Source: Desulfarculaceae bacterium
GTDB taxonomy: Bacteria > Desulfobacterota > Desulfarculia > Desulfarculales > Desulfarculaceae
Direction: 5' to 3'
DNA: 64,000 nucleotides
Assembly: GCA_021737645.1 (NCBI GenBank)
Contig: JAIPDO010000002.1
Coordinates: 1 to 64,000 of the forward strand
A model generated the notes under the pieces. That model saw only the letters and a list, made by a program, of their open reading frames with translations, ran no database searches and had not been told where the DNA came from. Shown here in pieces: positions 1 through 64,000 of this stretch (within the stretch, counting starts at the first letter, position 1; each line of letters starts with the position of its first letter). The position numbers and the translations under genes were made by a program.

Positions 1-166
1 TGTCCGGCTGAAAGGCCACCTTGCCGTCCACGTTCTCGCCCAGGGTGCCCGAGCGCAAAATCCGCACCAGCAGATCGAACTGCTGCTCATGGGCGTTGTA
101 CTCGTGGCGGAAGCTGCGCCCCACGAAGTGGGTCAGCTCGTCGCTGACGTAACGTTGCATACTCAC
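1..166 (-). CDS. Hypothetical protein, C-terminus cut by window edge
   Basis: Only the first ~55 residues are visible (MSMQRYVSDELTHFVGRSF..., then an acidic/aromatic stretch), so the gene runs off the left edge. A GTG at 166 is preferred over the ATG at 160 because GGAGGAG (174-180) lies 7 nt before it. It starts 14 bp after the cysS stop and is probably the last gene read from ispDF-cysS. The opening 'RYVSDELTHFVG' with 'QFDLLVRIL' recalls the start of AbiGi-type abortive-infection antitoxin proteins. That match is from memory on a short fragment, so the function is left open. Confidence 0.6.
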   Translation of the reverse strand, partial: MSMQRYVSDELTHFVGRSFRHEYNAHEQQFDLLVRILRSGTLGENVDGKVAFQPD

Positions 167-180
167 GGCGGGGCTCCTCC

Positions 181-1683
181 CTACTCGGCCAGTCGCCAGC
201 GGGTGCCCGAGGCGCTGTCCTCCAAGACCACCCCCATGGCCGTGATCTCGTCGCGGATGCGGTCGGCGGCGGCAAAGTCCTTGTCCTTGCGGGCCTGGGC
301 TCGCTGGGCGATAAGCTCCTCGATCTTGGCCGGGTCTGGCCCGTCCCCGGCGGCCGGGGCGCTGGATTGCAAAAATTCCTCGGGCGACTCGCCCAGCAGG
401 CCCAAGCGCCCGCCCAACTGCTTAAGACGGGCGGCGGCCAGGCCCAAAAGCGCCTGTTTGGCCGAGGCCTCCTTTTGCCCGCCCTTGCCCAGCATGGGTT
501 GGCGGGGGGCCGGCTCCGGCGCGGCGGCCAGCTTGTTGGCGGTCTTGGCCAGGCTGAACAGCGCCCCCAGGGCGCGGGGGGTGTTGAAGTCGTCGTCCAT
601 GGCCGCCTCAAACTCCACGGCGTGGGCGTCGATCTCGCCCATCCACTCCAGTTCCTCGGGCCGGGTCAGGCGCTGGGCCACGACCTGGTCCGCCGGCGGG
701 GTGGACTCGCGCAGGGCCAGATAGAGCCGCTCCAGGCCCTGCCCGGCCTCCTTGAGGGCCTGGTCGCTGAAGTCCAGGGGCGAGCGGTAGTGCTTGGACA
801 ACAGGAACAGGCGCAGCGCCTCGGGCTTCACGGTTTTGAGGATGTCGTCCACGGTGAAAAAGTTGCCCAGGGACTTGGACATCTTCTCGTGGTTCACCCG
901 CACGAAGCCGTTGTGAATCCAGTAGCGGGCAAAGGGCTGATCGTTCAGGGCCTCGGACTGGGCCACTTCGTTTTCGTGGTGGGGAAACAGAAGATCCTCG
1001 CCCCCGCCGTGAATGTCAAAGGTGGCGCCCAGGTACTCCTGGCTCATCACCGAGCACTCGATGTGCCAGCCGGGGCGGCCCGGTCCCCAGGGGCTGTCCC
1101 AAAAGGGCTCGCCGGGCTTGGAGCCCTTCCACAGCACGAAATCCATGGGGTTGCGCTTGCGCTGGTCCACCGCGATGCGGGCCCCGGCCTGCATCTGGTC
1201 CAGCTCCCGGTGGCTCAGCTTGCCGTATTCGGGAAAGCTGTCCACCGCGAACAGAACGTCGCCGCCCTCCACGGCATAGGCGTTGCCCTTTTCAATAAGG
1301 GCCTGGACCGAGGAGATGATGCCGTCGATGTGCTCGGTGGCCCGTGGCTCCTGGGTGGCCGGGAGCACCTTCAGGTCCTGCATGGCCTTGGTGAAGGACG
1401 CGATATTGTCCTGGGTAAGCTCGCGCCAATCCTGGCCGGTCTCGTTGGCCCTCTTGATGATCTTGTCGTCGATGTCGGTGAAGTTGCGTACGTAAGTGAT
1501 CTGCCAGCCCTTGGAGCGCAGATGGCGGTGGATGGCGTCAAAGGCCACGTAGCAGCGGGCATGGCCGATATGGGGCGAGTCGTAGACCGTGACCCCGCAG
1601 ACGTACATGCTCACCTGGCCGGGGACCAGGGGCTGGAATTCTTCTTTTTGCCGGGTCTGGGTGTTGTAGATAACCAGGGACAT
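181..1683 (-). CDS. cysS: Cysteinyl-tRNA synthetase
   Basis: Class I aminoacyl-tRNA synthetase that charges tRNA-Cys in the cytoplasm. The protein is 500 aa, slightly longer than the usual ~460. The first Zn-ligand Cys (C29) is followed by the HIGH motif at residues 38-41 (PHIGHAR), and KMSKS lies near residue 268 (EKMSKSLGNF). The Zn-binding region around ECSVM and the GGGEDLLFPHHENE motif specific to CysRS are intact. The C-terminal DALR-like helical part contains a Pro/Ala-rich insertion (about residues 390-410) that accounts for the extra length. It lies 35 bp after ispDF and is probably cotranscribed with it. Confidence 0.97.
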   Translation of the reverse strand: MSLVIYNTQTRQKEEFQPLVPGQVSMYVCGVTVYDSPHIGHARCYVAFDAIHRHLRSKGWQITYVRNFTDIDDKIIKRANETGQDWRELTQDNIASFTKAMQDLKVLPATQEPRATEHIDGIISSVQALIEKGNAYAVEGGDVLFAVDSFPEYGKLSHRELDQMQAGARIAVDQRKRNPMDFVLWKGSKPGEPFWDSPWGPGRPGWHIECSVMSQEYLGATFDIHGGGEDLLFPHHENEVAQSEALNDQPFARYWIHNGFVRVNHEKMSKSLGNFFTVDDILKTVKPEALRLFLLSKHYRSPLDFSDQALKEAGQGLERLYLALRESTPPADQVVAQRLTRPEELEWMGEIDAHAVEFEAAMDDDFNTPRALGALFSLAKTANKLAAAPEPAPRQPMLGKGGQKEASAKQALLGLAAARLKQLGGRLGLLGESPEEFLQSSAPAAGDGPDPAKIEELIAQRAQARKDKDFAAADRIRDEITAMGVVLEDSASGTRWRLAE

Positions 1684-1718
1684 CAGATTCTCCGCTTGCG
1701 CACGGTAGGTTGATTTTT

Positions 1719-2885
1719 TTATGACTGGGCGATGACCGCCGTGGCCCAGGCGGCCATGCCCTCTTCGCGCCCCACGAAGCCCAGGCCCTCGGTGGTGCTG
1801 GCGGCCAGGTTCACCGCCTCTGGCTCCAGGCCCATGGCACCCGCCAGCTTGGCCCGCATGGCCGGATAATGAGGGGCGATCTTGGGGCGCTGGGCCAACA
1901 GGGTCAGGCTAACCTGGGCGGGTCGCCAGCCCTCATCGGCCAGGCGGCGCACCACCTGGGTGAGCAGCTCCAGGCTGTCGGCCCCGGCCAAGGCCGGATC
2001 ATTGTCCGGGAACATCTGGCCGATGTCCCCCAGCCCGGCGGCGGCCAACAGAGCGTCCATCACCGCATGGGTGGCCACGTCGGCGTCCGAGTGGCCCAAG
2101 AGGCCGGTTTCGTGCTCCAGCTCCACCCCGGCCAAGACCAGGCGGCGGCCCCTGACCAGGCGGTGGGCGTCAAAGCCCTGCCCCACCCGGGTGGCCGCGC
2201 CAATGAGGCCCTGGGCCAGGGCCATGTCCTCGGGGGTGGTGACCTTGAGGTTGTCTCGGCTGCCCATGACCAGCTTCACCTTTTCCCCCAGGCGCTCCAC
2301 CAGGCCCGCCTCGTCGGTGGCGTAATAACCGTCCTTGGCCGCTTGGGCCAGGGCCCGCTGCAACAGGCCCCGCTCAAACACCTGGGGGGTCTGCACCAGC
2401 CAAAGCTTGGAGCGGTCCAGGGTGGCCTCGGCCAAGTCATCGGGGCCCGCCTGCTTGATGGTGTCCGCCGCGGGCACCGCCGCGATGGCCGCGCCGGTCT
2501 GGGCGGCCGCTTCCAGCACCCTGGCGAAAAGCTCGGGCTTGGCCAAGGGCCGGGCCGCGTCGTGCACCACCAGCCACTGGGCGCCCAGCCCGGCTGCAGC
2601 CGCCACCCCGGCGGTCACGCTGTCCTGGCGCTGGGCCCCGCCGGGCACCACGGCGGCCACCTTGGCCAGGCCGTAGGGCTCCACACAGGTGCGCCGGGTC
2701 TCCGCCTCCCCGCCGGGGGGGCAGACCACCACCACCGCCTGGATTTGGGGCGTTTGCTCCAGCACCATCAGGGTGCGGGTGAGCAAAGGGCGCCCGGCCA
2801 GGGGCAAAAACTGTTTGGGGCGCGTGCCGCCCAGGCGGGTCCCCGCCCCGGCGGCGGGCACCACCGCCACCACCATGCCTTGCAT
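1719..2885 (-). CDS. ispDF: Bifunctional IspD-IspF, MEP isoprenoid pathway
   Basis: Two enzymes of the methylerythritol-phosphate pathway in one chain of 388 aa. IspD (about residues 1-228) makes CDP-ME from MEP and CTP; its nucleotide-binding start AAGAGTRLGG and the RPKQFLPL segment are clear. IspF (about residues 231-388) cyclises CDP-ME2P; it begins RVGQGFDAHR and carries the metal ligands in GFDAH and LLGHSDADV. The intermediate IspE is not encoded here. The open frame extends upstream to 2942, but the ATG at 2885 gives the normal IspD N-terminus and has an AGGGG box a few bases before it. Such D-F fusions are known in alpha-, delta- and epsilonproteobacteria. Confidence 0.96.
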   Translation of the reverse strand: MQGMVVAVVPAAGAGTRLGGTRPKQFLPLAGRPLLTRTLMVLEQTPQIQAVVVVCPPGGEAETRRTCVEPYGLAKVAAVVPGGAQRQDSVTAGVAAAAGLGAQWLVVHDAARPLAKPELFARVLEAAAQTGAAIAAVPAADTIKQAGPDDLAEATLDRSKLWLVQTPQVFERGLLQRALAQAAKDGYYATDEAGLVERLGEKVKLVMGSRDNLKVTTPEDMALAQGLIGAATRVGQGFDAHRLVRGRRLVLAGVELEHETGLLGHSDADVATHAVMDALLAAAGLGDIGQMFPDNDPALAGADSLELLTQVVRRLADEGWRPAQVSLTLLAQRPKIAPHYPAMRAKLAGAMGLEPEAVNLAASTTEGLGFVGREEGMAAWATAVIAQS

Positions 2886-2952
2886 AAAACCCCTAAGGCA
2901 AATAATAGGAAGAATTCTAGTATCAACGGGCGAACGGCGCAAGGACGGGGAT

Positions 2953-4767
2953 TTAATCCTCGCTCATGCGGCGGCTAACCTCGCGGTGATAGGCGGCGTT
3001 GACCTCGGAGTGGTCCAGCATGCCCAGGATGCGCATTTGGCCGTCTTTTTGCTCCATGACCGGCAATTGGCCGTAGCCGCTCTCCAAAAAGACCAGCAGG
3101 GCGTCGTATAAGCTCTGGTCCAGGCTCAGGCTGATCGGAGGGGTGCACAACTCACCCACCACCACCAGGTCCTTGAGGGCGTCCTCGAAAATCACGGTGC
3201 GGATGTTGGTCATGGAAAGCAGGCCGATCATGGTTCCCTGGTTGTCGGTGACCGGGTACACCGCCTGGCCGCTGGCCGCCACCGCCTGGCGCAGTTGGGC
3301 GAAGGGGGTGGCAGCGGACAGGGTGTGGAATGGTTTGTCCGACTTGAACACCTGGCCCACGGTGAGCTCCTCCATGACGTTCACCGTCAGGTCGCCCTGG
3401 TGGGCCGGGGACTGGAACTTGTTGGCCACCTGCATCTCATAGATGCTGCTGCCCCGGTTGAACAGGATGGCGATGACCGACACCAGCATCAACGGCGGCA
3501 GCAGGGCGTAGGACTGGGTCATCTCGGTGACCATGATAAGAGCGCCCAGGGGAGCCTTGGCCGCGCCGGAGAAAAAGGCGGCCATGCCCACCAGGACATA
3601 GGCCCCCGGCTGGGTGACGATCTCGGGAAACAGCATATGCCCCAACTGGCCCACCACCCCGCCGATCATGCCGCCGATGAACAAGGTGGGGCCGAACACC
3701 CCGCCGCTGCCCCCGCTGCCGATGGTCAGGCTGGTGGTGGCGATCTTGGCCGTGGCCGCCAGGCACATGATGAGGATGCTCAGTTGGCCGTAGATGGCCA
3801 GTTGCAAATAGCCGTACCCCCCGCCGATGGCCTGGGGTATGAACAGGGCGATGGCCCCCACCCCCAGTCCGCCCAGCATGGGGCGAAAATGCTTGGGAAT
3901 GCTCAAGCGGCGGAAGGCGTCGCGGGTGCCGTAGAACACCTTTACGTACAGTCCGCCCACCGGGGCGCACACCAGGCCCAGCACCGCGAAGATGGCCAGT
4001 TGGCGGGGATCGTGAGCCACGAAACCCGGCGTGGCGAAGATGGGATCAAAGCCGAAGACAAAGGTGAAAATGGAAAAGGCTATGACCGAGCTGATGACGC
4101 AGGGAATAATGGCTTCGCTCTCGAAGTCCTCCCGGTAGAGCACCTCGACGCTGGTGATGGCCGCGCCCAGGGGCGCCCGGAAAATGGCCCCCAAGCCTCC
4201 GGCGCACCCTGCCAACATGAAGATGCGCCGCTCCTGCACAGAAAGCCTCAGCATGCGCGACACCCAGGAGCCGAACCCGGCCCCGATCTGGGCGATGGGG
4301 CCCTCCCGGCCGGCCGAACCGCCGGTGGCCAGGGTCACGATGGAGGCAAAGGCCTTGATAAAGGGCACCCTGGTGCGGATGAAGCCTTTTAAATTATGAA
4401 AGGCCGAGATCATGGCGTCCATGCCGTGACCCTCGGCCTCGGGAGCGAAAGTGTAGACCACCAGGCCGGAGATGAGCCCGCCGATGGCCGGGATTAGAAA
4501 CAGCAGCCAGGGGCGGTAGGGGGTGCCTGCCACCAGGTGGACCAATTGTTCACCAGCAGGCTCTGGGGCCGGTGCCCCGGCCAGATAGGCCAGGCAGAAC
4601 CAGCGGGACCATTCCAGGGCCACGAAAAAGGCTATGGCCCCCAAACCCGAAACCGCTCCGATGAGTATGCTTATGGCTATGCGCCGGGTGGCGTCCTGAC
4701 GGTAAAACGCCACCATATCAGTAAGGTGAAAAATGGAGCGCTTGGTTTTGGTGGCCGCTGAATTCAT
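2953..4767 (-). CDS. ClC-family chloride channel/antiporter with CBS pair
   Basis: Inner-membrane ClC protein of 604 aa with about ten membrane helices followed by a C-terminal CBS tandem (about residues 450-600). The ion-pathway motifs are present: GSAGREGP with its gating Glu, and GSGGSGGVFGPTLFIGG. The Glu in GREGP is retained, which fits either a proton-coupled antiporter or a gated channel. The CBS domains (NIRTVIFEDAL, HSEVN) usually sense adenine nucleotides. The gene reads toward ispDF with a 67-bp gap; a role in pH or halide homeostasis is an inference from the family. Confidence 0.93.
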   Translation of the reverse strand: MNSAATKTKRSIFHLTDMVAFYRQDATRRIAISILIGAVSGLGAIAFFVALEWSRWFCLAYLAGAPAPEPAGEQLVHLVAGTPYRPWLLFLIPAIGGLISGLVVYTFAPEAEGHGMDAMISAFHNLKGFIRTRVPFIKAFASIVTLATGGSAGREGPIAQIGAGFGSWVSRMLRLSVQERRIFMLAGCAGGLGAIFRAPLGAAITSVEVLYREDFESEAIIPCVISSVIAFSIFTFVFGFDPIFATPGFVAHDPRQLAIFAVLGLVCAPVGGLYVKVFYGTRDAFRRLSIPKHFRPMLGGLGVGAIALFIPQAIGGGYGYLQLAIYGQLSILIMCLAATAKIATTSLTIGSGGSGGVFGPTLFIGGMIGGVVGQLGHMLFPEIVTQPGAYVLVGMAAFFSGAAKAPLGALIMVTEMTQSYALLPPLMLVSVIAILFNRGSSIYEMQVANKFQSPAHQGDLTVNVMEELTVGQVFKSDKPFHTLSAATPFAQLRQAVAASGQAVYPVTDNQGTMIGLLSMTNIRTVIFEDALKDLVVVGELCTPPISLSLDQSLYDALLVFLESGYGQLPVMEQKDGQMRILGMLDHSEVNAAYHREVSRRMSED

Positions 4768-4871
4768 ATCGTTAGGGGCCTCTTTGGTTATCTTGTGGAT
4801 ACAACAGCGAAAAATACCACCACCCGGCCATATGTCAACGCAGTTACATTCCAGCCGGCCCTATTGCCAAG

Positions 4872-4884
4872 CTTTGTAACAAAG
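4872..4884. promoter_or_regulatory. 13-bp perfect palindrome between clc and phoB-like gene
   Basis: CTTTGT-A-ACAAAG is a perfect inverted repeat about 55 bp before the response-regulator ATG, in the 170-bp divergent region 4768-4937. It could be an operator. It does not resemble the direct-repeat CTGTCAT Pho box. Confidence 0.3.
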
Positions 4885-4937
4885 GTTAGGGTGATAGAAG
4901 TGGTTGGAGTTTGTAAGCTTTTCCTTGGAGAAAGTAC

Positions 4938-5627
4938 ATGGCCAAGGCTACGGTTTTGGTGGTCGAGGACGAAAAAGACATCCTCGACGTAGTTGATTTC
5001 AACCTGCGCCAAGCGGGATACCGGGTGCTCAAGGCTACCGACGGGGCCGAGGGCCTGCGCTTAGCCAAACATGAGAACCCGGATTTGGTGGTATTGGACC
5101 TCATGCTGCCGGGTATGGACGGCAAGGAAGTCTGCCGACGCCTCAAGGCCGGGGAAGACACTCGGGGCATCCCGGTGCTCATGCTCACCGCCCTGTCCGG
5201 CGAGACCGACCGTATCATCGGCTTTGAAATCGGGGCCGATGACTACCTGACCAAGCCCTTCAGCCCCCGGGAGTTGGCTCTGAGAGTGCAGGCCATCCTG
5301 CGCCGCAGCCAGGAGCCGGTGGTGGACACCGGCCATCTGGAGATAGCCGGGCTCAGCATCGACCCCGAGCGCCACATGGCCCAGGCCGGAGACAACGAAC
5401 TGGACCTAACCGCCACCGAATTCAAGCTGTTGCACTACCTGGCCGCCCACGCCGGCAAGGTGCAGACCCGCGAAATCCTGCTGTCGCGGGTGTGGGGCTA
5501 TGCCTACGAAGGCTACGCCCGCACCGTGGACACCCACATCCGCCGTTTGCGTAAAAAGCTGGGAGACCTGGCCGACCGCATAGAGACGGTGCGCGGCATC
5601 GGCTACCGCTTCCGGGAAGAACGGTGA
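4938..5627 (+). CDS. phoB: PhoB/OmpR-type response regulator
   Basis: 229-aa two-domain transcription factor. The receiver domain (about 1-120) has the acidic pair E10/D11, the phosphoacceptor D54 (VVLDLMLPG) and the switch Lys in the LTKPF motif. The winged-helix DNA-binding domain (about 130-229) ends with the typical VDTHIRRLRKKLG...IETVRGIGYRF. TTGGAGAAAGTAC before the ATG gives a good ribosome site. It overlaps the histidine kinase gene by 4 bp. The sequence is closest in style to PhoB, but no pst/phoU genes are adjacent, so phosphate control is likely rather than shown. Confidence 0.88.
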   Translation: MAKATVLVVEDEKDILDVVDFNLRQAGYRVLKATDGAEGLRLAKHENPDLVVLDLMLPGMDGKEVCRRLKAGEDTRGIPVLMLTALSGETDRIIGFEIGADDYLTKPFSPRELALRVQAILRRSQEPVVDTGHLEIAGLSIDPERHMAQAGDNELDLTATEFKLLHYLAAHAGKVQTREILLSRVWGYAYEGYARTVDTHIRRLRKKLGDLADRIETVRGIGYRFREER

Positions 5628-7417
5628 AAGCGCGTCTAAGCTTCCAAGGCTGGATATTGGGGGGCTGCCTGGTGGTGGTGGTCTGCACCCTGGTATTTGT
5701 GGCCGTGGTCATGGAGCGCTCGCTCAGCAGCCACATGCTGGAGCTGGTGCGCAGCTCCATGCAGCGGGAAATCCTCACCGTGCGCGAGGTGGTTCGCGAC
5801 CGCTGGCATCCGGGCGAGAGCATCGCCGCCGGGGACAAGCTGGCCGACGAACTGGGTCGCATCGTGGGGGCCAGGGTTACCCTTATCACCCCCCAGGGCA
5901 AGGTGGTGGGCGACAGCCAGATGGCCCGCGACAAGGTGCCGGAGATGGTCAACCACGCCAACCGGCCCGAGATAATCCAAGCCATGAAACAGGGAGAGGG
6001 TTCATCGGTGCGCTACAGCTCCACCCTGGGGCTGGACCTGATGTACACCGCCCTGCGCATGGACGGCCCCAACGGCCAAAAACTTCTGGTGCGCCTGGCC
6101 CTGCCGCTCAGCCAGGTGCAGCAGGCGCTTAGCCGCACTCGGGGGCTGGTGCTGTGGGCCGTGTTTTTGGGGGTGCTGTTGTCCATCGGGGTGGCCTATC
6201 TGGTGGCCCGCAGCCTCAGCCGCCCGGTGCAGAAGCTCACCCGCACCGCGGCCAGTATCGCCGCGGGCGATCTTTCCCGGCGCTTCACCCGCTACCCCCG
6301 CCACGAAATAGGCGAGTTGGGCCGGGCCTTCGACCAGATGGCCGACAATCTGCAAAGCACCATCAACGACATCACCAATTCCCGCGACCGCCTGGAGGCC
6401 ATTTTGCGGGGCATGGTGGAAGGGGTGCTGGTCATCGACAACGACGGCTACGTGCTCTTGGCCAACCAGGCCTTGATGGATATGCTGGAGCTCAAGGCGG
6501 TGCCCCCCGGGCGCCTGCCCTCGGAGATCATCCGCAACGCCGACCTGCTGGAGGCCCTGGACGAGGCCCGGGCGGGGCGGGAATACGTGTGGCGCGAAAT
6601 CCAGACCCTGGGCAACAACCCCCGTTTTCTGGAGGCCCACGTGGTGCGTATCAGCAGCGAGGCCGACGGGCCGGGCATGGTCTGCGTGCTGCACGACATC
6701 ACCGAACGCAAGCGCCTGGAAAAGACCCGGCGCGACCTGGTGGCCAACGTTTCCCATGAACTGCGCACCCCGCTCACCGCGGTGCGCGGCGCGGCCGAGA
6801 CCCTCCTGGACGGCGCCCTGGACAGCCCCCAATACGCCCGCCACTTCGCCGAGCTGATCCTGCGCCAAAGCCACCGGCTGGAGCGCCTGGTGCAAGACCT
6901 CATGGAGTTGGCCCGCCTGGAATCCGGCGAGTCGCCACCTCGCCTCAGGCCCATCGACACGGCGGAGTTGGCCGACTCGGTTATGGAAGGGGTGATCGAC
7001 TTGGCCCAGACCCAGGGCATCGAGCTGGAGCGACGTCTGCCCCGGGAGCCCCTGGTGTTCGCGGCCGACGCCCGCCAGGTGGAGCAGGCGGTCCTGAACC
7101 TCTTGGACAACGCCATCAAATACTCCGGCAAGAAAGGCCGAGTGACCTTGACCATGGAGCAAATAGGCGACGAGATGGTGATCAGCGTAAGCGACACCGG
7201 TACGGGCATAGCCGCCGAGAACCTGCCCCGGCTCTTCGAGCGCTTTTATCGGGTGGACACCAACCGCTCCCGTGAGATGGGAGGCACCGGCTTGGGACTA
7301 GCTATTGTCAAACACATCGCCCAGGTGCATCATGGCCGGGTGGAGGTGGCCAGCGCCCTGGGACAGGGCAGCACCTTCCGGTTGATCCTCCCCCTGGTGC
7401 AGGAGGAGGGCGCATAA
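5624..7417 (+). CDS. phoR: PhoR-like membrane sensor histidine kinase
   Basis: 597-aa kinase, partner of the preceding regulator; its GTG start overlaps that gene's TGA. Order of parts: N-terminal membrane helix (about 10-30), periplasmic sensor (about 31-165), second helix (about 170-190), HAMP (SRPVQKLTRTAASIAAGDLSRR), a PAS domain (about 240-350), HisKA with phosphoacceptor H378 (NVSHELRTPL), and HATPase_c with N-box (NLLDNAIKYS) and G-boxes (GTGLGLAIVK). All kinase motifs are intact. The large periplasmic region is more typical of Gram-positive and deltaproteobacterial PhoR than of E. coli PhoR. Confidence 0.9.
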   Translation: MKARLSFQGWILGGCLVVVVCTLVFVAVVMERSLSSHMLELVRSSMQREILTVREVVRDRWHPGESIAAGDKLADELGRIVGARVTLITPQGKVVGDSQMARDKVPEMVNHANRPEIIQAMKQGEGSSVRYSSTLGLDLMYTALRMDGPNGQKLLVRLALPLSQVQQALSRTRGLVLWAVFLGVLLSIGVAYLVARSLSRPVQKLTRTAASIAAGDLSRRFTRYPRHEIGELGRAFDQMADNLQSTINDITNSRDRLEAILRGMVEGVLVIDNDGYVLLANQALMDMLELKAVPPGRLPSEIIRNADLLEALDEARAGREYVWREIQTLGNNPRFLEAHVVRISSEADGPGMVCVLHDITERKRLEKTRRDLVANVSHELRTPLTAVRGAAETLLDGALDSPQYARHFAELILRQSHRLERLVQDLMELARLESGESPPRLRPIDTAELADSVMEGVIDLAQTQGIELERRLPREPLVFAADARQVEQAVLNLLDNAIKYSGKKGRVTLTMEQIGDEMVISVSDTGTGIAAENLPRLFERFYRVDTNRSREMGGTGLGLAIVKHIAQVHHGRVEVASALGQGSTFRLILPLVQEEGA

Positions 7418-7439
7418 GCCCAAGCGGCGGAGTCCAGCC

Positions 7440-8477
7440 ATGCTGCCACCTCTGAACATCGGCATAATCCGCGACGATAGATTCCTGAACCACCAGACCG
7501 GGCTGTCTCACCCCGAGGCTCCGCAGCGTTTGTCCGTGGTCCACCGCATGCTGGACTACGACTTCGCCGCCGCCTTTGATGAGCGCCCTGCCGAACCGGC
7601 CACCCTGGAGCAGGTGGAAGCCCTGCACACCCCGGACTACATCCGCATGGTGATCGCCACCGCCAGACGGCGCTTCACCAACTTGGCTGCCGACACCACC
7701 GCCAGCTCCGAAAGCTGCTACACCGCCTTTTTGGCCGCCGGGGCCTGTATTCGGGGGGCGCGGGAGGCCCTGGCCGGAGACTATCAGGCCGCCCTGGCCC
7801 TGGTGCGCCCTCCCGGCCACCACGCCCAGCCCGCCAAGGCCGAGGGTTTTTGCATCCTCAACAACCTGGGCATAACCGCCCTGGAACTCTTGCGCCAGGG
7901 GCTTAAGCGCATTCTCATCGTGGACTGGGACCTGCACCACGGCAACGGCCTGCAAAAGGTTTTTTACGACTCGCCCGAGGTGTTTTATTTCTCCAGCCAC
8001 CATTTACAGTCCTACCCCCGCACAGGCGACTGGGAAGAGGCCGGGGCCGGGGCCGGCGAGGGCTACACCCTGAACCTATGCCTGCCGCCGGGTGCCGACG
8101 ACAACGACGTGGTGGAGCTGTACCGCCAGTTGCTGCCCTCGGTGGTGGAGCGCTACCAGCCCCAGGTGATCCTGGTGGCCGCCGGATTCGACGGCCACGT
8201 GGACGACCCCCTGAGCAACCTGGCCATGACCGCGGCGGGCTTCGGGGCCCTGGGCCAGTTGGTGGCCGACCTGGGGCCACGGGGCTGCGGGGTGCCATTG
8301 CTCCTGGCCCTGGAGGGCGGCTACGACCCCACCGACCTGGCCGAATGCCTGCGCCAAGTTCTCCTGGCCTGGCAGGGAGACCCCACCATGCTCGAGCGCG
8401 CCTCCAGCGACCGGGGAGCCGAGTGGGCCGAGCGGGCCAGGGCGGCGCACCGCCGCTACGGCGTGTGGATCGATTAG
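7440..8477 (+). CDS. Histone deacetylase-family (AcuC-like) deacetylase
   Basis: 345-aa arginase/deacetylase-fold Zn enzyme. The active-site set is complete: the His pair in PPGHH, Zn ligands in DWDLHHGNG, the second Asp in AAGFDGHVDDP, and the transition-state Tyr in LEGGYD. Members remove acetyl groups from lysines or small amides. Bacillus AcuC deacetylates acetyl-CoA synthetase. Here the next gene, 3 bp away, is an acetyl-CoA-synthetase-like protein, so an acyl-lysine substrate is a reasonable inference, but a polyamine-type substrate cannot be excluded. It follows phoR by 22 bp and may share its transcript. Confidence 0.9.
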   Translation: MLPPLNIGIIRDDRFLNHQTGLSHPEAPQRLSVVHRMLDYDFAAAFDERPAEPATLEQVEALHTPDYIRMVIATARRRFTNLAADTTASSESCYTAFLAAGACIRGAREALAGDYQAALALVRPPGHHAQPAKAEGFCILNNLGITALELLRQGLKRILIVDWDLHHGNGLQKVFYDSPEVFYFSSHHLQSYPRTGDWEEAGAGAGEGYTLNLCLPPGADDNDVVELYRQLLPSVVERYQPQVILVAAGFDGHVDDPLSNLAMTAAGFGALGQLVADLGPRGCGVPLLLALEGGYDPTDLAECLRQVLLAWQGDPTMLERASSDRGAEWAERARAAHRRYGVWID

Positions 8478-8480
8478 GTT

Positions 8481-10196
8481 ATGGAAAGAGCGCGCATAGC
8501 CAGCCGCCAGGAAGGGGCCAACCTTCCCGATTACACCGCGGCCCGCCGCCATTTCTCCTGGAGCCAGTCAGAGGCCGAGTTTTCCTGGAGCCAAAGCGGG
8601 AAGCTCAACATCGCCTTTGAGGCCATCGACCGCTGGGCCTCGGGCGACAAGGCCGGGCAGACCGCGCTCATCTATGCCCAGGGCAACGCTTCCCAGACCA
8701 TAAGCTTCCGCCGCCTGCACCGGGAATCCTGCCGACTGGCCAACCTGCTCGCCTCCCTGGGCCTGGAGCAAGGCCAAAGCTTGGCCGTGTTTCTGCCCGC
8801 CGCGCCGGAAATTTTTTTCACCCAGGCCGCCTGCGCCCGTTTGGGAGTGGCCTCTTGCTGCCTTTCGCCCCACCTCACCCGTGATCAACTCAGGCAGCAA
8901 CTGGCCAGCCTTGCTCCCGCCGCCGTTATCACCGATCCGGTCCTGAGCCAGCGCCTGCCCTGGGAATTTCGGCCTGCCGGCACCAAGGTGCTCTACACCA
9001 GCGAACCGGCAGGGGGCATGGACCCGGGCGATCTGTGCTTGCCCGAAGCCATGCGGGGTCAGCCCACGGAGCATGAACCGTGCTGGGTGGGGGCGGAGCA
9101 CCCGCTGTTCATCACCTTCGTAAACCCGCCGGACGGCCCGGCCCAAGGAGTGGTGCACACCCACGGCGACATGACCGGGCAACTGATCAGCGCCCGCTGG
9201 GTGATGGACCTCAAGGAAAAATCGGTGCTGTGGTGCGACCTGGAGCCCTGGGGCATCGCGGCCACGGTTTACGGCACCTGGGCTCCCTGGCTTTGCGGAG
9301 TAACCACCCTGGTGCAGGCCGCGCCCATGCCTGCCTCCACCTGGTACCGCACCCTGGAGGCCTTCGAGGTAACCACCCTCTACACCAGCCCGGAACGGCT
9401 GCGCCAGTTGGCCCAGGCGGGCGACGACCTGCCCGGCCGCTACGGCCTCAGCCGCCTGTTGCACCTGGCCACCCTGGGCGAGCCCTTGGACGCCAAGCTC
9501 TTCTTCTGGACCCGCAACCAGCTGGGCCTGCCGCCCCACGACACCTGGTGGTCTGCCTTCACCGGCATCATCGCCCTGGCCAACCTGCCCAGTTTGGATA
9601 TCCGCCTGGCCTCCTGCGGCAAGCCTCTGCCGGGCATCGAGGCGGCGGTGGTGGACGGCCAAGGCCGCCCCCAAACCCTGCTCACCCTGGGCCAGCTGTC
9701 CCTGCGGCCGGACTGGCCCGGCCTGGCCGCCGGGTTCTGGGACCAGGGGCGCATGATCCCCCTGGAGCACGACCCCAACCATTGGCTGCTCACCGGCGAC
9801 TTGGCCTTGACCGACGAGGACGGCTACTTTTACGTGCAGGGGCGCAGCGACGATCTTATCCGGGTGCAGGACCACATGGTTGGGCCGCATGAGGTGGAGA
9901 GCCTGATCATGGCCCATCCGGCGGTGGAGGAGGCGGCGGTGATCGCCCGGCCCGGTAAGGAGTACCGCCCGGTGTTCAAGGCCTTCGTGGTGCCGGCTCC
10001 GGGCCAGGCCCCCAGCGCCCGGCTGCGCCGGGAGCTTTTGGACGATGCCCTATCCCGCCTGGCCCCGCTGACCCCCCTGGCCGACCTGGAGTTCGCCGAC
10101 GCCCTTCCCCGCAACGCGGCCGGGCGTTTGCTTCGCCGGGCATTGAGGGCCGCGGACCTGGGCCTACCCTTGGGCGACATCAGCAATATGGAATAA
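8481..10196 (+). CDS. Acetyl-CoA synthetase-like protein with degenerate active site
   Basis: 571-aa protein of the adenylate-forming (ANL) superfamily with the whole fold recognisable: an N-terminal substrate domain, a DTWW segment, and the C-terminal GRSDDLIRVQDHMVGPHEVE hinge. Three catalytic motifs are lost. The Ser/Thr/Gly P-loop ([10 protein letters not shown] in true Acs) reads [20 protein letters not shown] reads DTWWSAFTG, removing the Glu; and the A10 Lys in PKTRSGK becomes Arg (LPRNAAGRLLRR). The frame is otherwise open and clean, so it looks like a maintained pseudoenzyme rather than a pseudogene. A 27-bp tandem near-duplication (8553-8606) repeats FSWSQS at the N-terminus. The gap to the deacetylase is only 3 bp. 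Confidence 0.85.
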   Translation: MERARIASRQEGANLPDYTAARRHFSWSQSEAEFSWSQSGKLNIAFEAIDRWASGDKAGQTALIYAQGNASQTISFRRLHRESCRLANLLASLGLEQGQSLAVFLPAAPEIFFTQAACARLGVASCCLSPHLTRDQLRQQLASLAPAAVITDPVLSQRLPWEFRPAGTKVLYTSEPAGGMDPGDLCLPEAMRGQPTEHEPCWVGAEHPLFITFVNPPDGPAQGVVHTHGDMTGQLISARWVMDLKEKSVLWCDLEPWGIAATVYGTWAPWLCGVTTLVQAAPMPASTWYRTLEAFEVTTLYTSPERLRQLAQAGDDLPGRYGLSRLLHLATLGEPLDAKLFFWTRNQLGLPPHDTWWSAFTGIIALANLPSLDIRLASCGKPLPGIEAAVVDGQGRPQTLLTLGQLSLRPDWPGLAAGFWDQGRMIPLEHDPNHWLLTGDLALTDEDGYFYVQGRSDDLIRVQDHMVGPHEVESLIMAHPAVEEAAVIARPGKEYRPVFKAFVVPAPGQAPSARLRRELLDDALSRLAPLTPLADLEFADALPRNAAGRLLRRALRAADLGLPLGDISNME

Positions 10197-10199
10197 TTT

Positions 10200-10673
10200 T
10201 CAGTTCAAGGAATTGTAGGGGTCGCCCTGATCCAAGCGGCGGCTCAGGGCCTCCTGGGATTCGCCGCGAGGCACCTGCCCCTCCATCTTGGCGCTGACCA
10301 CCACCTCGCCGCGCTGGTTGGTGTAGACCACCTCGGCCTTGGCCCAGCCGCGCTGGTCCACCGAAGTCACGGTGACGGTGCAGGTGATGGTGTCGCCGAA
10401 AAATACCGGCCGCCTGAAGCGGAACTCCATGGCCGTGGCCAGCCAGGCCAGCTGTCCCCCCACTTCGCAGACCATGCCCGCAGTTAAAAGCCCATGCAAA
10501 ATAAGTTGGGGAAAACCCTTGATCCCGGCGAACTCCCGGTCGTAGTGCACCGGGTTGTAGTCCTTGGTCAGATGGCCGAAGGCCTCAGTTTCCTCTTGGC
10601 TGAAGGTGCGGGTCACGGTGAACACGTCACCGGCCTGTATGCCCTGGGCGGCTTTTTCACGCATGTGGCTCAT
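10200..10673 (-). CDS. MaoC-like (R)-specific enoyl-CoA hydratase
   Basis: 157-aa hot-dog fold protein that probably hydrates trans-2-enoyl-CoA to (R)-3-hydroxyacyl-CoA or a related acyl thioester. The hydratase-2 motif is intact: DYNPVHYD with catalytic Asp and His five residues apart, followed by GFPQLILHG. The ATG at 10673 is chosen because AGGAG lies 6 nt before it and it gives the usual family length; the frame remains open to 10754. It converges with the Acs-like gene (3-bp gap) and is divergent from the phosphomutase gene. Specific substrate unknown. Confidence 0.85.
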   Translation of the reverse strand: MSHMREKAAQGIQAGDVFTVTRTFSQEETEAFGHLTKDYNPVHYDREFAGIKGFPQLILHGLLTAGMVCEVGGQLAWLATAMEFRFRRPVFFGDTITCTVTVTSVDQRGWAKAEVVYTNQRGEVVVSAKMEGQVPRGESQEALSRRLDQGDPYNSLN

Positions 10674-10835
10674 GATTGCTCCTAGGTGGGCGGCTTTGGC
10701 CAGCATAGTCAAGCCTGGCCCCAGGGGCAAGCGGCGGATGCTCCCGAGTCTCATTATCGGGATTATCTATTTTAAATAGGACTATTTATCGGTTATTAAA
10801 ATATATAAGACGCAACCGAAAGGGAGCCCACCGGC

Positions 10836-12143
10836 ATGGCCGACCGCCGCAAGTGCATCTTGATTCTGTTGGACGGCTTGGCCGACCGGTCCCAGGCCTC
10901 CCTGGGAGGGCAAACCCCTCTCCAAGCGGCGGCCACCCCCAATCTGGACCGCCTGGCCGCCCAGGGAGCTTGCGGCCACTTCCACGCCCTGGCTCCGGGT
11001 CAGGCCCTGTCCAGCGAGGCGGCCCATTTTTTCATGATGGGCTATGCCCCGGAAGAGTTTCCCGGCCGGGGCTATCTGGAGGCCCTGGGCGAAGAATTGG
11101 CCTTTGGGCCGGACGACATTCTCCTGCTGGCCCATCTGGCCCGCTGCCTCCCCCAGGACGGGCGGCTGGTGCTCAGAGAGAAAAAGCCGCCCCTGCCCGA
11201 GGAGGACGCCAGGGAGTTTTTCTCCGCGGTCCACTCCCATGACGGCCCGGAGGGAACGGCCCACCTGGAGCGCACCAAGGGCTCCAGCGGAGTTTTGATT
11301 TTAAGCGGCGGGGCGCTCGCGGCGTCGATTACCGACAGCGACCCCATGTACCCTGGCCTGCCCCTCATGGAGCCGTTGCCCTGGGAGGGAGCCGAAAGCG
11401 ACCCCGCCGCCCTTTGTTCTTGCCGCCTGCTCAAATCTTATCTGACCTGGGCCCACCGCCGCCTAGCCGCCCACCCCCGCAACGCCAAAGCCTCGGAGCC
11501 GGTGAACGCGGTGATCACCCAGCGGGCGGGCCGCGCACCCCACCTGTCCACACTAGAGGATCGCTGGGGCCTGGGGGCTCTGTCCATCTCCTCGGCCCCA
11601 ATATACCGCGGGGTGTTTCGCGCCTTGGGGGCCCAGGCCATGGTGATTCCCGAGGCCGCCGACCCCGCCCAAGACTTGGCCGCCAAGCTGGCCCTGGCCG
11701 CCGAGCGCCTGGAAGAGTTCGACCTGATCCACGTGCACAGCAAGGCCCCGGACGAGGCGGGCCACGCCAAAGACCCCCAACGCAAGCGAGAGGCGATCGC
11801 CGCCCTGGACGCGGGCCTGGCCCAAGGCCTGGAGGCCCTGGCCGGGCGCGACATCTTGCTGGTGGTCACCGGCGACCACGCCACCGCCTGCTCCGGCGAC
11901 ATGGTGCACTCGGGAGAGCCCTCCCCACTGCTGCTGTGGGGACCGGGGGTGTGGCGCGACCAAGCCACCGCCTTCAGCGAAACCCGCTGCGCCCAGGGAG
12001 CGCTGGGGTTGCTCAGGGGGCCGGAACTGATGTACACCATCCTAAACGGCCTGGACCGGGGCAAGCTGTGGGGCCTTCGGGACAACCCCCGCGACCTGCC
12101 CTACTACCCCGCCGCCCGCCGTGCCCTGTTGCTGGAGAAGTGA
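10836..12143 (+). CDS. ApgM-like phosphoglycerate mutase / alkaline-phosphatase-fold protein
   Basis: 435-aa metalloenzyme of the alkaline phosphatase superfamily resembling cofactor-independent, archaeal-type phosphoglycerate mutase (ApgM). Visible features are the N-terminal ILILLDGLADR with TPNLDRLA, the GRGYLEALG segment, and C-terminal metal ligands in HVHSKAPDEAGHAKD and VTGDHATAC...HSGEP. It would interconvert 2- and 3-phosphoglycerate, but relatives also act on other phosphates, so the exact substrate is not certain. The upstream 80 bp is AT-rich and probably holds divergent promoters with the MaoC gene. The next gene begins within ~10 bp. Confidence 0.75.
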   Translation: MADRRKCILILLDGLADRSQASLGGQTPLQAAATPNLDRLAAQGACGHFHALAPGQALSSEAAHFFMMGYAPEEFPGRGYLEALGEELAFGPDDILLLAHLARCLPQDGRLVLREKKPPLPEEDAREFFSAVHSHDGPEGTAHLERTKGSSGVLILSGGALAASITDSDPMYPGLPLMEPLPWEGAESDPAALCSCRLLKSYLTWAHRRLAAHPRNAKASEPVNAVITQRAGRAPHLSTLEDRWGLGALSISSAPIYRGVFRALGAQAMVIPEAADPAQDLAAKLALAAERLEEFDLIHVHSKAPDEAGHAKDPQRKREAIAALDAGLAQGLEALAGRDILLVVTGDHATACSGDMVHSGEPSPLLLWGPGVWRDQATAFSETRCAQGALGLLRGPELMYTILNGLDRGKLWGLRDNPRDLPYYPAARRALLLEK

Positions 12144-12151
12144 AATCCGCC

Positions 12152-12982
12152 ATGGATGAAACGGCCGCGCGCATATTCCGCGACAAGCCCGAGGCCCTGC
12201 CTTTGCCCCCAGCCGAGATGCTGCCGCCCGCGGTGGTGAAACGCCTGAGGCGCGAGTCCGGGGTGGCCGTGGTGGAGCTGGCCGGCCGCGACAGCGTGGC
12301 CGCCGCCCTTAGGGCGGCGCGGGAGATGGGCCTGACCACCCTGGTGCCCACCTACGTTTACACCGGCAGCGAACACGGCTCTTGGGACGAGGTGCCCCAG
12401 GCCTGGCAGCGCCTGCGGGGCCGCCTTCCCGCCGGGGTGGAGCTGACACCTTTGCTGGTGATGGGATCGCCCCGCTTCTGGCGGGCCCTCAATGGCCGCT
12501 ACTTGCAGGAGTTGACCCGGCGCTTCGGTTTCTGCCCGGTGTGCCCCGGCTGTCACTTGTACCTGCACGCGGCGCGCATTCCCCTGGCCAAGCACCTGGG
12601 CGGGGTGCCGGTGGTGGCGGGTGAGCGGCTCAGCCACGACGGCCGGGACAAACTGAACCAGGTGGCCCCGGCCCAGGAGGCCTATCAGGAGCTTTACCGC
12701 GGCTTCGGCCTGGAGTTGGCCCTGCCCCTGGCCCAGGTGACCAGCGGCCGAGAGATCGAGGACATCCTGGGCCTGCCCTGGCCCGAGGGTGGGGACCAGC
12801 TGGGTTGCGTGTTCTCCGGCAACTACCTGGAGCCCGGCGGCGCCCTGGGCGTGTCCCCGGATAGCCTCACGGCCTATTTCCAGCGTTTCGCTCTGCCCCT
12901 GGCCCAGGATGTGACCGCCGCCTACCTGGATGGCCAAGCACCCGAGCACCTGGCCCTGGCCGGGGGGCTGCTGGCCGCCTAG
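12152..12982 (+). CDS. Unknown protein with PP-loop-like motif and Cys cluster
   Basis: About 276 aa; I do not recognise the family. VVELAGRDSVAAAL (about residues 35-48) resembles the SGGxDS PP-loop of ATP pyrophosphatases with the first residues changed. GFCPVCPGCHLYLH (about 130-143) is a compact Cys cluster that could bind Zn or Fe-S, and AGERLSHDGRDKLNQ is another strongly patterned stretch. An ATP-dependent modification or thiolation enzyme is possible but only inferred. ATG 12152 is used; a GTG at 12140, overlapping the upstream stop and 3 nt after GGAG, is an alternative. It is probably cotranscribed with the phosphomutase gene. Confidence 0.6.
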   Translation: MDETAARIFRDKPEALPLPPAEMLPPAVVKRLRRESGVAVVELAGRDSVAAALRAAREMGLTTLVPTYVYTGSEHGSWDEVPQAWQRLRGRLPAGVELTPLLVMGSPRFWRALNGRYLQELTRRFGFCPVCPGCHLYLHAARIPLAKHLGGVPVVAGERLSHDGRDKLNQVAPAQEAYQELYRGFGLELALPLAQVTSGREIEDILGLPWPEGGDQLGCVFSGNYLEPGGALGVSPDSLTAYFQRFALPLAQDVTAAYLDGQAPEHLALAGGLLAA

Positions 12983-13064
12983 GGGTCTTGGCAGAGGGTC
13001 TCGGCTTATACTAAGCTGTAGACAGGCAGGCCCCAGGCCAACTCACCCTAAGCGGAATCAGCCA

Positions 13065-14270
13065 GTGCCTCAAAACAAAAGCAGCGAACATCCCCCGCCG
13101 GAGGAGCCCTCTCGCCGTGGCCTGGGACAACAGGAGGCCATGCGCAACGTGGTGGCCTCCATGAGCGACGGCCTCATGGTCATCAACCAGGACGGGGAGA
13201 TAAGCTTCACCAACCCAGCCTTGAGCGGCATCCTGGACCTGATGCCCGACGAAATGCTGGGTCGTGGATGGGCCGAGCTGTTTTTCAGCGAACCGGTGAA
13301 CCGCGAATTCAACCAGATCATCGTGGACGTCATCACCGAACGCATCTACCACTACAATAAGCAGGTGACCTATAAGGTGCCTCACGGCGGCACCAAGGAT
13401 CTGATCATCACCACCGCCCTGTTGCCCAGCGAAGACAAGGACAAGGAAGTGGGCGGAGTGCTGGTGATGTTCAAGGACGTCAGCGAACTAACCCAACTGC
13501 ACCGCCGCTCCCGGGAGCTGCTGCGCCAGTCGCGGCGCCTGTTCCAAGAAAAACTGGAGAGCCTGGACCGCCTGGCTCGGGCCGTGGCCCACGAAATCAG
13601 GAATCCGGTGACCACCATAGGCGGCCTGGCCGCGCGTCTTTTGAGCGACAAACCGGCGAACAGCCGCGACGCCCGCTATCTAGGGCGCATTTTGGATGGC
13701 ACCGCCCGCCTGGAGCGGGTGGTGGAAGAAGTGCGCAACTACGCCGACCTGCCCGCCCCGGTACACCGGAAGGTGAACCTGGCCAAGTGGCTGACCGATA
13801 GAGTGTCGCCGTTCAGGGACAAAGCCAAGAGGCAGGGGGTGCGGCTGAGCCTCAGCGGCACGGGCAAGGGGCGCCAAGACAGCGAGGCCATGATCGACCC
13901 CACTCTGCTGGCCGGGGTGGTGGAGATTTTAATTACCAATGCCCTGGAGGCCATGCCCCAGGGGGGGCGGCTCAAAATCGGCCTGATGTGCGACAGCGTC
14001 AGTGGAGTGATCACGGTAAGCGATACAGGCAAGGGAATGAGCCCGGCGGACCTGCCCTACGTCTTTGATCCCTTCTTCACCACCAAGGCCGACGCGGTGG
14101 GCATGAGCCTGGCCGTGGCCAAACGCATCGCCTTGGAGCACCAGGGCGACCTGACCGTGATCAGCCGTCCGGGCAAGGGGACCACCTTCACCCTGACCAT
14201 TCCCCAGGACGGCGGCATGCTGGATGAAACCGCATTGTCGGTTCGCACCCGTCCGCCGGAAATGAAATAA
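13065..14270 (+). CDS. PAS-domain sensor histidine kinase (NtrB-like), orphan
   Basis: 401-aa soluble kinase: a PAS domain (about residues 25-140) detecting an unknown signal, HisKA with AVAHEIRNPVTTIGG (phospho-His), and HATPase_c with an N-box (EILITNALEAMP) and GKGMSPADLPYVFDPFFTT. No membrane helix is seen, so it acts in the cytoplasm. The HEIRNP form of the H-box is typical of NtrB/AtoS kinases that work with sigma-54 activators, but no response regulator is adjacent. The GTG at 13065 gives a full PAS N-terminus; an ATG at 13140 just behind AGGAGG is an alternative giving 376 aa. Confidence 0.85.
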   Translation: MPQNKSSEHPPPEEPSRRGLGQQEAMRNVVASMSDGLMVINQDGEISFTNPALSGILDLMPDEMLGRGWAELFFSEPVNREFNQIIVDVITERIYHYNKQVTYKVPHGGTKDLIITTALLPSEDKDKEVGGVLVMFKDVSELTQLHRRSRELLRQSRRLFQEKLESLDRLARAVAHEIRNPVTTIGGLAARLLSDKPANSRDARYLGRILDGTARLERVVEEVRNYADLPAPVHRKVNLAKWLTDRVSPFRDKAKRQGVRLSLSGTGKGRQDSEAMIDPTLLAGVVEILITNALEAMPQGGRLKIGLMCDSVSGVITVSDTGKGMSPADLPYVFDPFFTTKADAVGMSLAVAKRIALEHQGDLTVISRPGKGTTFTLTIPQDGGMLDETALSVRTRPPEMK

Positions 14271-14280
14271 GGCTATAAAA

Positions 14281-14988
14281 TCATAGACCCAGGAAGGCCC
14301 GGCGCACATCGTCTGAGGCCAGCAGCTCCGAGGCCGGGCCCTGGTTGCGTATGCGGCCGGTTTGCAGGATATAGGCCCAGTCGGAAAGCTCCAGGGCCTC
14401 CAGCACGTTTTGCTCCACCAGCAGCACCGTGGTGTCGCCTTCGGCCTGGAGGCGGCGCACCGTCTCGAACACCTCCGACACCATAAGGGGAGCCAGGCCC
14501 AGGCTGGGCTCGTCGAGCATGAGGAGCTTGGGGCTGCTCATCAGGCCGCGCCCGATGGCCGCCATCTGCTGCTCACCACCGCTCATGGAGCCCACCGCCT
14601 GGCTCTTGCGCTCGGCCAGGCGGGGGAAAAGCTCGTATACGTGCTCCAGGTTGCGCCGCTTGGCCGCCTCTTCAGGCACGGTGTAGGCCCCCAGCAGGAG
14701 GTTTTCCTCCACGCTCAGGGGCCCGAAGAGCCGCCGCCCCTCGGGCACGTAGATCACCCCCAGCCGAACAATCTCTTCGGTGCGCAGCCGGTCGATGCGC
14801 TTGCCGTTGAAAAGGACTTGCCCCGCCGCGATTTTCATCGCGCCCATTATGGCCTTGAGCAGGGTGGTCTTGCCCGCTCCGTTGGCCCCCACCACGCCCA
14901 CGGTCTGGTTCTGCTCCACCTTGAGGGACAGATCGCGCATCACCGGCAGGCCGGAATAGCGCACGGTGATGCCCTTGACCTCAAGCAT
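14281..14988 (-). CDS. livF: Liv-type ABC transporter ATPase (LivF)
   Basis: 235-aa ATPase subunit of a branched-chain/amide-type amino acid importer. Walker A GANGAGKTT, the signature SGGEQQM and Walker B KLLMLDEPSLGL are intact, and the sequence ends in the short C-terminus typical of LivF (SDDVRRAFLGL). ATG 14988 is preferred over 14994 because GGAG then lies 7 nt upstream; it overlaps the end of livG by 8 bp. It is the last gene of the DUF1445-livKHMGF operon. The substrate of the transporter is discussed under livK. Confidence 0.93.
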   Translation of the reverse strand: MLEVKGITVRYSGLPVMRDLSLKVEQNQTVGVVGANGAGKTTLLKAIMGAMKIAAGQVLFNGKRIDRLRTEEIVRLGVIYVPEGRRLFGPLSVEENLLLGAYTVPEEAAKRRNLEHVYELFPRLAERKSQAVGSMSGGEQQMAAIGRGLMSSPKLLMLDEPSLGLAPLMVSEVFETVRRLQAEGDTTVLLVEQNVLEALELSDWAYILQTGRIRNQGPASELLASDDVRRAFLGL

Positions 14989-15730
14989 CGCCATTCTCCT
15001 TTTGCCGCTTTACGTAGTGGTCGCCCAGATAGGCGCGCACCACCTCCGGGTCCTTGACCACCTGGGCGGGCTCGCCCTCGGCTATCTTGCGCCCGCTCTC
15101 CAAAACGATCACCCGGTGGCTGAGCTTCATGACCATCTCCAGCACGTGCTCGGTGAGCAACAGGGCCACCCCCCGTTCGCCGTGGATGCGCTGGAGCAGC
15201 TCGATAAGCCCGTCTATCTCCGAGGGGTTGAGCCCGGCGCCCACCTCGTCCAAAAGCAGCAGCTTGGGATCGCCGGCCAGGGCGGTGGCCAGGGCCACCC
15301 GCTTCTGGGCGGCCACGGGCAGTTCGGTCATCATCTCGCCGGCGGTGTCGGCGATGCCCAAAAAGTCCATGGCCTCCAGCGCCGCCCGGCGAGCCGCCCC
15401 CCGGGAGCTGGTGCGCATGAACGAACCCACCATGACGTTTTCCACCACCTTGAGGTCGCCCGAGGCCTGGAAAATCTGGAAGGTGCGGGCCAGGCCCAGG
15501 CGGGCCACCTGGAAGTCGCTGAGCGCGGTGATGTCTTGCTCGTCAAACACGACGCTGCCCGAGGTGACCTGGTGAAAACCGGCGATGCAATTGAACAGGG
15601 TGGTCTTGCCCGCCCCGTTGGGGCCGATGAGCCCCACCACCTCGTTCTGGCCCACCTGGAAGGAAACTTCATGGTTGGCCACCAGCCCGCCGAAGCGTTT
15701 GGTCACCTTGTCTACTTGCAACAGAGCCAT
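14981..15730 (-). CDS. livG: Liv-type ABC transporter ATPase (LivG)
   Basis: 249-aa second ATPase subunit. It has Walker A GPNGAGKTTLF, the Q-loop region, a non-canonical signature segment LPVAAQKRVALATAL in place of LSYGQQR, and Walker B LLLLDEVGAGL. LivG normally reads LSxGxxR...DEPxAGL, so the Gly-poor signature and DEV are mildly divergent. The C-terminus carries the usual LivG extension (VVKDPEVVRAYLGD). It lies 4 bp after livM. Confidence 0.92.
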   Translation of the reverse strand: MALLQVDKVTKRFGGLVANHEVSFQVGQNEVVGLIGPNGAGKTTLFNCIAGFHQVTSGSVVFDEQDITALSDFQVARLGLARTFQIFQASGDLKVVENVMVGSFMRTSSRGAARRAALEAMDFLGIADTAGEMMTELPVAAQKRVALATALAGDPKLLLLDEVGAGLNPSEIDGLIELLQRIHGERGVALLLTEHVLEMVMKLSHRVIVLESGRKIAEGEPAQVVKDPEVVRAYLGDHYVKRQKENGDA

Positions 15731-15734
15731 GGCC

Positions 15735-16736
15735 TCACCTCCGCCGCGCCCGCATCGCTTCCACGATGCCGTAGACGCCGCGCGGCTGAGCGGCGGCGAT
15801 AATCATGATGATGAGGCCGTACATGGCCAAATCCATGCCCGCGAACCCCGCCTGGCCCCCCAGCCAGGAACCCAGGTAGTTTTTCATGGGCACCAAGATG
15901 GCCGCGCCGATGATGGGCCCCCACATGGAGCCTGCTCCACCCAGCATGGCCATCATGGCGATCAACACCGACAGGTCCAGGCTCATGGTGTCCTCGGGCT
16001 CGATGTTGAAGTTGTAGCAGGCGTGGAAGGAGCCCACCATGGCCACGTAGGCGGTGGCCATGGCATAGGCCTTGATCTTGGACCAGTGCACGTCGATACC
16101 CAGGCTGCGGGCCACGTGCTCGTTGTCCTTGATGGCCCTGAGCTGGTAGCCCAGGCGCGAATGCCTGAAGCCGTTCATGTAGATCAGGCCGACCAATAAC
16201 ATGCCCAGCAGAATGTAATAGTAGTAGTAATCCTCGCGGAACTGAAGATAGAGCCAGTTGGGGAAGTCGCCCTTGAGCGGCAGTTCCAGGCCCCTGGCCC
16301 CGCCCACGAAGTCCCACACCTCGAACAGATCCTTGAGCACCAGGCTGGTGGCGATGGTGGCGATGGCGAAGTAGTGGCCCTTGAGCCTGAACAAAGGGTA
16401 GCCGATGATGAAGGAATAGCCCACGGCCAGGGCCATGCCCACGGGCATGGAGAACCAAAAGGGCACGTCCCAGCGGATCATCATCACCGCCGTGGTGTAG
16501 GCCCCGATGCCCACGTATTGGGCCTTGCCCAAATCCACCTGGCCGCCGTAGCCCCCGATTAGGTTCCAGCCCATGCCGTAGAGGCTGAACATGAGGAACT
16601 GGATCATGGTGGCCATGCCGAAGCTGGAGTGGGGCATGGCCGGAAACCACAGCAAAAAGGCCAACGCCGCCGCGGCCAGCCCCAGCTCGCTGCGGGGCAT
16701 ATCTCCAAAATCGAAGGCGTTTTTTACTGCTTCCAT
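15735..16736 (-). CDS. livM: Liv-type ABC transporter permease (LivM)
   Basis: 333-aa inner-membrane permease with about eight to ten hydrophobic segments. The EAA-like region RAIKDNEHVARSLGIDVHWSKIKAYA matches the LivM family, as does the GGAGSMWGPIIGAA segment near the C-terminus. It overlaps livH by 13 bp, indicating translational coupling. With LivH it forms the transmembrane pore for the substrate delivered by the downstream-mapped binding protein. Confidence 0.93.
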   Translation of the reverse strand: MEAVKNAFDFGDMPRSELGLAAAALAFLLWFPAMPHSSFGMATMIQFLMFSLYGMGWNLIGGYGGQVDLGKAQYVGIGAYTTAVMMIRWDVPFWFSMPVGMALAVGYSFIIGYPLFRLKGHYFAIATIATSLVLKDLFEVWDFVGGARGLELPLKGDFPNWLYLQFREDYYYYYILLGMLLVGLIYMNGFRHSRLGYQLRAIKDNEHVARSLGIDVHWSKIKAYAMATAYVAMVGSFHACYNFNIEPEDTMSLDLSVLIAMMAMLGGAGSMWGPIIGAAILVPMKNYLGSWLGGQAGFAGMDLAMYGLIIMIIAAAQPRGVYGIVEAMRARRR

Positions 16737-17650
16737 CCGAAGAGCCCCTGTGGCCGCAAGACCATAATCAAGAAGTAGACCGCGTAGACCATGGTGTACT
16801 TGAAGCTGTGGATTTCCAGACCTCTAAGGCCCGCCGCGTCGATGGATCTGAGTATGGCGTCCCACACCGGCGGCAGGTTGACGATGAAGCCGATAATGAT
16901 GCCCGCCACCAGGGCCCCGCGCACGCTGCCGAAGCCGCCCAGGGCCACGGTGGCGAAGGCGATCATGGTGAACAACAGACCCACCCCCGGCTCCACCGGC
17001 CAGAAGTTGACCAGTAGGCCACCGGCCACTCCCACCGATGCGCCGCCCACGGCCCAGGCCAGGGCGTTCATGTATTCGGTGGAGATGCCCATGTAGCGGG
17101 CGCCCTCGGCGTCCAGGCTGGTGGCGGTGATGGCCTTGCCCACCTTGGTGCGGTTGATAAACCACCACACCACCGCGAAGCTGAACAAACTGAGCACCGC
17201 CGCGGCCAGTTTGGTGGACTCCAGGACCACCCCCGGCCCCACCAGGATGCTTTTGCCCACCAGCCAGCCCTCGTGCACGATCCTGGGCTCGCTTCCCATG
17301 AACAAAAGAGCCAGGTTGCGCAAAAAAATCATCAGGCCAAAGGTGCCGAAGAGCTGGGCGATCATGGGCCCGCGCAGCAAAAAGCGGATGAGCCCGAAAT
17401 AGCACAGCACCCCAAGCACCGCGCCCACCAGCCCGGCCAGGGGCAGGGTGAGCACCGGGTCCACGCCCAGCAGGGGGCTGGTGAGCAAAGAGGTGTACAT
17501 GCCCACCATCAAAAATTCGCCGTGGGCGAAGTTGACGATGTCCATGACCCCGAAGATCACCGTGAGCCCCAGGGCCACCAGGGCGAACACCAACCCCATG
17601 ATAAGCCCGGAGACCGCGGATTTAAGGATTTGGATGCCTAGTTCTTCCAT
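16724..17650 (-). CDS. livH: Liv-type ABC transporter permease (LivH)
   Basis: 308-aa permease with about eight membrane segments, beginning with the family-typical GLVFALVALGLTVIFGVMDIVNFAHGEF. The cytoplasmic loop RTKVGKAITATSLDAEGARYMGIS is the coupling region, and GGFGSVRGALVAGIIIGF is the conserved C-terminal motif. It is separated from the binding-protein gene by 119 bp that contain a strong hairpin, a common way to lower permease expression relative to the binding protein. Confidence 0.93.
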   Translation of the reverse strand: MEELGIQILKSAVSGLIMGLVFALVALGLTVIFGVMDIVNFAHGEFLMVGMYTSLLTSPLLGVDPVLTLPLAGLVGAVLGVLCYFGLIRFLLRGPMIAQLFGTFGLMIFLRNLALLFMGSEPRIVHEGWLVGKSILVGPGVVLESTKLAAAVLSLFSFAVVWWFINRTKVGKAITATSLDAEGARYMGISTEYMNALAWAVGGASVGVAGGLLVNFWPVEPGVGLLFTMIAFATVALGGFGSVRGALVAGIIIGFIVNLPPVWDAILRSIDAAGLRGLEIHSFKYTMVYAVYFLIMVLRPQGLFGWKQ

Positions 17651-17693
17651 GCCGGCTCCGCGCGGCCAAGGATCAGCCTTGCCCCGCGCATGG

Positions 17694-17743
17694 GCATGCG
17701 TTTCCGGGCCGGGCCATATGCCAGGCCCGGAAACACAGCATGC
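17694..17743 (-). promoter_or_regulatory. Strong hairpin between livK and livH
   Basis: TTTCCGGGCC (17701-17710) pairs perfectly with GGCCCGGAAA (17724-17733), and GCATGC boxes (17694-17699, 17738-17743) can extend the stem. No T-run follows on either strand. It is better explained as an mRNA-stabilising or attenuating intercistronic hairpin than as a full terminator. Confidence 0.6.
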
Positions 17744-17769
17744 TCAACTTTAACTTATCAAGCGTCCGC

Positions 17770-19071
17770 CTAGTATCCCTGGAAGGGATAGACCATGGGG
17801 GCGGTGGCGATATCAAAGGGATACACCACCTCCAGGCCGATCTTGCCGTCTTTTTGCTTTTGGTATTGGCCGATGAGGCCGCCACCCAGCACGTTCTGGC
17901 CGATCTCCTCGCCCTTGGTGGAGAACTTGATGCCCACCCAGGGCACCACCAACTGAGCGCCGGGGATGCTGATGGTGTTGCAGGCCGCCTGGATGGCCTT
18001 GGGCTCGGTGCTGCCCGCCTTTTCCAAAACGTAGACCCAGGTTTGCAGCCCGGTGAAGGATCGAGCGCTGGCCCCACCCAGGTCGTGGCCCATCATCTTG
18101 ACGTAAAGTTCGTTCACCTGACCGGACAGGGGCTTCATTTTGACCACGCTGGGCAAGAACACCGAGCGGGTGAGGATGCCCACGATGTCGTCGCCCAAGG
18201 CCACGAACTCGGGTTTGTCAAAGCCGGCGTCCTGGCCCCAGATGATCTTGGGCTTGGCCTTCATGGACTTGAGGGTCTTGATCATCAAGAGGGCGTCGGA
18301 GGTGTAGGAAGCGAAGAGCATGGCCCCCGGCTTGGCCGCGATCATGCTCTGGACCTCGGAAGACAGGTCCGGGCTCTTGGCTGCGTAGAGGATGTTGGAG
18401 GCCAGGTTGAAGCCGTACTCCTTGGCGAAGTTTTTTATCTCTATGGCAACGTTGGAGCCCCACTCGGTCTTTTCACAGGCCGCGGCCAGAGTGTTGATCT
18501 CTGCCATGGGAACCGCCTTGACCCCCTTGGCCCGGCCCTTGGTCAGGCCAACCAGGAACTCGAACAGGTCCTTGGTGAACCACTTGTCGTGGGGCGTGGT
18601 GCGCCAGAACCATTTGAAGCCGCGCTTGGTCAGGGTTGGGCTGGTGGATGAGCCGTTGATCATGGGCACGCCGTAGCGCTCGCACACGGCGGACACGGTC
18701 TTGGTGACCGAGCTGTAATAGCAGCCCAGGATGCCCACCACCTTGTCGTCCAGGATGAGCTTCTTGGCCAGGTCCGCGCCCAGCTGGGGGTTGCCTTGGT
18801 GGTCTTTGATAATCAGGGTCAGCTTGGCCCCGCCCAGGGATTTGATACCCGCGTTCTTGGCCATATCCATGTTTATGCCGGGCATCACCTGATTGGCGAT
18901 CTCCGCGGCCAACTCGGCCCCGGCCCTAAGCTCGCGCCCGGCGGCGGCGGCCGGTCCGGTGAGGGGATAGATCACACCGATCTTGATCTCCTTGGGAGCG
19001 GCCCAGGCCATGGCCGGCACCAACATCACCGCCAACAGTCCAATGGCGGCCTTTAGAGCTATTTTACGCAT
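17770..19071 (-). CDS. livK: Liv-type periplasmic substrate-binding protein
   Basis: 433-aa exported binding protein (Peripla_BP_6 type) with a clear signal peptide: a basic start, hydrophobic core and AMAWA cleavage region near residue 24. The mature start KEIKIGVIYPLTGPAAAAGRELRAGAELA is typical of LivK/amide-binding proteins. It is longer than E. coli LivK (~370), like many amide/urea-type relatives. AAGGAGGAG lies upstream. DUF1445 is 55 bp upstream on the same strand and the pxp genes are divergent, so an oxoproline-, glutamate- or amide-related ligand is inferred rather than leucine. Confidence 0.9.
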   Translation of the reverse strand: MRKIALKAAIGLLAVMLVPAMAWAAPKEIKIGVIYPLTGPAAAAGRELRAGAELAAEIANQVMPGINMDMAKNAGIKSLGGAKLTLIIKDHQGNPQLGADLAKKLILDDKVVGILGCYYSSVTKTVSAVCERYGVPMINGSSTSPTLTKRGFKWFWRTTPHDKWFTKDLFEFLVGLTKGRAKGVKAVPMAEINTLAAACEKTEWGSNVAIEIKNFAKEYGFNLASNILYAAKSPDLSSEVQSMIAAKPGAMLFASYTSDALLMIKTLKSMKAKPKIIWGQDAGFDKPEFVALGDDIVGILTRSVFLPSVVKMKPLSGQVNELYVKMMGHDLGGASARSFTGLQTWVYVLEKAGSTEPKAIQAACNTISIPGAQLVVPWVGIKFSTKGEEIGQNVLGGGLIGQYQKQKDGKIGLEVVYPFDIATAPMVYPFQGY

Positions 19072-19126
19072 CTGGTTCTCCTCCTTTTGAGGCAGTAGAT
19101 GGTTTTGCTCAACAAAATATTTTTAC

Positions 19127-19933
19127 TCAGCCGCAAGCCACCAGGGCCTTGTGGCCGAGATCCTCGGCTTTGATATCGGTTATGAACATGTGCCCCGGAG
19201 CGTGGGTGAGGGCCAGCTCCACCCGGCTGGCGGCCACCGCCGCCTGAGGGGTGACCCCGCAGGCCCAGAACACCGGCACCTCTCCTGGCTCCAGGCGCAC
19301 AGGGTCGCCGTATTCCGGGTGGTCCAGATCCACGATGCCGATGGCCGCCGGGTCGCCCGCGTGCACCGGCGCGCCGTGGGCCTCGGCAAAGTCGCCGGAG
19401 ACCTGATGGGCCTTGGCCACCAGATCGGGAGGCATGGGGCGCATGGAAACCACCAGGGGGCCGTGCAGCCGCCCGGCCGAAGCGGCGGGCAGCGTGGTGC
19501 GGTACATGGGCACGTTCACCCCCATCTCCTGGTGGCGCACCGGCAGCCCGGCGGCCCTCAGGGCGTCGTCAAAGCTGAAGCTGCACCCCAGGTAAAAGCT
19601 CACCAAGTCCTCGCGCCACAGGTGGCGAATGTCGGCGGGCTCGTCCACCAACTCGCCGCCTTGCCACAGGCGGTAGCGGGGCAGTTCGTCGCGAACGTCG
19701 GCGCCGGGGGCGATAACTTTGCTGATGGGATCGCCGGGGTCCAGGACCTCCAGGATGGGGCAGGCCTGCTTGTTGCGCAGGCCGAACAGCAGAAAGTCGA
19801 AAGCCCAATCCTTGGGCAGGATCACCAGGTTGGCCTGGGCATAGCCGGGGCACAGGGAAGCGGTGTTGCCGGTGATCTCTCCCCTGGCTATGGCCGCGCG
19901 GACCTGGCGGGGCGGGGCAGTGCTAATGTCCAA
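19127..19933 (-). CDS. DUF1445 / D-glutamate cyclase-family putative hydro-lyase (YcsI-like)
   Basis: 268 aa from a TTG at 19933, which has GAGG 7 nt before it and gives the family's usual length; the frame continues to an ATG at 20044, but that N-terminal extension is Arg-rich and unlike the family. Conserved blocks PGYAQANLVILP, DELPRYRLW, FYLGCSFSFDDAL, GVNVPMYRT, GPLVVSMRP, HGAPVHAGDP and PVFWACGVTPQ are all present. Mammalian relatives are D-glutamate cyclases making 5-oxo-D-proline, and Bacillus ycsI sits with the oxoprolinase genes. Here too it adjoins pxpA/pxpBC (divergent), supporting a role in the glutamate/5-oxoproline cycle. Confidence 0.85.
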   Translation of the reverse strand: MDISTAPPRQVRAAIARGEITGNTASLCPGYAQANLVILPKDWAFDFLLFGLRNKQACPILEVLDPGDPISKVIAPGADVRDELPRYRLWQGGELVDEPADIRHLWREDLVSFYLGCSFSFDDALRAAGLPVRHQEMGVNVPMYRTTLPAASAGRLHGPLVVSMRPMPPDLVAKAHQVSGDFAEAHGAPVHAGDPAAIGIVDLDHPEYGDPVRLEPGEVPVFWACGVTPQAAVAASRVELALTHAPGHMFITDIKAEDLGHKALVACG

Positions 19934-20185
19934 TATCCGGCCTCGCTGCTTGGCTGAGGGAAAACCAAATCCCGGCGGCGCCCGCCTTTTGCCCCGCGCG
20001 CACCGCCTGCGGTGAAAAAACAGACCCAAGGATGAAAATATCAACGTGTGGAAGTTTCATTATAAGGAATCGCTTCAAGTTTGACCAGCCCCTTAAGAAC
20101 CTGATTCCACTAATCCATTGCGGCATTGCCTATCGCAGCGCCATTGGTTAGACTGACTTTCCATACACCATGCGAAAGGAGCTTC

Positions 20186-20959
20186 ATGTTCATGGACCTC
20201 AACTGCGACATGGGCGAGAGCTTCGGCGATTACTGCCTGGGCTGCGACAGCGAGGTTATCCGCCACATCACCAGCGCCAATCTAGCCTGCGGCTTCCACG
20301 CCTCCGACCCCCTGGTCATGGACCAGACGGTGCGCCTGTGCGCCCGGCACGGGGTGGCGGTGGGGGCTCATCCCGGCTACCCCGACCTCCGGGGATTCGG
20401 ACGGCGCAACCTGGACTCCACCCCTGAAGAGGTGCGCACCGACGTGCTCTACCAAACCGGGGCCCTGGCGGGCATCGCCAAGGCCCACGGGGTCGGCCTT
20501 CAGCATGTGAAACCCCACGGCGCGCTCTACAACACCGCCGCGGCCCATCCGGCCACGGCCCAGGCCATCGCCCAGGCAGTGGCTTCCTACGACCCCAGCC
20601 TGATATTGGTCACCCTGGCCGGCCCGGCGGGGGAGACCTTCCGCACCGTGGCCCAGGAAATGGGCCTCACCGTGGCCAGCGAGGCCTTTGCCGACCGGGC
20701 CTACACCTCCGAGGGCCGCCTGGTGCCCCGGGGCACCCAAGGGGCGGTGATCCACGACCCCGAGGTGGTGGCCGCCCGCTGCGTGCGCATGGCCACCGAG
20801 GGGGTGGTGGAGAGCATCGACGGCAAGCTGGTGGAGCTGAAGGCAGACACCATCTGCGTGCACGGCGACAACCCCAGCGCGGTGGAACTGGTCAAGGCGC
20901 TGCGCCAGGCCCTGACCCAAGCCGGGGTGGAACTCAGGGCCATGGGTGGGGCCAATTAG
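20186..20959 (+). CDS. pxpA: 5-oxoprolinase subunit A (YcsF/LamB family)
   Basis: 257-aa subunit of the ATP-dependent prokaryotic 5-oxoprolinase, which hydrolyses 5-oxo-L-proline to glutamate. Motifs: DLNCDMGESFG at the start, ANLACGFHASDP, GAHPGYPDLRGFGRR, HVKPHGALYN, and the C-terminal ICVHGDNPSAVE. ATG 20186 is used (GGAG four bases upstream); ATG 20192 gives the exact DLNCDMG start and is nearly as likely. It overlaps the pxpBC gene by 14 bp. The 252 bp upstream (19934-20185) are shared with the divergent DUF1445 gene and must hold both promoters. Confidence 0.94.
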   Translation: MFMDLNCDMGESFGDYCLGCDSEVIRHITSANLACGFHASDPLVMDQTVRLCARHGVAVGAHPGYPDLRGFGRRNLDSTPEEVRTDVLYQTGALAGIAKAHGVGLQHVKPHGALYNTAAAHPATAQAIAQAVASYDPSLILVTLAGPAGETFRTVAQEMGLTVASEAFADRAYTSEGRLVPRGTQGAVIHDPEVVAARCVRMATEGVVESIDGKLVELKADTICVHGDNPSAVELVKALRQALTQAGVELRAMGGAN

Positions 20960-22604
20960 GTCCGCTCCGGAAAAACTGCCCGCCAAACCACAGGGCGAGG
21001 CCGCCCTGCTGGTCTACCTGGGCCAGGGTATAGACTTTGCCCTAAATTGCCGGGTGCGGGCCCTGGCCCGGCGGCTCACCGAGCGTCCCCTGCCTGGAGT
21101 GCGCGAGGTGCTGGCCGCCTACCACTGCCTTCAGGTGCAGTTCGACCCCATGCTCACCGACCACCAGGAGATGTCCGCCTGGGTGGAGCAGGAGCGCCGC
21201 CTCCTGCCCCAGGGAAAGTCCCAGGCCGGGCGGCGGGTGGAGTTGCCGGTGGTCTACGGCGGCGAGGCGGGCCCGGATCTGGACTATGTAGCCGAGCGCA
21301 CCGGCCTGACCCCGGAAGAGGTTATCCGCCGCCACGGCGCGGTGGACCACCCCTGCTACGTAATGGGCTTCACTCCCGGCTTTCCCTATTTGGGAGGCCT
21401 GGACCCATCCCTGGCCGTGCCCCGCATGGACTCGCCTCGTTTGGACAACCCGCCCGGCTCGGTGGCCCTGGCCGGGGGCCAGACCGGGGTGTACCCCCTG
21501 GGCGGGCCCGGCGGCTGGTGGGTGATCGGCCGCACCCCCTGGCTCATGTACGACCCCCGCCGCGACCCGGCCACCCTGATGGAAGCCGGGGACATGGTGC
21601 GCTTCGTGCCCAGCCAAGAGTCGCATTTCCCGGCCCCGCCTCCCCTGAGCCTCGGCTGGGAGGCCAAGGGCTTGGAGGTGTTCGAGGTGCTGGCGCCGGG
21701 GGCCTTCACCACGGTGCAGGACGCTGGGCGCTGGGGGCACCAGTTCCGGGGGGTGCCGGTGTCCGGGGCCTATGACCAGTCCGCCCTGGCCTGGGCCAAC
21801 CTTTTGGTGGGCAACGATCCCGGCGACGCGGCCCTGGAGATCACCCTCATGGGTCCGCGCCTCAAGGCGATCAGGCCCGTGGTGATCGCGGTAACCGGCA
21901 GCGACCTGGGCCTGAGCGTCGACGGCACGCCCGCCCCCATGCACCAGGCCCTGGCCCTGACGCCGGGGCAAGTGCTGGGCTTCCGGGGCCCCTGCCACGG
22001 CGGGGCTCGGGCGGTTTTGGCCATGACCGGAGGGGCGGCCAGCGAAAAGCTTCTGGACAGCCGCTCCACCTATTTGCTGGGCCGCATGGGCGCGCCGCTC
22101 GCCAAGGGCCAGGTGGTGCGGGCGGGGCCAGGCCCCCAGCCCCCGGCCGGAGCCGTTTGCCCCGCCCTGGACGAACCGGGGGAGGTGCTCACCCTGCGGG
22201 TGGTGCCCGGACCCAACCAGGAGTTTTTCTCTCCCCAGGGGTTGGAGTCCTTTTACGGCGCCCGATGGGAGCTGACCGCCCAGGCCGACCGCCGGGGCGC
22301 CCGTTTAGAGGGCCCGGCCCTGTCCTTTGCGCCGGGAAGCCCGGCCTCTTTGGTAAGCGAGCCCAACACACCCGGCGTGATCCAGGTGCCCAGCGGCGGC
22401 CAGCCCATCATCATGCTGCGGGAGCAGACCGTGGGCGGCTACCCCAAGATAGGCTCCGTGTTCGGCCCGGACCTGGACCGCCTGGCCCGGGCCCAGAGCG
22501 GCCAGGCCATCCGCTTCGCGGCCATGAGCGCGGACCAGGCCGTGGCCGAGGCCAGACGCCTGGGCCGGAAGTTCCAGACCGCGCGAGAAAGGTTGCCACG
22601 TTGA
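20946..22604 (+). CDS. pxpBC: Fused 5-oxoprolinase subunits B and C
   Basis: 552-aa natural fusion. Residues about 1-225 are PxpB (KipI/allophanate hydrolase subunit 1) with CYVMGFTPGFPYLGGLD and the GSVALAGGQTGVYPLGGPGGWWVIG block. Residues about 235-552 are PxpC (KipA/allophanate hydrolase subunit 2) with PGAFTTVQDAGRWGHQFRGVPVSGAYD and PGVIQVPSGGQPIIMLREQTVGGYPKIG. With PxpA it forms the complete oxoprolinase. The GTG start lies inside the end of pxpA, so the two are translationally coupled. Bacillus and E. coli encode B and C separately. Confidence 0.94.
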   Translation: MGPIRSAPEKLPAKPQGEAALLVYLGQGIDFALNCRVRALARRLTERPLPGVREVLAAYHCLQVQFDPMLTDHQEMSAWVEQERRLLPQGKSQAGRRVELPVVYGGEAGPDLDYVAERTGLTPEEVIRRHGAVDHPCYVMGFTPGFPYLGGLDPSLAVPRMDSPRLDNPPGSVALAGGQTGVYPLGGPGGWWVIGRTPWLMYDPRRDPATLMEAGDMVRFVPSQESHFPAPPPLSLGWEAKGLEVFEVLAPGAFTTVQDAGRWGHQFRGVPVSGAYDQSALAWANLLVGNDPGDAALEITLMGPRLKAIRPVVIAVTGSDLGLSVDGTPAPMHQALALTPGQVLGFRGPCHGGARAVLAMTGGAASEKLLDSRSTYLLGRMGAPLAKGQVVRAGPGPQPPAGAVCPALDEPGEVLTLRVVPGPNQEFFSPQGLESFYGARWELTAQADRRGARLEGPALSFAPGSPASLVSEPNTPGVIQVPSGGQPIIMLREQTVGGYPKIGSVFGPDLDRLARAQSGQAIRFAAMSADQAVAEARRLGRKFQTARERLPR

Positions 22605-23518
22605 ACCCCGGCGATATGATCCAGGTTCAGGGGCCGGTATGGCTTTTGGTGGGCCAAAGACGGGGCAACTTCCCCTTTTGTCACGGAGTGGTCATCCAGG
22701 ACCAGGGAGTCACCGCCCTTGTGGACCCCGGCTGCGGGCCATCGGTTCTGGAGCCTCTGGCCGCCTCGGGCCGGGTGGATATGATCATCAACAGCCACAC
22801 CCACCCGGACCACTGTTCGGGAAACCACTTTTTTGCTGGGTCCGAGATACTCATCCCCCGGGCCGCCTGGGCCTTCGGCGGAGACAAGGTGAAGCTTTCC
22901 GAGCGCCTGACCGAACCGGGCGCCCTGGCCCAGGTATGGCGGGAGTTCGTCACCAACTCCATGGGGTTTGAAGATTTTGAGCCCACCGCCTCTTTCACCC
23001 CCGGCCAGGAGATAAAAATAGGCTCCACCGTGCTGGAAGTGGTGGCCACTCCCGGCCACACCGCGGATCACTGCTGCTTCTGGCTGCCTCAGCACGGCAT
23101 ACTCTTGTCAGCCGACATCGACCTCACCCCTTTCGGGCCTTTTTACGGCCACCGCGAGTCGTCTTTGGCGCAGGTAAGGGCCTCGGTGGAAAAAGCCCGC
23201 GGCCTGCACCCCAGGGTGCTGCTATCCGCCCACCGCATGCCCCTGAGCCAAGACCTGGACCAGGCCATGGACAAGTATCTAAGCGTCTTGGACAAGAGGG
23301 AGCAAAGAATCTTGAAGCTCCTGGCCCAAGAGATGACCGTAACCGAAATGGTAGAAGTTTCGCCAATTTACGGTGGCCACAACACCAGACCCCAGCTTAC
23401 CCGCTACTGGGAGGGCCGCATGATCAGCGACCACCTGGACCTGCTTTTGGCCAAAGGCCATATCCAGGCCACTGCCGAGGGTTACCGAGCCACCGCCGGT
23501 TTTGTTACAAGTCCTTAA
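22601..23518 (+). CDS. MBL-fold metallo-hydrolase with C-terminal winged-helix region
   Basis: 305-aa metallo-beta-lactamase-fold hydrolase. The di-metal motif SHTHPDH is followed by PGHTADH, a lone SADIDL Asp and a late SAHRMP His, so the metal site is complete. The C-terminal ~70 residues (ILKLLAQEMTVTEMVE...GGHNTRPQLTRYWEGRMISDHLDLLLAKGHI) look like the winged-helix tail of LACTB2-type hydrolases that act on thioesters. Start is a TTG overlapping the pxpBC TGA with AAAGG upstream; ATG 22616 is an alternative. It is the third gene of the pxp operon, so it may act on a product of that pathway, which is an inference. Confidence 0.82.
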   Translation: MNPGDMIQVQGPVWLLVGQRRGNFPFCHGVVIQDQGVTALVDPGCGPSVLEPLAASGRVDMIINSHTHPDHCSGNHFFAGSEILIPRAAWAFGGDKVKLSERLTEPGALAQVWREFVTNSMGFEDFEPTASFTPGQEIKIGSTVLEVVATPGHTADHCCFWLPQHGILLSADIDLTPFGPFYGHRESSLAQVRASVEKARGLHPRVLLSAHRMPLSQDLDQAMDKYLSVLDKREQRILKLLAQEMTVTEMVEVSPIYGGHNTRPQLTRYWEGRMISDHLDLLLAKGHIQATAEGYRATAGFVTSP

Positions 23519-23635
23519 CTTGCCGTCCCCTCGGGGGCAGTGTTAAGATAGGCATCGTTCTTCAAAAAAAGCGTTCTTTCGCCTCTCCCTGGCAGAGCGG
23601 TCAGGGCAAGGGGGCTTTATGGCCGGAGGCCAGCG

Positions 23636-24988
23636 ATGACCCTACCAGAAAAAGTATTACATCTTAGTGAGTTAATCGCTCAAGGCGATAGGGACCGGCT
23701 GGTCCGGGAGATCACCGAGCCCCACCCGGCGGACGCCGCCGAGGTGCTGGGCGCCCTGGAACCAGCCGAAATAGCCAGATTTGTGGAGTTGGTGGGCACC
23801 GAAGAGGCCTTGCAGGTCTTTGAGTTCATGCCCTTCGAGACCCAGAAGGAGTCCCTGGAACACCTAAACCGCGCCACCCTGGCCCAGCTCATGAACACCA
23901 TGAGCCCCGATGACCGCGCCGACCTGGTGGAGGAATTGGACGACGAGTTCCAGGAACGCCTGCTGTCGCTTTTGCTGCGCCACGAGCGCGAAAACGTCCT
24001 CAAGCTCATCAAGTACCCCGACGACAGCGCCGGGGCTCACATGACCACCGATTACGCCATTCTGCGGCCGGACAGCGACGTGCAGACCGCCCTGGAGCAG
24101 GTGCGCCTGCAGGCGGCCACCAAGGAGACCATCTACTACATTTATGTGGTGGACGCGGCCCGGCGGCTCTTGGGCCTGGTGTCCCTGCGCGACCTCATAG
24201 TGGCAAGACGGCACAGCCGGGTGGGCGACATCATGAGCAAGCAGCTCATCAGCGTCAAGGCCGACGTGGACATCGAGGAGGTGGCCAAGCTATCGAGCCG
24301 CTACGACTTTTTGGCCGTGCCCGTCTTGGATGACAGCGGCCGCATGCTGGGCATCATCACCTTTGACGACCTCTACGACGTCATCGCCGAAGAAGCCACC
24401 GAGGACATGTATCGCCTGGCCAACCTGGACACCGACGAGAAAATCGACTCGCCGCTGTTGCGCTCGGTCAAGCTGCGCCTGCCCTGGCTGCTGAGCAACC
24501 TGGGCACCTGCCTGGTGCCCGCCTATGTGGTCAGCCTGTTCTCGGGCACCATTCAAGACGCGGTGGCCCTGGCCTCGCTGATGCTCATCGTGGCCTCCCT
24601 GGGAGGCAACGCAGGCAACCAGTCGCTCACCGTGGTGGTCAGGGCCATGGCCTTGGGCCAGCTCAAGATGGCCCAAAACCGCCGGGTGTTGACCAAGCAG
24701 GTATTCATCGGCATGTTCAACGGGGTGATCGCCGGTTTGGTGATCGCCGTGGTGGCCTTCTTCTGGTTCGGCAACCCCTGGCTGGGCCTTATCGTGTGGA
24801 TGGCCCTGGTGGGCAACCTGATCATCGCGGGCCTGTTCGGGGCCATGGTGCCCATCGTTTTGCGCCGCCTCAAGCTGGACCCGGCCCTGGGCAGTTCCAT
24901 ATTCGTCACCACCGCCACCGACGTGGGCGGCTACTCCATCTTCCTGGGGCTGGCGGTGATGGTTCTGCCCCACCTAACCGGGCAATAA
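23636..24988 (+). CDS. mgtE: MgtE-family magnesium transporter
   Basis: 450-aa Mg2+ channel. An N-terminal superhelical domain (about 10-130) with acidic Mg2+-sensing residues is followed by a CBS pair (about 135-255; DLIVARRHSRVGDIMSKQ) and five membrane helices (about 285-450) with the pore motif GGNAGNQSLTV. All parts needed for Mg2+-gated transport are present. The 117 bp upstream are too short for an M-box riboswitch of known form; I see only an imperfect GC hairpin there (about 23518-23551) without a T-run. It converges with phoH. Confidence 0.94.
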   Translation: MTLPEKVLHLSELIAQGDRDRLVREITEPHPADAAEVLGALEPAEIARFVELVGTEEALQVFEFMPFETQKESLEHLNRATLAQLMNTMSPDDRADLVEELDDEFQERLLSLLLRHERENVLKLIKYPDDSAGAHMTTDYAILRPDSDVQTALEQVRLQAATKETIYYIYVVDAARRLLGLVSLRDLIVARRHSRVGDIMSKQLISVKADVDIEEVAKLSSRYDFLAVPVLDDSGRMLGIITFDDLYDVIAEEATEDMYRLANLDTDEKIDSPLLRSVKLRLPWLLSNLGTCLVPAYVVSLFSGTIQDAVALASLMLIVASLGGNAGNQSLTVVVRAMALGQLKMAQNRRVLTKQVFIGMFNGVIAGLVIAVVAFFWFGNPWLGLIVWMALVGNLIIAGLFGAMVPIVLRRLKLDPALGSSIFVTTATDVGGYSIFLGLAVMVLPHLTGQ

Positions 24989-24994
24989 TCCCGC

Positions 24995-26320
24995 CTATAG
25001 CAAGCGCGCCCCCAACTCGGCCACTTCGCTGCGCTCGCCCTTTTTCAGGGTGACGTGACCGCTGATCTCCTGGCTGCGGAGCTTGTCCACCATGTAGCTC
25101 AGGCCGTTGCTGCTGGCGTCCAGGTAGGGATGGTCTATCTGCTCGGGATCGCCGGTGAACACGATCTTGGAGCCCTCCCCCACCCTGGTTATCAAGGTCT
25201 TTACCATGTGAGGGGTCAGGTTCTGGGCCTCGTCGCAGATGATGAATTGGCCCGGTATGGAGCGGCCCCGGATGTAGGTGAGGGCCTCGATCTCCAAAAG
25301 GCCCTGGGCGGTGAGGTAGTCGGCCGCGCCCATGGGCGGGCCCGCCTTGTTCTTGCCGCCGGTGGACTCACGGAACAGATACTCCAGGTTGTCGTACAGC
25401 GGCTGCATCCAGGGACGCAGCTTTTCCTCTTTTTCGCCGGGCAGATAGCCCAGGTCCTGCCCCATGGGCACGATGGGCCGGGTCACCAGCAGGCGCTGGT
25501 AGGTCTTGTGCTCCACCACCGCCTCCAGCCCGGCGGCCAAGGCCAAGAGAGTCTTGCCGGTGCCCGCCGGCCCGGCCAAGCTTACCACCTTCACCGCCGG
25601 GTCCAAAAGCAGCTCCAGGGCGAAGCGCTGCTCCTTGTTGCGCGGGCTTATGCCGAAACACTCGCCGCACCCGAAGCCGAGCGGCATCAGCCGCCCGCCC
25701 TGATGGCGGGCCAAGGCCGACTGGGGGGTGGCGGCCCGGCTCCTCAGCACGAAAAACTGGTGAGGCTCGGCCGGTCCCAGGCCGTTCAAGGTGACGAGCC
25801 CCTGGCGGTAAAAGGAGTCCACGACTCCCCCTTCCACCTCGACTTCGCGAATGCCGTTGTACAGATGGTCGAAATCAACCTTGTCGTTGCGAAAGTCCTC
25901 CGAGGGGACGCCCAGGGCGTCGGCCTTGACCCTGAGGTTAAGATCCTTGGTGACCAGAATCACCGGCAGGTCTTCCTGCTCCCTGAGGCCCCAGGCCACG
26001 CACAGTATGCGGTTGTCGGGCTTTTCCAGGCTCAGCACCGGGGGGAGGCCCCGGGCCAGGCGGGTGTGGTTCAGCTCGATACGCAGGGTGCCGCCCTGGC
26101 CGGTGGCCACCCCCTGGGCCAAAGGCCCCTGGGCGCGCATGCGGTCCAGTTCACGCGAGACCTGGCGGGCGTTGCGCCCGATCTCGTCCTGGCGTTTTTT
26201 CTGTTCATCGATCTCTTCGATGACCGCCAGGGGCAAAACCACGTCATTGTCTTGGAAAAGGAAAAGGCTGGAAGGATTGTGCAACAAAACGTTGGTGTCT
26301 AGCACATAGGTTTTTTTCAT
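24995..26320 (-). CDS. PIN-PhoH (PhoH2-type) RNA helicase/ribonuclease
   Basis: 441-aa protein with an N-terminal PIN nuclease domain (TYVLDTNVLLHNP with the catalytic Asp, then VIEEIDEQKK) and a C-terminal PhoH ATPase (Walker A GPAGTGKTLLALAAG, Walker B QFIICDEAQNLTPHMVKT). Such PhoH2 proteins unwind and cut RNA in an ATP-dependent manner and often belong to toxin-antitoxin-like modules; no adjacent antitoxin is seen here. A GGAGGTG box lies 11 nt before the ATG and a good promoter about 50 bp upstream. Confidence 0.92.
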   Translation of the reverse strand: MKKTYVLDTNVLLHNPSSLFLFQDNDVVLPLAVIEEIDEQKKRQDEIGRNARQVSRELDRMRAQGPLAQGVATGQGGTLRIELNHTRLARGLPPVLSLEKPDNRILCVAWGLREQEDLPVILVTKDLNLRVKADALGVPSEDFRNDKVDFDHLYNGIREVEVEGGVVDSFYRQGLVTLNGLGPAEPHQFFVLRSRAATPQSALARHQGGRLMPLGFGCGECFGISPRNKEQRFALELLLDPAVKVVSLAGPAGTGKTLLALAAGLEAVVEHKTYQRLLVTRPIVPMGQDLGYLPGEKEEKLRPWMQPLYDNLEYLFRESTGGKNKAGPPMGAADYLTAQGLLEIEALTYIRGRSIPGQFIICDEAQNLTPHMVKTLITRVGEGSKIVFTGDPEQIDHPYLDASSNGLSYMVDKLRSQEISGHVTLKKGERSEVAELGARLL

Positions 26321-26366
26321 GGAACGTGCACACCTCCATAATGCGATGCGTTAAGGTTGCAACCAC

Positions 26367-26396
26367 ATTATATGGTGTATTTGCCGTCAGAACCAA
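26367..26396 (-). promoter_or_regulatory. Sigma-70-like promoter for phoH
   Basis: On the minus strand TTGGTT is followed after 18 bp by a consensus TATAAT (26372-26367), placing the start of transcription about 40 bp before the phoH ATG. Confidence 0.5.
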
Positions 26397-26529
26397 GCAT
26401 TGCCTGGACTGTAACTAAAATTTAACTCGCCCCCACGGCCCGCCTGCTCTTGGCAAGGTTGCCCCGAGGCCCTAAAATCAAAATTGAGTCCACCAACTGA
26501 ACCTGATTATTCGCACACGAGGACTGACA

Positions 26530-28437
26530 ATGAGCGCCATCTACTGGCCGGACGCCTACCAAGCCAAGAAACGCACCGCCGCCCAGGCCATTTCGCACAT
26601 CAAACGGGGCAAGCGGGTGTTTGTGGGAACCTCCTGCGGAGAGCCCCAGACCCTGGTGAAGGAACTGGCCCGGCAGAGTTGTAACTTTACCGACGTGGAG
26701 GTGGTGCGGGTGCTCAGCCTTGAGACCGCACCGCTCACCCTCATCGCCGACGAAACCGCCTGCCGCAACCTGAACATCCGCTCCTTTTACCTGGGCTCGG
26801 CCAAGCCCAGGGTGCTCAGCGCCAGCAAGCGCTTTCTGACCCCCATCAACCTTTCCGAGGTGCCGCGGCTGTTCCAAAGCCGCCAGATGCCCATACACGT
26901 GGCCCTGATCCAGGTGAGCGAGCCCGACGACTTCGGCTGGGTTAGCCTGGGGGTGAGCGTGGATGTAACCATGGCCGCGGCCCGCTCGGCCGATCTGGTC
27001 ATCGCCCAGGTGAACCCCTCCATGCCCCGGGTGATGGGGCGCAGCTTCTTGCACGTCAACGACATCGACCTGGTGGTGGAGGCCAACGAGCCCCTGCTCA
27101 CCGTGGGCAGCCCGCCGGAGTTCGAATCGGCCAAGCTGATCGCCCAGCACGTGGCCCGCATCGTTGAGGACGGCTCCACCCTGCAGATGAGCCTGGGGGC
27201 CACCCACCAGGCCACGGTGTTGGCCCTCAAGGACAAAAACGACTTGGGCATTCACACCCAGTTCCTCACCGACACCATCCTCAACCTGGTGAGCCGGGGG
27301 GTTATCAACAACCGTAAAAAGGGCTTCAACGAAGGCAAGCTGGTGGCCAGCGGAGCCATCGGCTCGGCCAACCTATACGAATTCATGCACGACAACCCGG
27401 GCATCGAGTTTCACCCCAGCGACTACGTGAACAACCCCCTGATCATCAGCCGCCACAACAAGATGGTGGCGCTCAACGTGGCCATGGCCATGGACCTGAC
27501 CGGCCAGGCCGCGGCCGATGCCCTGCCCTACAACCACTTCACCGGGGTCAGCGGGGTCATGGACTTCGTGCGCGGCGCCAGCATGGCCCCGGGCGGCAAG
27601 TCCATCCTCATGCTGCCCTCCACCACCCTGGACGGCAAGGCCAGCCGCATCGCGGTGCAGCTGGACAACACTGCGGTGGTGGTGCCTCGGGGCGACGTGC
27701 ACTACGTGGTCACCGAATACGGGGTGGTCAACCTGTTCGGCAAGAGCCTGCAAGAGCGGGCCATCGCCATGATCAGCGTGGCCCATCCCAAGTTCCGCGA
27801 CGAGCTGTTCCAGCAGGCCAAGGAGGCGGGGCTGTTGGGTAGCGAGCGCACCCTGGCCGAGACCATCAAGAGCGTCTATCCCCGAGCCGTGGAGGAGACG
27901 CGCAGCTTCGACGGAATCGAGGTGCTCTTCCGCCCCGCCCGGCCCACCGACGAGCGCCAGATCCAGGAGCACTTCTACAACCTGGACCGCGATGACGTGA
28001 TGCGCCGCTTTTTGCACGAACGGGTCAGCTTCGCCCGTCAGGACATGCCCGAGATGTTCCAGGTGGACTATATCCACGACATGACCCTGGTGGCGGTGGT
28101 GGGAGAGCCGGGCTTTGAAAAGGTCGTGGCCGTGGGCAACTATTTCCTGGAACCGGCCACCAACCTGGCCGAGGTGGCCTTCTCGGTGGCCCGCGACTGG
28201 CAAAAGAAGGGCATCTCCACCATATTGCAGCGCAAACTGGCCAATGTAGCCAGGGAGCACGGCATCGGCGGCCTGGTGGCCTACACCCATCCGGCCAACC
28301 GAGGCATGATCGCCCTGTTCAAAAAATTGCCCTACAAGGTGCGCTCGGCCTACGACGGCGAGGTGATTACCCTCACCGCCCGTTTCGATGAACCCGCCGA
28401 CCCCGCTGGAAGGCCTCCCGCCCCGATCCGCAGGTAG
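26530..28437 (+). CDS. Acetyl-CoA hydrolase/transferase fused to GNAT acetyltransferase
   Basis: 635 aa. Residues about 1-445 form a family I acetyl-CoA hydrolase/transferase of the Cat1/4-hydroxybutyrate CoA-transferase type; the active-site Glu lies in VVTEYGVVNLFGKS and the glycine-rich SGVSGVMDFVRGA loop is intact. Residues about 455-620 form a GNAT N-acetyltransferase domain (VLFRPARPTDERQ...FSVARDWQKKGISTIL...PANRGMI) resembling the C-terminus of Pat lysine acetyltransferases. The start has GAGGA 6 nt upstream. The fusion couples an enzyme moving CoA between acetate and other acids to a likely protein acetylase; the latter activity is inferred. Confidence 0.9.
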   Translation: MSAIYWPDAYQAKKRTAAQAISHIKRGKRVFVGTSCGEPQTLVKELARQSCNFTDVEVVRVLSLETAPLTLIADETACRNLNIRSFYLGSAKPRVLSASKRFLTPINLSEVPRLFQSRQMPIHVALIQVSEPDDFGWVSLGVSVDVTMAAARSADLVIAQVNPSMPRVMGRSFLHVNDIDLVVEANEPLLTVGSPPEFESAKLIAQHVARIVEDGSTLQMSLGATHQATVLALKDKNDLGIHTQFLTDTILNLVSRGVINNRKKGFNEGKLVASGAIGSANLYEFMHDNPGIEFHPSDYVNNPLIISRHNKMVALNVAMAMDLTGQAAADALPYNHFTGVSGVMDFVRGASMAPGGKSILMLPSTTLDGKASRIAVQLDNTAVVVPRGDVHYVVTEYGVVNLFGKSLQERAIAMISVAHPKFRDELFQQAKEAGLLGSERTLAETIKSVYPRAVEETRSFDGIEVLFRPARPTDERQIQEHFYNLDRDDVMRRFLHERVSFARQDMPEMFQVDYIHDMTLVAVVGEPGFEKVVAVGNYFLEPATNLAEVAFSVARDWQKKGISTILQRKLANVAREHGIGGLVAYTHPANRGMIALFKKLPYKVRSAYDGEVITLTARFDEPADPAGRPPAPIRR

Positions 28438-28494
28438 ATTCCCCAGCGCGCCGTCCATTTGCTACAATACCCCTGGATTTTCCGGAGGTCTATC

Positions 28495-28776
28495 ATGGCC
28501 AGGGCAGTGGACGGCGCCGCCCCCGGATCGGGCAGGCGGCTCAGGGCGCGGGTGCGCCGGGTGGTGGGGACCCCCGCCTTTGCGGTGTTGGTGTTCCTCA
28601 TCAGCCTGGTGGTGTTCCATTGGCCCTATTTGGCAGAAGAAGACCGCTGGACCCCGGCCCACCTGTTCATCACCATGTTCACCGGCTGGGCCGTGGTCAT
28701 CGCCCTGGTTTTCCTGCTCAGCCTGTTTCTGCCCTCCTCCGGCTCCGAGGATAAAAAACCACCCCCAAACGGTTAG
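28495..28776 (+). CDS. Small two-helix membrane protein
   Basis: 93 aa with a basic N-terminus (RRLRARVRRVV) and two hydrophobic helices (about 24-42 and 55-78), ending in a polar tail. ATG 28495 follows GGAGG with 6 nt spacing. It ends 5 bp before the SSS-kinase gene, so it is probably translated from the same message and could assist that protein. It is not DUF4212, which lies downstream at 32952. Function unknown. Confidence 0.7.
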   Translation: MARAVDGAAPGSGRRLRARVRRVVGTPAFAVLVFLISLVVFHWPYLAEEDRWTPAHLFITMFTGWAVVIALVFLLSLFLPSSGSEDKKPPPNG

Positions 28777-28781
28777 GCGGA

Positions 28782-31700
28782 ATGTTCGAGAGCCTGACGG
28801 TCATAAGTGTTTTCTGCTTCTACATGGGGCTAATCTTCGCCCTGGCCGTGTGGGCCGAGCGCCGGCAGGCGGCGGGGCGCAGCGTGGTGAACAACCCCCT
28901 TATCTACGCCCTGAGCCTCAGCGTGTTTTGCACCACCTGGACCTACTACGGGTCGGTGGGCTACGCCGCCACCAGCGGCATGCTGTTCATGACTATCTAC
29001 CTGGGCCCCACCATGGTGGTGATCTTCTGGTGGGGGCTGTTGCGCAAACTGGTGCGCATCAAAACCAACCACCACATCACTTCCATCGCAGACTTCATCG
29101 GGGCCCGCTACGAAAAGTCCATCCCCCTGGCCGCCCTGGCCACTCTCATCGCCCTGGTGGGCACCATGCCCTACATCGCCCTGCAGCTAAAGGCGGTGCT
29201 CACCACCTTTGACATGATCACCCAGGACACCGGAGTGGCCAGCGCCTGGATCGGCAGCCACGTGGGGCCCATCGTCTTGGCCCTGATGGTGGTGTTCACC
29301 ATTATCTTCGGGGTGCGCCGTTTGGACCCCACCGAGCGCCACGAGGGCATCGTCATGGCCGTGGCCGCCGAGGGCCTGGTCAAGCTGGTGCTGTTCATGG
29401 CCGCCGGGGTGTTCGTGGTCTATTACCTCTTCGACGGCTTCGGCGACATCTTCACCCGCTATTCCGCCCTGACCGAAACTCCCGCCGGTTTGGGGCTCAA
29501 GCCCAAAAGCATCGGCTTTATCACCTGGGGCAGCTATTTGATCCTGGCGGCCAGCGCGGTGCTGTTTTTGCCCCGCCAGTTCCACGTCGCGGTGGTGGAA
29601 AACCAGAACGAAGACCACATCAAAAAAGCCATGTGGATGTTCCCCCTGTACATGCTGCTCATCACGGTCTTCGCCTACCCCATCGCCCTGGCCGGGATCA
29701 TCACCGGCCTGCCGGTGGAGCAGGCGGACACCTTCGTGTTGCAGCTGCCCCTCAACAGCGGCCACCAGCTGCTCACCCTGCTGGTGTTCTTGGGCGGCTT
29801 CAGCGCGGCCACCAGCATGGTCCTCATCACCGCCATGACCATGGCCACCATGATCAGCAACCACCTGCTGTTGCCCCTGGTGGACTGGATTCCCGCCCTG
29901 GGCTTTATCGAGCGCCATCTGCTCAAGTCCCGCTGGCTGGCGGTGACCTGTTTCATCCTCATGGGCTACTGGTTCGAGCGCCTGGTGGGGGGCCAGGTGA
30001 TGCTGGTGAATATCGGCATCATCTCCTTCGCCGCGGTGCTCCAGTTCGCCCCGGCCATAGTGGGAGGCATCTTCTGGCGCCAGGCCAACAGCCGCGGCGC
30101 CATGTGGGGCCTGTTCGCCGGAGCCCTGGTGTGGGCCTACACCATGCTCCTGCCCGCCCTGGTCACCGGCGGCTGGTTCTCCCCTCACTTGATCACCGAC
30201 GGGCCCTGGCACCTGAGCTTTCTCAGGCCGGAGCAGCTATTCGGGGTCAGCGGCATGGATCCGGTGAGCCACAGCGTGTTCTGGAGCCTGTTGGCCAACC
30301 TGGGGCTCTACATCCTGGGATCGCTCACCCAGCGCCCCAACCAGCAGACCCAGCGCGACGCCGAGGCTTTTGTGGGGGCGCTAATCGACGAGGCGGTGCT
30401 CAGCCGGGGCGGCCGCCACGAGGCCTACATCAGCCTGCCGGACAAGCGCCGACGCATCGAGGCTCTCCTGCTGCGCTATTTCGAGCCCGCCGGAGCGGCG
30501 GCGATCACCGAAAAATGCCTACGGGAAACCGGCCTCGTGGAACGGGAGCGCATCTCCATCACCGAGCTGGCCGAGCTGTACAACGAGGCGGAGAAGAACC
30601 TGGCCGGCGTGGTGGGCACCGCCGGAGCCCACCGCACCCTCACCTCCGCCGGGGTGTTCACCCCCCGGGAGAGCCAGGAGCTTAGCGAGGTCTACGGTGA
30701 AATTTTGGCTGGGCTCAGGGCCCGGCCCGAAGACCTGAAGCGGCGCATCAACTTTTTGCAGGAGCGCCACGAGCTGGCCAACCACCACGCCGAGGAGTTG
30801 GAGGAAAAGGTGGCCGAGCTGCAAAACCAGATTTTGCGGCGCAAGATGGCCGAGCAGCAACTCCGGGAGAGCGAGGAACGCTACCGCACGGCCATTGAAT
30901 ATTCCAACGATGGGGTGGTGCTGATCAAGGACAACATCCTCTGGTACGTGAACCATAAATTCGCCGAGATGTTCGGCTACAGCTCCCGGCGGGAGATCGT
31001 GGGGCGCTCGCTGACCACTGTCGTGCACCCCCAGGACCGGGAGCGGGTGGTGGAGATCAGCGGCACCCGCCGCGATGGGCGTCCCTCCCCGGCCCGCTAC
31101 GACTTCAAGGGCCTGCGCAAGGACGGCACCTCCTTGTTCATCGCGGTCAGCGCCACCAGCGTCTTGTACAAGGGGCGCACCGTAAACTTGGCCTACTTGC
31201 GCGACGTCACTGACCGTCGGCGGCATGAAGACGAAATTCGTCAGCTTTCACGCAGACTTATCCAGGGTAGCGAGGACGAGCGCAAGCGCCTGGCCGCCGA
31301 CCTGCACGACGAGTTCGGCCAGTCGCTGAGCGCCCTGCACCTGGGGGTGCGCTCCCTGGCGGGCTCGCTGCCCCAGCAATTGAGTGAACAACAGCTTCGC
31401 TGCGAGTCGCTCACCAACGTTATCGAAGAGCTGGCCGAGAACGTGCGCAAGATTTCCAGCGACCTCAGGCCGGACATGCTGGACCATCTGGGGCTGATCC
31501 CCACCCTGGAGTGGTATGTGCGCGAATTGGCCCAACGCGCCCCCCTGGATATTAAATTCGAAGCGGTCGGTTTTAAAAGAAGACTTGACCCCAGTGTAGA
31601 GATCGTCTTGTATCGTATTATGCAGGAGGCTCTCAACAACGTGGTCAAGCACGCTCAGGCGGACCAGGTGAGCATCCGCCTGACCTACAGCCACCCCACG

Positions 31701-31946
31701 GCCATCATGGTTATCAGCGACAACGGCAAGGGCTTTGACCCGTCCGACCCGCACCCGGACGCGGAGCGCCGCCAGGGCATCGGGCTTATCAGCATGCGCG
31801 AGCGAGTGGCCTCGGTGGGCGGCTCCATCGACATCCGCGCCGTGCCCGGCAAAGGCTGCTCCATACGGGTGGCCCTGCCAGAGCGGCCGCCCTTGGAAAG
31901 CGAACAAACCATGCAAGACCAGCCCCGTATTTGGAGGGAAGCTTGA
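28782..31946 (+). CDS. crbS: CrbS-like SSS-transporter/sensor histidine kinase
   Basis: 1054-aa fusion. Residues about 1-530 are a sodium/solute symporter (SSS) module with about 12-13 helices. A coiled coil (about 660-700) leads into a PAS domain (about 700-815), then HisKA_3 with phosphoacceptor H842 (ADLHDEFGQSLSALHLG) and HATPase_c (EALNNVVKHA, GQGIG-type box RRQGIGLISMRERV). This is the layout of CrbS/MxtR kinases that sense acetate flux and control acs. It overlaps its response regulator gene by 4 bp, and acs and an acetate symporter lie downstream, which supports the assignment. No internal receiver domain is present. Confidence 0.9.
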   Translation: MFESLTVISVFCFYMGLIFALAVWAERRQAAGRSVVNNPLIYALSLSVFCTTWTYYGSVGYAATSGMLFMTIYLGPTMVVIFWWGLLRKLVRIKTNHHITSIADFIGARYEKSIPLAALATLIALVGTMPYIALQLKAVLTTFDMITQDTGVASAWIGSHVGPIVLALMVVFTIIFGVRRLDPTERHEGIVMAVAAEGLVKLVLFMAAGVFVVYYLFDGFGDIFTRYSALTETPAGLGLKPKSIGFITWGSYLILAASAVLFLPRQFHVAVVENQNEDHIKKAMWMFPLYMLLITVFAYPIALAGIITGLPVEQADTFVLQLPLNSGHQLLTLLVFLGGFSAATSMVLITAMTMATMISNHLLLPLVDWIPALGFIERHLLKSRWLAVTCFILMGYWFERLVGGQVMLVNIGIISFAAVLQFAPAIVGGIFWRQANSRGAMWGLFAGALVWAYTMLLPALVTGGWFSPHLITDGPWHLSFLRPEQLFGVSGMDPVSHSVFWSLLANLGLYILGSLTQRPNQQTQRDAEAFVGALIDEAVLSRGGRHEAYISLPDKRRRIEALLLRYFEPAGAAAITEKCLRETGLVERERISITELAELYNEAEKNLAGVVGTAGAHRTLTSAGVFTPRESQELSEVYGEILAGLRARPEDLKRRINFLQERHELANHHAEELEEKVAELQNQILRRKMAEQQLRESEERYRTAIEYSNDGVVLIKDNILWYVNHKFAEMFGYSSRREIVGRSLTTVVHPQDRERVVEISGTRRDGRPSPARYDFKGLRKDGTSLFIAVSATSVLYKGRTVNLAYLRDVTDRRRHEDEIRQLSRRLIQGSEDERKRLAADLHDEFGQSLSALHLGVRSLAGSLPQQLSEQQLRCESLTNVIEELAENVRKISSDLRPDMLDHLGLIPTLEWYVRELAQRAPLDIKFEAVGFKRRLDPSVEIVLYRIMQEALNNVVKHAQADQVSIRLTYSHPTAIMVISDNGKGFDPSDPHPDAERRQGIGLISMRERVASVGGSIDIRAVPGKGCSIRVALPERPPLESEQTMQDQPRIWREA

Positions 31947-32617
31947 GTCACAAGGCCATCAAAGTGCTCATTGCCGACGATCACGCCATCGTTCGTGAGG
32001 GAATCCGCCAACTGGTGGGGGCCCAGCAAGACATGGAGGTGGTGGGCGAGGCCGGCGACGGCCTGGAGGCCCTGGAGATGACCAAGTCTCTCAGGCCGGA
32101 CGTGCTGCTGCTGGACATCGCCATGCCCGGAGTCAGCGGCCTGGAGGCGGTCAACCTCATCAAGGACGCGGTGCCCAGCTGCCAGGTGGTGGTGCTGACC
32201 ATGCACAGCAAGGACACCTTCGTGCACCGGGTGTTGGACGGCGGAGCCCTGGGCTACGTGCTCAAGGCGTCGCCCACAGAGGACGTGATCAAGGCGGTGC
32301 GCGCCGCCCACAAAGGGGAATATTTCCTAAGTTCCAAGATCAAAGCCGAGGTGGTCAACGCCTATTTGGACAGCCGCAAACATGCCCCGGCGGTAAAGGG
32401 CTACGACCTGCTGTCCGAGCGCGAACAGCAGGTTTTTCGCCTGGTGGCCGAGGGCAACAGCACCAACCAGATCGCCGACGTGCTCTGTGTAAGCCCCAAG
32501 ACGGTGGAGAAGCACCGCACCAACATCATGAAAAAGCTGGGGCTCAAGGACCGTTTGGAACTGGTCAAGATGGCTATCCGAATCGGGATAATCGACCCGC
32601 AACTCTGGGATAACTAG
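31943..32617 (+). CDS. crbR: CrbR-like NarL/LuxR response regulator
   Basis: 224-aa regulator, partner of the SSS kinase. The receiver domain has D12/D13 and phosphoacceptor D58 (LLLDIAMPG); the C-terminal LuxR helix-turn-helix (LSEREQQVFRLVAEGNSTNQIA...SPKTVEKHRTNIMKKL) binds DNA. The TTG start at 31943 overlaps the kinase stop and sits 4 nt after GGAGGG, better than the upstream TTG at 31931. By analogy with CrbR/ErdR it should activate acs and the acetate symporter genes that follow. Confidence 0.9.
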   Translation: MSHKAIKVLIADDHAIVREGIRQLVGAQQDMEVVGEAGDGLEALEMTKSLRPDVLLLDIAMPGVSGLEAVNLIKDAVPSCQVVVLTMHSKDTFVHRVLDGGALGYVLKASPTEDVIKAVRAAHKGEYFLSSKIKAEVVNAYLDSRKHAPAVKGYDLLSEREQQVFRLVAEGNSTNQIADVLCVSPKTVEKHRTNIMKKLGLKDRLELVKMAIRIGIIDPQLWDN

Positions 32618-32693
32618 CCAGGTAGGCTGCCCGAGGCCCGGACTTTGTGAAAAAGTAGGGCCGTCCCCCCCACAATTACGGGTTTTCCCCCAT

Positions 32694-32714
32694 GGCCCCC
32701 AAGCGGGGCCTTTT
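32694..32714 (+). terminator. Intrinsic terminator after crbR
   Basis: GGCCCC (32694-32699), a CAAGC loop, GGGGCC (32705-32710) and TTTT. The stem is short but all G-C. It separates the two-component genes from the symporter operon. Confidence 0.65.
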
Positions 32715-32818
32715 CCTACCATGATGCTCAGGGAAGCTGGCCTCGCATCCGTAGCGGCCGTAAAAGGCGCGGGGCGTCGCATAGATGGACGTCTCCAGCA
32801 TTGAAGGGCTCCGAAAAA

Positions 32819-32870
32819 CGGCGGGCCCCTTTCATACAGCCGCTTCCCGCCCCCATCGCCCGCCGCTTTT
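32819..32870 (+). promoter_or_regulatory. Structured leader of the acetate symporter operon
   Basis: In the 334-bp gene-free stretch 32618-32951, CGGCGGGC (32819-32826) pairs perfectly with GCCCGCCG (32858-32865), followed by CTTTTC. A smaller CCGAG/CTCGG hairpin (32916-32937) lies just before the AGGAGG site of the next gene. The first could act as an attenuator. No known riboswitch core was recognised. Confidence 0.4.
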
Positions 32871-32951
32871 CAGCCCTTCGCGCCAGGCCGCCGCAGGCCG
32901 GTAATCCCCATAGAGCCGAGTAAGCTACGACTCTCGGGAAAGGAGGGCTAG

Positions 32952-33203
32952 GTGAGTAAAGATGTCAAGGAGTATTGGCGCAAGAACCTACGCATAATGG
33001 CGTGGTTGCTTGCCATCTGGGCATTTGTGTCCTACGGGTTGGGGATCATATTGGTCAACCCGCTCAACACTATCCACTTGGGCGGGTTCCCCCTGGGCTT
33101 CTGGTTCGCGCAGCAGGGTTCCATCTACGTGTTCGTGTTGCTCATCCTTGTCTACTGCAAGCTGATGCGCAAACTTGACCGCGAATACGACGTGGATGAA
33201 TAG
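32952..33203 (+). CDS. DUF4212 small subunit of SSS symporter
   Basis: 83-aa membrane protein with two helices (about 14-36 and 50-72). The motifs YWRKNLRI at the start and LGGFPLGFWFAQQGSIYVFVLLI are diagnostic for the DUF4212 family that always pairs with a particular group of sodium/solute symporters. The GTG start has AGGAGG five bases upstream. The symporter gene follows after 9 bp. It probably stabilises or modulates the symporter. Confidence 0.92.
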   Translation: MSKDVKEYWRKNLRIMAWLLAIWAFVSYGLGIILVNPLNTIHLGGFPLGFWFAQQGSIYVFVLLILVYCKLMRKLDREYDVDE

Positions 33204-33212
33204 GGGGTAGTT

Positions 33213-35006
33213 ATGGGTATTCTAGGTTGGACCTATGTATTCGTAGGCATAACTTTCGCCCTTTACATCTATGTGGCCTGGCGGTCCCGCGTGTCCGACA
33301 CCAAGGGCTTCTACGTCGCCGGCATGGGCGTGCCACCGGTGGCCAACGGTATGGCCACCGCCGCGGACTGGATGAGCGCGGCAAGCTTCATCTCCATGGC
33401 CGGGCTCATCAGCTTCCTCGGCTATCCAGGGGCCTACTACCTGATGGGCTGGACCGGCGGCTACGTGCTGCTGGCCTTGCTGCTGGCCCCGTATCTTCGT
33501 AAGTTCGGAAAGTACACGGTGCCCGACTTCGTCGGCGACCGTTACTACTCCAACGCGGCCCGTCTGGTGGCCGCGGCGTGTACCATCTTCGTGTCCTACA
33601 CCTACGTCTGCGGCCAGATGCGCGGTGTGGGCGTGGTCTTCAGCCGCTTCTTGGAAGTGGACATCAACACCGGTGTCATCATCGGTATGTGTATCGTGTT
33701 CATCTACGCGGCCCTGGGCGGCATGAAGGGAATCACCTGGACCCAGGTGTGTCAGTACTGCGTGCTGATCCTCGCCTACCTGATTCCCGCCATCGCCATC
33801 TCCATGAAGGTCACCGGCGTCCCCATTCCCCAGATCGGTTTCGGCGCCACCATTGCCGCCGGACACCCCGATGCGGGCAAGTACCTGCTGGACACCCTGA
33901 ACATCATAGCGAAAGATTTAGGGTTCGTGCAGTACACGGCGACCTTTGCCACGGTGAACACCAACATGCTCAACGTGCTGTGCATCACCTTCGCCCTGAT
34001 GGTGGGCACCGCCGGTCTGCCTCACGTCATCATCCGTTTCTACACGGTGCCGGGCGTGCGTCAGGCCCGGGCCAGCGCCGGCTGGGCCCTTCTGTTCATC
34101 GCCATCCTCTACACCACCGCCCCCGCCGTGGCGGCCTTCGCTCGCTACAACATGGTGAACACCTTGAACGACAAGCCATACATTGAGCGGCCCCAATGGT
34201 ATACCAACTGGCAGAAGCCAGGCTTGGTGGCATGGGTGGACAAGAACGGGGACGGTATCATCCAATACCGTCCGGGAGCGGCTTTTGTGGGCCGTCCCAA
34301 CTTTAAAATGGCCGACGGCAAGCGGGTGCTGGGCAAGTACGGCCAGCCTCTGCTGAACAACAAGATCACCACAAACAAAAACGAGCTCTACGTGGACCGG
34401 GATATCATGGTGTTGGCCAGTCCGGAGATTGCGGGGTTGTCCGCCTGGGTGGTCGGCTTGGTTGCGGCCGGTGGTTTGGCAGCCGCCTTGTCCACTGCGG
34501 CCGGTCTGCTGTTGGCGGTGTCATCCTCCATCAGCCACGACTTCTACTATCGAGTCATTAACCCGCAGGCCACGGAGAAGCAGCGCGTGCTGGTGGCCCG
34601 TATCTTCATCGGTCTGGCCATCGTGTTGGCCGGTTACTTCGGCATCTATCCTCCAGCGTTCGTGGCTCAGGTGGTGGCCTTCGCCTTCGGCTTGGCTGCC
34701 TCGAGCATCTTCCCGGTCATCTTGCTGGGCATCTTCAGCAAGAAAACCACGCGTGAAGGTGCCATCTGCGGCATGGTCGCGGGCATTTTGTTCACCGGCA
34801 TCTACATCATCCAGACCAAGTTCATGGGTGTCGGCAACTGGTTCCTGGGCATCACCCCCGAGGGCATCGGCACCATCGGTATGATCATCAACTTGGTGGT
34901 CACCATGGTGGTCAGTTCCTTCACCAAGGCTCCGCCCCAGGAGATCCAAGACCTGGTGGAGAGCGTGCGCATCCCCAGGGGCTCCGGCGAGGCCACGGAC
35001 CACTAG
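33213..35006 (+). CDS. Sodium/solute symporter, probable acetate permease
   Basis: 597-aa SSS-family transporter with about 13 helices, beginning WTYVFVGITFALYIYVAWRSR and containing the family signature regions GMATAADWMSAASFISMAG and GLAAALSTAAGLLLAVSSSISHD. A soluble insertion of about 70 residues (about 320-390) is typical of the VC_2705-type subfamily that pairs with DUF4212. ActP-like acetate or short-chain carboxylate uptake is inferred from family and from the neighbouring acs and crbSR. A strong terminator follows. Confidence 0.92.
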   Translation: MGILGWTYVFVGITFALYIYVAWRSRVSDTKGFYVAGMGVPPVANGMATAADWMSAASFISMAGLISFLGYPGAYYLMGWTGGYVLLALLLAPYLRKFGKYTVPDFVGDRYYSNAARLVAAACTIFVSYTYVCGQMRGVGVVFSRFLEVDINTGVIIGMCIVFIYAALGGMKGITWTQVCQYCVLILAYLIPAIAISMKVTGVPIPQIGFGATIAAGHPDAGKYLLDTLNIIAKDLGFVQYTATFATVNTNMLNVLCITFALMVGTAGLPHVIIRFYTVPGVRQARASAGWALLFIAILYTTAPAVAAFARYNMVNTLNDKPYIERPQWYTNWQKPGLVAWVDKNGDGIIQYRPGAAFVGRPNFKMADGKRVLGKYGQPLLNNKITTNKNELYVDRDIMVLASPEIAGLSAWVVGLVAAGGLAAALSTAAGLLLAVSSSISHDFYYRVINPQATEKQRVLVARIFIGLAIVLAGYFGIYPPAFVAQVVAFAFGLAASSIFPVILLGIFSKKTTREGAICGMVAGILFTGIYIIQTKFMGVGNWFLGITPEGIGTIGMIINLVVTMVVSSFTKAPPQEIQDLVESVRIPRGSGEATDH

Positions 35007-35043
35007 AAAGAAACGAGACCCGCAAGACGTGAAAACCTCATCC

Positions 35044-35083
35044 AGGGCGCACCGGATCTTTCCGGTGCGCCCTGCTTTTCTCT
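35044..35083 (+). terminator. Strong intrinsic terminator after the symporter gene
   Basis: A perfect 13-bp stem AGGGCGCACCGGA / TCCGGTGCGCCCT (35044-35056, 35061-35073) with a TCTT loop is followed by GCTTTTCTCTT. Confidence 0.92.
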
Positions 35084-35119
35084 TGCCCACCGGCCTGCGG
35101 TACATCTAAAGTGAGGACC

Positions 35120-35950
35120 ATGCAAAAAAGAACCTTGACGCCGGAAGAGATCACCTCCAAGTCCCTGGTCAAGGGCGGCCTGGCCGCCGCCGCGCCGGGT
35201 CTGGCGATGCTGGTCATCGCCTTCGCCGCGGACCCCACCTTCCTGCTCCAAAACGCCAAGCTGGGCTTTTTCGGCCTGCTGGCCGTGGCGGTGGAGTTGT
35301 TCGCCCTGGGATACCTGTTGCGCAAGGCCCGCTGGTGGGCGGGCATTCCCACCCTGGTGGCTTGCCTGGCGGCCATCGTATTTTTCATAACCAAGTTTTT
35401 GCGGCCGCTGTTGGCCTATTGGCGATACAACCCCATAAATAGCCTGGGCGACGCCCTGGAGCCCCTCATGCTCCTGTCGCCCCAACTGGTGCTGGTCCTG
35501 ATTTCCCTCACCCTGGGCTTGGTGGTTTTAAGGACCATGCGCATTGCGCGCCACAACCCGCCCTTGCCGGTAACCCGCCTGGCTTGGGGAGTCATGGCCC
35601 TGTGGCTGGTGATATTGGCCGGGGACGCCTGGTATCAGAACCAGGGCTGGCAAAGCATGGGCGGGCCCAAGGATTTGGTGCTGCGCCTGTGCCTGGGCAG
35701 CGAGTCCGACCAGCGGACCGCCCAAAACAGGCTGCGCGAGTTGGGAGTGGAGGCCGCCCCCACTCTGGTGCAGGGGCTCAGCCTGGGGGGGCGGGCGGTG
35801 GCCCCCGTCATCGACTGCACCCGCGAAAAAAGCGGCCTGCTACTCCAGGAGATGGGCCGCCAGGCCCTGCCCGCCTTGCGAGACGCCGCTGCCAAGGGTG
35901 ATGAAAAGGCGGCGGCTCTTCTGGAGCGAATGCAAAAGCCGGGGAGTTAG
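35120..35950 (+). CDS. Unknown membrane protein with C-terminal helical-repeat region
   Basis: 276 aa; family not recognised. About four to five hydrophobic helices occur between residues 18 and 165, followed by a soluble tail of ~95 residues (SESDQRTAQNRLRELG...LLQEMGRQALPALRDAAAKGDEKAAALLERM) with the look of short HEAT-like repeats. ATG 35120 follows GAGG closely; a GTG at 35111 is possible. Its 3' end overlaps the convergent DUF294 gene by 4 bp. It has its own unit after a strong terminator, so a promoter must lie in 35084-35119 or readthrough occurs. Confidence 0.65.
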   Translation: MQKRTLTPEEITSKSLVKGGLAAAAPGLAMLVIAFAADPTFLLQNAKLGFFGLLAVAVELFALGYLLRKARWWAGIPTLVACLAAIVFFITKFLRPLLAYWRYNPINSLGDALEPLMLLSPQLVLVLISLTLGLVVLRTMRIARHNPPLPVTRLAWGVMALWLVILAGDAWYQNQGWQSMGGPKDLVLRLCLGSESDQRTAQNRLRELGVEAAPTLVQGLSLGGRAVAPVIDCTREKSGLLLQEMGRQALPALRDAAAKGDEKAAALLERMQKPGS

Positions 35951-37875
35951 CCCAAATTAAGCCGGAATTGCTCCTTGAGGGCCGCCTTTAGTTCGTTGGT
36001 CACCGCGAAGGCATCTTTCAGGGTGTGGCGCTCCAGATCGGAGAGTTCGCTGGGGTCCAGGAAGTTGTTGGGGGGTAGCCCTTCTTCGTCCAGGCGCTGC
36101 TGATGCATTAGCCTGAGCTGCATCTGGAACTCGTAGGCCTGTATGGCCTCGGTGGTCAATTCCGGGGAAATGTGGCCGCCCTCGCCCAATAGCTGCAAGC
36201 GCTCCAGGGTGTTGGTTTCCTTTATGCCGTGGGCCAGGGACAGCACTCTGGCGAAGTCCACGAAGGGCACCAGGCCCTTGGTCTTGAGATCGATCTTGTT
36301 CTTGTGCTCCCCCTTTTTCTCCAATACGAAGTTGCGGAACATGGTCAACGGCGTGGGGGTGGTAAGGGCGTCCTTGGCCAACAGGCGCAGAAACACCTCT
36401 TGGCCACGCACCTCTTTGGTCAGGTGGTCGCGCAGGCGCTCGCCCAAGGAAAGCTCGCCGTGGCCAGGGCGGAAGTCGAAAAAAATGGTGGCGTAGAGCA
36501 CTTCCTTGGGCTCGGGCTTGTAGATCCAGCGGTCGAACAGGCCGCGCCACTTGGCGTATGGTTGGCGCCACTGGGGGTTGGAGGCCATCATGTTGCCGGG
36601 GCAGCGGGGGAAGCCGCAGGACACCAAATGCTCGATGGCCTGGGCGGTGAAGGCGGTGAAGTATTCGTCGGCCCGCTTGGCCTCATCCGGGTCCTTGGAG
36701 TCGGCGTAGACCAGGCCGTTGTCCTGATCGGTGCGGAAGGTCTGTTCCTTGCGCCCCTCGCTGCCCATCAACAGCCAGCAATAGGGCACCGGCGGCGGGC
36801 CATGCTCCTGTTGCAGCAGGTTGAGCACCCGCTCAAGAAGGTAGTCGTTGAGCAGGGTGATCATGCGGGTGATGTTGCCCGGCCGGGCGCCTTCGTAGAT
36901 CAGCGAGCGCACCACCAGGGGCACTCGCCGCGACAGGTCGTATATCTCGTCGAACTGGTCGGCGTTTAATATTTCGCGCAGCAAATAAAAGGGGCTGGAC
37001 CCCTGGGCCACCATGAGGTCGTGGCCGCTGACCATGCCCTCTATCTTGCCGCGGCGCTCGATGGCCAGATGGTGCACCTTCAAACGCAGCATCTCAAGCA
37101 GGGCGTCGAAGCAGATGGTGTGGAAACCGATGGTGTGCACCGGAGCGCTCATGACCCCGCTCACCGGCCCACGGTGGTCCAGGTCTTCGGTGACCACCCG
37201 CCTCAGGTCGCGGTCGGTGATCACTCCCACCACCTTGCCCGCCTCATCGGTGACCAGCACGGCCCCCACCCTCCCGCTGGTCAGTTGGTCGGCGGCGGCC
37301 TGAATGGGCTGGTCGGCCCCGATCATTTCCGGGCGGCGGCGCACCAAGTCGCCCACCTGGGCGCTGAACAGATACAAGGCCCCCTCGCTGGATGAGGTCG
37401 CCTTGGGTCGGCGCAGCTCGGTGAGGGCCTTGCCCACGTAGTGTTCGGAAAGGTATTTCAGATAAAACTGAGCGAAGCGGGCGCTTCTTTCGGTGAGGTG
37501 CAAGAATCCCTCACGGGGGATGAGCAGGCACAGGGTGTCTTCCATGGCCTCGGCGTTGAGGTTGGAAAGGCTTTCCCTAAAGATGCCCAACGCCCCGATG
37601 GTCTCACCGGGGCCCCGTGTGTCCTGAAGGTTTTCCGAGCCGTCCTGGCCGGGCAGGAACAGGCGCACCTTGCCCTCGTAGATCACCAACAGGTGAGTGA
37701 CCTGGCTTTGCCCGGCTTGCAAAATAAGCTCACCCGCGGCAAAACGCTGGGTGGATACGTTGCCCAACACGGATTCCAGGCCCGCCCGCCCCAACTCCTG
37801 GAAAGGCGGGGTGTCCAGCAAAAACGCCAGTAAGGTTTCCTGGTTCGGGCTACTGACCGAATCGCTTTGAGGCAT
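35947..37875 (-). CDS. CNB-CBS-DUF294 nucleotidyltransferase-like signalling protein (intact motif)
   Basis: 642-aa cytoplasmic protein: a cyclic-nucleotide-binding-like domain (about 10-135), a CBS pair (about 175-300), then the DUF294 nucleotidyltransferase fold with GSEGRKEQTFRTDQDN, where the D-x-D metal pair is intact, and the DUF294_C helical domain. Related proteins occur beside acetate symporter, acs and DnaQ-like genes in Pseudomonas and Vibrio. They resemble GlnD/GlnE-type modifiers, so nucleotidylation of a partner is a possibility, not a known activity. ATG 37875 is used, with GGAGG four bases upstream; a GTG at 37896 is an alternative. Confidence 0.88.
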   Translation of the reverse strand: MPQSDSVSSPNQETLLAFLLDTPPFQELGRAGLESVLGNVSTQRFAAGELILQAGQSQVTHLLVIYEGKVRLFLPGQDGSENLQDTRGPGETIGALGIFRESLSNLNAEAMEDTLCLLIPREGFLHLTERSARFAQFYLKYLSEHYVGKALTELRRPKATSSSEGALYLFSAQVGDLVRRRPEMIGADQPIQAAADQLTSGRVGAVLVTDEAGKVVGVITDRDLRRVVTEDLDHRGPVSGVMSAPVHTIGFHTICFDALLEMLRLKVHHLAIERRGKIEGMVSGHDLMVAQGSSPFYLLREILNADQFDEIYDLSRRVPLVVRSLIYEGARPGNITRMITLLNDYLLERVLNLLQQEHGPPPVPYCWLLMGSEGRKEQTFRTDQDNGLVYADSKDPDEAKRADEYFTAFTAQAIEHLVSCGFPRCPGNMMASNPQWRQPYAKWRGLFDRWIYKPEPKEVLYATIFFDFRPGHGELSLGERLRDHLTKEVRGQEVFLRLLAKDALTTPTPLTMFRNFVLEKKGEHKNKIDLKTKGLVPFVDFARVLSLAHGIKETNTLERLQLLGEGGHISPELTTEAIQAYEFQMQLRLMHQQRLDEEGLPPNNFLDPSELSDLERHTLKDAFAVTNELKAALKEQFRLNLG

Positions 37876-37964
37876 ACCTCCTCCCAGGGCAGTCACGCTT
37901 TACCACTACCGATGTGCTCATCCGGCCCCATCTGGTGGGACAAGCCGGACTCACGCAAGACCTA

Positions 37965-37998
37965 AGCCACCGCCCCCGGCGCTCCGGAGGCGGTGGCT
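37965..37998 (-). terminator. Hairpin terminator after acs
   Basis: AGCCACCGCC (37965-37974) pairs perfectly with GGCGGTGGCT (37989-37998), with a further CCGG..CCGG inner stem. It lies 9 bp after the acs stop. The downstream T content on the minus strand is weak, so efficiency is uncertain. Confidence 0.6.
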
Positions 37999-38006
37999 GT
38001 TGGGTT

Positions 38007-39995
38007 TTACTTGCCCTTCATCTCCACCAAGGTGCCCACCACGCTGGGGTCGGCCAGGGTGCTGGTGTCGCCGAAGTCGCTTTCGCCGGCGGCCATCTTA
38101 CGCAAGATGCGCCGCATGATCTTGCCCGAACGGGTCTTGGGCAGGGCCGGGGCCCAGTGGATCACGTCCGGCGATGCGATGGGGCCGATCTCCTTGCGCA
38201 CGTGCATGACCAGATCCTTCTTGAGCTGCTCGCTGTACTCCTCGCCCACCTTGAGGGTCACGTAGGCGTAGATGCCCTGACCCTTGATCTCGTGGGGGAA
38301 GCCAACCACCGCCGCCTCGGCCACGGTGGGATGGCTCACCAGAGCGCTCTCCACCTCGGCGGTGCCCATGCGGTGGCCGCTGACGTTGATCACGTCGTCC
38401 ACCCGGCCGGTGATCCAGTAGTAGCCGTCCTCATCGCGCTTGGCGCCGTCACCGGTGAAGTAGAAGCCGTCAAAGTCGCTGAAGTACACCGTCTCGAAGC
38501 GCTCATGGGAGCCGTAGGTGGTGCGCAGCTGGCCTGGCCAGGGGGCCTTGATGGCCAAGCGGCCGCTGACTCCGTTGCCTTCCACCTCGTTGCCCTCGTC
38601 GTCCAGCAGGCAGGGCTGCACCCCAAAGAAAGGCAGGGTGGCCGAGCCGGGCTTGGTGGGAATGGCTCCGGGCAGAGGGGTTATCAGGATGCCGCCGGTT
38701 TCGGTCTGCCACCAGGTGTCCACAATGGGGCTGTGGCTATCACCAACCTCCTCGTTGTACCAGCGCCACGCCTCGGGGTTGATGGGCTCGCCCACCGTGC
38801 CCAGAAGCTGAAGGGTCTTGCGGCTGTACTTGGTCACGAACTCGTCGCCCATGCGCATAACCGCACGGATGGCGGTGGGGGCGGTGTAGAAGATATTGAC
38901 CTTCCACTTGTCCACCACGTCCCAGAAGCGTCCCGAGTCGGGATAGGTGGGCACGCCTTCGAACATGAGGCTCTGGGCTCCGTTGAGCAACGGGCCGTAG
39001 AGGATATAGCTGTGGCCGGTCACCCAGCCGATGTCCGCGGTGCACCAGTACACGTCGCCGTCGTGATAGTCAAAGACGTATTTGTGGGTGAGGGACACGT
39101 AGACCATGTAGCCGCCGGTGGTGTGCAGCACCCCTTTGGGCTTGCCGGTGGAGCCGCTGGTGTAGAGAATGAACAGCGGGTCCTCGGAGTCCATCCACTC
39201 CACCTCGCAGGTGCTCTCCGCGTCGGCCATGAGGTCGTGCCAGTATTGGTCGCGGCCCTCTTTCATGGGGCACTCGATGCCCTTGCCCGGCCCCACGCGC
39301 TCCACCACCACCAGGTTGGGCACCGTGACCCCTTCCTTGGCGGCGTTGGCCACTGCATCGTCGGCTATCTGTTTTAGGGTGACCGCCTTGCCGCCGCGAT
39401 AGGTGCCGTCGCTGGTGATGACCAGGTTGCACTCGGAGTCCACGATGCGGTCCTTCAGGGATTCGGCCGAGAAGCCGCCGAACACCACGCTGTGGATGGC
39501 CCCGATGCGGGCGCAGGCCAGCATGGCGATGGACAGCTCGGGGATCATGGGCAGGTAGATGGTGACCCGATCGCCCTTTTTGACCCCAAAGCCCTTAAGC
39601 ACGTTGGCGAATTTGCACACGTGCTCATACAACTGACGATAAGTGATTATCCGGTCCTCACCGGGTTCGTTGCCCTCCCAAAGCAGAGCCGGCTGGTCGC
39701 CCCTGGTCTCCAAGTGGCGGTCCAGGCAGTTGTAGGTCATGTTGGTCTTGGCGCCCATGAACCACTTGATACTGACCGGCCCCTTACTGCGGTGGAAGTT
39801 GTACTCCAGGACCTTGTCCCACTTCTTCTCCCAGTAGAACTCCTGGGCCACCTCGCCCCAGAAGCCCTCGGGGTCATCAGTGGAGCGCTTATACATCTCC
39901 TGGTACTGCTCAAAGCTGTTGACGTGGGCTTTGTCCACAAAGGACTGAGGAGGATAATACAGCCCGTTTTTTTCCAAAACCTTATCGTCAGCCAT
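38007..39995 (-). CDS. acs: Acetyl-CoA synthetase
   Basis: 662-aa AMP-forming enzyme converting acetate, ATP and CoA to acetyl-CoA. All motifs missing from the paralogue at 8481 are present here: the P-loop [41 protein letters not shown], and [11 protein letters not shown] with the catalytic Lys that is the usual site of regulatory acetylation. ATG 39995 has AAAGGA 6 nt upstream; an adjacent GTG at 39998 is less likely. It is flanked by DUF294 and DnaQ-like genes and probably controlled by CrbR. Confidence 0.97.
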
Positions 39996-40109
39996 CACGC
40001 GTCCTTTCTCCCGTATCGCTTAACGGGTACCCAACTGGCCCAAACTGCATCGACCGCCTTCAAGCGAGCCGTTATCAGCTTGGAACAGGATAGCAAATTT
40101 CCACAAACT

Positions 40110-40829
40110 TTATTGCACCCCGGCCACCCTCACCAAATCACCCAAGGTTTTCCACCCCGCCCGCTCCATCTCCGGCAGCAGGCGCTGCAAGATCAAAGCC
40201 GTGGCCAGGGCGTCGCCCAGGGCGGTGTGCCGCTCGGGCACCTCCATCCCATAACGGGCGGCCAAGGCGTCCAAGCTGCAACGCTTGGCTCCTTTTTTCT
40301 GGCCATAGGGGTCGGGCTCGATCAGGGCGGCCCGGCACATCAAAACCGTGTCCACCACCAGATTTTGCAGGCGCATGCCGTACTGGGCCCGCATTACCCG
40401 GTTCAAAAAAAACATGTCGAAACGGGCGAAGTGGGCCACCACTATGTCCCGTCCCAAATAGGTCAGGAAATCGCGAAACACCTCCCAGGCCGGGCGGGCG
40501 TCGCGAATATTGTCCGGGGTGATGCCGTGCACCTTTATGGACTCCACCGGTATGCCTCTCCCAGGGTTGGCGAACTCGTTGAACACCTCGCCCAGGCGAA
40601 TGTGCCCATCCACCACCCGGAAAGCCCCCACGCTCACCACCCGGTCCTTGGTGTGGTCCAGGCCCGTGGTCTCCAGATCCACCACCACGTAGCGTTGGGC
40701 CGAAGCCAGGGCCCGGCCGCTGACGCCGTCGAGCACCGAAAGGTTGGCCCGCGCCTCATCGGGCAGGCGGCGGTGGGCCAGGCGCAAACGGGTCGCCCGG
40801 TTGAGTAGCTTGGCCTGCCACAATGTCAA
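40110..40829 (-). CDS. DnaQ-like 3'-5' exonuclease (DEDDh)
   Basis: 239-aa exonuclease-domain protein. The catalytic set is complete: DLETTG, VVAHFARFD, and HTALGDALATA. An N-terminal extension of ~45 residues (rich in Arg/Leu) precedes the nuclease domain. A DnaQ-like nuclease next to the DUF294/CBS and acetate-symporter genes is a recurrent arrangement (for example in Pseudomonas), although its role in acetate metabolism is unknown. The start is a TTG at 40829 behind GAGAGGAAGG. It follows the second DUF294 gene by 26 bp. Confidence 0.88.
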   Translation of the reverse strand: MTLWQAKLLNRATRLRLAHRRLPDEARANLSVLDGVSGRALASAQRYVVVDLETTGLDHTKDRVVSVGAFRVVDGHIRLGEVFNEFANPGRGIPVESIKVHGITPDNIRDARPAWEVFRDFLTYLGRDIVVAHFARFDMFFLNRVMRAQYGMRLQNLVVDTVLMCRAALIEPDPYGQKKGAKRCSLDALAARYGMEVPERHTALGDALATALILQRLLPEMERAGWKTLGDLVRVAGVQ

Positions 40830-40855
40830 CGCCTTCCTCTCTGTCCGGCCCTGAA

Positions 40856-42781
40856 TTACTGGGCGTAGCGTTGGGCGGTGAATTCCTGCAGTTTGCTCAC
40901 CACCTGGAAACTTTCCTTGAGCATCTTGCGCTGCACCCGGTTGAGATCCGCCGGGTCCAAATAGGCCCCCTCGTCTTTGCCGTTGTGGCCCTCCTCCAAA
41001 CGGCGGGCGATCCTGAGAAGGGTCACAAAGCTGAAAGCCTCATAAAGATCATCGGAAATGCGGTCCTTTAAGAGGCCCAGGCGGGTCACCGCCCCCAGGC
41101 GCTCCAGGGTGTTGGTCTGGCGCAGCCTCTGGTCCAGGGCCATTATCCTCGCTGCCCCCACCACCGGCTGCAGGGCCACTTCCTCCAGATTCAGCCGGTC
41201 AAGGTAGGCGCCGTCGTGGTCCACCGCGAACTGGCGCAAAAAGCCCACCGGCGGGCGCGTCTGGGGACCTGCCAGGCGCAGGCGGCCCAGAAAATCGCGA
41301 TTGGCTTCGATGGCATTGAAAATCTTATTCCAAAGCATCTCCACGAAGCCGGTCTCCGCGTACACCGCTCTGAGATCGAAGTATTTTGCCGCCATGGCCA
41401 GAGCCGGAGGATGGGCTCCCCCAATCCAGGCCATGAACGACTCCTCCCAGGCGGCCTCGCTACGGCAGCACAGGAGCGCATCGTTCATCACCGCTTCGGA
41501 GGTGCCCTTGAACCCGCAGGAGGAGAGCCCCTCGATCATGCGCCCAGCGAACTCGCTGAACCACACGTGCACCGCTTCCTCCCGGTCAGGGGGCACGTTG
41601 GCGTAAACCACCGCGTAGTCCTGACCCTGGTGAAGGGCCTGTTCCCGGCGTCCGGCCGAGCCCAGGGCCAGCCAGGAGAACTGCACCGGGGCCGGGCCCA
41701 GCCCCTTGTGCTCCATGGCGTTCTGGGTGAGCCGGATCAGGCGCACGGTAAGGCGGTCGTTGAACTCGCTGAGCACGTCCAGCATGTACTCGGCGCTGCC
41801 CCCCAGGCGAAGCAGCGTTTCCATCACCCGGTTCATGCGCCGGGGCAGTTCGGCCAGATCCTCCAGGCTGCTCACCTTGGCCACTTCCTTCATCACACCC
41901 ACCGGCGAGGAGCCGGTGACCATGGTCAGGTCGTGGTCGCTGATCACCCCCACCAGACGCTGGTCCTCGGTCACCGCCAAGTGGTGCACTCCGTGGCGGG
42001 CCATCTCGATCATGGCCTCGAAAGCAAACGCCTGGGGCGAGATGGACTTCATCGAGCGGCTCATCACCTCGGCCACCGGCACGTCCGGAGCCACCCCGGC
42101 GGCCAGCACCCGCACCCTGAGATCGGTGTCGGTGAGGATGCCCATGGGCCGTCCCCCGGCCTCGCAGACCATGATTGAGCCCACCTTGCGCTGAGTCATG
42201 AGTATGGCCGCCGCCTTCACCGGAGTGACGGGCAGGCATGTGAGCAAGGTCTTGCTCATCAACTCGTGCACCCGGCTGCCGGTGAGCACCGCGTCCAGGC
42301 CCAGGGTCTCGGTGCCGGTCATCTGGGTGGTGTGGTGGTCGGCCGCATGGCGCACCGCGTCTATGTTGCGGGCCAGGGAAAAGCTGAAGTGGCGCTTGAA
42401 AACCGGGTTGTCCCTGACCAGGTCCCTAAAGGGCTCGTCGGGCAGCATGAAGGCCAACAGGTCTTCCTGGGCCGTCACCGTGAACAGGGCCAACTCACCC
42501 TGCAAGAGGCTCAGCGCGCCGAAAGTGTCGCCCTCCCCCCGTACATCGACAAGCAGTTCTTCCCCGCTTTGCCGGGGCAGGGTCACCCTCACCGAACCGT
42601 TCATGATGACGTAAAGATTCTTGGAGGGATCTTCGCCCGCCTGGATGATCACCTCGCCATGGGGGAAGTAGGCCAGGTCCATCAGACCCACCACGCGTTG
42701 CAGTTCAGTCTCCTTCATGGTGTCGAAGGGGACCACCGACTGCAAAAAATCCTTTATGCGGGGCAGAGGGAAATCGCTCAT
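40856..42781 (-). CDS. CNB-CBS-DUF294 protein with impaired nucleotidyltransferase motif
   Basis: 641-aa paralogue of the protein at 35947, with the same order: CNB-like (about 10-130), CBS pair (about 165-300), DUF294, DUF294_C. The nucleotidyltransferase motif reads GSAGRREQALHQGQDYAVVY, so the first Asp of the D-x-D metal pair (TDQD in the paralogue) is Gly. It may therefore bind but not transfer nucleotide. The ATG at 42781 with GAGGTGG upstream is preferred over the open-frame limit at 42847. It lies directly upstream of the DnaQ-like gene, so the pair is probably one operon. Confidence 0.87.
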   Translation of the reverse strand: MSDFPLPRIKDFLQSVVPFDTMKETELQRVVGLMDLAYFPHGEVIIQAGEDPSKNLYVIMNGSVRVTLPRQSGEELLVDVRGEGDTFGALSLLQGELALFTVTAQEDLLAFMLPDEPFRDLVRDNPVFKRHFSFSLARNIDAVRHAADHHTTQMTGTETLGLDAVLTGSRVHELMSKTLLTCLPVTPVKAAAILMTQRKVGSIMVCEAGGRPMGILTDTDLRVRVLAAGVAPDVPVAEVMSRSMKSISPQAFAFEAMIEMARHGVHHLAVTEDQRLVGVISDHDLTMVTGSSPVGVMKEVAKVSSLEDLAELPRRMNRVMETLLRLGGSAEYMLDVLSEFNDRLTVRLIRLTQNAMEHKGLGPAPVQFSWLALGSAGRREQALHQGQDYAVVYANVPPDREEAVHVWFSEFAGRMIEGLSSCGFKGTSEAVMNDALLCCRSEAAWEESFMAWIGGAHPPALAMAAKYFDLRAVYAETGFVEMLWNKIFNAIEANRDFLGRLRLAGPQTRPPVGFLRQFAVDHDGAYLDRLNLEEVALQPVVGAARIMALDQRLRQTNTLERLGAVTRLGLLKDRISDDLYEAFSFVTLLRIARRLEEGHNGKDEGAYLDPADLNRVQRKMLKESFQVVSKLQEFTAQRYAQ

Positions 42782-42982
42782 GCCACCTCGCCGCAAGCAG
42801 GATAAGCGGACGGACCCGTGATTAGGCCAGTCCTTGCGCGGCCTCATCAGCCCTCCACGGGCCCTTTGTCCTTAATTTCTCAATATATCCTATGAAAAAG
42901 CTTGCCCTGCCCGCCATGGGGGGAAACCCGTATTTTACCGGGGGGAGCCCCTACCCAGGAGGCAACGCCGGGCGGCTACTTG

Positions 42983-43873
42983 CTAATCCTTGCCAGCCGG
43001 GTCCACGTGCACGATCACCTCGCCCATGTCGGGCAACTCGGTTTGCAGGCAGTGCTCCACCGCCTTGGCGATGTCGTGGCCCTGGATCACGTTGAGGCCG
43101 CCGTCCACCACCACGTGAAGCTGCATCTGGTAGCGGCCGCCCAAGCTGCGCACCTTGAGATCATGCACTTGTTCCACCCCGGACACGCTCAAGGCGCAAT
43201 GCCTGATGGAATCCATGACCTCGGGTGATGGTGCGGTGTCCACCATTTCCTGGAGGGCGCCCCAGAGCACCTCGGCCCCCACCTTGAGAATGAGCAGGGA
43301 GACCACCAAAGCGGCCCAGGCGTCCAGGCTGTGCCAGGCCGGATTGATCATGGCCCCGGCAACGCCCACCAGCACCGCCACCGAACTGAGGGCGTCGGAG
43401 CGGTGGTGCCAGGCGTTGGCCACCACGGCCTGGCTGTTTATGCGCCGGCCCACGCTCACGGTGTAGCGGTACAGGGCCTCCTTGGCCAGGATGGAAACCG
43501 CCGCAGCAGCCAGGGCCAACCAGTTGGGGTGATGCTCGTCCCCCCTAATAAGTTGGGCGATGGCATCGTAGCCCAGACCTATAGCCAGGGCGAAGAGCAC
43601 CGCGCCCACCACCAGGGTGGAGAAGGTCTCGATGCGCCCGTGGCCATAGGGATGCCTGTCGTCCGGGTCGCTACGCCCCCATTTGAGCCCCAGGAGCACC
43701 ACCGCGTCGGTGACCAGATCGCTAAGGGAATGGGCCGCGTCGGCGATCATGGCCTGGCTGTTTCCATAGATGCCCGCCAACAGTTTGCCCAGGGCCAGGG
43801 CCAGGTTCACCCAGGACCCCACCCAGGTCACCCGGCGTCCTTGCCGCCCTTGTTGCTTCAGGTCCACGCTCAT
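42983..43873 (-). CDS. Cation diffusion facilitator transporter
   Basis: 296-aa CDF exporter with six membrane helices and a C-terminal cytoplasmic domain (about 205-296; GVEQVHDLKVRSLGGRYQMQLHVVVDG). Metal-site residues lie in helix 2 (DAAHSLSDLVTD) and helix 5 (HHRSDALSS). Proton-driven efflux of Zn2+, Fe2+ or Mn2+ is expected; the D-x3-D/H-x3-D pattern does not decide which. The gene reads away from glgB across a 155-bp divergent region. Confidence 0.92.
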   Translation of the reverse strand: MSVDLKQQGRQGRRVTWVGSWVNLALALGKLLAGIYGNSQAMIADAAHSLSDLVTDAVVLLGLKWGRSDPDDRHPYGHGRIETFSTLVVGAVLFALAIGLGYDAIAQLIRGDEHHPNWLALAAAAVSILAKEALYRYTVSVGRRINSQAVVANAWHHRSDALSSVAVLVGVAGAMINPAWHSLDAWAALVVSLLILKVGAEVLWGALQEMVDTAPSPEVMDSIRHCALSVSGVEQVHDLKVRSLGGRYQMQLHVVVDGGLNVIQGHDIAKAVEHCLQTELPDMGEVIVHVDPAGKD

Positions 43874-44028
43874 TGCCGCGCCACCAACTTGAGATACAAA
43901 CGTACGTTTAACATCCTAGGGCTTAGAGCCTCCAAAAACAATGGGCCGGGCTCGTGCGGCCTTGCATGCGCGCCGCACGATGCCATAATGGTAAGCTGTA
44001 TTCAGTAATTATTTACCGCGAGGAGCCC

Positions 44029-45951
44029 ATGGCCAAGGCCAAAGCCAAAAACGCCCCGTTTTCGCTGCTCAGCGAGGACGATCTGTACCTATTCAACGAG
44101 GGCAGCCACCTGGAGCTTTACAACAAGCTGGGGGCCCATCAGGTGGAGGTAGCGGGGCAAAAGGGCACCTACTTCGCGGTATGGGCCCCCAACGCCCATG
44201 CCGCATTCGTCATGGGCGACTTCAACGGCTGGGACCAGCACACCACCCCTCTGGGCCTGCGGGACGGCTCGGGCATCTGGGAAGGCTTCGTGCCTGGGGT
44301 GCGGGCGGGTCAGCGGTATAAATATCACATCGAATCCAAGACCATGGGCTATCAGGTGGACAAGGCCGATCCCCTGGCCCAGGCCGCCGAGGTGCCCCCC
44401 CTGACCGCCTCGGTGGTGGTGGACCCGGCCTATGAGTGGGGCGACGATGAGTGGTTGCACCAGCGGGCCCAGGGCAACGTCCTGGACCGGCCCATGGCCA
44501 CCTATGAGATGCACCTGGCCTCCTGGCGCAAGGGCCCGGACGGCGAGACCCTGGGGTACCGTGAGTTGGCCCCGCTGCTGGCCGACTACCTGGAGGATCT
44601 GGCCTATACCCACGTGGAGTTCATGCCCATCATGGAGCACCCCTTTGGCGGCTCCTGGGGGTATCAGGTAACCGGTTACTTCGCCCCCACCTCCCGCTTC
44701 GGCTCGCCCGAAGACTTTAAATTTTTGGTGGACCACCTGCACCAGCGGGGCCTGGGGGTGATCCTGGATTGGGTGCCCAGCCATTTTCCCACCGACGGCC
44801 ACGGGCTGGACTTTTTCGACGGCACCCACCTCTACGAGCACGCCGACCCCCGCCAGGGCTTCCACCCCGACTGGCACAGCGACATCTTCAACTACGGCCG
44901 CGACGAGGTGCGCTCCTTTCTGCTCTCCAGCGCCATGTTCTGGCTAAAGGAAATGCACGCCGACGGCCTCAGGGTGGACGCGGTGGCCTCCATGCTTTAC
45001 CTCAACTACTCCCGCAAGGACGGGGAGTGGATACCCAACCAGTACGGGGGCAACGAAAACCTGGAGGCGGTGGGCCTGCTGACCCGCATGAACATCGAGA
45101 CCTACGCAGCCAATCCGGGCATCGCCAACATCGCCGAGGAATCCACCGCCTGGCCCATGGTCAGCCGCCCCGCCTATTTGGGCGGCCTGGGCTTCGGCCT
45201 CAAGTGGGACATGGGCTGGATGCACGACACCCTGGCCTACTTCCGCCAGGACCCCATCCACCGCAAGTTCCACCACGACAAGCTCACCTTCCGCATGCTC
45301 TACGCCTTCACCGAAAACTTCGTGCTGGCGCTTAGCCACGACGAGGTGGTGCACGGCAAGGCCTCCCTGCTGGGAAAAATGCCCGGCGACAACTGGCAAA
45401 AGTTCGCCAACCTGCGCCTGCTGCACAGCTACATGTACGCCCAGCCGGGCAAGAAGCTGTTGTTCATGGGCGGGGAGATCGCCCAGTGGTCGGAATGGAA
45501 CCACGAGGCCACTCTGGACTGGGCCCTGATGGACTACGAACTCCACTCCGGAATGCACCGCCTGGTGGGCGACCTCAACCGGATGTATCGCCGCGAGGCC
45601 GCCTTGCAGGTGGACCTGAAGCCCGAAGGCTTCTCCTGGGTGGACTGCAACGACACCGAGGACAGCGTCCTGGCGCTGCTGCGCCTGAACCCGGCGGCGG
45701 GACAGAGCATGCTGGCGGTGCTCAACTTCACCCCCGTGCCCCGCAAGGGCTACCGGGTGGGAGTGGACCAGCCCGGCTTCTGGCAAGAGGTGTTCAACAG
45801 CGACGCCCCGGAATACGGCGGCAGCGGAGCGGGCAACGCGGGTGGGCTGAGCGCATCGGGCACCGGGGCCCACGGACGGCCCTACTCCCTGGAGCTTACT
45901 TTGCCGCCACTCGGGGCGGTGTTCCTGCGCCCAGCCTCGCAAGAGTCCTGA
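44029..45951 (+). CDS. glgB: 1,4-alpha-glucan branching enzyme
   Basis: 640-aa GH13 enzyme that makes alpha-1,6 branches in glycogen. A CBM48 N-domain (GTYFAVWAPNAHAAFVMGDFNGW) leads into the catalytic barrel with VILDWVPSHFP, the nucleophile in GLRVDAVASMLYL, the acid/base in NIAEESTAWP and ALSHDEVVHGK. It lacks the extra N1 module of E. coli GlgB, explaining the shorter length. A late insertion (about 592-615) is rich in Gly/Ser/Ala. ATG 44029 follows GAGGAG. No other glycogen gene is adjacent; the MFS gene begins 4 bp after the stop. Confidence 0.96.
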   Translation: MAKAKAKNAPFSLLSEDDLYLFNEGSHLELYNKLGAHQVEVAGQKGTYFAVWAPNAHAAFVMGDFNGWDQHTTPLGLRDGSGIWEGFVPGVRAGQRYKYHIESKTMGYQVDKADPLAQAAEVPPLTASVVVDPAYEWGDDEWLHQRAQGNVLDRPMATYEMHLASWRKGPDGETLGYRELAPLLADYLEDLAYTHVEFMPIMEHPFGGSWGYQVTGYFAPTSRFGSPEDFKFLVDHLHQRGLGVILDWVPSHFPTDGHGLDFFDGTHLYEHADPRQGFHPDWHSDIFNYGRDEVRSFLLSSAMFWLKEMHADGLRVDAVASMLYLNYSRKDGEWIPNQYGGNENLEAVGLLTRMNIETYAANPGIANIAEESTAWPMVSRPAYLGGLGFGLKWDMGWMHDTLAYFRQDPIHRKFHHDKLTFRMLYAFTENFVLALSHDEVVHGKASLLGKMPGDNWQKFANLRLLHSYMYAQPGKKLLFMGGEIAQWSEWNHEATLDWALMDYELHSGMHRLVGDLNRMYRREAALQVDLKPEGFSWVDCNDTEDSVLALLRLNPAAGQSMLAVLNFTPVPRKGYRVGVDQPGFWQEVFNSDAPEYGGSGAGNAGGLSASGTGAHGRPYSLELTLPPLGAVFLRPASQES

Positions 45952-45955
45952 GCCC

Positions 45956-47110
45956 TTGCACCTCATCCAGGGACACCGCAGCCTGCAGGCCCTGGTATTC
46001 GGCCTGGTGGGCGCGGCCATAAGCGCCATCTATTTCACCCAGCCGGTGCTGCCCCAACTGAGCCGGGAGTTCGCGGCCTCGCCGCCCATGGCCTCGCTCA
46101 GCGTCTCCCTGGTCATTCTGGGCATCACCTTGGCCTGCCTGCCTTTTGGCGTTCTGGCCGACCGCTGGGCGGTTAAGTCCATCATCGCCCTGGGTGGGGG
46201 AGGCACCGCCCTTTGCCTGGCCCTGGCCGCCCTTAGCCCCAACCTTCCGGTGCTCTTGGCCGCACGTCTGGGCCAGGGAATCTTCCTGCCCGCCCTAACC
46301 TCGTGCCTTGCCGCCTATCTGGCTCGCACCCTGCCCCCCAGCGGCCTGAGGGTGGTCATGGGCTCTTATGTGGCGGCCACGGTGGTGGGCGGGCTCATGG
46401 GCCGCCTGCTCAGCGGCTTTTTCCTGGCCGGGCATTGGAGGGCCTGTTTTTGGTTGGGGACCTTTCTGGTGCTGGCGCTCTCTCTGGCCGCCATGGCCTG
46501 GCTGCCCACCCAAGGGCCGCCGCCCGCCCATCAAAAAAACCAACCCGGCTACTTTGCCCTGCTGCGGCGTTGGCCCACTCTGGCCCCCTATTTGGCGACC
46601 TTCGGCAGCATGTTCGTGTTCGCGGCGGTGTTCAACTACATCCCCTACCACCTTGCCGCCCCGCCTTTCATGGCCTCCACCACCTTGATCAGCCTGGTCT
46701 ACCTCAGCTTCATCATCGGGGTGGCCCAAAGCCCCTTTGCCGGGCGCTTGGCCGGACGATGGGGCGCGGGGCCGGTGCTGCTCATGGGCGCGGCTTTGTT
46801 CGCCCTAGCGCTCATGGTGTCGCGCATCCCCTCACTGCCCATGGTGGTCCTGTCCCTGGTGTTGGTCTGCGCCGGGCACTTCACCATCCACGCCACCAGC
46901 CAGGGCTTGCTCAACGTGCGCCTCAGTTCCAGCCAGGGCCGGGGGAACAGCCTATATGTATTGGTGTATTATTTGGGTGGCTGGGCGGGCATAACCGCGG
47001 CGGGCGCCCTGTGGAACAGGTGGGCCTGGAGCGGAGTGACCGGTTTGGGCCTGGCCATGCTCCTTTTGCCCGTGGCGGTCGGCTTGGTGGAACTAAAAAA
47101 TCGAGGCTGA
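45956..47110 (+). CDS. MFS transporter (YnfM/arabinose-efflux-like)
   Basis: 384-aa, 12-helix major facilitator. The loop 2-3 motif GVLADRWAVKSI and the QPVLPQLSREF start are typical of the YnfM-like proton-coupled exporters. The start is a TTG 4 bp after glgB with no strong ribosome site, so translation may depend on coupling. The substrate is unknown, and nothing around it (glgB before, trmO after) points to one. Confidence 0.85.
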   Translation: MHLIQGHRSLQALVFGLVGAAISAIYFTQPVLPQLSREFAASPPMASLSVSLVILGITLACLPFGVLADRWAVKSIIALGGGGTALCLALAALSPNLPVLLAARLGQGIFLPALTSCLAAYLARTLPPSGLRVVMGSYVAATVVGGLMGRLLSGFFLAGHWRACFWLGTFLVLALSLAAMAWLPTQGPPPAHQKNQPGYFALLRRWPTLAPYLATFGSMFVFAAVFNYIPYHLAAPPFMASTTLISLVYLSFIIGVAQSPFAGRLAGRWGAGPVLLMGAALFALALMVSRIPSLPMVVLSLVLVCAGHFTIHATSQGLLNVRLSSSQGRGNSLYVLVYYLGGWAGITAAGALWNRWAWSGVTGLGLAMLLLPVAVGLVELKNRG

Positions 47111-47598
47111 TGATGACCCAAATCTGCTATGAACCCATAGGCCTGCTATTCACCCCTTTCAGCGAACCCAGCGGCACGCCCATTCAACCATGCGGGGCGG
47201 GCGACACCCTGGGCCGGGCCGAGTTGCGACCCGAGCTGGCCCCGGCCTTGGAGGGGCTGGAGGGATTCAGTCACGTGATCCTGCTATATCACTGCCACCG
47301 GGCGGCGGCCTTCAAGCCAAAGGTGCGGCCCTTTTTAGATCAGAACGAGCACGGACTTTTCACCACCCGGGCCCCGGCCCGGCCCAACCCCGTGGGCCTG
47401 TCGGTGGTGGAGCTGCTGGCGGTGGAAGGCAGCGTATTGCACCTGAGAGGCGTGGACATGCTGGACCAGAGCCCGCTGATCGACGTCAAGCCCTACGTGC
47501 CCCAGTTCGATGCGCCTCCGGGGGTGGTGCGCACCGGCTGGCTGGCCGACAAGGCCCAGGACGCGCCCGCCAAGAAAGCCGACGAGCGATTTAGTTAA
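47110..47598 (+). CDS. trmO: tRNA (t6A37) N6-methyltransferase TrmO/TsaA family
   Basis: 162-aa protein of the TsaA/TrmO family, which uses SAM to methylate N6-threonylcarbamoyladenosine 37 in tRNA. Family motifs: YEPIGLLFTPF at the start, LEGFSHVILLYHCHR, FTTRAPARPNPVGLSVVELL and DMLDQSPLIDVKPYVPQFD. The ATG at 47110 overlaps the MFS stop by one base; the frame stays open far upstream, but that part is antisense-like shadow. Shorter than E. coli TrmO, lacking its C-terminal domain. Confidence 0.88.
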   Translation: MMTQICYEPIGLLFTPFSEPSGTPIQPCGAGDTLGRAELRPELAPALEGLEGFSHVILLYHCHRAAAFKPKVRPFLDQNEHGLFTTRAPARPNPVGLSVVELLAVEGSVLHLRGVDMLDQSPLIDVKPYVPQFDAPPGVVRTGWLADKAQDAPAKKADERFS

Positions 47599-47663
47599 TA
47601 TTGCCCAGGGCCGAGGGCCGCTGTTAACCTGGAAATCTAAGTAGAACCCATGAGAGGTGCGCC

Positions 47664-48395
47664 ATGAGCGAAGCCATGGAAAAAGCGGCCCAGCGGGAGG
47701 CCACTCCCGAGATCCTGGCCCTGCTGGAAAAGGCCCGGTCCCTGCCCCCCCTGCCCGACCAGCCCATCCCCACCCCCTTTTTGAAGCGCGCCTTTGACAT
47801 TGCCTTTTCCGGGGCGGTGCTCACCCTCACCCTGCCGGTGTTTTTGGTCACCATGTTGGCCATCTTCTTGGAGCACCTGGGCCGGGGCCAGGCCGGAGCC
47901 CCCCTGTTTTATTACGAACCGCGCATCTCCCAGGGCCGCACCTTTCACTTCATGAAATTCTTCATCTTCAAGCCCGAGGTCATCGAGGACCTCAAGCGCC
48001 AAGGCAAGTTCATCCACACCAAGTATCTGGAGTGGGACGGCCACTCCATGACCAGGGTGGGCTCGGTGTTGCAGAAGATATATCTGGACGAGCTGCCCCA
48101 GATGATCAACATCTTCCTAGGCGACATCAGCGTGGTGGGTCCCCGTCCCATAAACCTGGAGGTGTACGAGCAGGCCCTGGAGGCGGGGGTGCTCAACTGG
48201 AAGGTGCTGCGGGCAGGGATAACCGGGCGCTACCAGTCCTTCAAGGGCCACGGCCTGAGCCGCGACGACCAGTATCTGCTGGACCGGGACTATGTGGAGA
48301 TGGTGCGCACCAAAAGCGGATGGCAGGTGCTGCGCGGCGATCTACAGATCGTGGGCCGAACCATTAAGGTGATGCTCAAGGCCCAGGGCCTTTAA
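47664..48395 (+). CDS. Polyprenyl-phosphate sugar-1-phosphate transferase
   Basis: 243-aa monotopic phosphoglycosyl transferase (bacterial sugar transferase family), starting polysaccharide or glycan synthesis on a lipid carrier. KRAFDIAFSGAVLTLTLPVFL is the re-entrant membrane helix, and DELPQMINIFLGDISVVGPRP is the diagnostic block. The usual catalytic D-E region before it is divergent (GSVLQKIYLDELPQ). It stands alone without glycosyltransferase neighbours. GAGGTGC precedes the ATG. Confidence 0.88.
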   Translation: MSEAMEKAAQREATPEILALLEKARSLPPLPDQPIPTPFLKRAFDIAFSGAVLTLTLPVFLVTMLAIFLEHLGRGQAGAPLFYYEPRISQGRTFHFMKFFIFKPEVIEDLKRQGKFIHTKYLEWDGHSMTRVGSVLQKIYLDELPQMINIFLGDISVVGPRPINLEVYEQALEAGVLNWKVLRAGITGRYQSFKGHGLSRDDQYLLDRDYVEMVRTKSGWQVLRGDLQIVGRTIKVMLKAQGL

Positions 48396-48413
48396 CGCCT
48401 AAGTTTTTACAAC

Positions 48414-48535
48414 CCGGCTTCGCCAGGCGACGGGGTGCTTTGTTGCCGGCGTCACTCGGGCCTCAATGTAGCGCACAGCTACACCTGCGGCCCTCGTTCG
48501 CCGGTCGCCTCGCCCGCCTCCGCCTGGCTGTGCCG
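48414..48535. repeat. Dispersed palindromic repeat, single unit
   Basis: This ~122-bp unit lies in the 247-bp gap 48396-48642. Its ends (CGGCTTCGCCAGGCG and CGCCTGGCTGTGCCG) are near-inverted. Read on this strand it aligns with the reverse complement of the unit at 59207-59324, sharing for example GGCGTCACTCGG. Its centre is a different small hairpin, TGTAGC-GCACA-GCTACA (48467-48483). The remaining 48536-48642 shows nothing I can name. Confidence 0.7.
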
Positions 48536-48642
48536 ATTGGCTACATGATGGGCATGCGTCACTATCGAACAAGAGATCGCAACTACTACCGGCCTTCTAT
48601 AATTTCCGAGTTACTTCCTTAATAACCTCTTTAAGGCCCTCG

Positions 48643-50991
48643 CTATTGGCGGTTGAGCAAGTTGTTGATCAGGTTCTCCGCCGCCGGGATCAAGTTGCCT
48701 TGCAAATCCAGTTTAACCACCGGCTTTTGCACGGTGCCACCCAGACCGATGGGGAAGGTGCCGTCCTTGTCCAAGAAATCCCGTAAGGTGCTGCCCACGG
48801 TATCGGCCTTGAACTTGATCTTGGCGTCCAAGGAGTCATCCAGCAGGCCGGTGGTGCCGATGATCTGGGCTTCCATCTCATCGTCGCGCGCCTTGAGGGC
48901 GATATCGTAATTCACCTTGCCCTGGCCGATGGTGTAATCACCCTCGAATTCCTCGAAGCGCCGGGGCAGGTCATCCAGTTCGCCGCCTAGCATCTTGGCC
49001 ACCGACTCGACGTCGTCCAGAAAATCCATGCCGATGGTCACCCCGTCCTGGGCCTTGAGGCTGCCCTTGCCGGTCAGGGATGACAACAGCGCTTCGCTCT
49101 CCAGGCCCTGCCAGGCCAGCTGGCTGTCCAGGGAGAACACCCCCTCCAGGCTGCTCAGCGGCAGGGCGAACATGGGAAAGTCGTTCTTGAGCTTGGCAAA
49201 AACCTCAGGGGTTATCTCGATGTCCTTAGACTGTGTGGAAAGCTTGCCCTTCGGAGTGGCGGGATTGAAGTCCACTTCCCCCTTGGCCTGGATGCCGCCC
49301 TTTAGAAAACCGGCCTGGAAGTCTTTGATCTCGGCCTCCCGGTCCTTTAGCTGCAACCGGGCCTGGAGATCGCTCATCTGGTAGCCCTTCATGGTCAGGC
49401 GGCCCAGCTTGATCTCCACCTCGGCGTCCAGCTTTTTGAGCGCCTTGCGGGCCTCGGCCGCATGGGTGGCCTGGGCGGCCGGAGCCTTTTGACCAGAGGG
49501 GGCCTGAGCCTTCGTTCTGGCCGCTTTGCCGGTGCGGGCCTGGGCCTTGCCGCGCCTGTCCTCCAGCAGCCCCAGGGGCAGGCGGTCCAGGTCCAGATAA
49601 TCTCCCGCCACCTTCAGCCGCAGCTTGGCTTGGCCCTCATCCAGCTTGACCACGCCGGTGAGGCCCAGCTTGGCCGGAGTGGAGACCCAGTCCATCTGCT
49701 GGATCACCATCTCGTGGCCCTTGTCCTTGATCAGAAACTTGAAGTCCGCCCGCATCTCGGGCTCTTTCCAAGGCGAGGGCCAGGCCGGGCTCGCCACCAG
49801 GACGCCACGCACCAAGCCTTGGCCACTCATTTCCATGGCCCCCGGCCCGGCTCCCTTGAAGCGCACCTGCTTGCTGGCCTGGCCCTTGGCCTTCAGCGGC
49901 CAGGGCAGCAGGGGCTCCAAGAAATGGGCCAGCTTGGCCAGGTCCGTCTGCTGGTCATACACCGCGTCGCTCTTGCCCAGGGACTTGCCCCAGCCCAGCA
50001 CTCCCTTGAGGGTGTGCACCATGCCCGCCTGGGGGATTAGCAACTGGGCCTGTTTTATGTCCACCGTCTCGGCGCCCAGGTTCACGGTGGCCTGGACGGC
50101 CCAGGAAGCGTCGCCCACCCGGAAGGGGCGCTTCATGGCCCTGGCCTGCACTTGCAAGTTTTTGGCCTGGGCCTGGGTCTGCACCCTTAGGGCGGTGGCG
50201 TTGCCACCGGCCAGAGCCGTGACCTGGACCGTGCCTTGGGCCTTGAGGGCGGGGGCCAGTGGGGCCAGGCGGGCGGCCAATTGAGCCAGGTCTATCTTGA
50301 GGTCCAGGCGGCCCTGGTCCAGCTTGAAGTCGTCACCATAGCCCCGGCTCTTGAACCCGGCGTTGAGGCTGAGGCCCGGCATGGCCAGATCCAGCTCACC
50401 CGAAGACTCTCCCAGGGAAAGGTCGCTGCTCAGTTGGCAACGCTCCAGGGGCAGTTCGCTACGCTTGCCGTTGGCCTGGTTGAACACATGGAGCGAAGAG
50501 TTGTTGACCGCCAACTTGCGGATTATCAGGCTGCCGTCGTGGGGTGCCTCCTTGTGCCCGGCCTTGGCCGCGCCGCCGCCCTGGCCCGCCTTGCCCCCCT
50601 TGGCCGGAAGGTCACGCCAGTTTGCACGGCCGTCCTTGGCCCGCACCATGGACAGCTCCAGGCCGTCCACCGCGACCCGGTTCACCACCAGGCGCCCGGT
50701 GACCAGGGGCCAGAGGCTGGCCTCCAGTTCCAGGGAGTCAAGCTTCAGCAGGGGGCGTCCGCCGTACTCCGGCTTGTCCTGGACCACCACACCCTTCACC
50801 CGTAGGTCCAGACCGCCCCAAATGCCCAGCGACACTTCCTGCACCGTAGCCTTGCGGCCCAGTTTTTCTTCCAGCGTCCCGGCCAGCATGGAGCTAAGAG
50901 GCAGGGCCCTAGGCAGGATGGTGATGCCCAGGGCCGCCAAGGCGGTCAAAGCCAGCAACACAACCACGATGATCTTCAGCGCTTTAGCCAT
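48643..50991 (-). CDS. AsmA-family envelope protein
   Basis: 782 aa. A single N-terminal membrane anchor (about 5-27) is followed by the AsmA N-terminal signature (VQEVSLGIWGGLDLRVKGVVVQD) and a long beta-rich periplasmic part. The C-terminal AsmA_2 region (about 560-740) contains GKGSLKAQDGVTIGMDFLDDVESVAKMLG. A Lys/Ala/Gln-rich linker lies at about 485-520. AsmA-like proteins bridge inner and outer membranes and are thought to move phospholipid; that is family knowledge. It is the only gene in its unit. Confidence 0.85.
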   Translation of the reverse strand: MAKALKIIVVVLLALTALAALGITILPRALPLSSMLAGTLEEKLGRKATVQEVSLGIWGGLDLRVKGVVVQDKPEYGGRPLLKLDSLELEASLWPLVTGRLVVNRVAVDGLELSMVRAKDGRANWRDLPAKGGKAGQGGGAAKAGHKEAPHDGSLIIRKLAVNNSSLHVFNQANGKRSELPLERCQLSSDLSLGESSGELDLAMPGLSLNAGFKSRGYGDDFKLDQGRLDLKIDLAQLAARLAPLAPALKAQGTVQVTALAGGNATALRVQTQAQAKNLQVQARAMKRPFRVGDASWAVQATVNLGAETVDIKQAQLLIPQAGMVHTLKGVLGWGKSLGKSDAVYDQQTDLAKLAHFLEPLLPWPLKAKGQASKQVRFKGAGPGAMEMSGQGLVRGVLVASPAWPSPWKEPEMRADFKFLIKDKGHEMVIQQMDWVSTPAKLGLTGVVKLDEGQAKLRLKVAGDYLDLDRLPLGLLEDRRGKAQARTGKAARTKAQAPSGQKAPAAQATHAAEARKALKKLDAEVEIKLGRLTMKGYQMSDLQARLQLKDREAEIKDFQAGFLKGGIQAKGEVDFNPATPKGKLSTQSKDIEITPEVFAKLKNDFPMFALPLSSLEGVFSLDSQLAWQGLESEALLSSLTGKGSLKAQDGVTIGMDFLDDVESVAKMLGGELDDLPRRFEEFEGDYTIGQGKVNYDIALKARDDEMEAQIIGTTGLLDDSLDAKIKFKADTVGSTLRDFLDKDGTFPIGLGGTVQKPVVKLDLQGNLIPAAENLINNLLNRQ

Positions 50992-51061
50992 GGGACATGC
51001 CTTCCCCCCTGGTCGTCAGAGGCCTGGTTTGCTGCAATAGGAAACCTTCACCTCAAATTAT

Positions 51062-51103
51062 GATAGCCTCGTGGCCGCGAGTAAAGCGGTCAGCGAGGCT
51101 ATC
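51062..51103 (-). terminator. Hairpin after the pentaheme cytochrome gene
   Basis: GATAGCCTCG (51062-51071) pairs perfectly with CGAGGCTATC (51094-51103), and an inner TGGCCGC/GCGGTCA stem with one wobble lengthens it to about 17 pairs. On the minus strand it is followed by ATAATTTGAGG, a poor T-run. It is probably the end of the ars-like cluster. Confidence 0.55.
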
Positions 51104-51130
51104 AAAGAGTCGTTTGGGAGCGGCCGGTGG

Positions 51131-52357
51131 TCAGTGGGCCGCGAACAGCCCGGACACCGGCACCTTTTTCTCCCATACATGCAGCGAGATCTCCTGGCCG
51201 GGGCGCAGCTCGTAATAGAGCCTGACACGCAGGGTCAACTCCCGGCAGGGCTTGCCCAGGGGTATGACGAAGCTTTCACGTTTGGGCTTGAAGGGCTGCA
51301 AGGTGGTGTCGCGGACGATTCCCAGCTTGCGGTCCGGCCCCAAGACCATGACCGGTCCCAGGCTGTCGGTGCATTGGGGCATGAAGATGCGTTTTTCCTT
51401 GAACAGTTCTTTTCCGTTTTCATCCTTGGCGGCCGCTTCCAGGACCACCTGCGCCCGGGAGGGTCAACCGTCGGGGATGCGATGGCCCGCCCGGTTTTGG
51501 ATGGTGACCCCCACGACCACCTGGGGCGCGTCCTCTTTGTGCCCCGGATGGAAGGTGTAGGGCAGAGCCTCCACTTCCATGGGCAGGGCGGTGCGATAGA
51601 GCTTGGCCGTGGCCTCTTTGTCGCTGAAGTCGGGCGGGAAGGTGTGGTCGGTGCCGGTCATGTGGCAGTCCAGGCAGGTGCGAGCGCCGCCGTCGGCCAC
51701 GTAGCCGTGCAAATAGCTTCCATAGAGCGTGGCGCACTGCACCGGCGGGGTGAACTCGAAGTTGGGCCCCATGCCGTGGCACTGGCCGCAAAAGGCGGGC
51801 GAGGACATGAAAGAACTCTTGCGGACCGCCTTAATCTCCCCTTCGTGCTCCGGCAGGGCCTTGGGCCCATAGAGGACGCCGGGCTCGGGGCGGTGGTGTA
51901 CCACCGCCTTGTCCTGGTGGCACACCAAACAGCCGATGTTCAAGCGCCCCACCACCGCCTTGTCGTCCCGCCAGATCACCTCGGCCAGCTCCTGGGCCAC
52001 CTTGGGCCCGGCGCTCATCAGTTGGGGCAGGTGGCACTTGGCACAGGGGAAATTGGCCAGGGTGGCCTCCTGGGGCTTCTTCACCGCCAGCGGCCCCTTA
52101 CGCAGGTATTTGCTCATGAAGCTGAAGCCGTTCAGGCCCATGAGGGAGCGAGCGTGGTGGGAGCGCGACCACTGCTCATATATCTCGCCGTGGCACTCCT
52201 GGCAGCGCTTGGAGTCGTAGCGCTCCAGCAGCTCGTTCAGGCTCTGCGCCGGGGCTTGGCCGCCCCCGGCCCAAACCCACACCGCGCCGCAGAGCGACAA
52301 GGCCGCCACCGCCGCGCCCAAGAGCACCACTTTCTTATACAGGGCCAAACTGCACAT
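51131..52357 (-). CDS. Pentaheme cytochrome c, putative selenoprotein (Sec298)
   Basis: 408 aa if the in-frame TGA at 51464-51466 is read as selenocysteine. A signal anchor (about 7-30) is followed by five CXXCH heme sites (CQECH, CAKCH, CLVCH, CGQCH, CLDCH), so it acts outside the inner membrane. After NRAGHRIPDG the TGA is followed without any frame change by PSRAQVVLEAAAKDE and a coherent beta-rich C-terminal domain of ~110 residues. The only nearby downstream start (GTG 51448) has no ribosome site. CAGG-TGGT-CCTG forms a hairpin 13-24 nt after the TGA, where bacterial SECIS loops lie. ATG 52357 has GAGG 8 nt upstream. It is the last gene after ccdA, suggesting electron supply for metalloid or thiol chemistry. 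Confidence 0.8.
51440..51451 (-). promoter_or_regulatory. SECIS-like hairpin downstream of in-frame TGA
   Basis: CAGG-TGGT-CCTG, a 4-bp stem with a GU-containing loop, lies 13-24 nt after the TGA of the cytochrome gene; an outer GC/GC pair can extend it across a small internal loop. Position and loop fit bacterial SECIS elements. The stem is short. Confidence 0.5.
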
Positions 52358-52391
52358 TAGCCCAACCTCTTTCAATACCCCCACCAGCCCT

Positions 52392-53099
52392 TTATGTGCC
52401 GGTGAAAGGCGAAACGATGAAGTATGCTCCCAACAGGCCGATGCCCACTCCGGCCGCCCGCTTGAACCACAGGCTGCCTCGCTGGAAGGAGTTGTTTTCC
52501 AGCACGCCGCCCACCAGGGCGGTGGAGCTGCCCGCCAAGGCGATGGGCAGGGCGTGGCCCACGCCGAAAAGGGTGATCATAAGCAGCCCTGTGATGATGT
52601 CCTTTTGCACGGTGATGATGGCCAGGATGGGGGCGATAAAGCCGAAGGTGCACGATCCCGAGAGCACCCCATAGGCCAAGCCCAGGACAAACGCCCCGCT
52701 CATGCCCTTGACCTTGAGGCGGCCCATGAGGTTGCCGGACATGGAGAAGGCCTGCACCCCCAGCATGTCCAAGGCCACCCAGATCAGCACCGCGCCCACC
52801 AGGATGGTCCAGTAAGGCCCTACATCGCCCAACATCAGGCCCAGCCAGGCGCAGATCACCCCCACCAGGGCGATGGTGATAAACAGGCCGCCGGTGAAGG
52901 CCGCGGCGTAGAAGGCGGCGCTACGCGGCCGCACGCTCTGGTCCTGACCGGCCACGTAGGTGACGATCAAGGGGATGGAGGCCAAATGGCAGGGGCTCAG
53001 GGCCACGCTGACCATGCCCCACAAAAAGGCCCCGCCCAGGGCTATGAGGCTGCCCGAGGTTATCCAGTCGTTCAGAGTGATGAAAACCTGATCCAACAT
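52392..53099 (-). CDS. ccdA: CcdA-type thiol electron transporter
   Basis: 235-aa membrane protein of the CcdA/DsbD-beta family with six helices. The two redox cysteines are in SPCHLASIPLIV (helix 1) and SGSCTFGFIAP (helix 4). It carries reducing equivalents from cytoplasmic thioredoxin across the membrane to periplasmic thiol proteins. It lies between a periplasmic thioredoxin-like gene (26 bp upstream) and the pentaheme cytochrome, both plausible acceptors. Confidence 0.92.
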   Translation of the reverse strand: MLDQVFITLNDWITSGSLIALGGAFLWGMVSVALSPCHLASIPLIVTYVAGQDQSVRPRSAAFYAAAFTGGLFITIALVGVICAWLGLMLGDVGPYWTILVGAVLIWVALDMLGVQAFSMSGNLMGRLKVKGMSGAFVLGLAYGVLSGSCTFGFIAPILAIITVQKDIITGLLMITLFGVGHALPIALAGSSTALVGGVLENNSFQRGSLWFKRAAGVGIGLLGAYFIVSPFTGT

Positions 53100-53125
53100 G
53101 CCCGCCCCGCCCCTGATCGCGCCGC

Positions 53126-53533
53126 CTACTTGGCGGGCGCCTTGGGTTTCTCCACGCCCAGCTTGGTCAACACCAGTTCGATGTTTTCCTTGCTCAAGAA
53201 GCCCTCGTGGCGAAAGGCCTCGCGTCCTTGCTTGTCATAGAAAACCTGGGTGGGGATGGCCCGGATGCCGTACTGGGCGGCCAGGCTGCGGTCTTTCCAG
53301 ACGTCCAGGAACACTATGGCCGCCTTGCCCTTGTACTCGATTTTCAGCTCATCCAGGATTGGGGCCATCATCCGGCAGGGGATACACTTGTCTGCCCCCA
53401 GGTCCACCAGGGTGACCATGCCCTTGACCGGTAACTCCTCGGTGGCCGAGGCCGGGCCGGGGGCCGCAGCCAGCAGGGCCAGGGACAGGGCCAGGGCCAG
53501 CACCATAAACAGCGTTGAGCGGAATAGTTTCAT
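53126..53533 (-). CDS. Periplasmic thioredoxin-like protein
   Basis: 135 aa with a signal peptide (about 1-27, ending PASATE) and a thioredoxin domain with the active site ADKCIPCRMMAPILDEL and the cis-Pro motif RAIPTQVFYD. Exported thioredoxins of this kind receive electrons from CcdA, encoded next. ATG 53533 gives the clean signal peptide. Candidate clients are the selenocysteine cytochrome or the BFD-like protein; this is inferred only from the operon. Confidence 0.9.
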   Translation of the reverse strand: MKLFRSTLFMVLALALSLALLAAAPGPASATEELPVKGMVTLVDLGADKCIPCRMMAPILDELKIEYKGKAAIVFLDVWKDRSLAAQYGIRAIPTQVFYDKQGREAFRHEGFLSKENIELVLTKLGVEKPKAPAK

Positions 53534-53561
53534 GTTAAGCAGAACCTTCTTAGGTAAAGGG

Positions 53562-54653
53562 TTAAGGCTTGCAATTGACGTGGCAAACCCCGGTGGGGCC
53601 TTCCACAGCATAGGGGAAGTACTTGCGCTTGAAGAAAAGGGCCACGTTGACCAGGCCTATAAGAACCGGCACCTCCACCAAGGGGCCGATCACCGCGGCA
53701 AAGGCCTGGCCGCTGTCGATGCCGAACACGGCCACGGCCACGGCGATGGCCAGCTCGAAGTTGTTGGAGGCTGCGGTGAAGGACAGGGTGGTCGCCTGCT
53801 CGTAGGTGGCCTTGGCTTTTAGCGACAGCCAGAAGCTTACCAAAAACATCACCACAAAGTAGATGCACAAGGGTATGGCCACCCGCACCACGTCAAAAGG
53901 CAGGGCCACGATGTATTCGCCCTTGAGGCTGAACATCACCAGGATGGTGAACAGCAGGGCGATGAGGGTTATGGGGCTGATCTTGGGGATGAAGACTTCC
54001 TCATACCACTGACGGCCCTTGAGCTTAAGCCCCACCACCCGGCTGATGATCCCGGCAATGAAGGGTATGCCCAGATAGATGAACACGCTCTGGGCGATCT
54101 GGCCCATGGACACCTGCACGGCCATTCCCTCCATGCCTAGCCACTGGGGCAGCACGGTGATGAAGAACCAGGCGTAGAGGCTAAAGAACAGCACCTGGAA
54201 GATGCTGTTGAAGGCCACCAGCCCGGCGCAGTATTCCCGGTCGCCCCGGGCCAAGTCGTTCCACACGATGACCATGGCGATGCAGCGGGCCAGGCCGATG
54301 AGGATCAACCCCACCATGTAGGCGTGCTGCCCGGAGAGAAAGGTGACCGCCAGGGCGAACATGAGCACCGGCCCGATGACCCAGTTCTGCACCAACGACA
54401 GCACCAGCACCCGCACGTTCTTGAACACCTGGCCCAGGTCCTCGTAGCGCACCTTGGCCAAAGGCGGGTACATCATCAGTATCAGGCCGATGGCGATGGG
54501 CAGGTTGGTGGTGCCCACGGAAAAGTGGTCCATGACCTGACGCACGCCGGGGAAGAAATAACCCCAGCCCACGCCCACGGCCATAGCCAGAAAAATCCAC
54601 AGGGTGAGGAAGCGGTCCAGAAAAGAGAGCTTTTTAACCTCAGTGGGGGTCAT
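53562..54653 (-). CDS. acr3: ACR3-type arsenite efflux transporter
   Basis: 363-aa, ten-helix arsenite exporter. The essential Cys lies in [19 protein letters not shown], the ACR3 signature, and [21 protein letters not shown] carries the conserved Asn-Glu helix. A C-terminal tail ending GVCHVNCKP adds two cysteines not needed in the family and may touch arsenite or thiol partners. It follows arsC by 23 bp. Confidence 0.95.
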
Positions 54654-54676
54654 CTTCGGCGTCTCCCTGATTGGGG

Positions 54677-55117
54677 TCAGTCTTGCAGGCTCTGGGGTAG
54701 GCCTTCAACCATTGCCTTGATCTCGTCGCGCACCCGGCGGTAGGGGGCCAGGGCCTGGTCTTCGTCGGCCGCGCCCTGGGCCAACAGAGGCGGGTCGTCG
54801 AAGCCGCGATGCGCCCGCGTAACCGGGCCGGGGAAAAAGGGGCAGGCCTCGTTGGCGTTGTCGCACAGGGTCACCACCCAGTCCCAGTCCTGGCCGATGA
54901 AAGGGTCCACGACCTTGGACTTTTGGCCCGCGATGTCCACCCCGGCCTCGGACATTACCTTGATTGCACGAGGGTCCACCCGACCGGGGGCCACCCCGGC
55001 GCTATGGGCCTCGTACTCCTCGCCGCGCAGGGCGTTGGTGAAGCCCTCGGCCATCTGGCTGCGGCAGGAATTTCCTGTGCATAGATAGAGGATGCGTTTT
55101 TTGGGCGTATCGCTCAT
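54677..55117 (-). CDS. arsC: Arsenate reductase, LMW-phosphatase/thioredoxin-coupled type
   Basis: 146-aa reductase of arsenate to arsenite. The P-loop [13 protein letters not shown] holds the nucleophilic Cys, and [16 protein letters not shown] supplies the two redox cysteines that relay to thioredoxin, as in Staphylococcus pI258 ArsC. Product arsenite would leave by ACR3, encoded next. The gap to the upstream BFD-like gene is 40 bp if its TGA is read through. Confidence 0.95.
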
Positions 55118-55157
55118 CTGTGATCACCTTTGCTCAAGGTTCAAAGTTGCTCTCTCG

Positions 55158-55424
55158 TCAGTCCAACCCAGCGATCAAGGTCCCGGTGCCTTCCCCCTGC
55201 CCGAGGAGGATGTTGATCTCCCGCGAGCATCACCGCCGCCGGGGGCTGAGTTCCTTGCAGCGGCTCACACGGCAGGCGCCGGTGGCCCTTTTGATGTCTT
55301 CCAGGGTCTTGGCCCCGGCCCGCATGGCCGCGAGGATATCCCCCTTGCTCACCTGGGAGCAATAGCAGACCAGTGCCTCCGGCGGGGCGGTCAATATGTC
55401 GGCTGAAAACTTCAGTGGCATCAT
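55158..55424 (-). CDS. BFD-like [2Fe-2S] protein, putative selenoprotein (Sec65)
   Basis: 88 aa if the TGA at 55230-55232 is read as selenocysteine. The N-terminal 64 residues have the BFD-like motif VCYCSQVSKGDI...GAKTLEDIKRATGAC...CKELSP. In relatives the chain continues with a Cys-Cys pair followed by an I-x-x-LL helix; here the same position reads RRR-TGA-C-SREINILL, so Sec replaces the first Cys and the helix follows in frame, with a stop at 55158. A stop at 55230 would remove this conserved end. A GGAG/CTCC hairpin after the TGA is a weak SECIS candidate. It begins 2 bp after the DGC-domain gene. Likely a small electron carrier; its partner is unknown. Confidence 0.72.
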
Positions 55425-55426
55425 AC

Positions 55427-55843
55427 CTAGCCGCGGCAGCCGTAGGCACCGCCCGGTGCAGCCATGCGCAGGGGGGATCGGGCGCCGCGCACCAGATCCT
55501 TTACCTGGTCTACTTGTTCGCGCTTGAGGTTCAGGTCCTTGTTCTTGGCGATGCCCTGTTGGGTCAGCACCACATAGCCCCTGAGAGGCAAACCGGCCTC
55601 CTGAATGATGGCCTTGGCGCAGCCTTTTTCGCAGCCGTCCAAGACCACCAACTCCGGCGCGTCCTTCACCGCTTGGATGAAGCCTTGCAACCTGCCCCCG
55701 ACCCCGGCCAGGCAAAACATCTTGCCAAACCCCTCCTGGGTCAGTTCCACGCAGGCCTGGTTGGTCAACTGGCCCACGTTGGAAGCTCCCGAACAGGCCA
55801 ACAACATAGCCTGCCCCCCATTAGTGCAACAACTATCCGCCAT
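55427..55843 (-). CDS. DGC-domain putative zinc-binding protein
   Basis: 138 aa with cysteines at ADSCCTNGG, LACSGASNVGQL, FCLAGVGG and the name-giving DGCEKGCAKAI, the pattern of the DGC domain family of presumed metal-binding proteins. A C-terminal tail ends YGCRG. Such proteins often sit beside ArsP-type permeases and thioredoxins. ATG 55843 is used; GTG codons at 55858 could add five residues. Role unknown; a metal or metalloid carrier is inferred. Confidence 0.85.
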   Translation of the reverse strand: MADSCCTNGGQAMLLACSGASNVGQLTNQACVELTQEGFGKMFCLAGVGGRLQGFIQAVKDAPELVVLDGCEKGCAKAIIQEAGLPLRGYVVLTQQGIAKNKDLNLKREQVDQVKDLVRGARSPLRMAAPGGAYGCRG

Positions 55844-55873
55844 TTTATAAACCACCACTCATATAGATATAGT

Positions 55874-56107
55874 TTAATCGGCCAGCCAGGATTTGACCTG
55901 GTCCTTGCTGGGCACCTTGCCCACCAGCTTGACCTGGCCGTCCACCACCACCGCCGGAGTGCCCAGCACGCCGTAGGCGGCGATGTCCATCATGCCGGTG
56001 ACCTTTTCCACCTCAGCCTCCACTCCGGCCTCGGCCACCGCCTCCTTGACCACTTCCTCGGTTTTCTTGCACTTGGCGCAACCGGGACCCAACACCTTGA
56101 TTTCCAT
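55874..56107 (-). CDS. Small thioredoxin/glutaredoxin-like protein (TIGR00412 type)
   Basis: 77-aa redox-active disulfide protein. The active site GPGCAKCKKTEE is CxxC, and GVLGTPAVVVDGQV holds the cis-Pro. ATG 56107 with GGAG 9 nt upstream is better than ATG 56116, which would touch its Shine-Dalgarno box. Family members are regularly found with PF03773 permeases and ArsR regulators, as here, and probably supply cytoplasmic reductant for the cluster. Confidence 0.9.
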   Translation of the reverse strand: MEIKVLGPGCAKCKKTEEVVKEAVAEAGVEAEVEKVTGMMDIAAYGVLGTPAVVVDGQVKLVGKVPSKDQVKSWLAD

Positions 56108-56185
56108 GTCTACCATCTCCGTGGGTTTTTTGGATGATTTTTTGGTTACAAAGCAAACCGGCGCACCCGCAAGGGCCTTGCCCGG

Positions 56186-57376
56186 CTATTCCGCCACCTC
56201 CAGGGCCAATTCGTCCTTCTGGATGATATTGTGCCGGATCAGAGCAAAGCTAAGCAGCCAGCTCATAAAAAGGCAACCGCCGTAAATCAGGAACAGCCCG
56301 CTGAAGCCTTCGTGCTGGATCACCACTCCACCAAGAGCAGTGCCCAGGCCGCCGCCGCCCATGAAGCAGAAGGCCACCAGAGACATGGCCGCGCCGCGCG
56401 CCTTCATGGCGAACTCGGTGGCCCTGGTGAGCAGGGTGGAGTGGGTGAAGATGAAGCCGAAGCCCAGCAGGGCGATTCCGGCAATGAGCCAGCCCAGGCT
56501 GGCCCCCAGGTAGGCGAAGGCCAGCTCGGCGACCACCGCCGCCAACAGGCCCATGCTCAAGATGCCGCGCGGGCTCATGGCCTGGGACAGCTTGCCGCTG
56601 AGCTTGCCGCCGATCACCGTGGCCAGGCCGAAAGCGGTCATTATCAGGCCAATTTGCAGGTAGTTGTAGTGGTAGGTCTGGGAAATGTAGGCCCCCAGAT
56701 AGGAGAAGCTGCCGATGATGAACACGCCTTCCAAGAGCACCAGGATGTAGGTGTAGAGGCTGCGGGTATGGGCCAGCAGCTTGGCGTAGGGGGCCAGGAA
56801 CTTGGCCTGGGGGTTCTTGCTGGCCGGTATGGACTTATAGGCCTTGATGAGCGCCAGGGTGGGGATCACCGACAGCACGGCGTACAGGAGAAACACTCCC
56901 CGCCAGCTGAGGAAGTAAGCGGTCACCCCGCCGATGGCCATGCTGAGCCCCTGGCCCAAAAACGAGATGCCCATGAAAGAGCCGATGGCCCCCTGGCGCT
57001 TTTCTATGGGGAACAGGTCGCCGATCATGGCCAGTGATATGGGCATCACCGAGGCCGCGAACATGCCGGTCAGCGCACGGTACAGGGCCAAGTCCGGCAG
57101 CCCCAGGCCCAAGGCGCACAGGCCGGTGGCCAGGGTGAACAGAATCATGGAAAAAGTTATTACCTGCTTCTTGCCGAAGCGGTCGGCCAGGGGCCCGAAC
57201 ACCAGCTGGAAGAGGCCGAAGGGCACCATGTAGGCGGAGATCAACAGCCCCGCCCTGGTGATGTCGATGTGCAGGTTTTCGGCGATGGCAGGCAGGATGG
57301 GCGAAACCACCCAGTTGTCGGCCATGACCACGAAACCGGCCATTCCCAGTAATGCCACTATGTTTTTGTTTTGCAT
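56186..57376 (-). CDS. MFS transporter of the ars-like cluster
   Basis: 396-aa, 12-helix major facilitator with the loop motif GPLADRFGKKQVITFSM and an N-terminus VALLGMAGFVVMADNWVVSPILP. The frame stays open upstream to 58612, but that is out of frame with the real permease gene. ATG 57376 gives a normal N-terminus. It lies between the ArsP-type permease and the small thioredoxin, so it may export a metalloid conjugate; the substrate is not shown by sequence. Confidence 0.87.
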   Translation of the reverse strand: MQNKNIVALLGMAGFVVMADNWVVSPILPAIAENLHIDITRAGLLISAYMVPFGLFQLVFGPLADRFGKKQVITFSMILFTLATGLCALGLGLPDLALYRALTGMFAASVMPISLAMIGDLFPIEKRQGAIGSFMGISFLGQGLSMAIGGVTAYFLSWRGVFLLYAVLSVIPTLALIKAYKSIPASKNPQAKFLAPYAKLLAHTRSLYTYILVLLEGVFIIGSFSYLGAYISQTYHYNYLQIGLIMTAFGLATVIGGKLSGKLSQAMSPRGILSMGLLAAVVAELAFAYLGASLGWLIAGIALLGFGFIFTHSTLLTRATEFAMKARGAAMSLVAFCFMGGGGLGTALGGVVIQHEGFSGLFLIYGGCLFMSWLLSFALIRHNIIQKDELALEVAE

Positions 57377-57414
57377 TGATCCTACCTGCCTTCCGTAATG
57401 GGCTATCCGGCCTG

Positions 57415-58587
57415 TCAGGCCAAAAACGACCCGTATATAAGACCCGCGATGGTGGACATCACCACGATGATGCCGCTGAACACCGCGGTCTTTTTCCAAC
57501 CCATCACCCCGCCGATCACCAACATGTTGGGCAGGCTGAGCGCCGGTCCGGCCAAGAGCAGGGCCAGGGCCGGGCCCTTGCCCATGCCCGCGCCCAGGAG
57601 ACCCTGCAAGATGGGGATCTCGGTGAGGGTGGCGAAGTACATCAAAGCCCCGGCCACCGAGGCGAACAGGTTGGCCCCCAGGGAGTTGCCGCCCAGGGAG
57701 GAACTGACCCATTCGTCGGGGATAAGGGCGGGATGCCCCGGACGGCCCAGCATGAACCCGGCCACCAGGACCCCGGCCCCCAGCAGAGGCAGTATCTGCT
57801 TCATGAAGCCCCAGGTGGACTCCACCCATTCGACCCGCTCCTCCTTGGTGAACCAGGCCCTCAGCAGGAACACCAGGGCCACCAGAAGCCCGGCGGTGAT
57901 CCACCACTTGAGCCCGAAGATCAGCGCCCAAAGGCCCTGGACGCCTTCGGCCGGGCGGGCCCAGGCGGCGAAGATGAGGATGAGCACCAGGGTGAGCATG
58001 AACAGCGATTCCTGGCCCAGGGAACGGCCGCTGGCCTCGTCCTCGGGCAGGTAGACCTGCCCGGCGGCGCGGGCCGCGTCGTCCTTGCGGAATATCAGGG
58101 CCATAAGAAGGCCGGTGATCACCGCGAACACCACCGCCCCTATGGCCCGGGCCAGACCCAGCTCCCAGCCCAGGATGCGGGCGGTGAGCACGATGGCCAG
58201 CACGTTGATGGCCGGGCCGGAGTAGAGAAAGGCCGTGGCCGGGCCGATGCCCGCGCCCCGGGAGTAGATGCCCGCGAACAACGGCAGCACCGTGCAGGAG
58301 CAAACCGCCAGCACCGCGCCGGAAACCGAGGCCACCGAATAGGACAGGAACTTCTTGGCCTGAGCCCCGAAGTACTTGAGCACTGCGGCCTGGCTGACGA
58401 ACACCGAGATGGCCCCGGCGATGAAAAAGGCCGGGATCAGGCAGGTGAGCACGTGCTCGCGCGCGTACTCCCGAAGCATCATGAAGGCTTCCAGACCCGA
58501 GCGCCGGATGGGCTCGCTGTTCCAGGGCACGAAATAGGCCGCCGCGAACAGGGCCACTATGATCAGGAGCTTGTATCGTTCTTTCAT
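57415..58587 (-). CDS. PF03773 permease (ArsP-type)
   Basis: 390-aa membrane protein with about eight to ten helices. The signature [34 protein letters not shown] holds the Cys pair used by ArsP to bind trivalent organoarsenicals, and the second half repeats the pattern ([40 protein letters not shown]). Export of methylarsenite or another soft metalloid is likely by family. An 18-bp inverted repeat, shared with the arsR promoter, lies 17 bp before its ATG. Confidence 0.9.
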
Positions 58588-58603
58588 GGCTTCTACTCAA
58601 CCA

Positions 58604-58621
58604 TTTGGCCAAATAGCCAAA
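58604..58621 (-). promoter_or_regulatory. ArsR operator-like palindrome before the permease
   Basis: TTTGGC-CAAATA-GCCAAA is a perfect 6+6 inverted repeat in the 61-bp gap between arsR and the permease. It matches the arsR promoter element (58993-59008) at 14 of 16 positions. Confidence 0.65.
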
Positions 58622-58648
58622 GTTTAATCCAAAAAAATTCCCCGGCGG

Positions 58649-58969
58649 CTAGCCCATCATCTCGATCTGATGCTGCACCCGAGCTTCCAGCACCGATTCC
58701 ACGCAGTCGAAGAAATTGAGCACGCAGGGAGCCAGCAGGGTGTAAAAAACTTGGTTGCCGCGTTTTTCGTCCCGCACCAGGCCCACCGACTTGAGAAGGG
58801 ACAGATGCTTGGACACGGTGGAGATGTCGCTGCCCACCGCCTTGGTGAGATCAGCCACACACTTTTCGCCCTGGGCCAGTTCTTCCAGAATCAACAAGCG
58901 GCTGGCATTGCCCACCGCCTTGAGGATTCGGGCCCTGGCTTCCAATCTTTTTTGTCTTTCGGCGTCCAT
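58649..58969 (-). CDS. arsR: ArsR/SmtB-family repressor
   Basis: 106-aa winged-helix repressor. The recognition helix region is DISTVSKHLSLLKSVGLV and the wing RGNQVFYTL. Cysteines lie at GEKCVADL and in the C-terminal APCVLNFFDC, a layout different from the paired CVC of E. coli ArsR but able to form a three-Cys site. ATG 58969 with GGAGGT 6 nt upstream is clear. It is the first gene of the minus-strand cluster, and its promoter contains the operator shared with the permease, so autoregulation by metalloid is inferred. Confidence 0.93.
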   Translation of the reverse strand: MDAERQKRLEARARILKAVGNASRLLILEELAQGEKCVADLTKAVGSDISTVSKHLSLLKSVGLVRDEKRGNQVFYTLLAPCVLNFFDCVESVLEARVQHQIEMMG

Positions 58970-58988
58970 ATGACGACCTCCTATTTGC

Positions 58989-59017
58989 AATATTGGCCAA
59001 ATTCCCAAGAAAGTCAA
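58989..59017 (-). promoter_or_regulatory. arsR promoter with embedded operator
   Basis: On the minus strand TTGACT (59017-59012) is followed after 17 bp by AATATT (58994-58989). The element TTGGGAATTTGGCCAA fills 59008-58993, between and touching the -10, a good place for repression. Confidence 0.7.
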
Positions 59018-59084
59018 GGGCAGGAGCAAATTTTTCCTTAAATACTTATCGGAATAATTTTCTGCTTCGTGAAGTCAAACAAGT

Positions 59085-59326
59085 CCGGCACAGCCAGGCG
59101 GTGCTAGGCAAGACGGCGGCGAGCGCAGACCACAGGCGTATTCTTATATACGCCGAGATCTAAACGATGCCGGCAACACAGCCAGCGGGGTCCGGCAAAA
59201 ACAGCTGGCGCAGCCAGACGCCCCAGGGCAAGGCGGCAGGCGGAAGAGGGACGCAGGCGTATTCTTATATACGCCGAGGACCGAGTGACGCCGACAACGC
59301 AGCCATGCGGCGTCTGGCTGTGCCGG
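59085..59326. repeat. Composite palindromic repeat, two tandem units
   Basis: The 242-bp element is bounded by a perfect 13-bp inverted repeat, CCGGCACAGCCAG (59085-59097) and CTGGCTGTGCCGG (59314-59326). Inside, an identical 20-bp core GGCGTATTCTTATATACGCC occurs at 59135 and again at 59256, 121 bp apart. The second unit has its own arms GGCGCAGCCAGACGCC/GGCGTCTGGCTGTGCC (59207-59222, 59309-59324; 15 of 16). It fills most of the 358-bp gap 58970-59327 and stops one base before the hydratase stop codon. No coding capacity. Confidence 0.8.
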
Positions 59327-59327
59327 G

Positions 59328-60188
59328 TTAGACTTTGGGTTCCTTCCACCATGGATAAAAGTCCGGCAAGTCTCTGGTGGGGCTCAGCTTAAACTCAGGC
59401 GGCCGCTTCTCCAAAAAGCTCTGGATGCCCTCGGCGGCGTCGGGCTGCTTGCCGGCCCAATAGAACACCCGCGAGTCGATGAGGTGCACCGACTGGGGGT
59501 CGGCCTCGCCCAGGCCGTGCCAAACCATGGCCTTGGCCAGGGCCACCGAGGTGCCCGAGGTGTTGGCCGCGATCTCCTGGGCCAGTTCCAGGGCCTTGGG
59601 CAGGACCTGGTCGGCTGGCAGGATGTAGTTGAACAGGCCGGTGCCCTCCTGGTCCCCCGCCCGGAACACCCGGCCGGTGCAGGCCAGTTCCAGGGCCTTG
59701 CCCGCGCCAACCAAGCGGGTGAGGAACCAGGTGGAACAGGCTTCGGGCACCAGTCCCCGGCGGGTGAACACCAGTCCCATCTTGGCGTCCTCGGCGGCCA
59801 CGCGCATGTCCATGGCCAGAGTCATGGTGATCCCCACGCCCACCGCCGCCCCGTTCATGGCCGCGATCACCGGCTTGCGGCATTTGAAGGCGGCCAGGGC
59901 CACCTGCCCCCCGCCGTCGCGGTGATCGGCCATGGAGGCCTGGGCCGGGTCCTTGGCCTTGAAATTGAAGGTCTCACCACCGGCGGCAAGGTCCATACCC
60001 GCGCAAAAGGCCCGGCCTGCGCCGGTGACCACCACCGCGCGCACCTGGTCGTCCTGGTCGGCCTGGCCCAACAGATGGATCAGTTCCAGGCGCATCTGAG
60101 GCGTGTAGGCATTGAGCCGCTCGGGGCGGTTGAGGGTGATCAGGGCCACCCGATCTTTGACTTGGTAGATGGTTTCTTTTAGTTCCAT
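59328..60188 (-). CDS. Enoyl-CoA hydratase/isomerase family protein
   Basis: 286-aa crotonase-fold enzyme. The oxyanion-hole segments are AFCAGMDLAAGG and MNGAAVGVGITMTLAMDMRVA; a Glu is retained in RRGLVPEACSTWFLTRLVG, while the residue at the first hydratase Glu position differs, which is more usual in isomerases and other crotonases. ATG 60188 with GGAGG 7 nt upstream is chosen; the frame is open to 60215. The substrate (fatty or aromatic acyl-CoA) is unknown and no beta-oxidation genes are adjacent. Confidence 0.88.
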   Translation of the reverse strand: MELKETIYQVKDRVALITLNRPERLNAYTPQMRLELIHLLGQADQDDQVRAVVVTGAGRAFCAGMDLAAGGETFNFKAKDPAQASMADHRDGGGQVALAAFKCRKPVIAAMNGAAVGVGITMTLAMDMRVAAEDAKMGLVFTRRGLVPEACSTWFLTRLVGAGKALELACTGRVFRAGDQEGTGLFNYILPADQVLPKALELAQEIAANTSGTSVALAKAMVWHGLGEADPQSVHLIDSRVFYWAGKQPDAAEGIQSFLEKRPPEFKLSPTRDLPDFYPWWKEPKV

Positions 60189-60299
60189 GCTTGGCCTCCC
60201 CGCCGGTACGGTCATTTAGAAGTGGTAGCCCAAGGTAGCAGGTCATCGGCTCCAAGGCCAGATTATCCCAAGCCGTGCGGCGGTTGATTCATTATTTAC

Positions 60300-60328
60300 T
60301 TTCAGCGCCACCAATATATTGATATAAT
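60300..60328 (+). promoter_or_regulatory. Promoter for the Sel1-repeat gene
   Basis: A consensus TATAAT (60323-60328) lies 41 bp before the ATG, with a weak TTTCAG 17 bp upstream of it. Confidence 0.45.
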
Positions 60329-60369
60329 AGGTAAATTTTGTGTATGTAGTTGAATGGGATCGTTAAATC

Positions 60370-60891
60370 ATGACCATCGCCCGCCCCCTGATAGCTTTGC
60401 TGACCCTGGCCTTTTTGCTTACTCCCCTGGCGGCCGGGGCCGAAAATGAGAGGACCGTAGAGGCGGATGGCTATCTGCTGCCTGAAACTGCCAAGCAGCT
60501 GCGGCATAAGCCCGTTCCCATGCCCGAGTTGATCAAGCGCGCGGAAAGCGGAGAGGTGTGGGCCCAAAACCGCCTGGCGGAACGCTACCTAAAGGGCATC
60601 GAAGCGCCCCAGCACTTTGCCAAGGCGAAGGACTGGTATACGCGGGCGGCCAACCAGGGATACGGTCCGGCCATGCTGCAGCTGGGCGAACTCTATTCCC
60701 ACAACAAGGGAGGCTTCCTGAATTTGCCGGAAGCCTATTTCTGGTACAGCCTGGCCACGGCCAACAAAATGCCGGCGGCCCTTACGCGCCGCGACAGCCT
60801 GCTGGAAAAGCTGACTCCAGCCGAGGTCGCCAAGGCTCAGGACCGGTCCGCTCATTGGGCTCCCAAGCCAGAAGGCGGGGCCAAGCCCTGA
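60370..60891 (+). CDS. Exported Sel1-repeat protein
   Basis: 173 aa with a signal peptide (about 1-23, cleavage near AAGAEN). Two Sel1/TPR-like repeats follow: LIKRAESGEVWAQNRLAERYLKG and KAKDWYTRAANQGYGPAMLQLGELYSH, with a partial third at LPEAYFWYSLATANK. Such repeats bind proteins in the periplasm. A perfect hairpin follows at 60907. No partner is evident from the neighbours. Confidence 0.8.
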   Translation: MTIARPLIALLTLAFLLTPLAAGAENERTVEADGYLLPETAKQLRHKPVPMPELIKRAESGEVWAQNRLAERYLKGIEAPQHFAKAKDWYTRAANQGYGPAMLQLGELYSHNKGGFLNLPEAYFWYSLATANKMPAALTRRDSLLEKLTPAEVAKAQDRSAHWAPKPEGGAKP

Positions 60892-60906
60892 TTCGCCAAT
60901 TGGGGC

Positions 60907-60924
60907 GCAAGCCGCGCGGCTTGC
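60907..60924 (+). terminator. Perfect 18-bp palindrome after the Sel1 gene
   Basis: GCAAGCCGC-GCGGCTTGC is fully self-complementary and starts 15 bp after the stop codon. There is no T-run, so it may be only a weak terminator or an mRNA end-stabilising hairpin. Confidence 0.4.
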
Positions 60925-61005
60925 ATCCCTTGGTCATCTCCCGTGGGCCGCGCTGGGATCATGGCGCATCCGGCCTGGGTGTGGGCACCCACCGGAACCA
61001 TAAGT

Positions 61006-61011
61006 TATAAT
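61006..61011 (+). promoter_or_regulatory. Extended -10 element before modE-like gene
   Basis: A consensus TATAAT lies 55 bp before the chosen ATG in an AT-rich island. The -35 region is poor. Confidence 0.4.
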
Positions 61012-61066
61012 AAAGTGTTTTTTGGGCGGCCATGACCGCCCCACCGCAACCTTGGATGTAAAAGCC

Positions 61067-61456
61067 ATGCCCAAGCCCAAAGCCCCCCACGAGCGCAACG
61101 CCCTGGCCAGCGGCCCGGAACACAAAGAGGCGGGCCTGCAGCTAAAAGGCCGCATCTGGCTGGAAAAGGACGGGCAAACCTTCCTGTCCTGGGGCCGGGT
61201 GGTGCTGTTGGAACGCATAGCAGAGCACGGCACCTTGGCCGCCGCCGCCCGCTCCATGGACATGAGCTACAGCCACGCCTGGAACCTGGTAAAGCAGATG
61301 AACCAACTGGCCGGAAAGCCTCTGGTGGAAAAACAGGCTGGAGGGAAAAAAGGCGGCGGGGCCTATCTGACCCCATCCGGAGAAAAAGCTCGGGACGAGT
61401 TCTGGAGATTGGTAAAGCAGTTCCAGGGGTGGGTGGATCAGCGCAAGATCAAATAA
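61067..61456 (+). CDS. ModE-like winged-helix regulator without molbindin domain
   Basis: 129-aa protein equal to the N-terminal DNA-binding part of ModE: LKGRIWLEKDGQTFLSWGRVVLLERIAEHGTLAAAARSMDMSYSHAWNLVKQMN is the typical helix-turn-helix block. The C-terminal molybdate-binding (MOP) domains of full ModE are absent, so the effector sensing must differ or be lost. ATG 61067 is used; a TTG at 61022 is possible. Palindromes of ModE-box type follow at 61482, and modA is the fourth gene on, supporting a role in molybdate or tungstate control. Confidence 0.85.
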   Translation: MPKPKAPHERNALASGPEHKEAGLQLKGRIWLEKDGQTFLSWGRVVLLERIAEHGTLAAAARSMDMSYSHAWNLVKQMNQLAGKPLVEKQAGGKKGGGAYLTPSGEKARDEFWRLVKQFQGWVDQRKIK

Positions 61457-61481
61457 CCCGCCCAAAATATTTTTTTGGGGT

Positions 61482-61523
61482 GCGTTATGTTTTTTATGAT
61501 ATAACGCTATTGCAAACATAGCG
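61482..61523. promoter_or_regulatory. ModE-box-like operators before the mod operon
   Basis: GCGTTAT (61482-61488) and ATAACGC (61501-61507) form a perfect inverted repeat over a -10-like TATGAT. The last bases also start a second palindrome, CGCTAT (61505-61510)/ATAGCG (61518-61523). A further half-site GCGTTAT lies at 61579. CG(T/C)TAT with its inverse is the pattern of E. coli ModE sites. They lie in the 249-bp gap 61457-61705. Confidence 0.6.
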
Positions 61524-61705
61524 GACGCCAAGGCGCTTCCGGTTGGCCAGATCAACCCAGGCGCTTTTTATAGGCGAAGCGTTATGTTTATCAAAAGCAA
61601 ACGACTAGGGTATTACCCCGTTAAGGACAGCACGCTAATGCACAGTCACCTTCTCACCTTGCGAACCTCGGCTTGGGCCTTCCTGGCACACGCGGGAGCC
61701 AGGCC

Positions 61706-62458
61706 ATGACCCTCGAACTCCTGCTCAACCATATTTATTACGCCTGCCTGGGCTTCACCGCGGTCGCGGGAGCCCTGGCCTGGTTCGCTCCGGGCAACTG
61801 GTGGCGCGGGGCGGGATGGCTGGTGCTGGCCCTGGCCCTGAGCCAGGCGGTGGTGTCGGCCATTATCCTGGACCGCCCGCCCTTGGCCGGAACCTACGAG
61901 GCGGCGGTGATGTTCACCCTGTGGCTCAGCGTGCTGGCCCTCATACCCTGCGGCAGCCCGGAGGGGCAGCGCCGCCTGTCCGCCCTGTGCTGGTGGGCCG
62001 GAACCGCCTTGATGGCCCTATTCCTGGTGGCCTCCAACCGTTTTTACCCCGACTGGTACATGTACAAATACATTTGGAGCCGCCTTTTCTTCTCCCTGCG
62101 CATGGCCTCTCTGGCCGTATTCCTCTACGCCGCCTTCGCCGCCCTGGCTTCCCTGGGCATGCGGCCCGAGGGGCGCACCACCTTGCTGCGCTGGTCGCGC
62201 AACTTTCTCTTGCTCGGCACTGCGGTGTTTTTGGCCGGTGAGTTCAGCGGCTTCACCTGGCGCATGCAGTGGATGGGCGACTACTGGTGCTGGAACGCCA
62301 ACTTCCTGGAGGCCACCCTGTTTTTCCTGTTGGTCACCGCAGCAGCCCACCTGCCCCCCTCCTGGGCGGCCAGGCCCCGCCTCCGGGCTACGGCCCAGGC
62401 GGTGCCCGGCCTGCTGATGATCTGCCTGTTCATGACCTTCATGCTTTTGGAGCCGTGA
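61706..62458 (+). CDS. CcsA/CcmC-like cytochrome assembly membrane protein
   Basis: 250 aa with about seven to eight membrane helices. WMGDYWCWNANFLEATLFFLL (about 190-210) resembles the WWD heme-handling motif of CcsA/CcmC (WGxxWxWDxxE), but the Asp is Asn and the following charged residues differ. Its neighbour, overlapping by 3 bp, is ResB-like, which matches the CcsA-ResB pairing of system II cytochrome c assembly. Placing such a pair between a ModE-like gene and modA is unexpected. ATG 61706 has GGGAG 7 nt upstream. Confidence 0.65.
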   Translation: MTLELLLNHIYYACLGFTAVAGALAWFAPGNWWRGAGWLVLALALSQAVVSAIILDRPPLAGTYEAAVMFTLWLSVLALIPCGSPEGQRRLSALCWWAGTALMALFLVASNRFYPDWYMYKYIWSRLFFSLRMASLAVFLYAAFAALASLGMRPEGRTTLLRWSRNFLLLGTAVFLAGEFSGFTWRMQWMGDYWCWNANFLEATLFFLLVTAAAHLPPSWAARPRLRATAQAVPGLLMICLFMTFMLLEP

Positions 62459-63288
62459 TGGAGCGTCTATCATCGCTGAAATTCACCCTGGGCAGCTTGA
62501 GCGCGCTAATGATCTGGCTGGGCCTGGGGGTGTTCATGGGCCAGCCCAAGCTGCTGGCCGCCTCTTTCTTCGACATGAACCGCATGCTCATCCTGGACTG
62601 GCTCCTGGGCCCGGCCTGGGCCCAGCCCATGGCCCCCTTGTGGTTCCTGGGCCTGTGCCTGGGGGTGGGGGTGATGCTTGTTAATCTAGGTTTTTGCACC
62701 TTCACCCGCCTGCTGCCCCGCCTCAGGGCGGGCAACGCCCTCAAGGGCTGGCTGCTCACCCTGGTGCATTTGGTGATGCTGGTGGTGCTTTTGGGCCACG
62801 GCGCGGAGATGGCCATGGGCCACAAGCAGGAAGAGCTGCGCATGCTCCCCGGCCAGACGGTGGCCCTGCCCGAAGGGCTCACCCTGGGCCTGGAGTCGGT
62901 GCGTTTCGTCAGCGACCCCTCGGTGATCAACCTGCCCTACCGCAAGGCCCGCTGGACCTGGACCAGCACCAACTTCAAACCCAGGCAAAACTGGGCCAAA
63001 GTGGTTATCCGGCGCGGGGATGCGGTGGTGGCCCAGGGCGATCTGCGTATCCTGGAGCCCATGAAAATCGAGGGGCTGCGCCTTACCCTGGCCGGGTTCT
63101 ACTCGCCGAAAAACGAAAAACCGGCCCGGGTGGGGGTGCGCCTGGCCTTGGTGAAAAACCCTATGACCGCCTTGTTCTTCGTGGCCTACGGGCTGTGGGT
63201 GGTGCTTTACGCCGCCCTGGCCGTGGTCACCTGGCGCGGCGGCCCCAGCAACGGCTCGGCCCGCCCGGCCCAGGCCGTGGCCGTTTGA
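62458..63288 (+). CDS. ResB/Ccs1-like membrane protein
   Basis: 276 aa. Helices at about 8-26, 55-80 and 98-118 are followed by a ~110-residue extracytoplasmic domain (PGQTVALPEGLTLGLESVRF...LRLTLAGFYSPKNEKPARVGVRLA) and a last helix (about 238-258), the arrangement of a short ResB. It is much smaller than ResB of Bacillus (~540 aa). The start overlaps the CcsA-like stop (TGATG). The pair may assemble heme proteins, or may have been adapted to another periplasmic task linked to the mod operon. Confidence 0.65.
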   Translation: MERLSSLKFTLGSLSALMIWLGLGVFMGQPKLLAASFFDMNRMLILDWLLGPAWAQPMAPLWFLGLCLGVGVMLVNLGFCTFTRLLPRLRAGNALKGWLLTLVHLVMLVVLLGHGAEMAMGHKQEELRMLPGQTVALPEGLTLGLESVRFVSDPSVINLPYRKARWTWTSTNFKPRQNWAKVVIRRGDAVVAQGDLRILEPMKIEGLRLTLAGFYSPKNEKPARVGVRLALVKNPMTALFFVAYGLWVVLYAALAVVTWRGGPSNGSARPAQAVAV

Positions 63289-63316
63289 ACAAACTTTAAT
63301 CCCGCGAGGAAGGCAC

Positions 63317-64000
63317 ATGCCGCTTAACAAATACTTCCGTTTTTTGGCCGCCCTGGCCCTGGCCTGCTGCCTGAGCTTGGTTTCTTCCCTGGCCCTGGCC
63401 GCCAAACCGGTCATGGTATTCGCCGCCGCCTCCACCACCAACGCGGTGAGCGATGCAATCAAGGCCTATCAAGCCGCCGGCAAGGGCAAGGCGGTGGCAT
63501 CCTTTGCCTCCAGCTCCACCCTGGCCAAGCAGATCGCCCACGGCGCTCCGGCCCAGGTGTATCTGTCAGCCAATGAAAAGTGGATGAACTATTTGGCCGA
63601 AAAAAAGCTTCTGGAGCCGGGGACCAGGGTGAACTTGCTGGGCAACCGCTTGGTGCTCATCGCCCCGGCGGGGAGCAAGGAGCGCGGCCCCATCAAGGCG
63701 GGCATGCCCCTGATGCAGTGGCTGGGCGATGGCCGCCTGGCGGTGGGCGACCCTGACCACGTGCCCGCCGGCATGTACGCCAAGCAGGCGCTTAAGTCCC
63801 TGGGCCTGTGGGAAAAGGCGGAGCCCCGCCTGGCCCGCGCGGCCAACGTGCGCGCCGCCCTGGCCCTGGTGGAGCGCGGCGAGGCCCCCCTTGGCATCGT
63901 CTATTCCACCGACGCAGCCATCACCCCCAAGGTGACGGTGGTGGGCGTCTTCCCCGAAAGCAGCCACAAGCCCATCGTTTATCCCCTGGCTTTGCTCAAG
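63317..64000 (+). CDS. modA: Molybdate-binding protein ModA, C-terminus beyond window
   Basis: 228 residues are visible before the window ends. A signal peptide (about 1-29, ALAAKP) precedes the ModA fold: MVFAAASTTNAVSDAI with the Ser/Thr anion ligands, FASSSTLAKQIAHGAPAQVYLSAN, DPDHVPAGMYAKQAL and GIVYSTDA. It binds molybdate or tungstate in the periplasm for an ABC importer whose other genes should follow. GAGGAAGG precedes the ATG. It lies 28 bp after the ResB-like gene. Confidence 0.94.
   Translation, partial: MPLNKYFRFLAALALACCLSLVSSLALAAKPVMVFAAASTTNAVSDAIKAYQAAGKGKAVASFASSSTLAKQIAHGAPAQVYLSANEKWMNYLAEKKLLEPGTRVNLLGNRLVLIAPAGSKERGPIKAGMPLMQWLGDGRLAVGDPDHVPAGMYAKQALKSLGLWEKAEPRLARAANVRAALALVERGEAPLGIVYSTDAAITPKVTVVGVFPESSHKPIVYPLALLK

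Follow-up and report, generated by a model that had tools for sequence, protein, structure and literature searches.

The cytochrome gene and its in-frame TGA

The window analysed here (64,000 nucleotides of a contig from a Desulfarculaceae bacterium) carries on its reverse strand a pentaheme cytochrome c gene that, as the initial annotation had claimed, is broken solely by an in-frame TGA (51466-51464), with one shared reading frame on both sides (GHRIPDG-U-PSRAQVVLE, then about 110 residues). The features of the gene are:

51131..52357 (-), ExtKL/MccSep-type pentaheme cytochrome c and very probable selenoprotein, 408 aa, Sec298 (NCBIfam NF040886)
52357-52355 (-), start codon ATG; 51133-51131 (-), final stop TGA
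52190..52204 (-), heme motif 1, CQECH
52031..52045 (-), heme motif 2, CAKCH
51917..51931 (-), heme motif 3, CLVCH
51776..51790 (-), heme motif 4, CGQCH
51662..51676 (-), heme motif 5, CLDCH
51158..51580 (-), approximate limits of a C-terminal beta-sandwich domain with 7 predicted strands (AlphaFold2 model)
51464..51466 (-), in-frame TGA at residue 298, almost certainly decoded as selenocysteine (TGA, n=53; TGT, n=4; PDB MccSep alignment)
51428..51449 (-), SECIS-like hairpin GGUGGUCCU-GGA-AG(C)GGCCGCC, 14-35 nt after the TGA, with the apical loop GGA at 51440-51438 and a bulged base at 51435

All five CXXCH motifs lie N-terminal to the Sec site, as is characteristic of the family, and the N-terminus is signal peptide-like; the protein is a secreted cytochrome. 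Identity to close relatives was 46-86% across matches spanning the TGA, showing that conservation of the protein crosses the stop.

An AlphaFold2 model built from 12 relatives (mean pLDDT 64.8, pTM 0.62) placed two strands of the predicted beta-sandwich before the Sec residue and five after it, so that the UGA would fall inside the C-terminal domain, most of which would be missing without read-through. The pLDDT was high on most of these strands and low at residues 293-295 and 325-345, and the loop around Sec was of low confidence. The heme part was poorly modelled, and for this reason Foldseek searches with the model returned generic beta-sandwich matches only (e.g. ApaG).

Family assignment and previously described members

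Judged by its sequence, the cytochrome belongs to the ExtKL/MccSep family: it matched NCBIfam NF040886 (ExtKL multiheme (seleno)protein) with 435 bits (E 2e-130; cut-off 250 bits). Whether such a selenoprotein family had been described was left as a question in the initial annotation, and it is answered in the affirmative by NF040886 itself, by PMC1914089 and by the MccSep structures (PDB 9WT8-9WTC). The Geobacter pair GSU2937 and GSU2936 was first put forward as a selenoprotein by Fujita et al. 2007 (PMC1914089), who had no non-Sec homologues, found no SECIS and kept a conserved operon as the alternative. The name ExtKL dates from 2018 (PMC5877670), when its gene cluster was tied to selenite and tellurite reduction; that reduction was impaired on loss of ExtI, and ExtKL was proposed as a participating selenoprotein. 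The extHIJKL cluster is also described in PMC6148476, and a 2026 review (PMC13188914) enters ExtKL as predicted, with high confidence.

Entries 9WT8, 9WTA and 9WTB, together with the U325A forms 9WT9 and 9WTC, are deposited as "multiheme cytochrome c selenoprotein MccSep". Their alignment with the window's protein covers residues 13-365 (E about 1e-60), and the X (unknown residue) or Ala of the MccSep chains falls opposite Sec298, Sec325 thus occupying the Sec298 column. Sec incorporation is indicated by these entries for a relative from a different organism.

Codon usage at the Sec site among homologues

Sixty related genomes and the organism's own yielded 12 high-scoring matches, namely the query and 11 relatives, and each of these contained exactly one in-frame TGA; the other matches were weak and fell on other cytochromes. 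When NF040886 was run against 395 genomes of the phylum, 39 proved to have members above the cut-off. When the codon at the site, the last position of the family's GH-x-x-PDG-[U/C] motif, was read directly, TGA was present in 53 distinct ExtKL members (this gene counted) that span Thermodesulfobacteriota and Nitrospirota (L034, L035), while four homologues (L081, L082b, L083 and L084) possessed TGT (Cys) and two had other residues, with PDS replacing PDG. Neither TAA nor TAG was ever seen there, TGA being the only type of stop. Homologues ending at this position, or a different base call, would have told against the initial annotation; the 53 TGA members run on past the site, and conservation of the TGA across phyla means that 51464-51466 was not miscalled.

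The genomes of all four Cys copies also contain a TGA (Sec) paralogue. One of these copies (L084, G337:C11), from the same genome as the Sec-type L090, has an in-frame TAA in its heme region, the probable mark of a copy in decay or of an error. A distant relative (L093, G093:C287:3781-4848) scored 173 bits, under the ExtKL cut-off, and has a TGA at the equivalent place (PHRVPDS-U-PWTS).

Selenocysteine machinery

The sel genes that selenocysteine decoding calls for were all found in the genome, namely tRNA-Sec (71.8 bits, cut-off 47), SelA (615 bits), SelB (395 bits) and SelD (378 bits). The SelD gene (L047, G000:C67:10848-11768) has an in-frame TGA of its own (U-A-A-K, at the UxxK position), as in Sec-type SelD.

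A candidate SECIS element downstream of the TGA

The SECIS stem proposed in the initial annotation (CAGG-TGGT-CCTG) did not hold up, as 69.7% of its cells were paired across 52 sequences compared with 69.2% in shuffles. A conserved hairpin, which overlaps that stem but differs from it, lies 14-35 nt after the TGA and is a candidate SECIS on comparative grounds. Its consensus, GGUGGUCCU-GGA-AG-x-GACCGCC, paired in 85.3% against 81.8% in shuffles, with 13 doubly changed cells (4.4 expected) and a covariation score of 0.172 (0.123 in shuffles); five of its nine pairs showed compensatory changes on both sides. Of 500 shuffles, none equalled it in covariation score, in paired cells or in doubly changed cells, and the signal fell sharply when the hairpin was slid by one column. 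The window's own copy retains this hairpin, with one U-A to U-G change and a C replacing the bulged U.

This shuffle control leaves relatedness in, and hence two further tests, of codon constraint and of folding energy, were added. Codons +6 to +12 after the TGA ranked first among 303 seven-codon windows for synonymous constraint: where two TGA members agreed in the amino acid, 0.72 of the codons were identical here compared with a gene mean of 0.43, and the Cys members mostly use other codons. When codons +5 to +12 were compared with synonymous shuffles that used the codons of the gene concerned, the mean folding energy of the 53 TGA members was -8.9 kcal/mol against -4.3 kcal/mol for the shuffles, and that of the four Cys members was -2.2 against -2.1 kcal/mol; the folding excess at the hairpin was the most extreme of 45 windows along the gene.

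The case for the SECIS is comparative, because the window's region taken singly folded no better than shuffles (z +1.05, not significant). Many ExtKL members escaped a simple hairpin rule modelled on bSECISearch, owing to the bulge in the conserved hairpin. RNAalifold returned no consensus structure for the full set, or for the set without five members that carry an alternative hairpin, and Rfam gave no match. In those five members (L032, L033, L036, L053 and L058) the alternative hairpin, ACCGAC-UGGUUCU-GUCGGU, lies at nearly the same distance after the TGA, which suggests a SECIS that has switched inside one family.

Reading of the UGA codon

Taken together, the 53 TGA members, the four Cys homologues, the sel genes and the MccSep alignment bear out the selenocysteine reading of the initial annotation, and we put the probability that ExtKL is a selenocysteine-containing five-heme cytochrome, with UGA codon 298 specifying Sec, at about 0.96. 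SelB and Sec-tRNA would decode this UGA, directed by the hairpin 14-35 nt downstream; which SECIS a SelB recognises depends on the lineage. The alternative kept by Fujita et al., in which the TGA is a true stop and ExtK and ExtL are two proteins of a conserved two-gene operon, fits the split published annotation of Geobacter (GSU2937, GSU2936) and the failure of those authors to find a SECIS (PMC1914089); it is nonetheless highly improbable, since the TGT homologues are one continuous protein, the predicted beta-sandwich runs across the TGA, the site holds TGA alone and never TAA or TAG, a conserved hairpin follows it, and MccSep in the PDB is a single chain with Sec at the site. Still less probable is that UGA is read as Trp or Cys, through near-cognate read-through or a recoded tRNA: the frame would indeed be open under such a code, yet the genome holds the full Sec machinery with a Sec-type SelD, the alternation at the site is with Cys rather than Trp, and the solved relative MccSep contains Sec. 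A pseudogene or sequencing error, for which the stop codon itself speaks and nothing more, is the most remote of these explanations and is already refuted by conservation, given that 53 distinct members from two phyla share this TGA with the protein conserved on both sides.

The surrounding arsenic operon

Upstream of ExtKL, on the same strand, lie the genes of an arsenic (ars) operon:

52392..53099 (-), CcdA/DsbD-type transmembrane electron-transfer protein (PF02683)
53126..53611 (-), thioredoxin-like protein, probably exported (PF00085)
53562..54653 (-), ACR3 arsenite efflux transporter (TIGR00832, 468 bits, over the cut-off)
54677..55117 (-), ArsC-like thioredoxin-type arsenate reductase (TIGR02691, 137 bits, below the cut-off of 174)
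55158..55424 (-), second selenoprotein, a BFD-like 2Fe-2S protein, with its TGA at 55232-55230 (PF04324)
55427..55858 (-), DGC-domain protein (PF08859)
55874..56116 (-), ArsE/MTH895-type small thioredoxin (TIGR00412, 105.6 bits, over the cut-off)
56186..57370 (-), MFS transporter (PF07690)
57418..58587 (-), ArsP-type permease (PF03773, 254 bits)

Export of the thioredoxin-like protein is suggested by its hydrophobic N-terminus. The second in-frame TGA of the operon lies in the BFD-like 2Fe-2S protein (CKELSPRRR-U-CSREI) and is kept in three further species (L026/L099, L030/L096 and L097); the protein matched NF045877 only partially, below the cut-off, and resembles a known type of selenoprotein.

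The ars gene set is kept in Desulfarculaceae relatives, and CcdA adjoins ExtKL in most of the ars-linked relatives; Desulfarculus baarsii is an example of a cultured relative that has this operon. In other families (L118, L121, L124, L127 and L135) parts of the set, namely ACR3 or ArsP and mostly CcdA and thioredoxin as well, likewise lie next to ExtKL. Ars genes were absent within 6-9 kb of ExtKL in the Desulfuromonas-type and Nitrospirota members examined; overall, 15 of the 51 scored members were ars-linked, the remaining 36 having no ars genes within 6-9 kb. Linkage, scored in 51 of the 59 proteins of a maximum-likelihood tree, required 4 changes there compared with 9-15 in the ten shuffles listed. 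We read this pattern as one lineage linked to ars genes, in which the linkage was sometimes lost, plus at least one independent case (L067).

Possible function and significance

The sequence itself shows the Sec coding, the number of hemes and the operon. In a selenocysteine-containing ExtKL, the periplasmic selenolate, located after the heme region in the protein sequence, could bind or reduce chalcogen or metalloid species, the hemes would carry electrons to or from the Sec-bound species, and CcdA with thioredoxin, as a thiol-reducing branch, could keep the Sec reduced. The operon links ExtKL to arsenic export (ACR3, ArsP) in the Desulfarculaceae lineage. We regard a metalloid role for ExtKL as evenly balanced. 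A role specific to arsenic is doubtful, the argument for it being one of guilt by association; equally tentative is the proposal that the ars-linked clade is a dedicated arsenic-detoxification enzyme, a Sec-heme oxidoreductase of the periplasm that would act on the arsenic species which ACR3 and ArsP export and would be recharged via CcdA and a periplasmic thioredoxin. There is roughly an even chance that the Sec cytochrome instead serves general periplasmic electron transfer, or selenite and tellurite reduction as proposed for Geobacter, its location among ars genes being incidental or indirect. The 36 of 51 members without ars genes within 6-9 kb, and the data on the Geobacter ext cluster (PMC5877670, PMC6148476), are in keeping with such a role, whereas the clustering of ars linkage on the tree (4 changes, as opposed to 9-15 in the ten shuffles listed), its recurrence in several families and the repeated adjacency of CcdA and thioredoxin argue against it.

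As a selenoprotein ExtKL is already on record, and structures of a relative have been solved; our analysis adds a candidate SECIS, Cys homologues and a recurrent link to arsenic-resistance operons. The candidate SECIS and the Cys homologues answer the doubts of Fujita et al. 2007, who had neither a SECIS nor non-Sec homologues. Less ordinary is the position of ExtKL inside an arsenic-detoxification operon in Desulfarculaceae and some other lineages, and this linkage suggests a testable substrate class for the family. A dedicated enzyme, if true, would be a Sec-dependent arsenic-resistance branch, none having been described in the literature searched.

Comparison with known systems

The second selenoprotein of the operon is like form 1 (GxUC) of the (2Fe-2S)-binding CopZ-family selenoproteins (PMC13188914) in having R-x-R-U-C after a BFD-like 2Fe-2S domain, and unlike it in being short and located in an ars operon. 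MccSep, at 450 residues compared with 408 for the window's ExtKL, has a longer N-terminal region plus inserts. Geobacter ExtKL (GSU2937-GSU2936) has in common with the window's protein its five hemes, a hydrophobic N-terminus, the GH-x-x-PDG-U motif and a C-terminal domain beyond the UGA. The ext gene cluster typical of Geobacter, which lies outside the family definition, was not found at the window's ExtKL locus: the Geobacter gene belongs to extHIJKLMNOPQS, a cluster that also encodes a rhodanese, a porin and further cytochromes (PMC5877670), whereas the window's ExtKL shares an arsenic operon with CcdA and thioredoxin.
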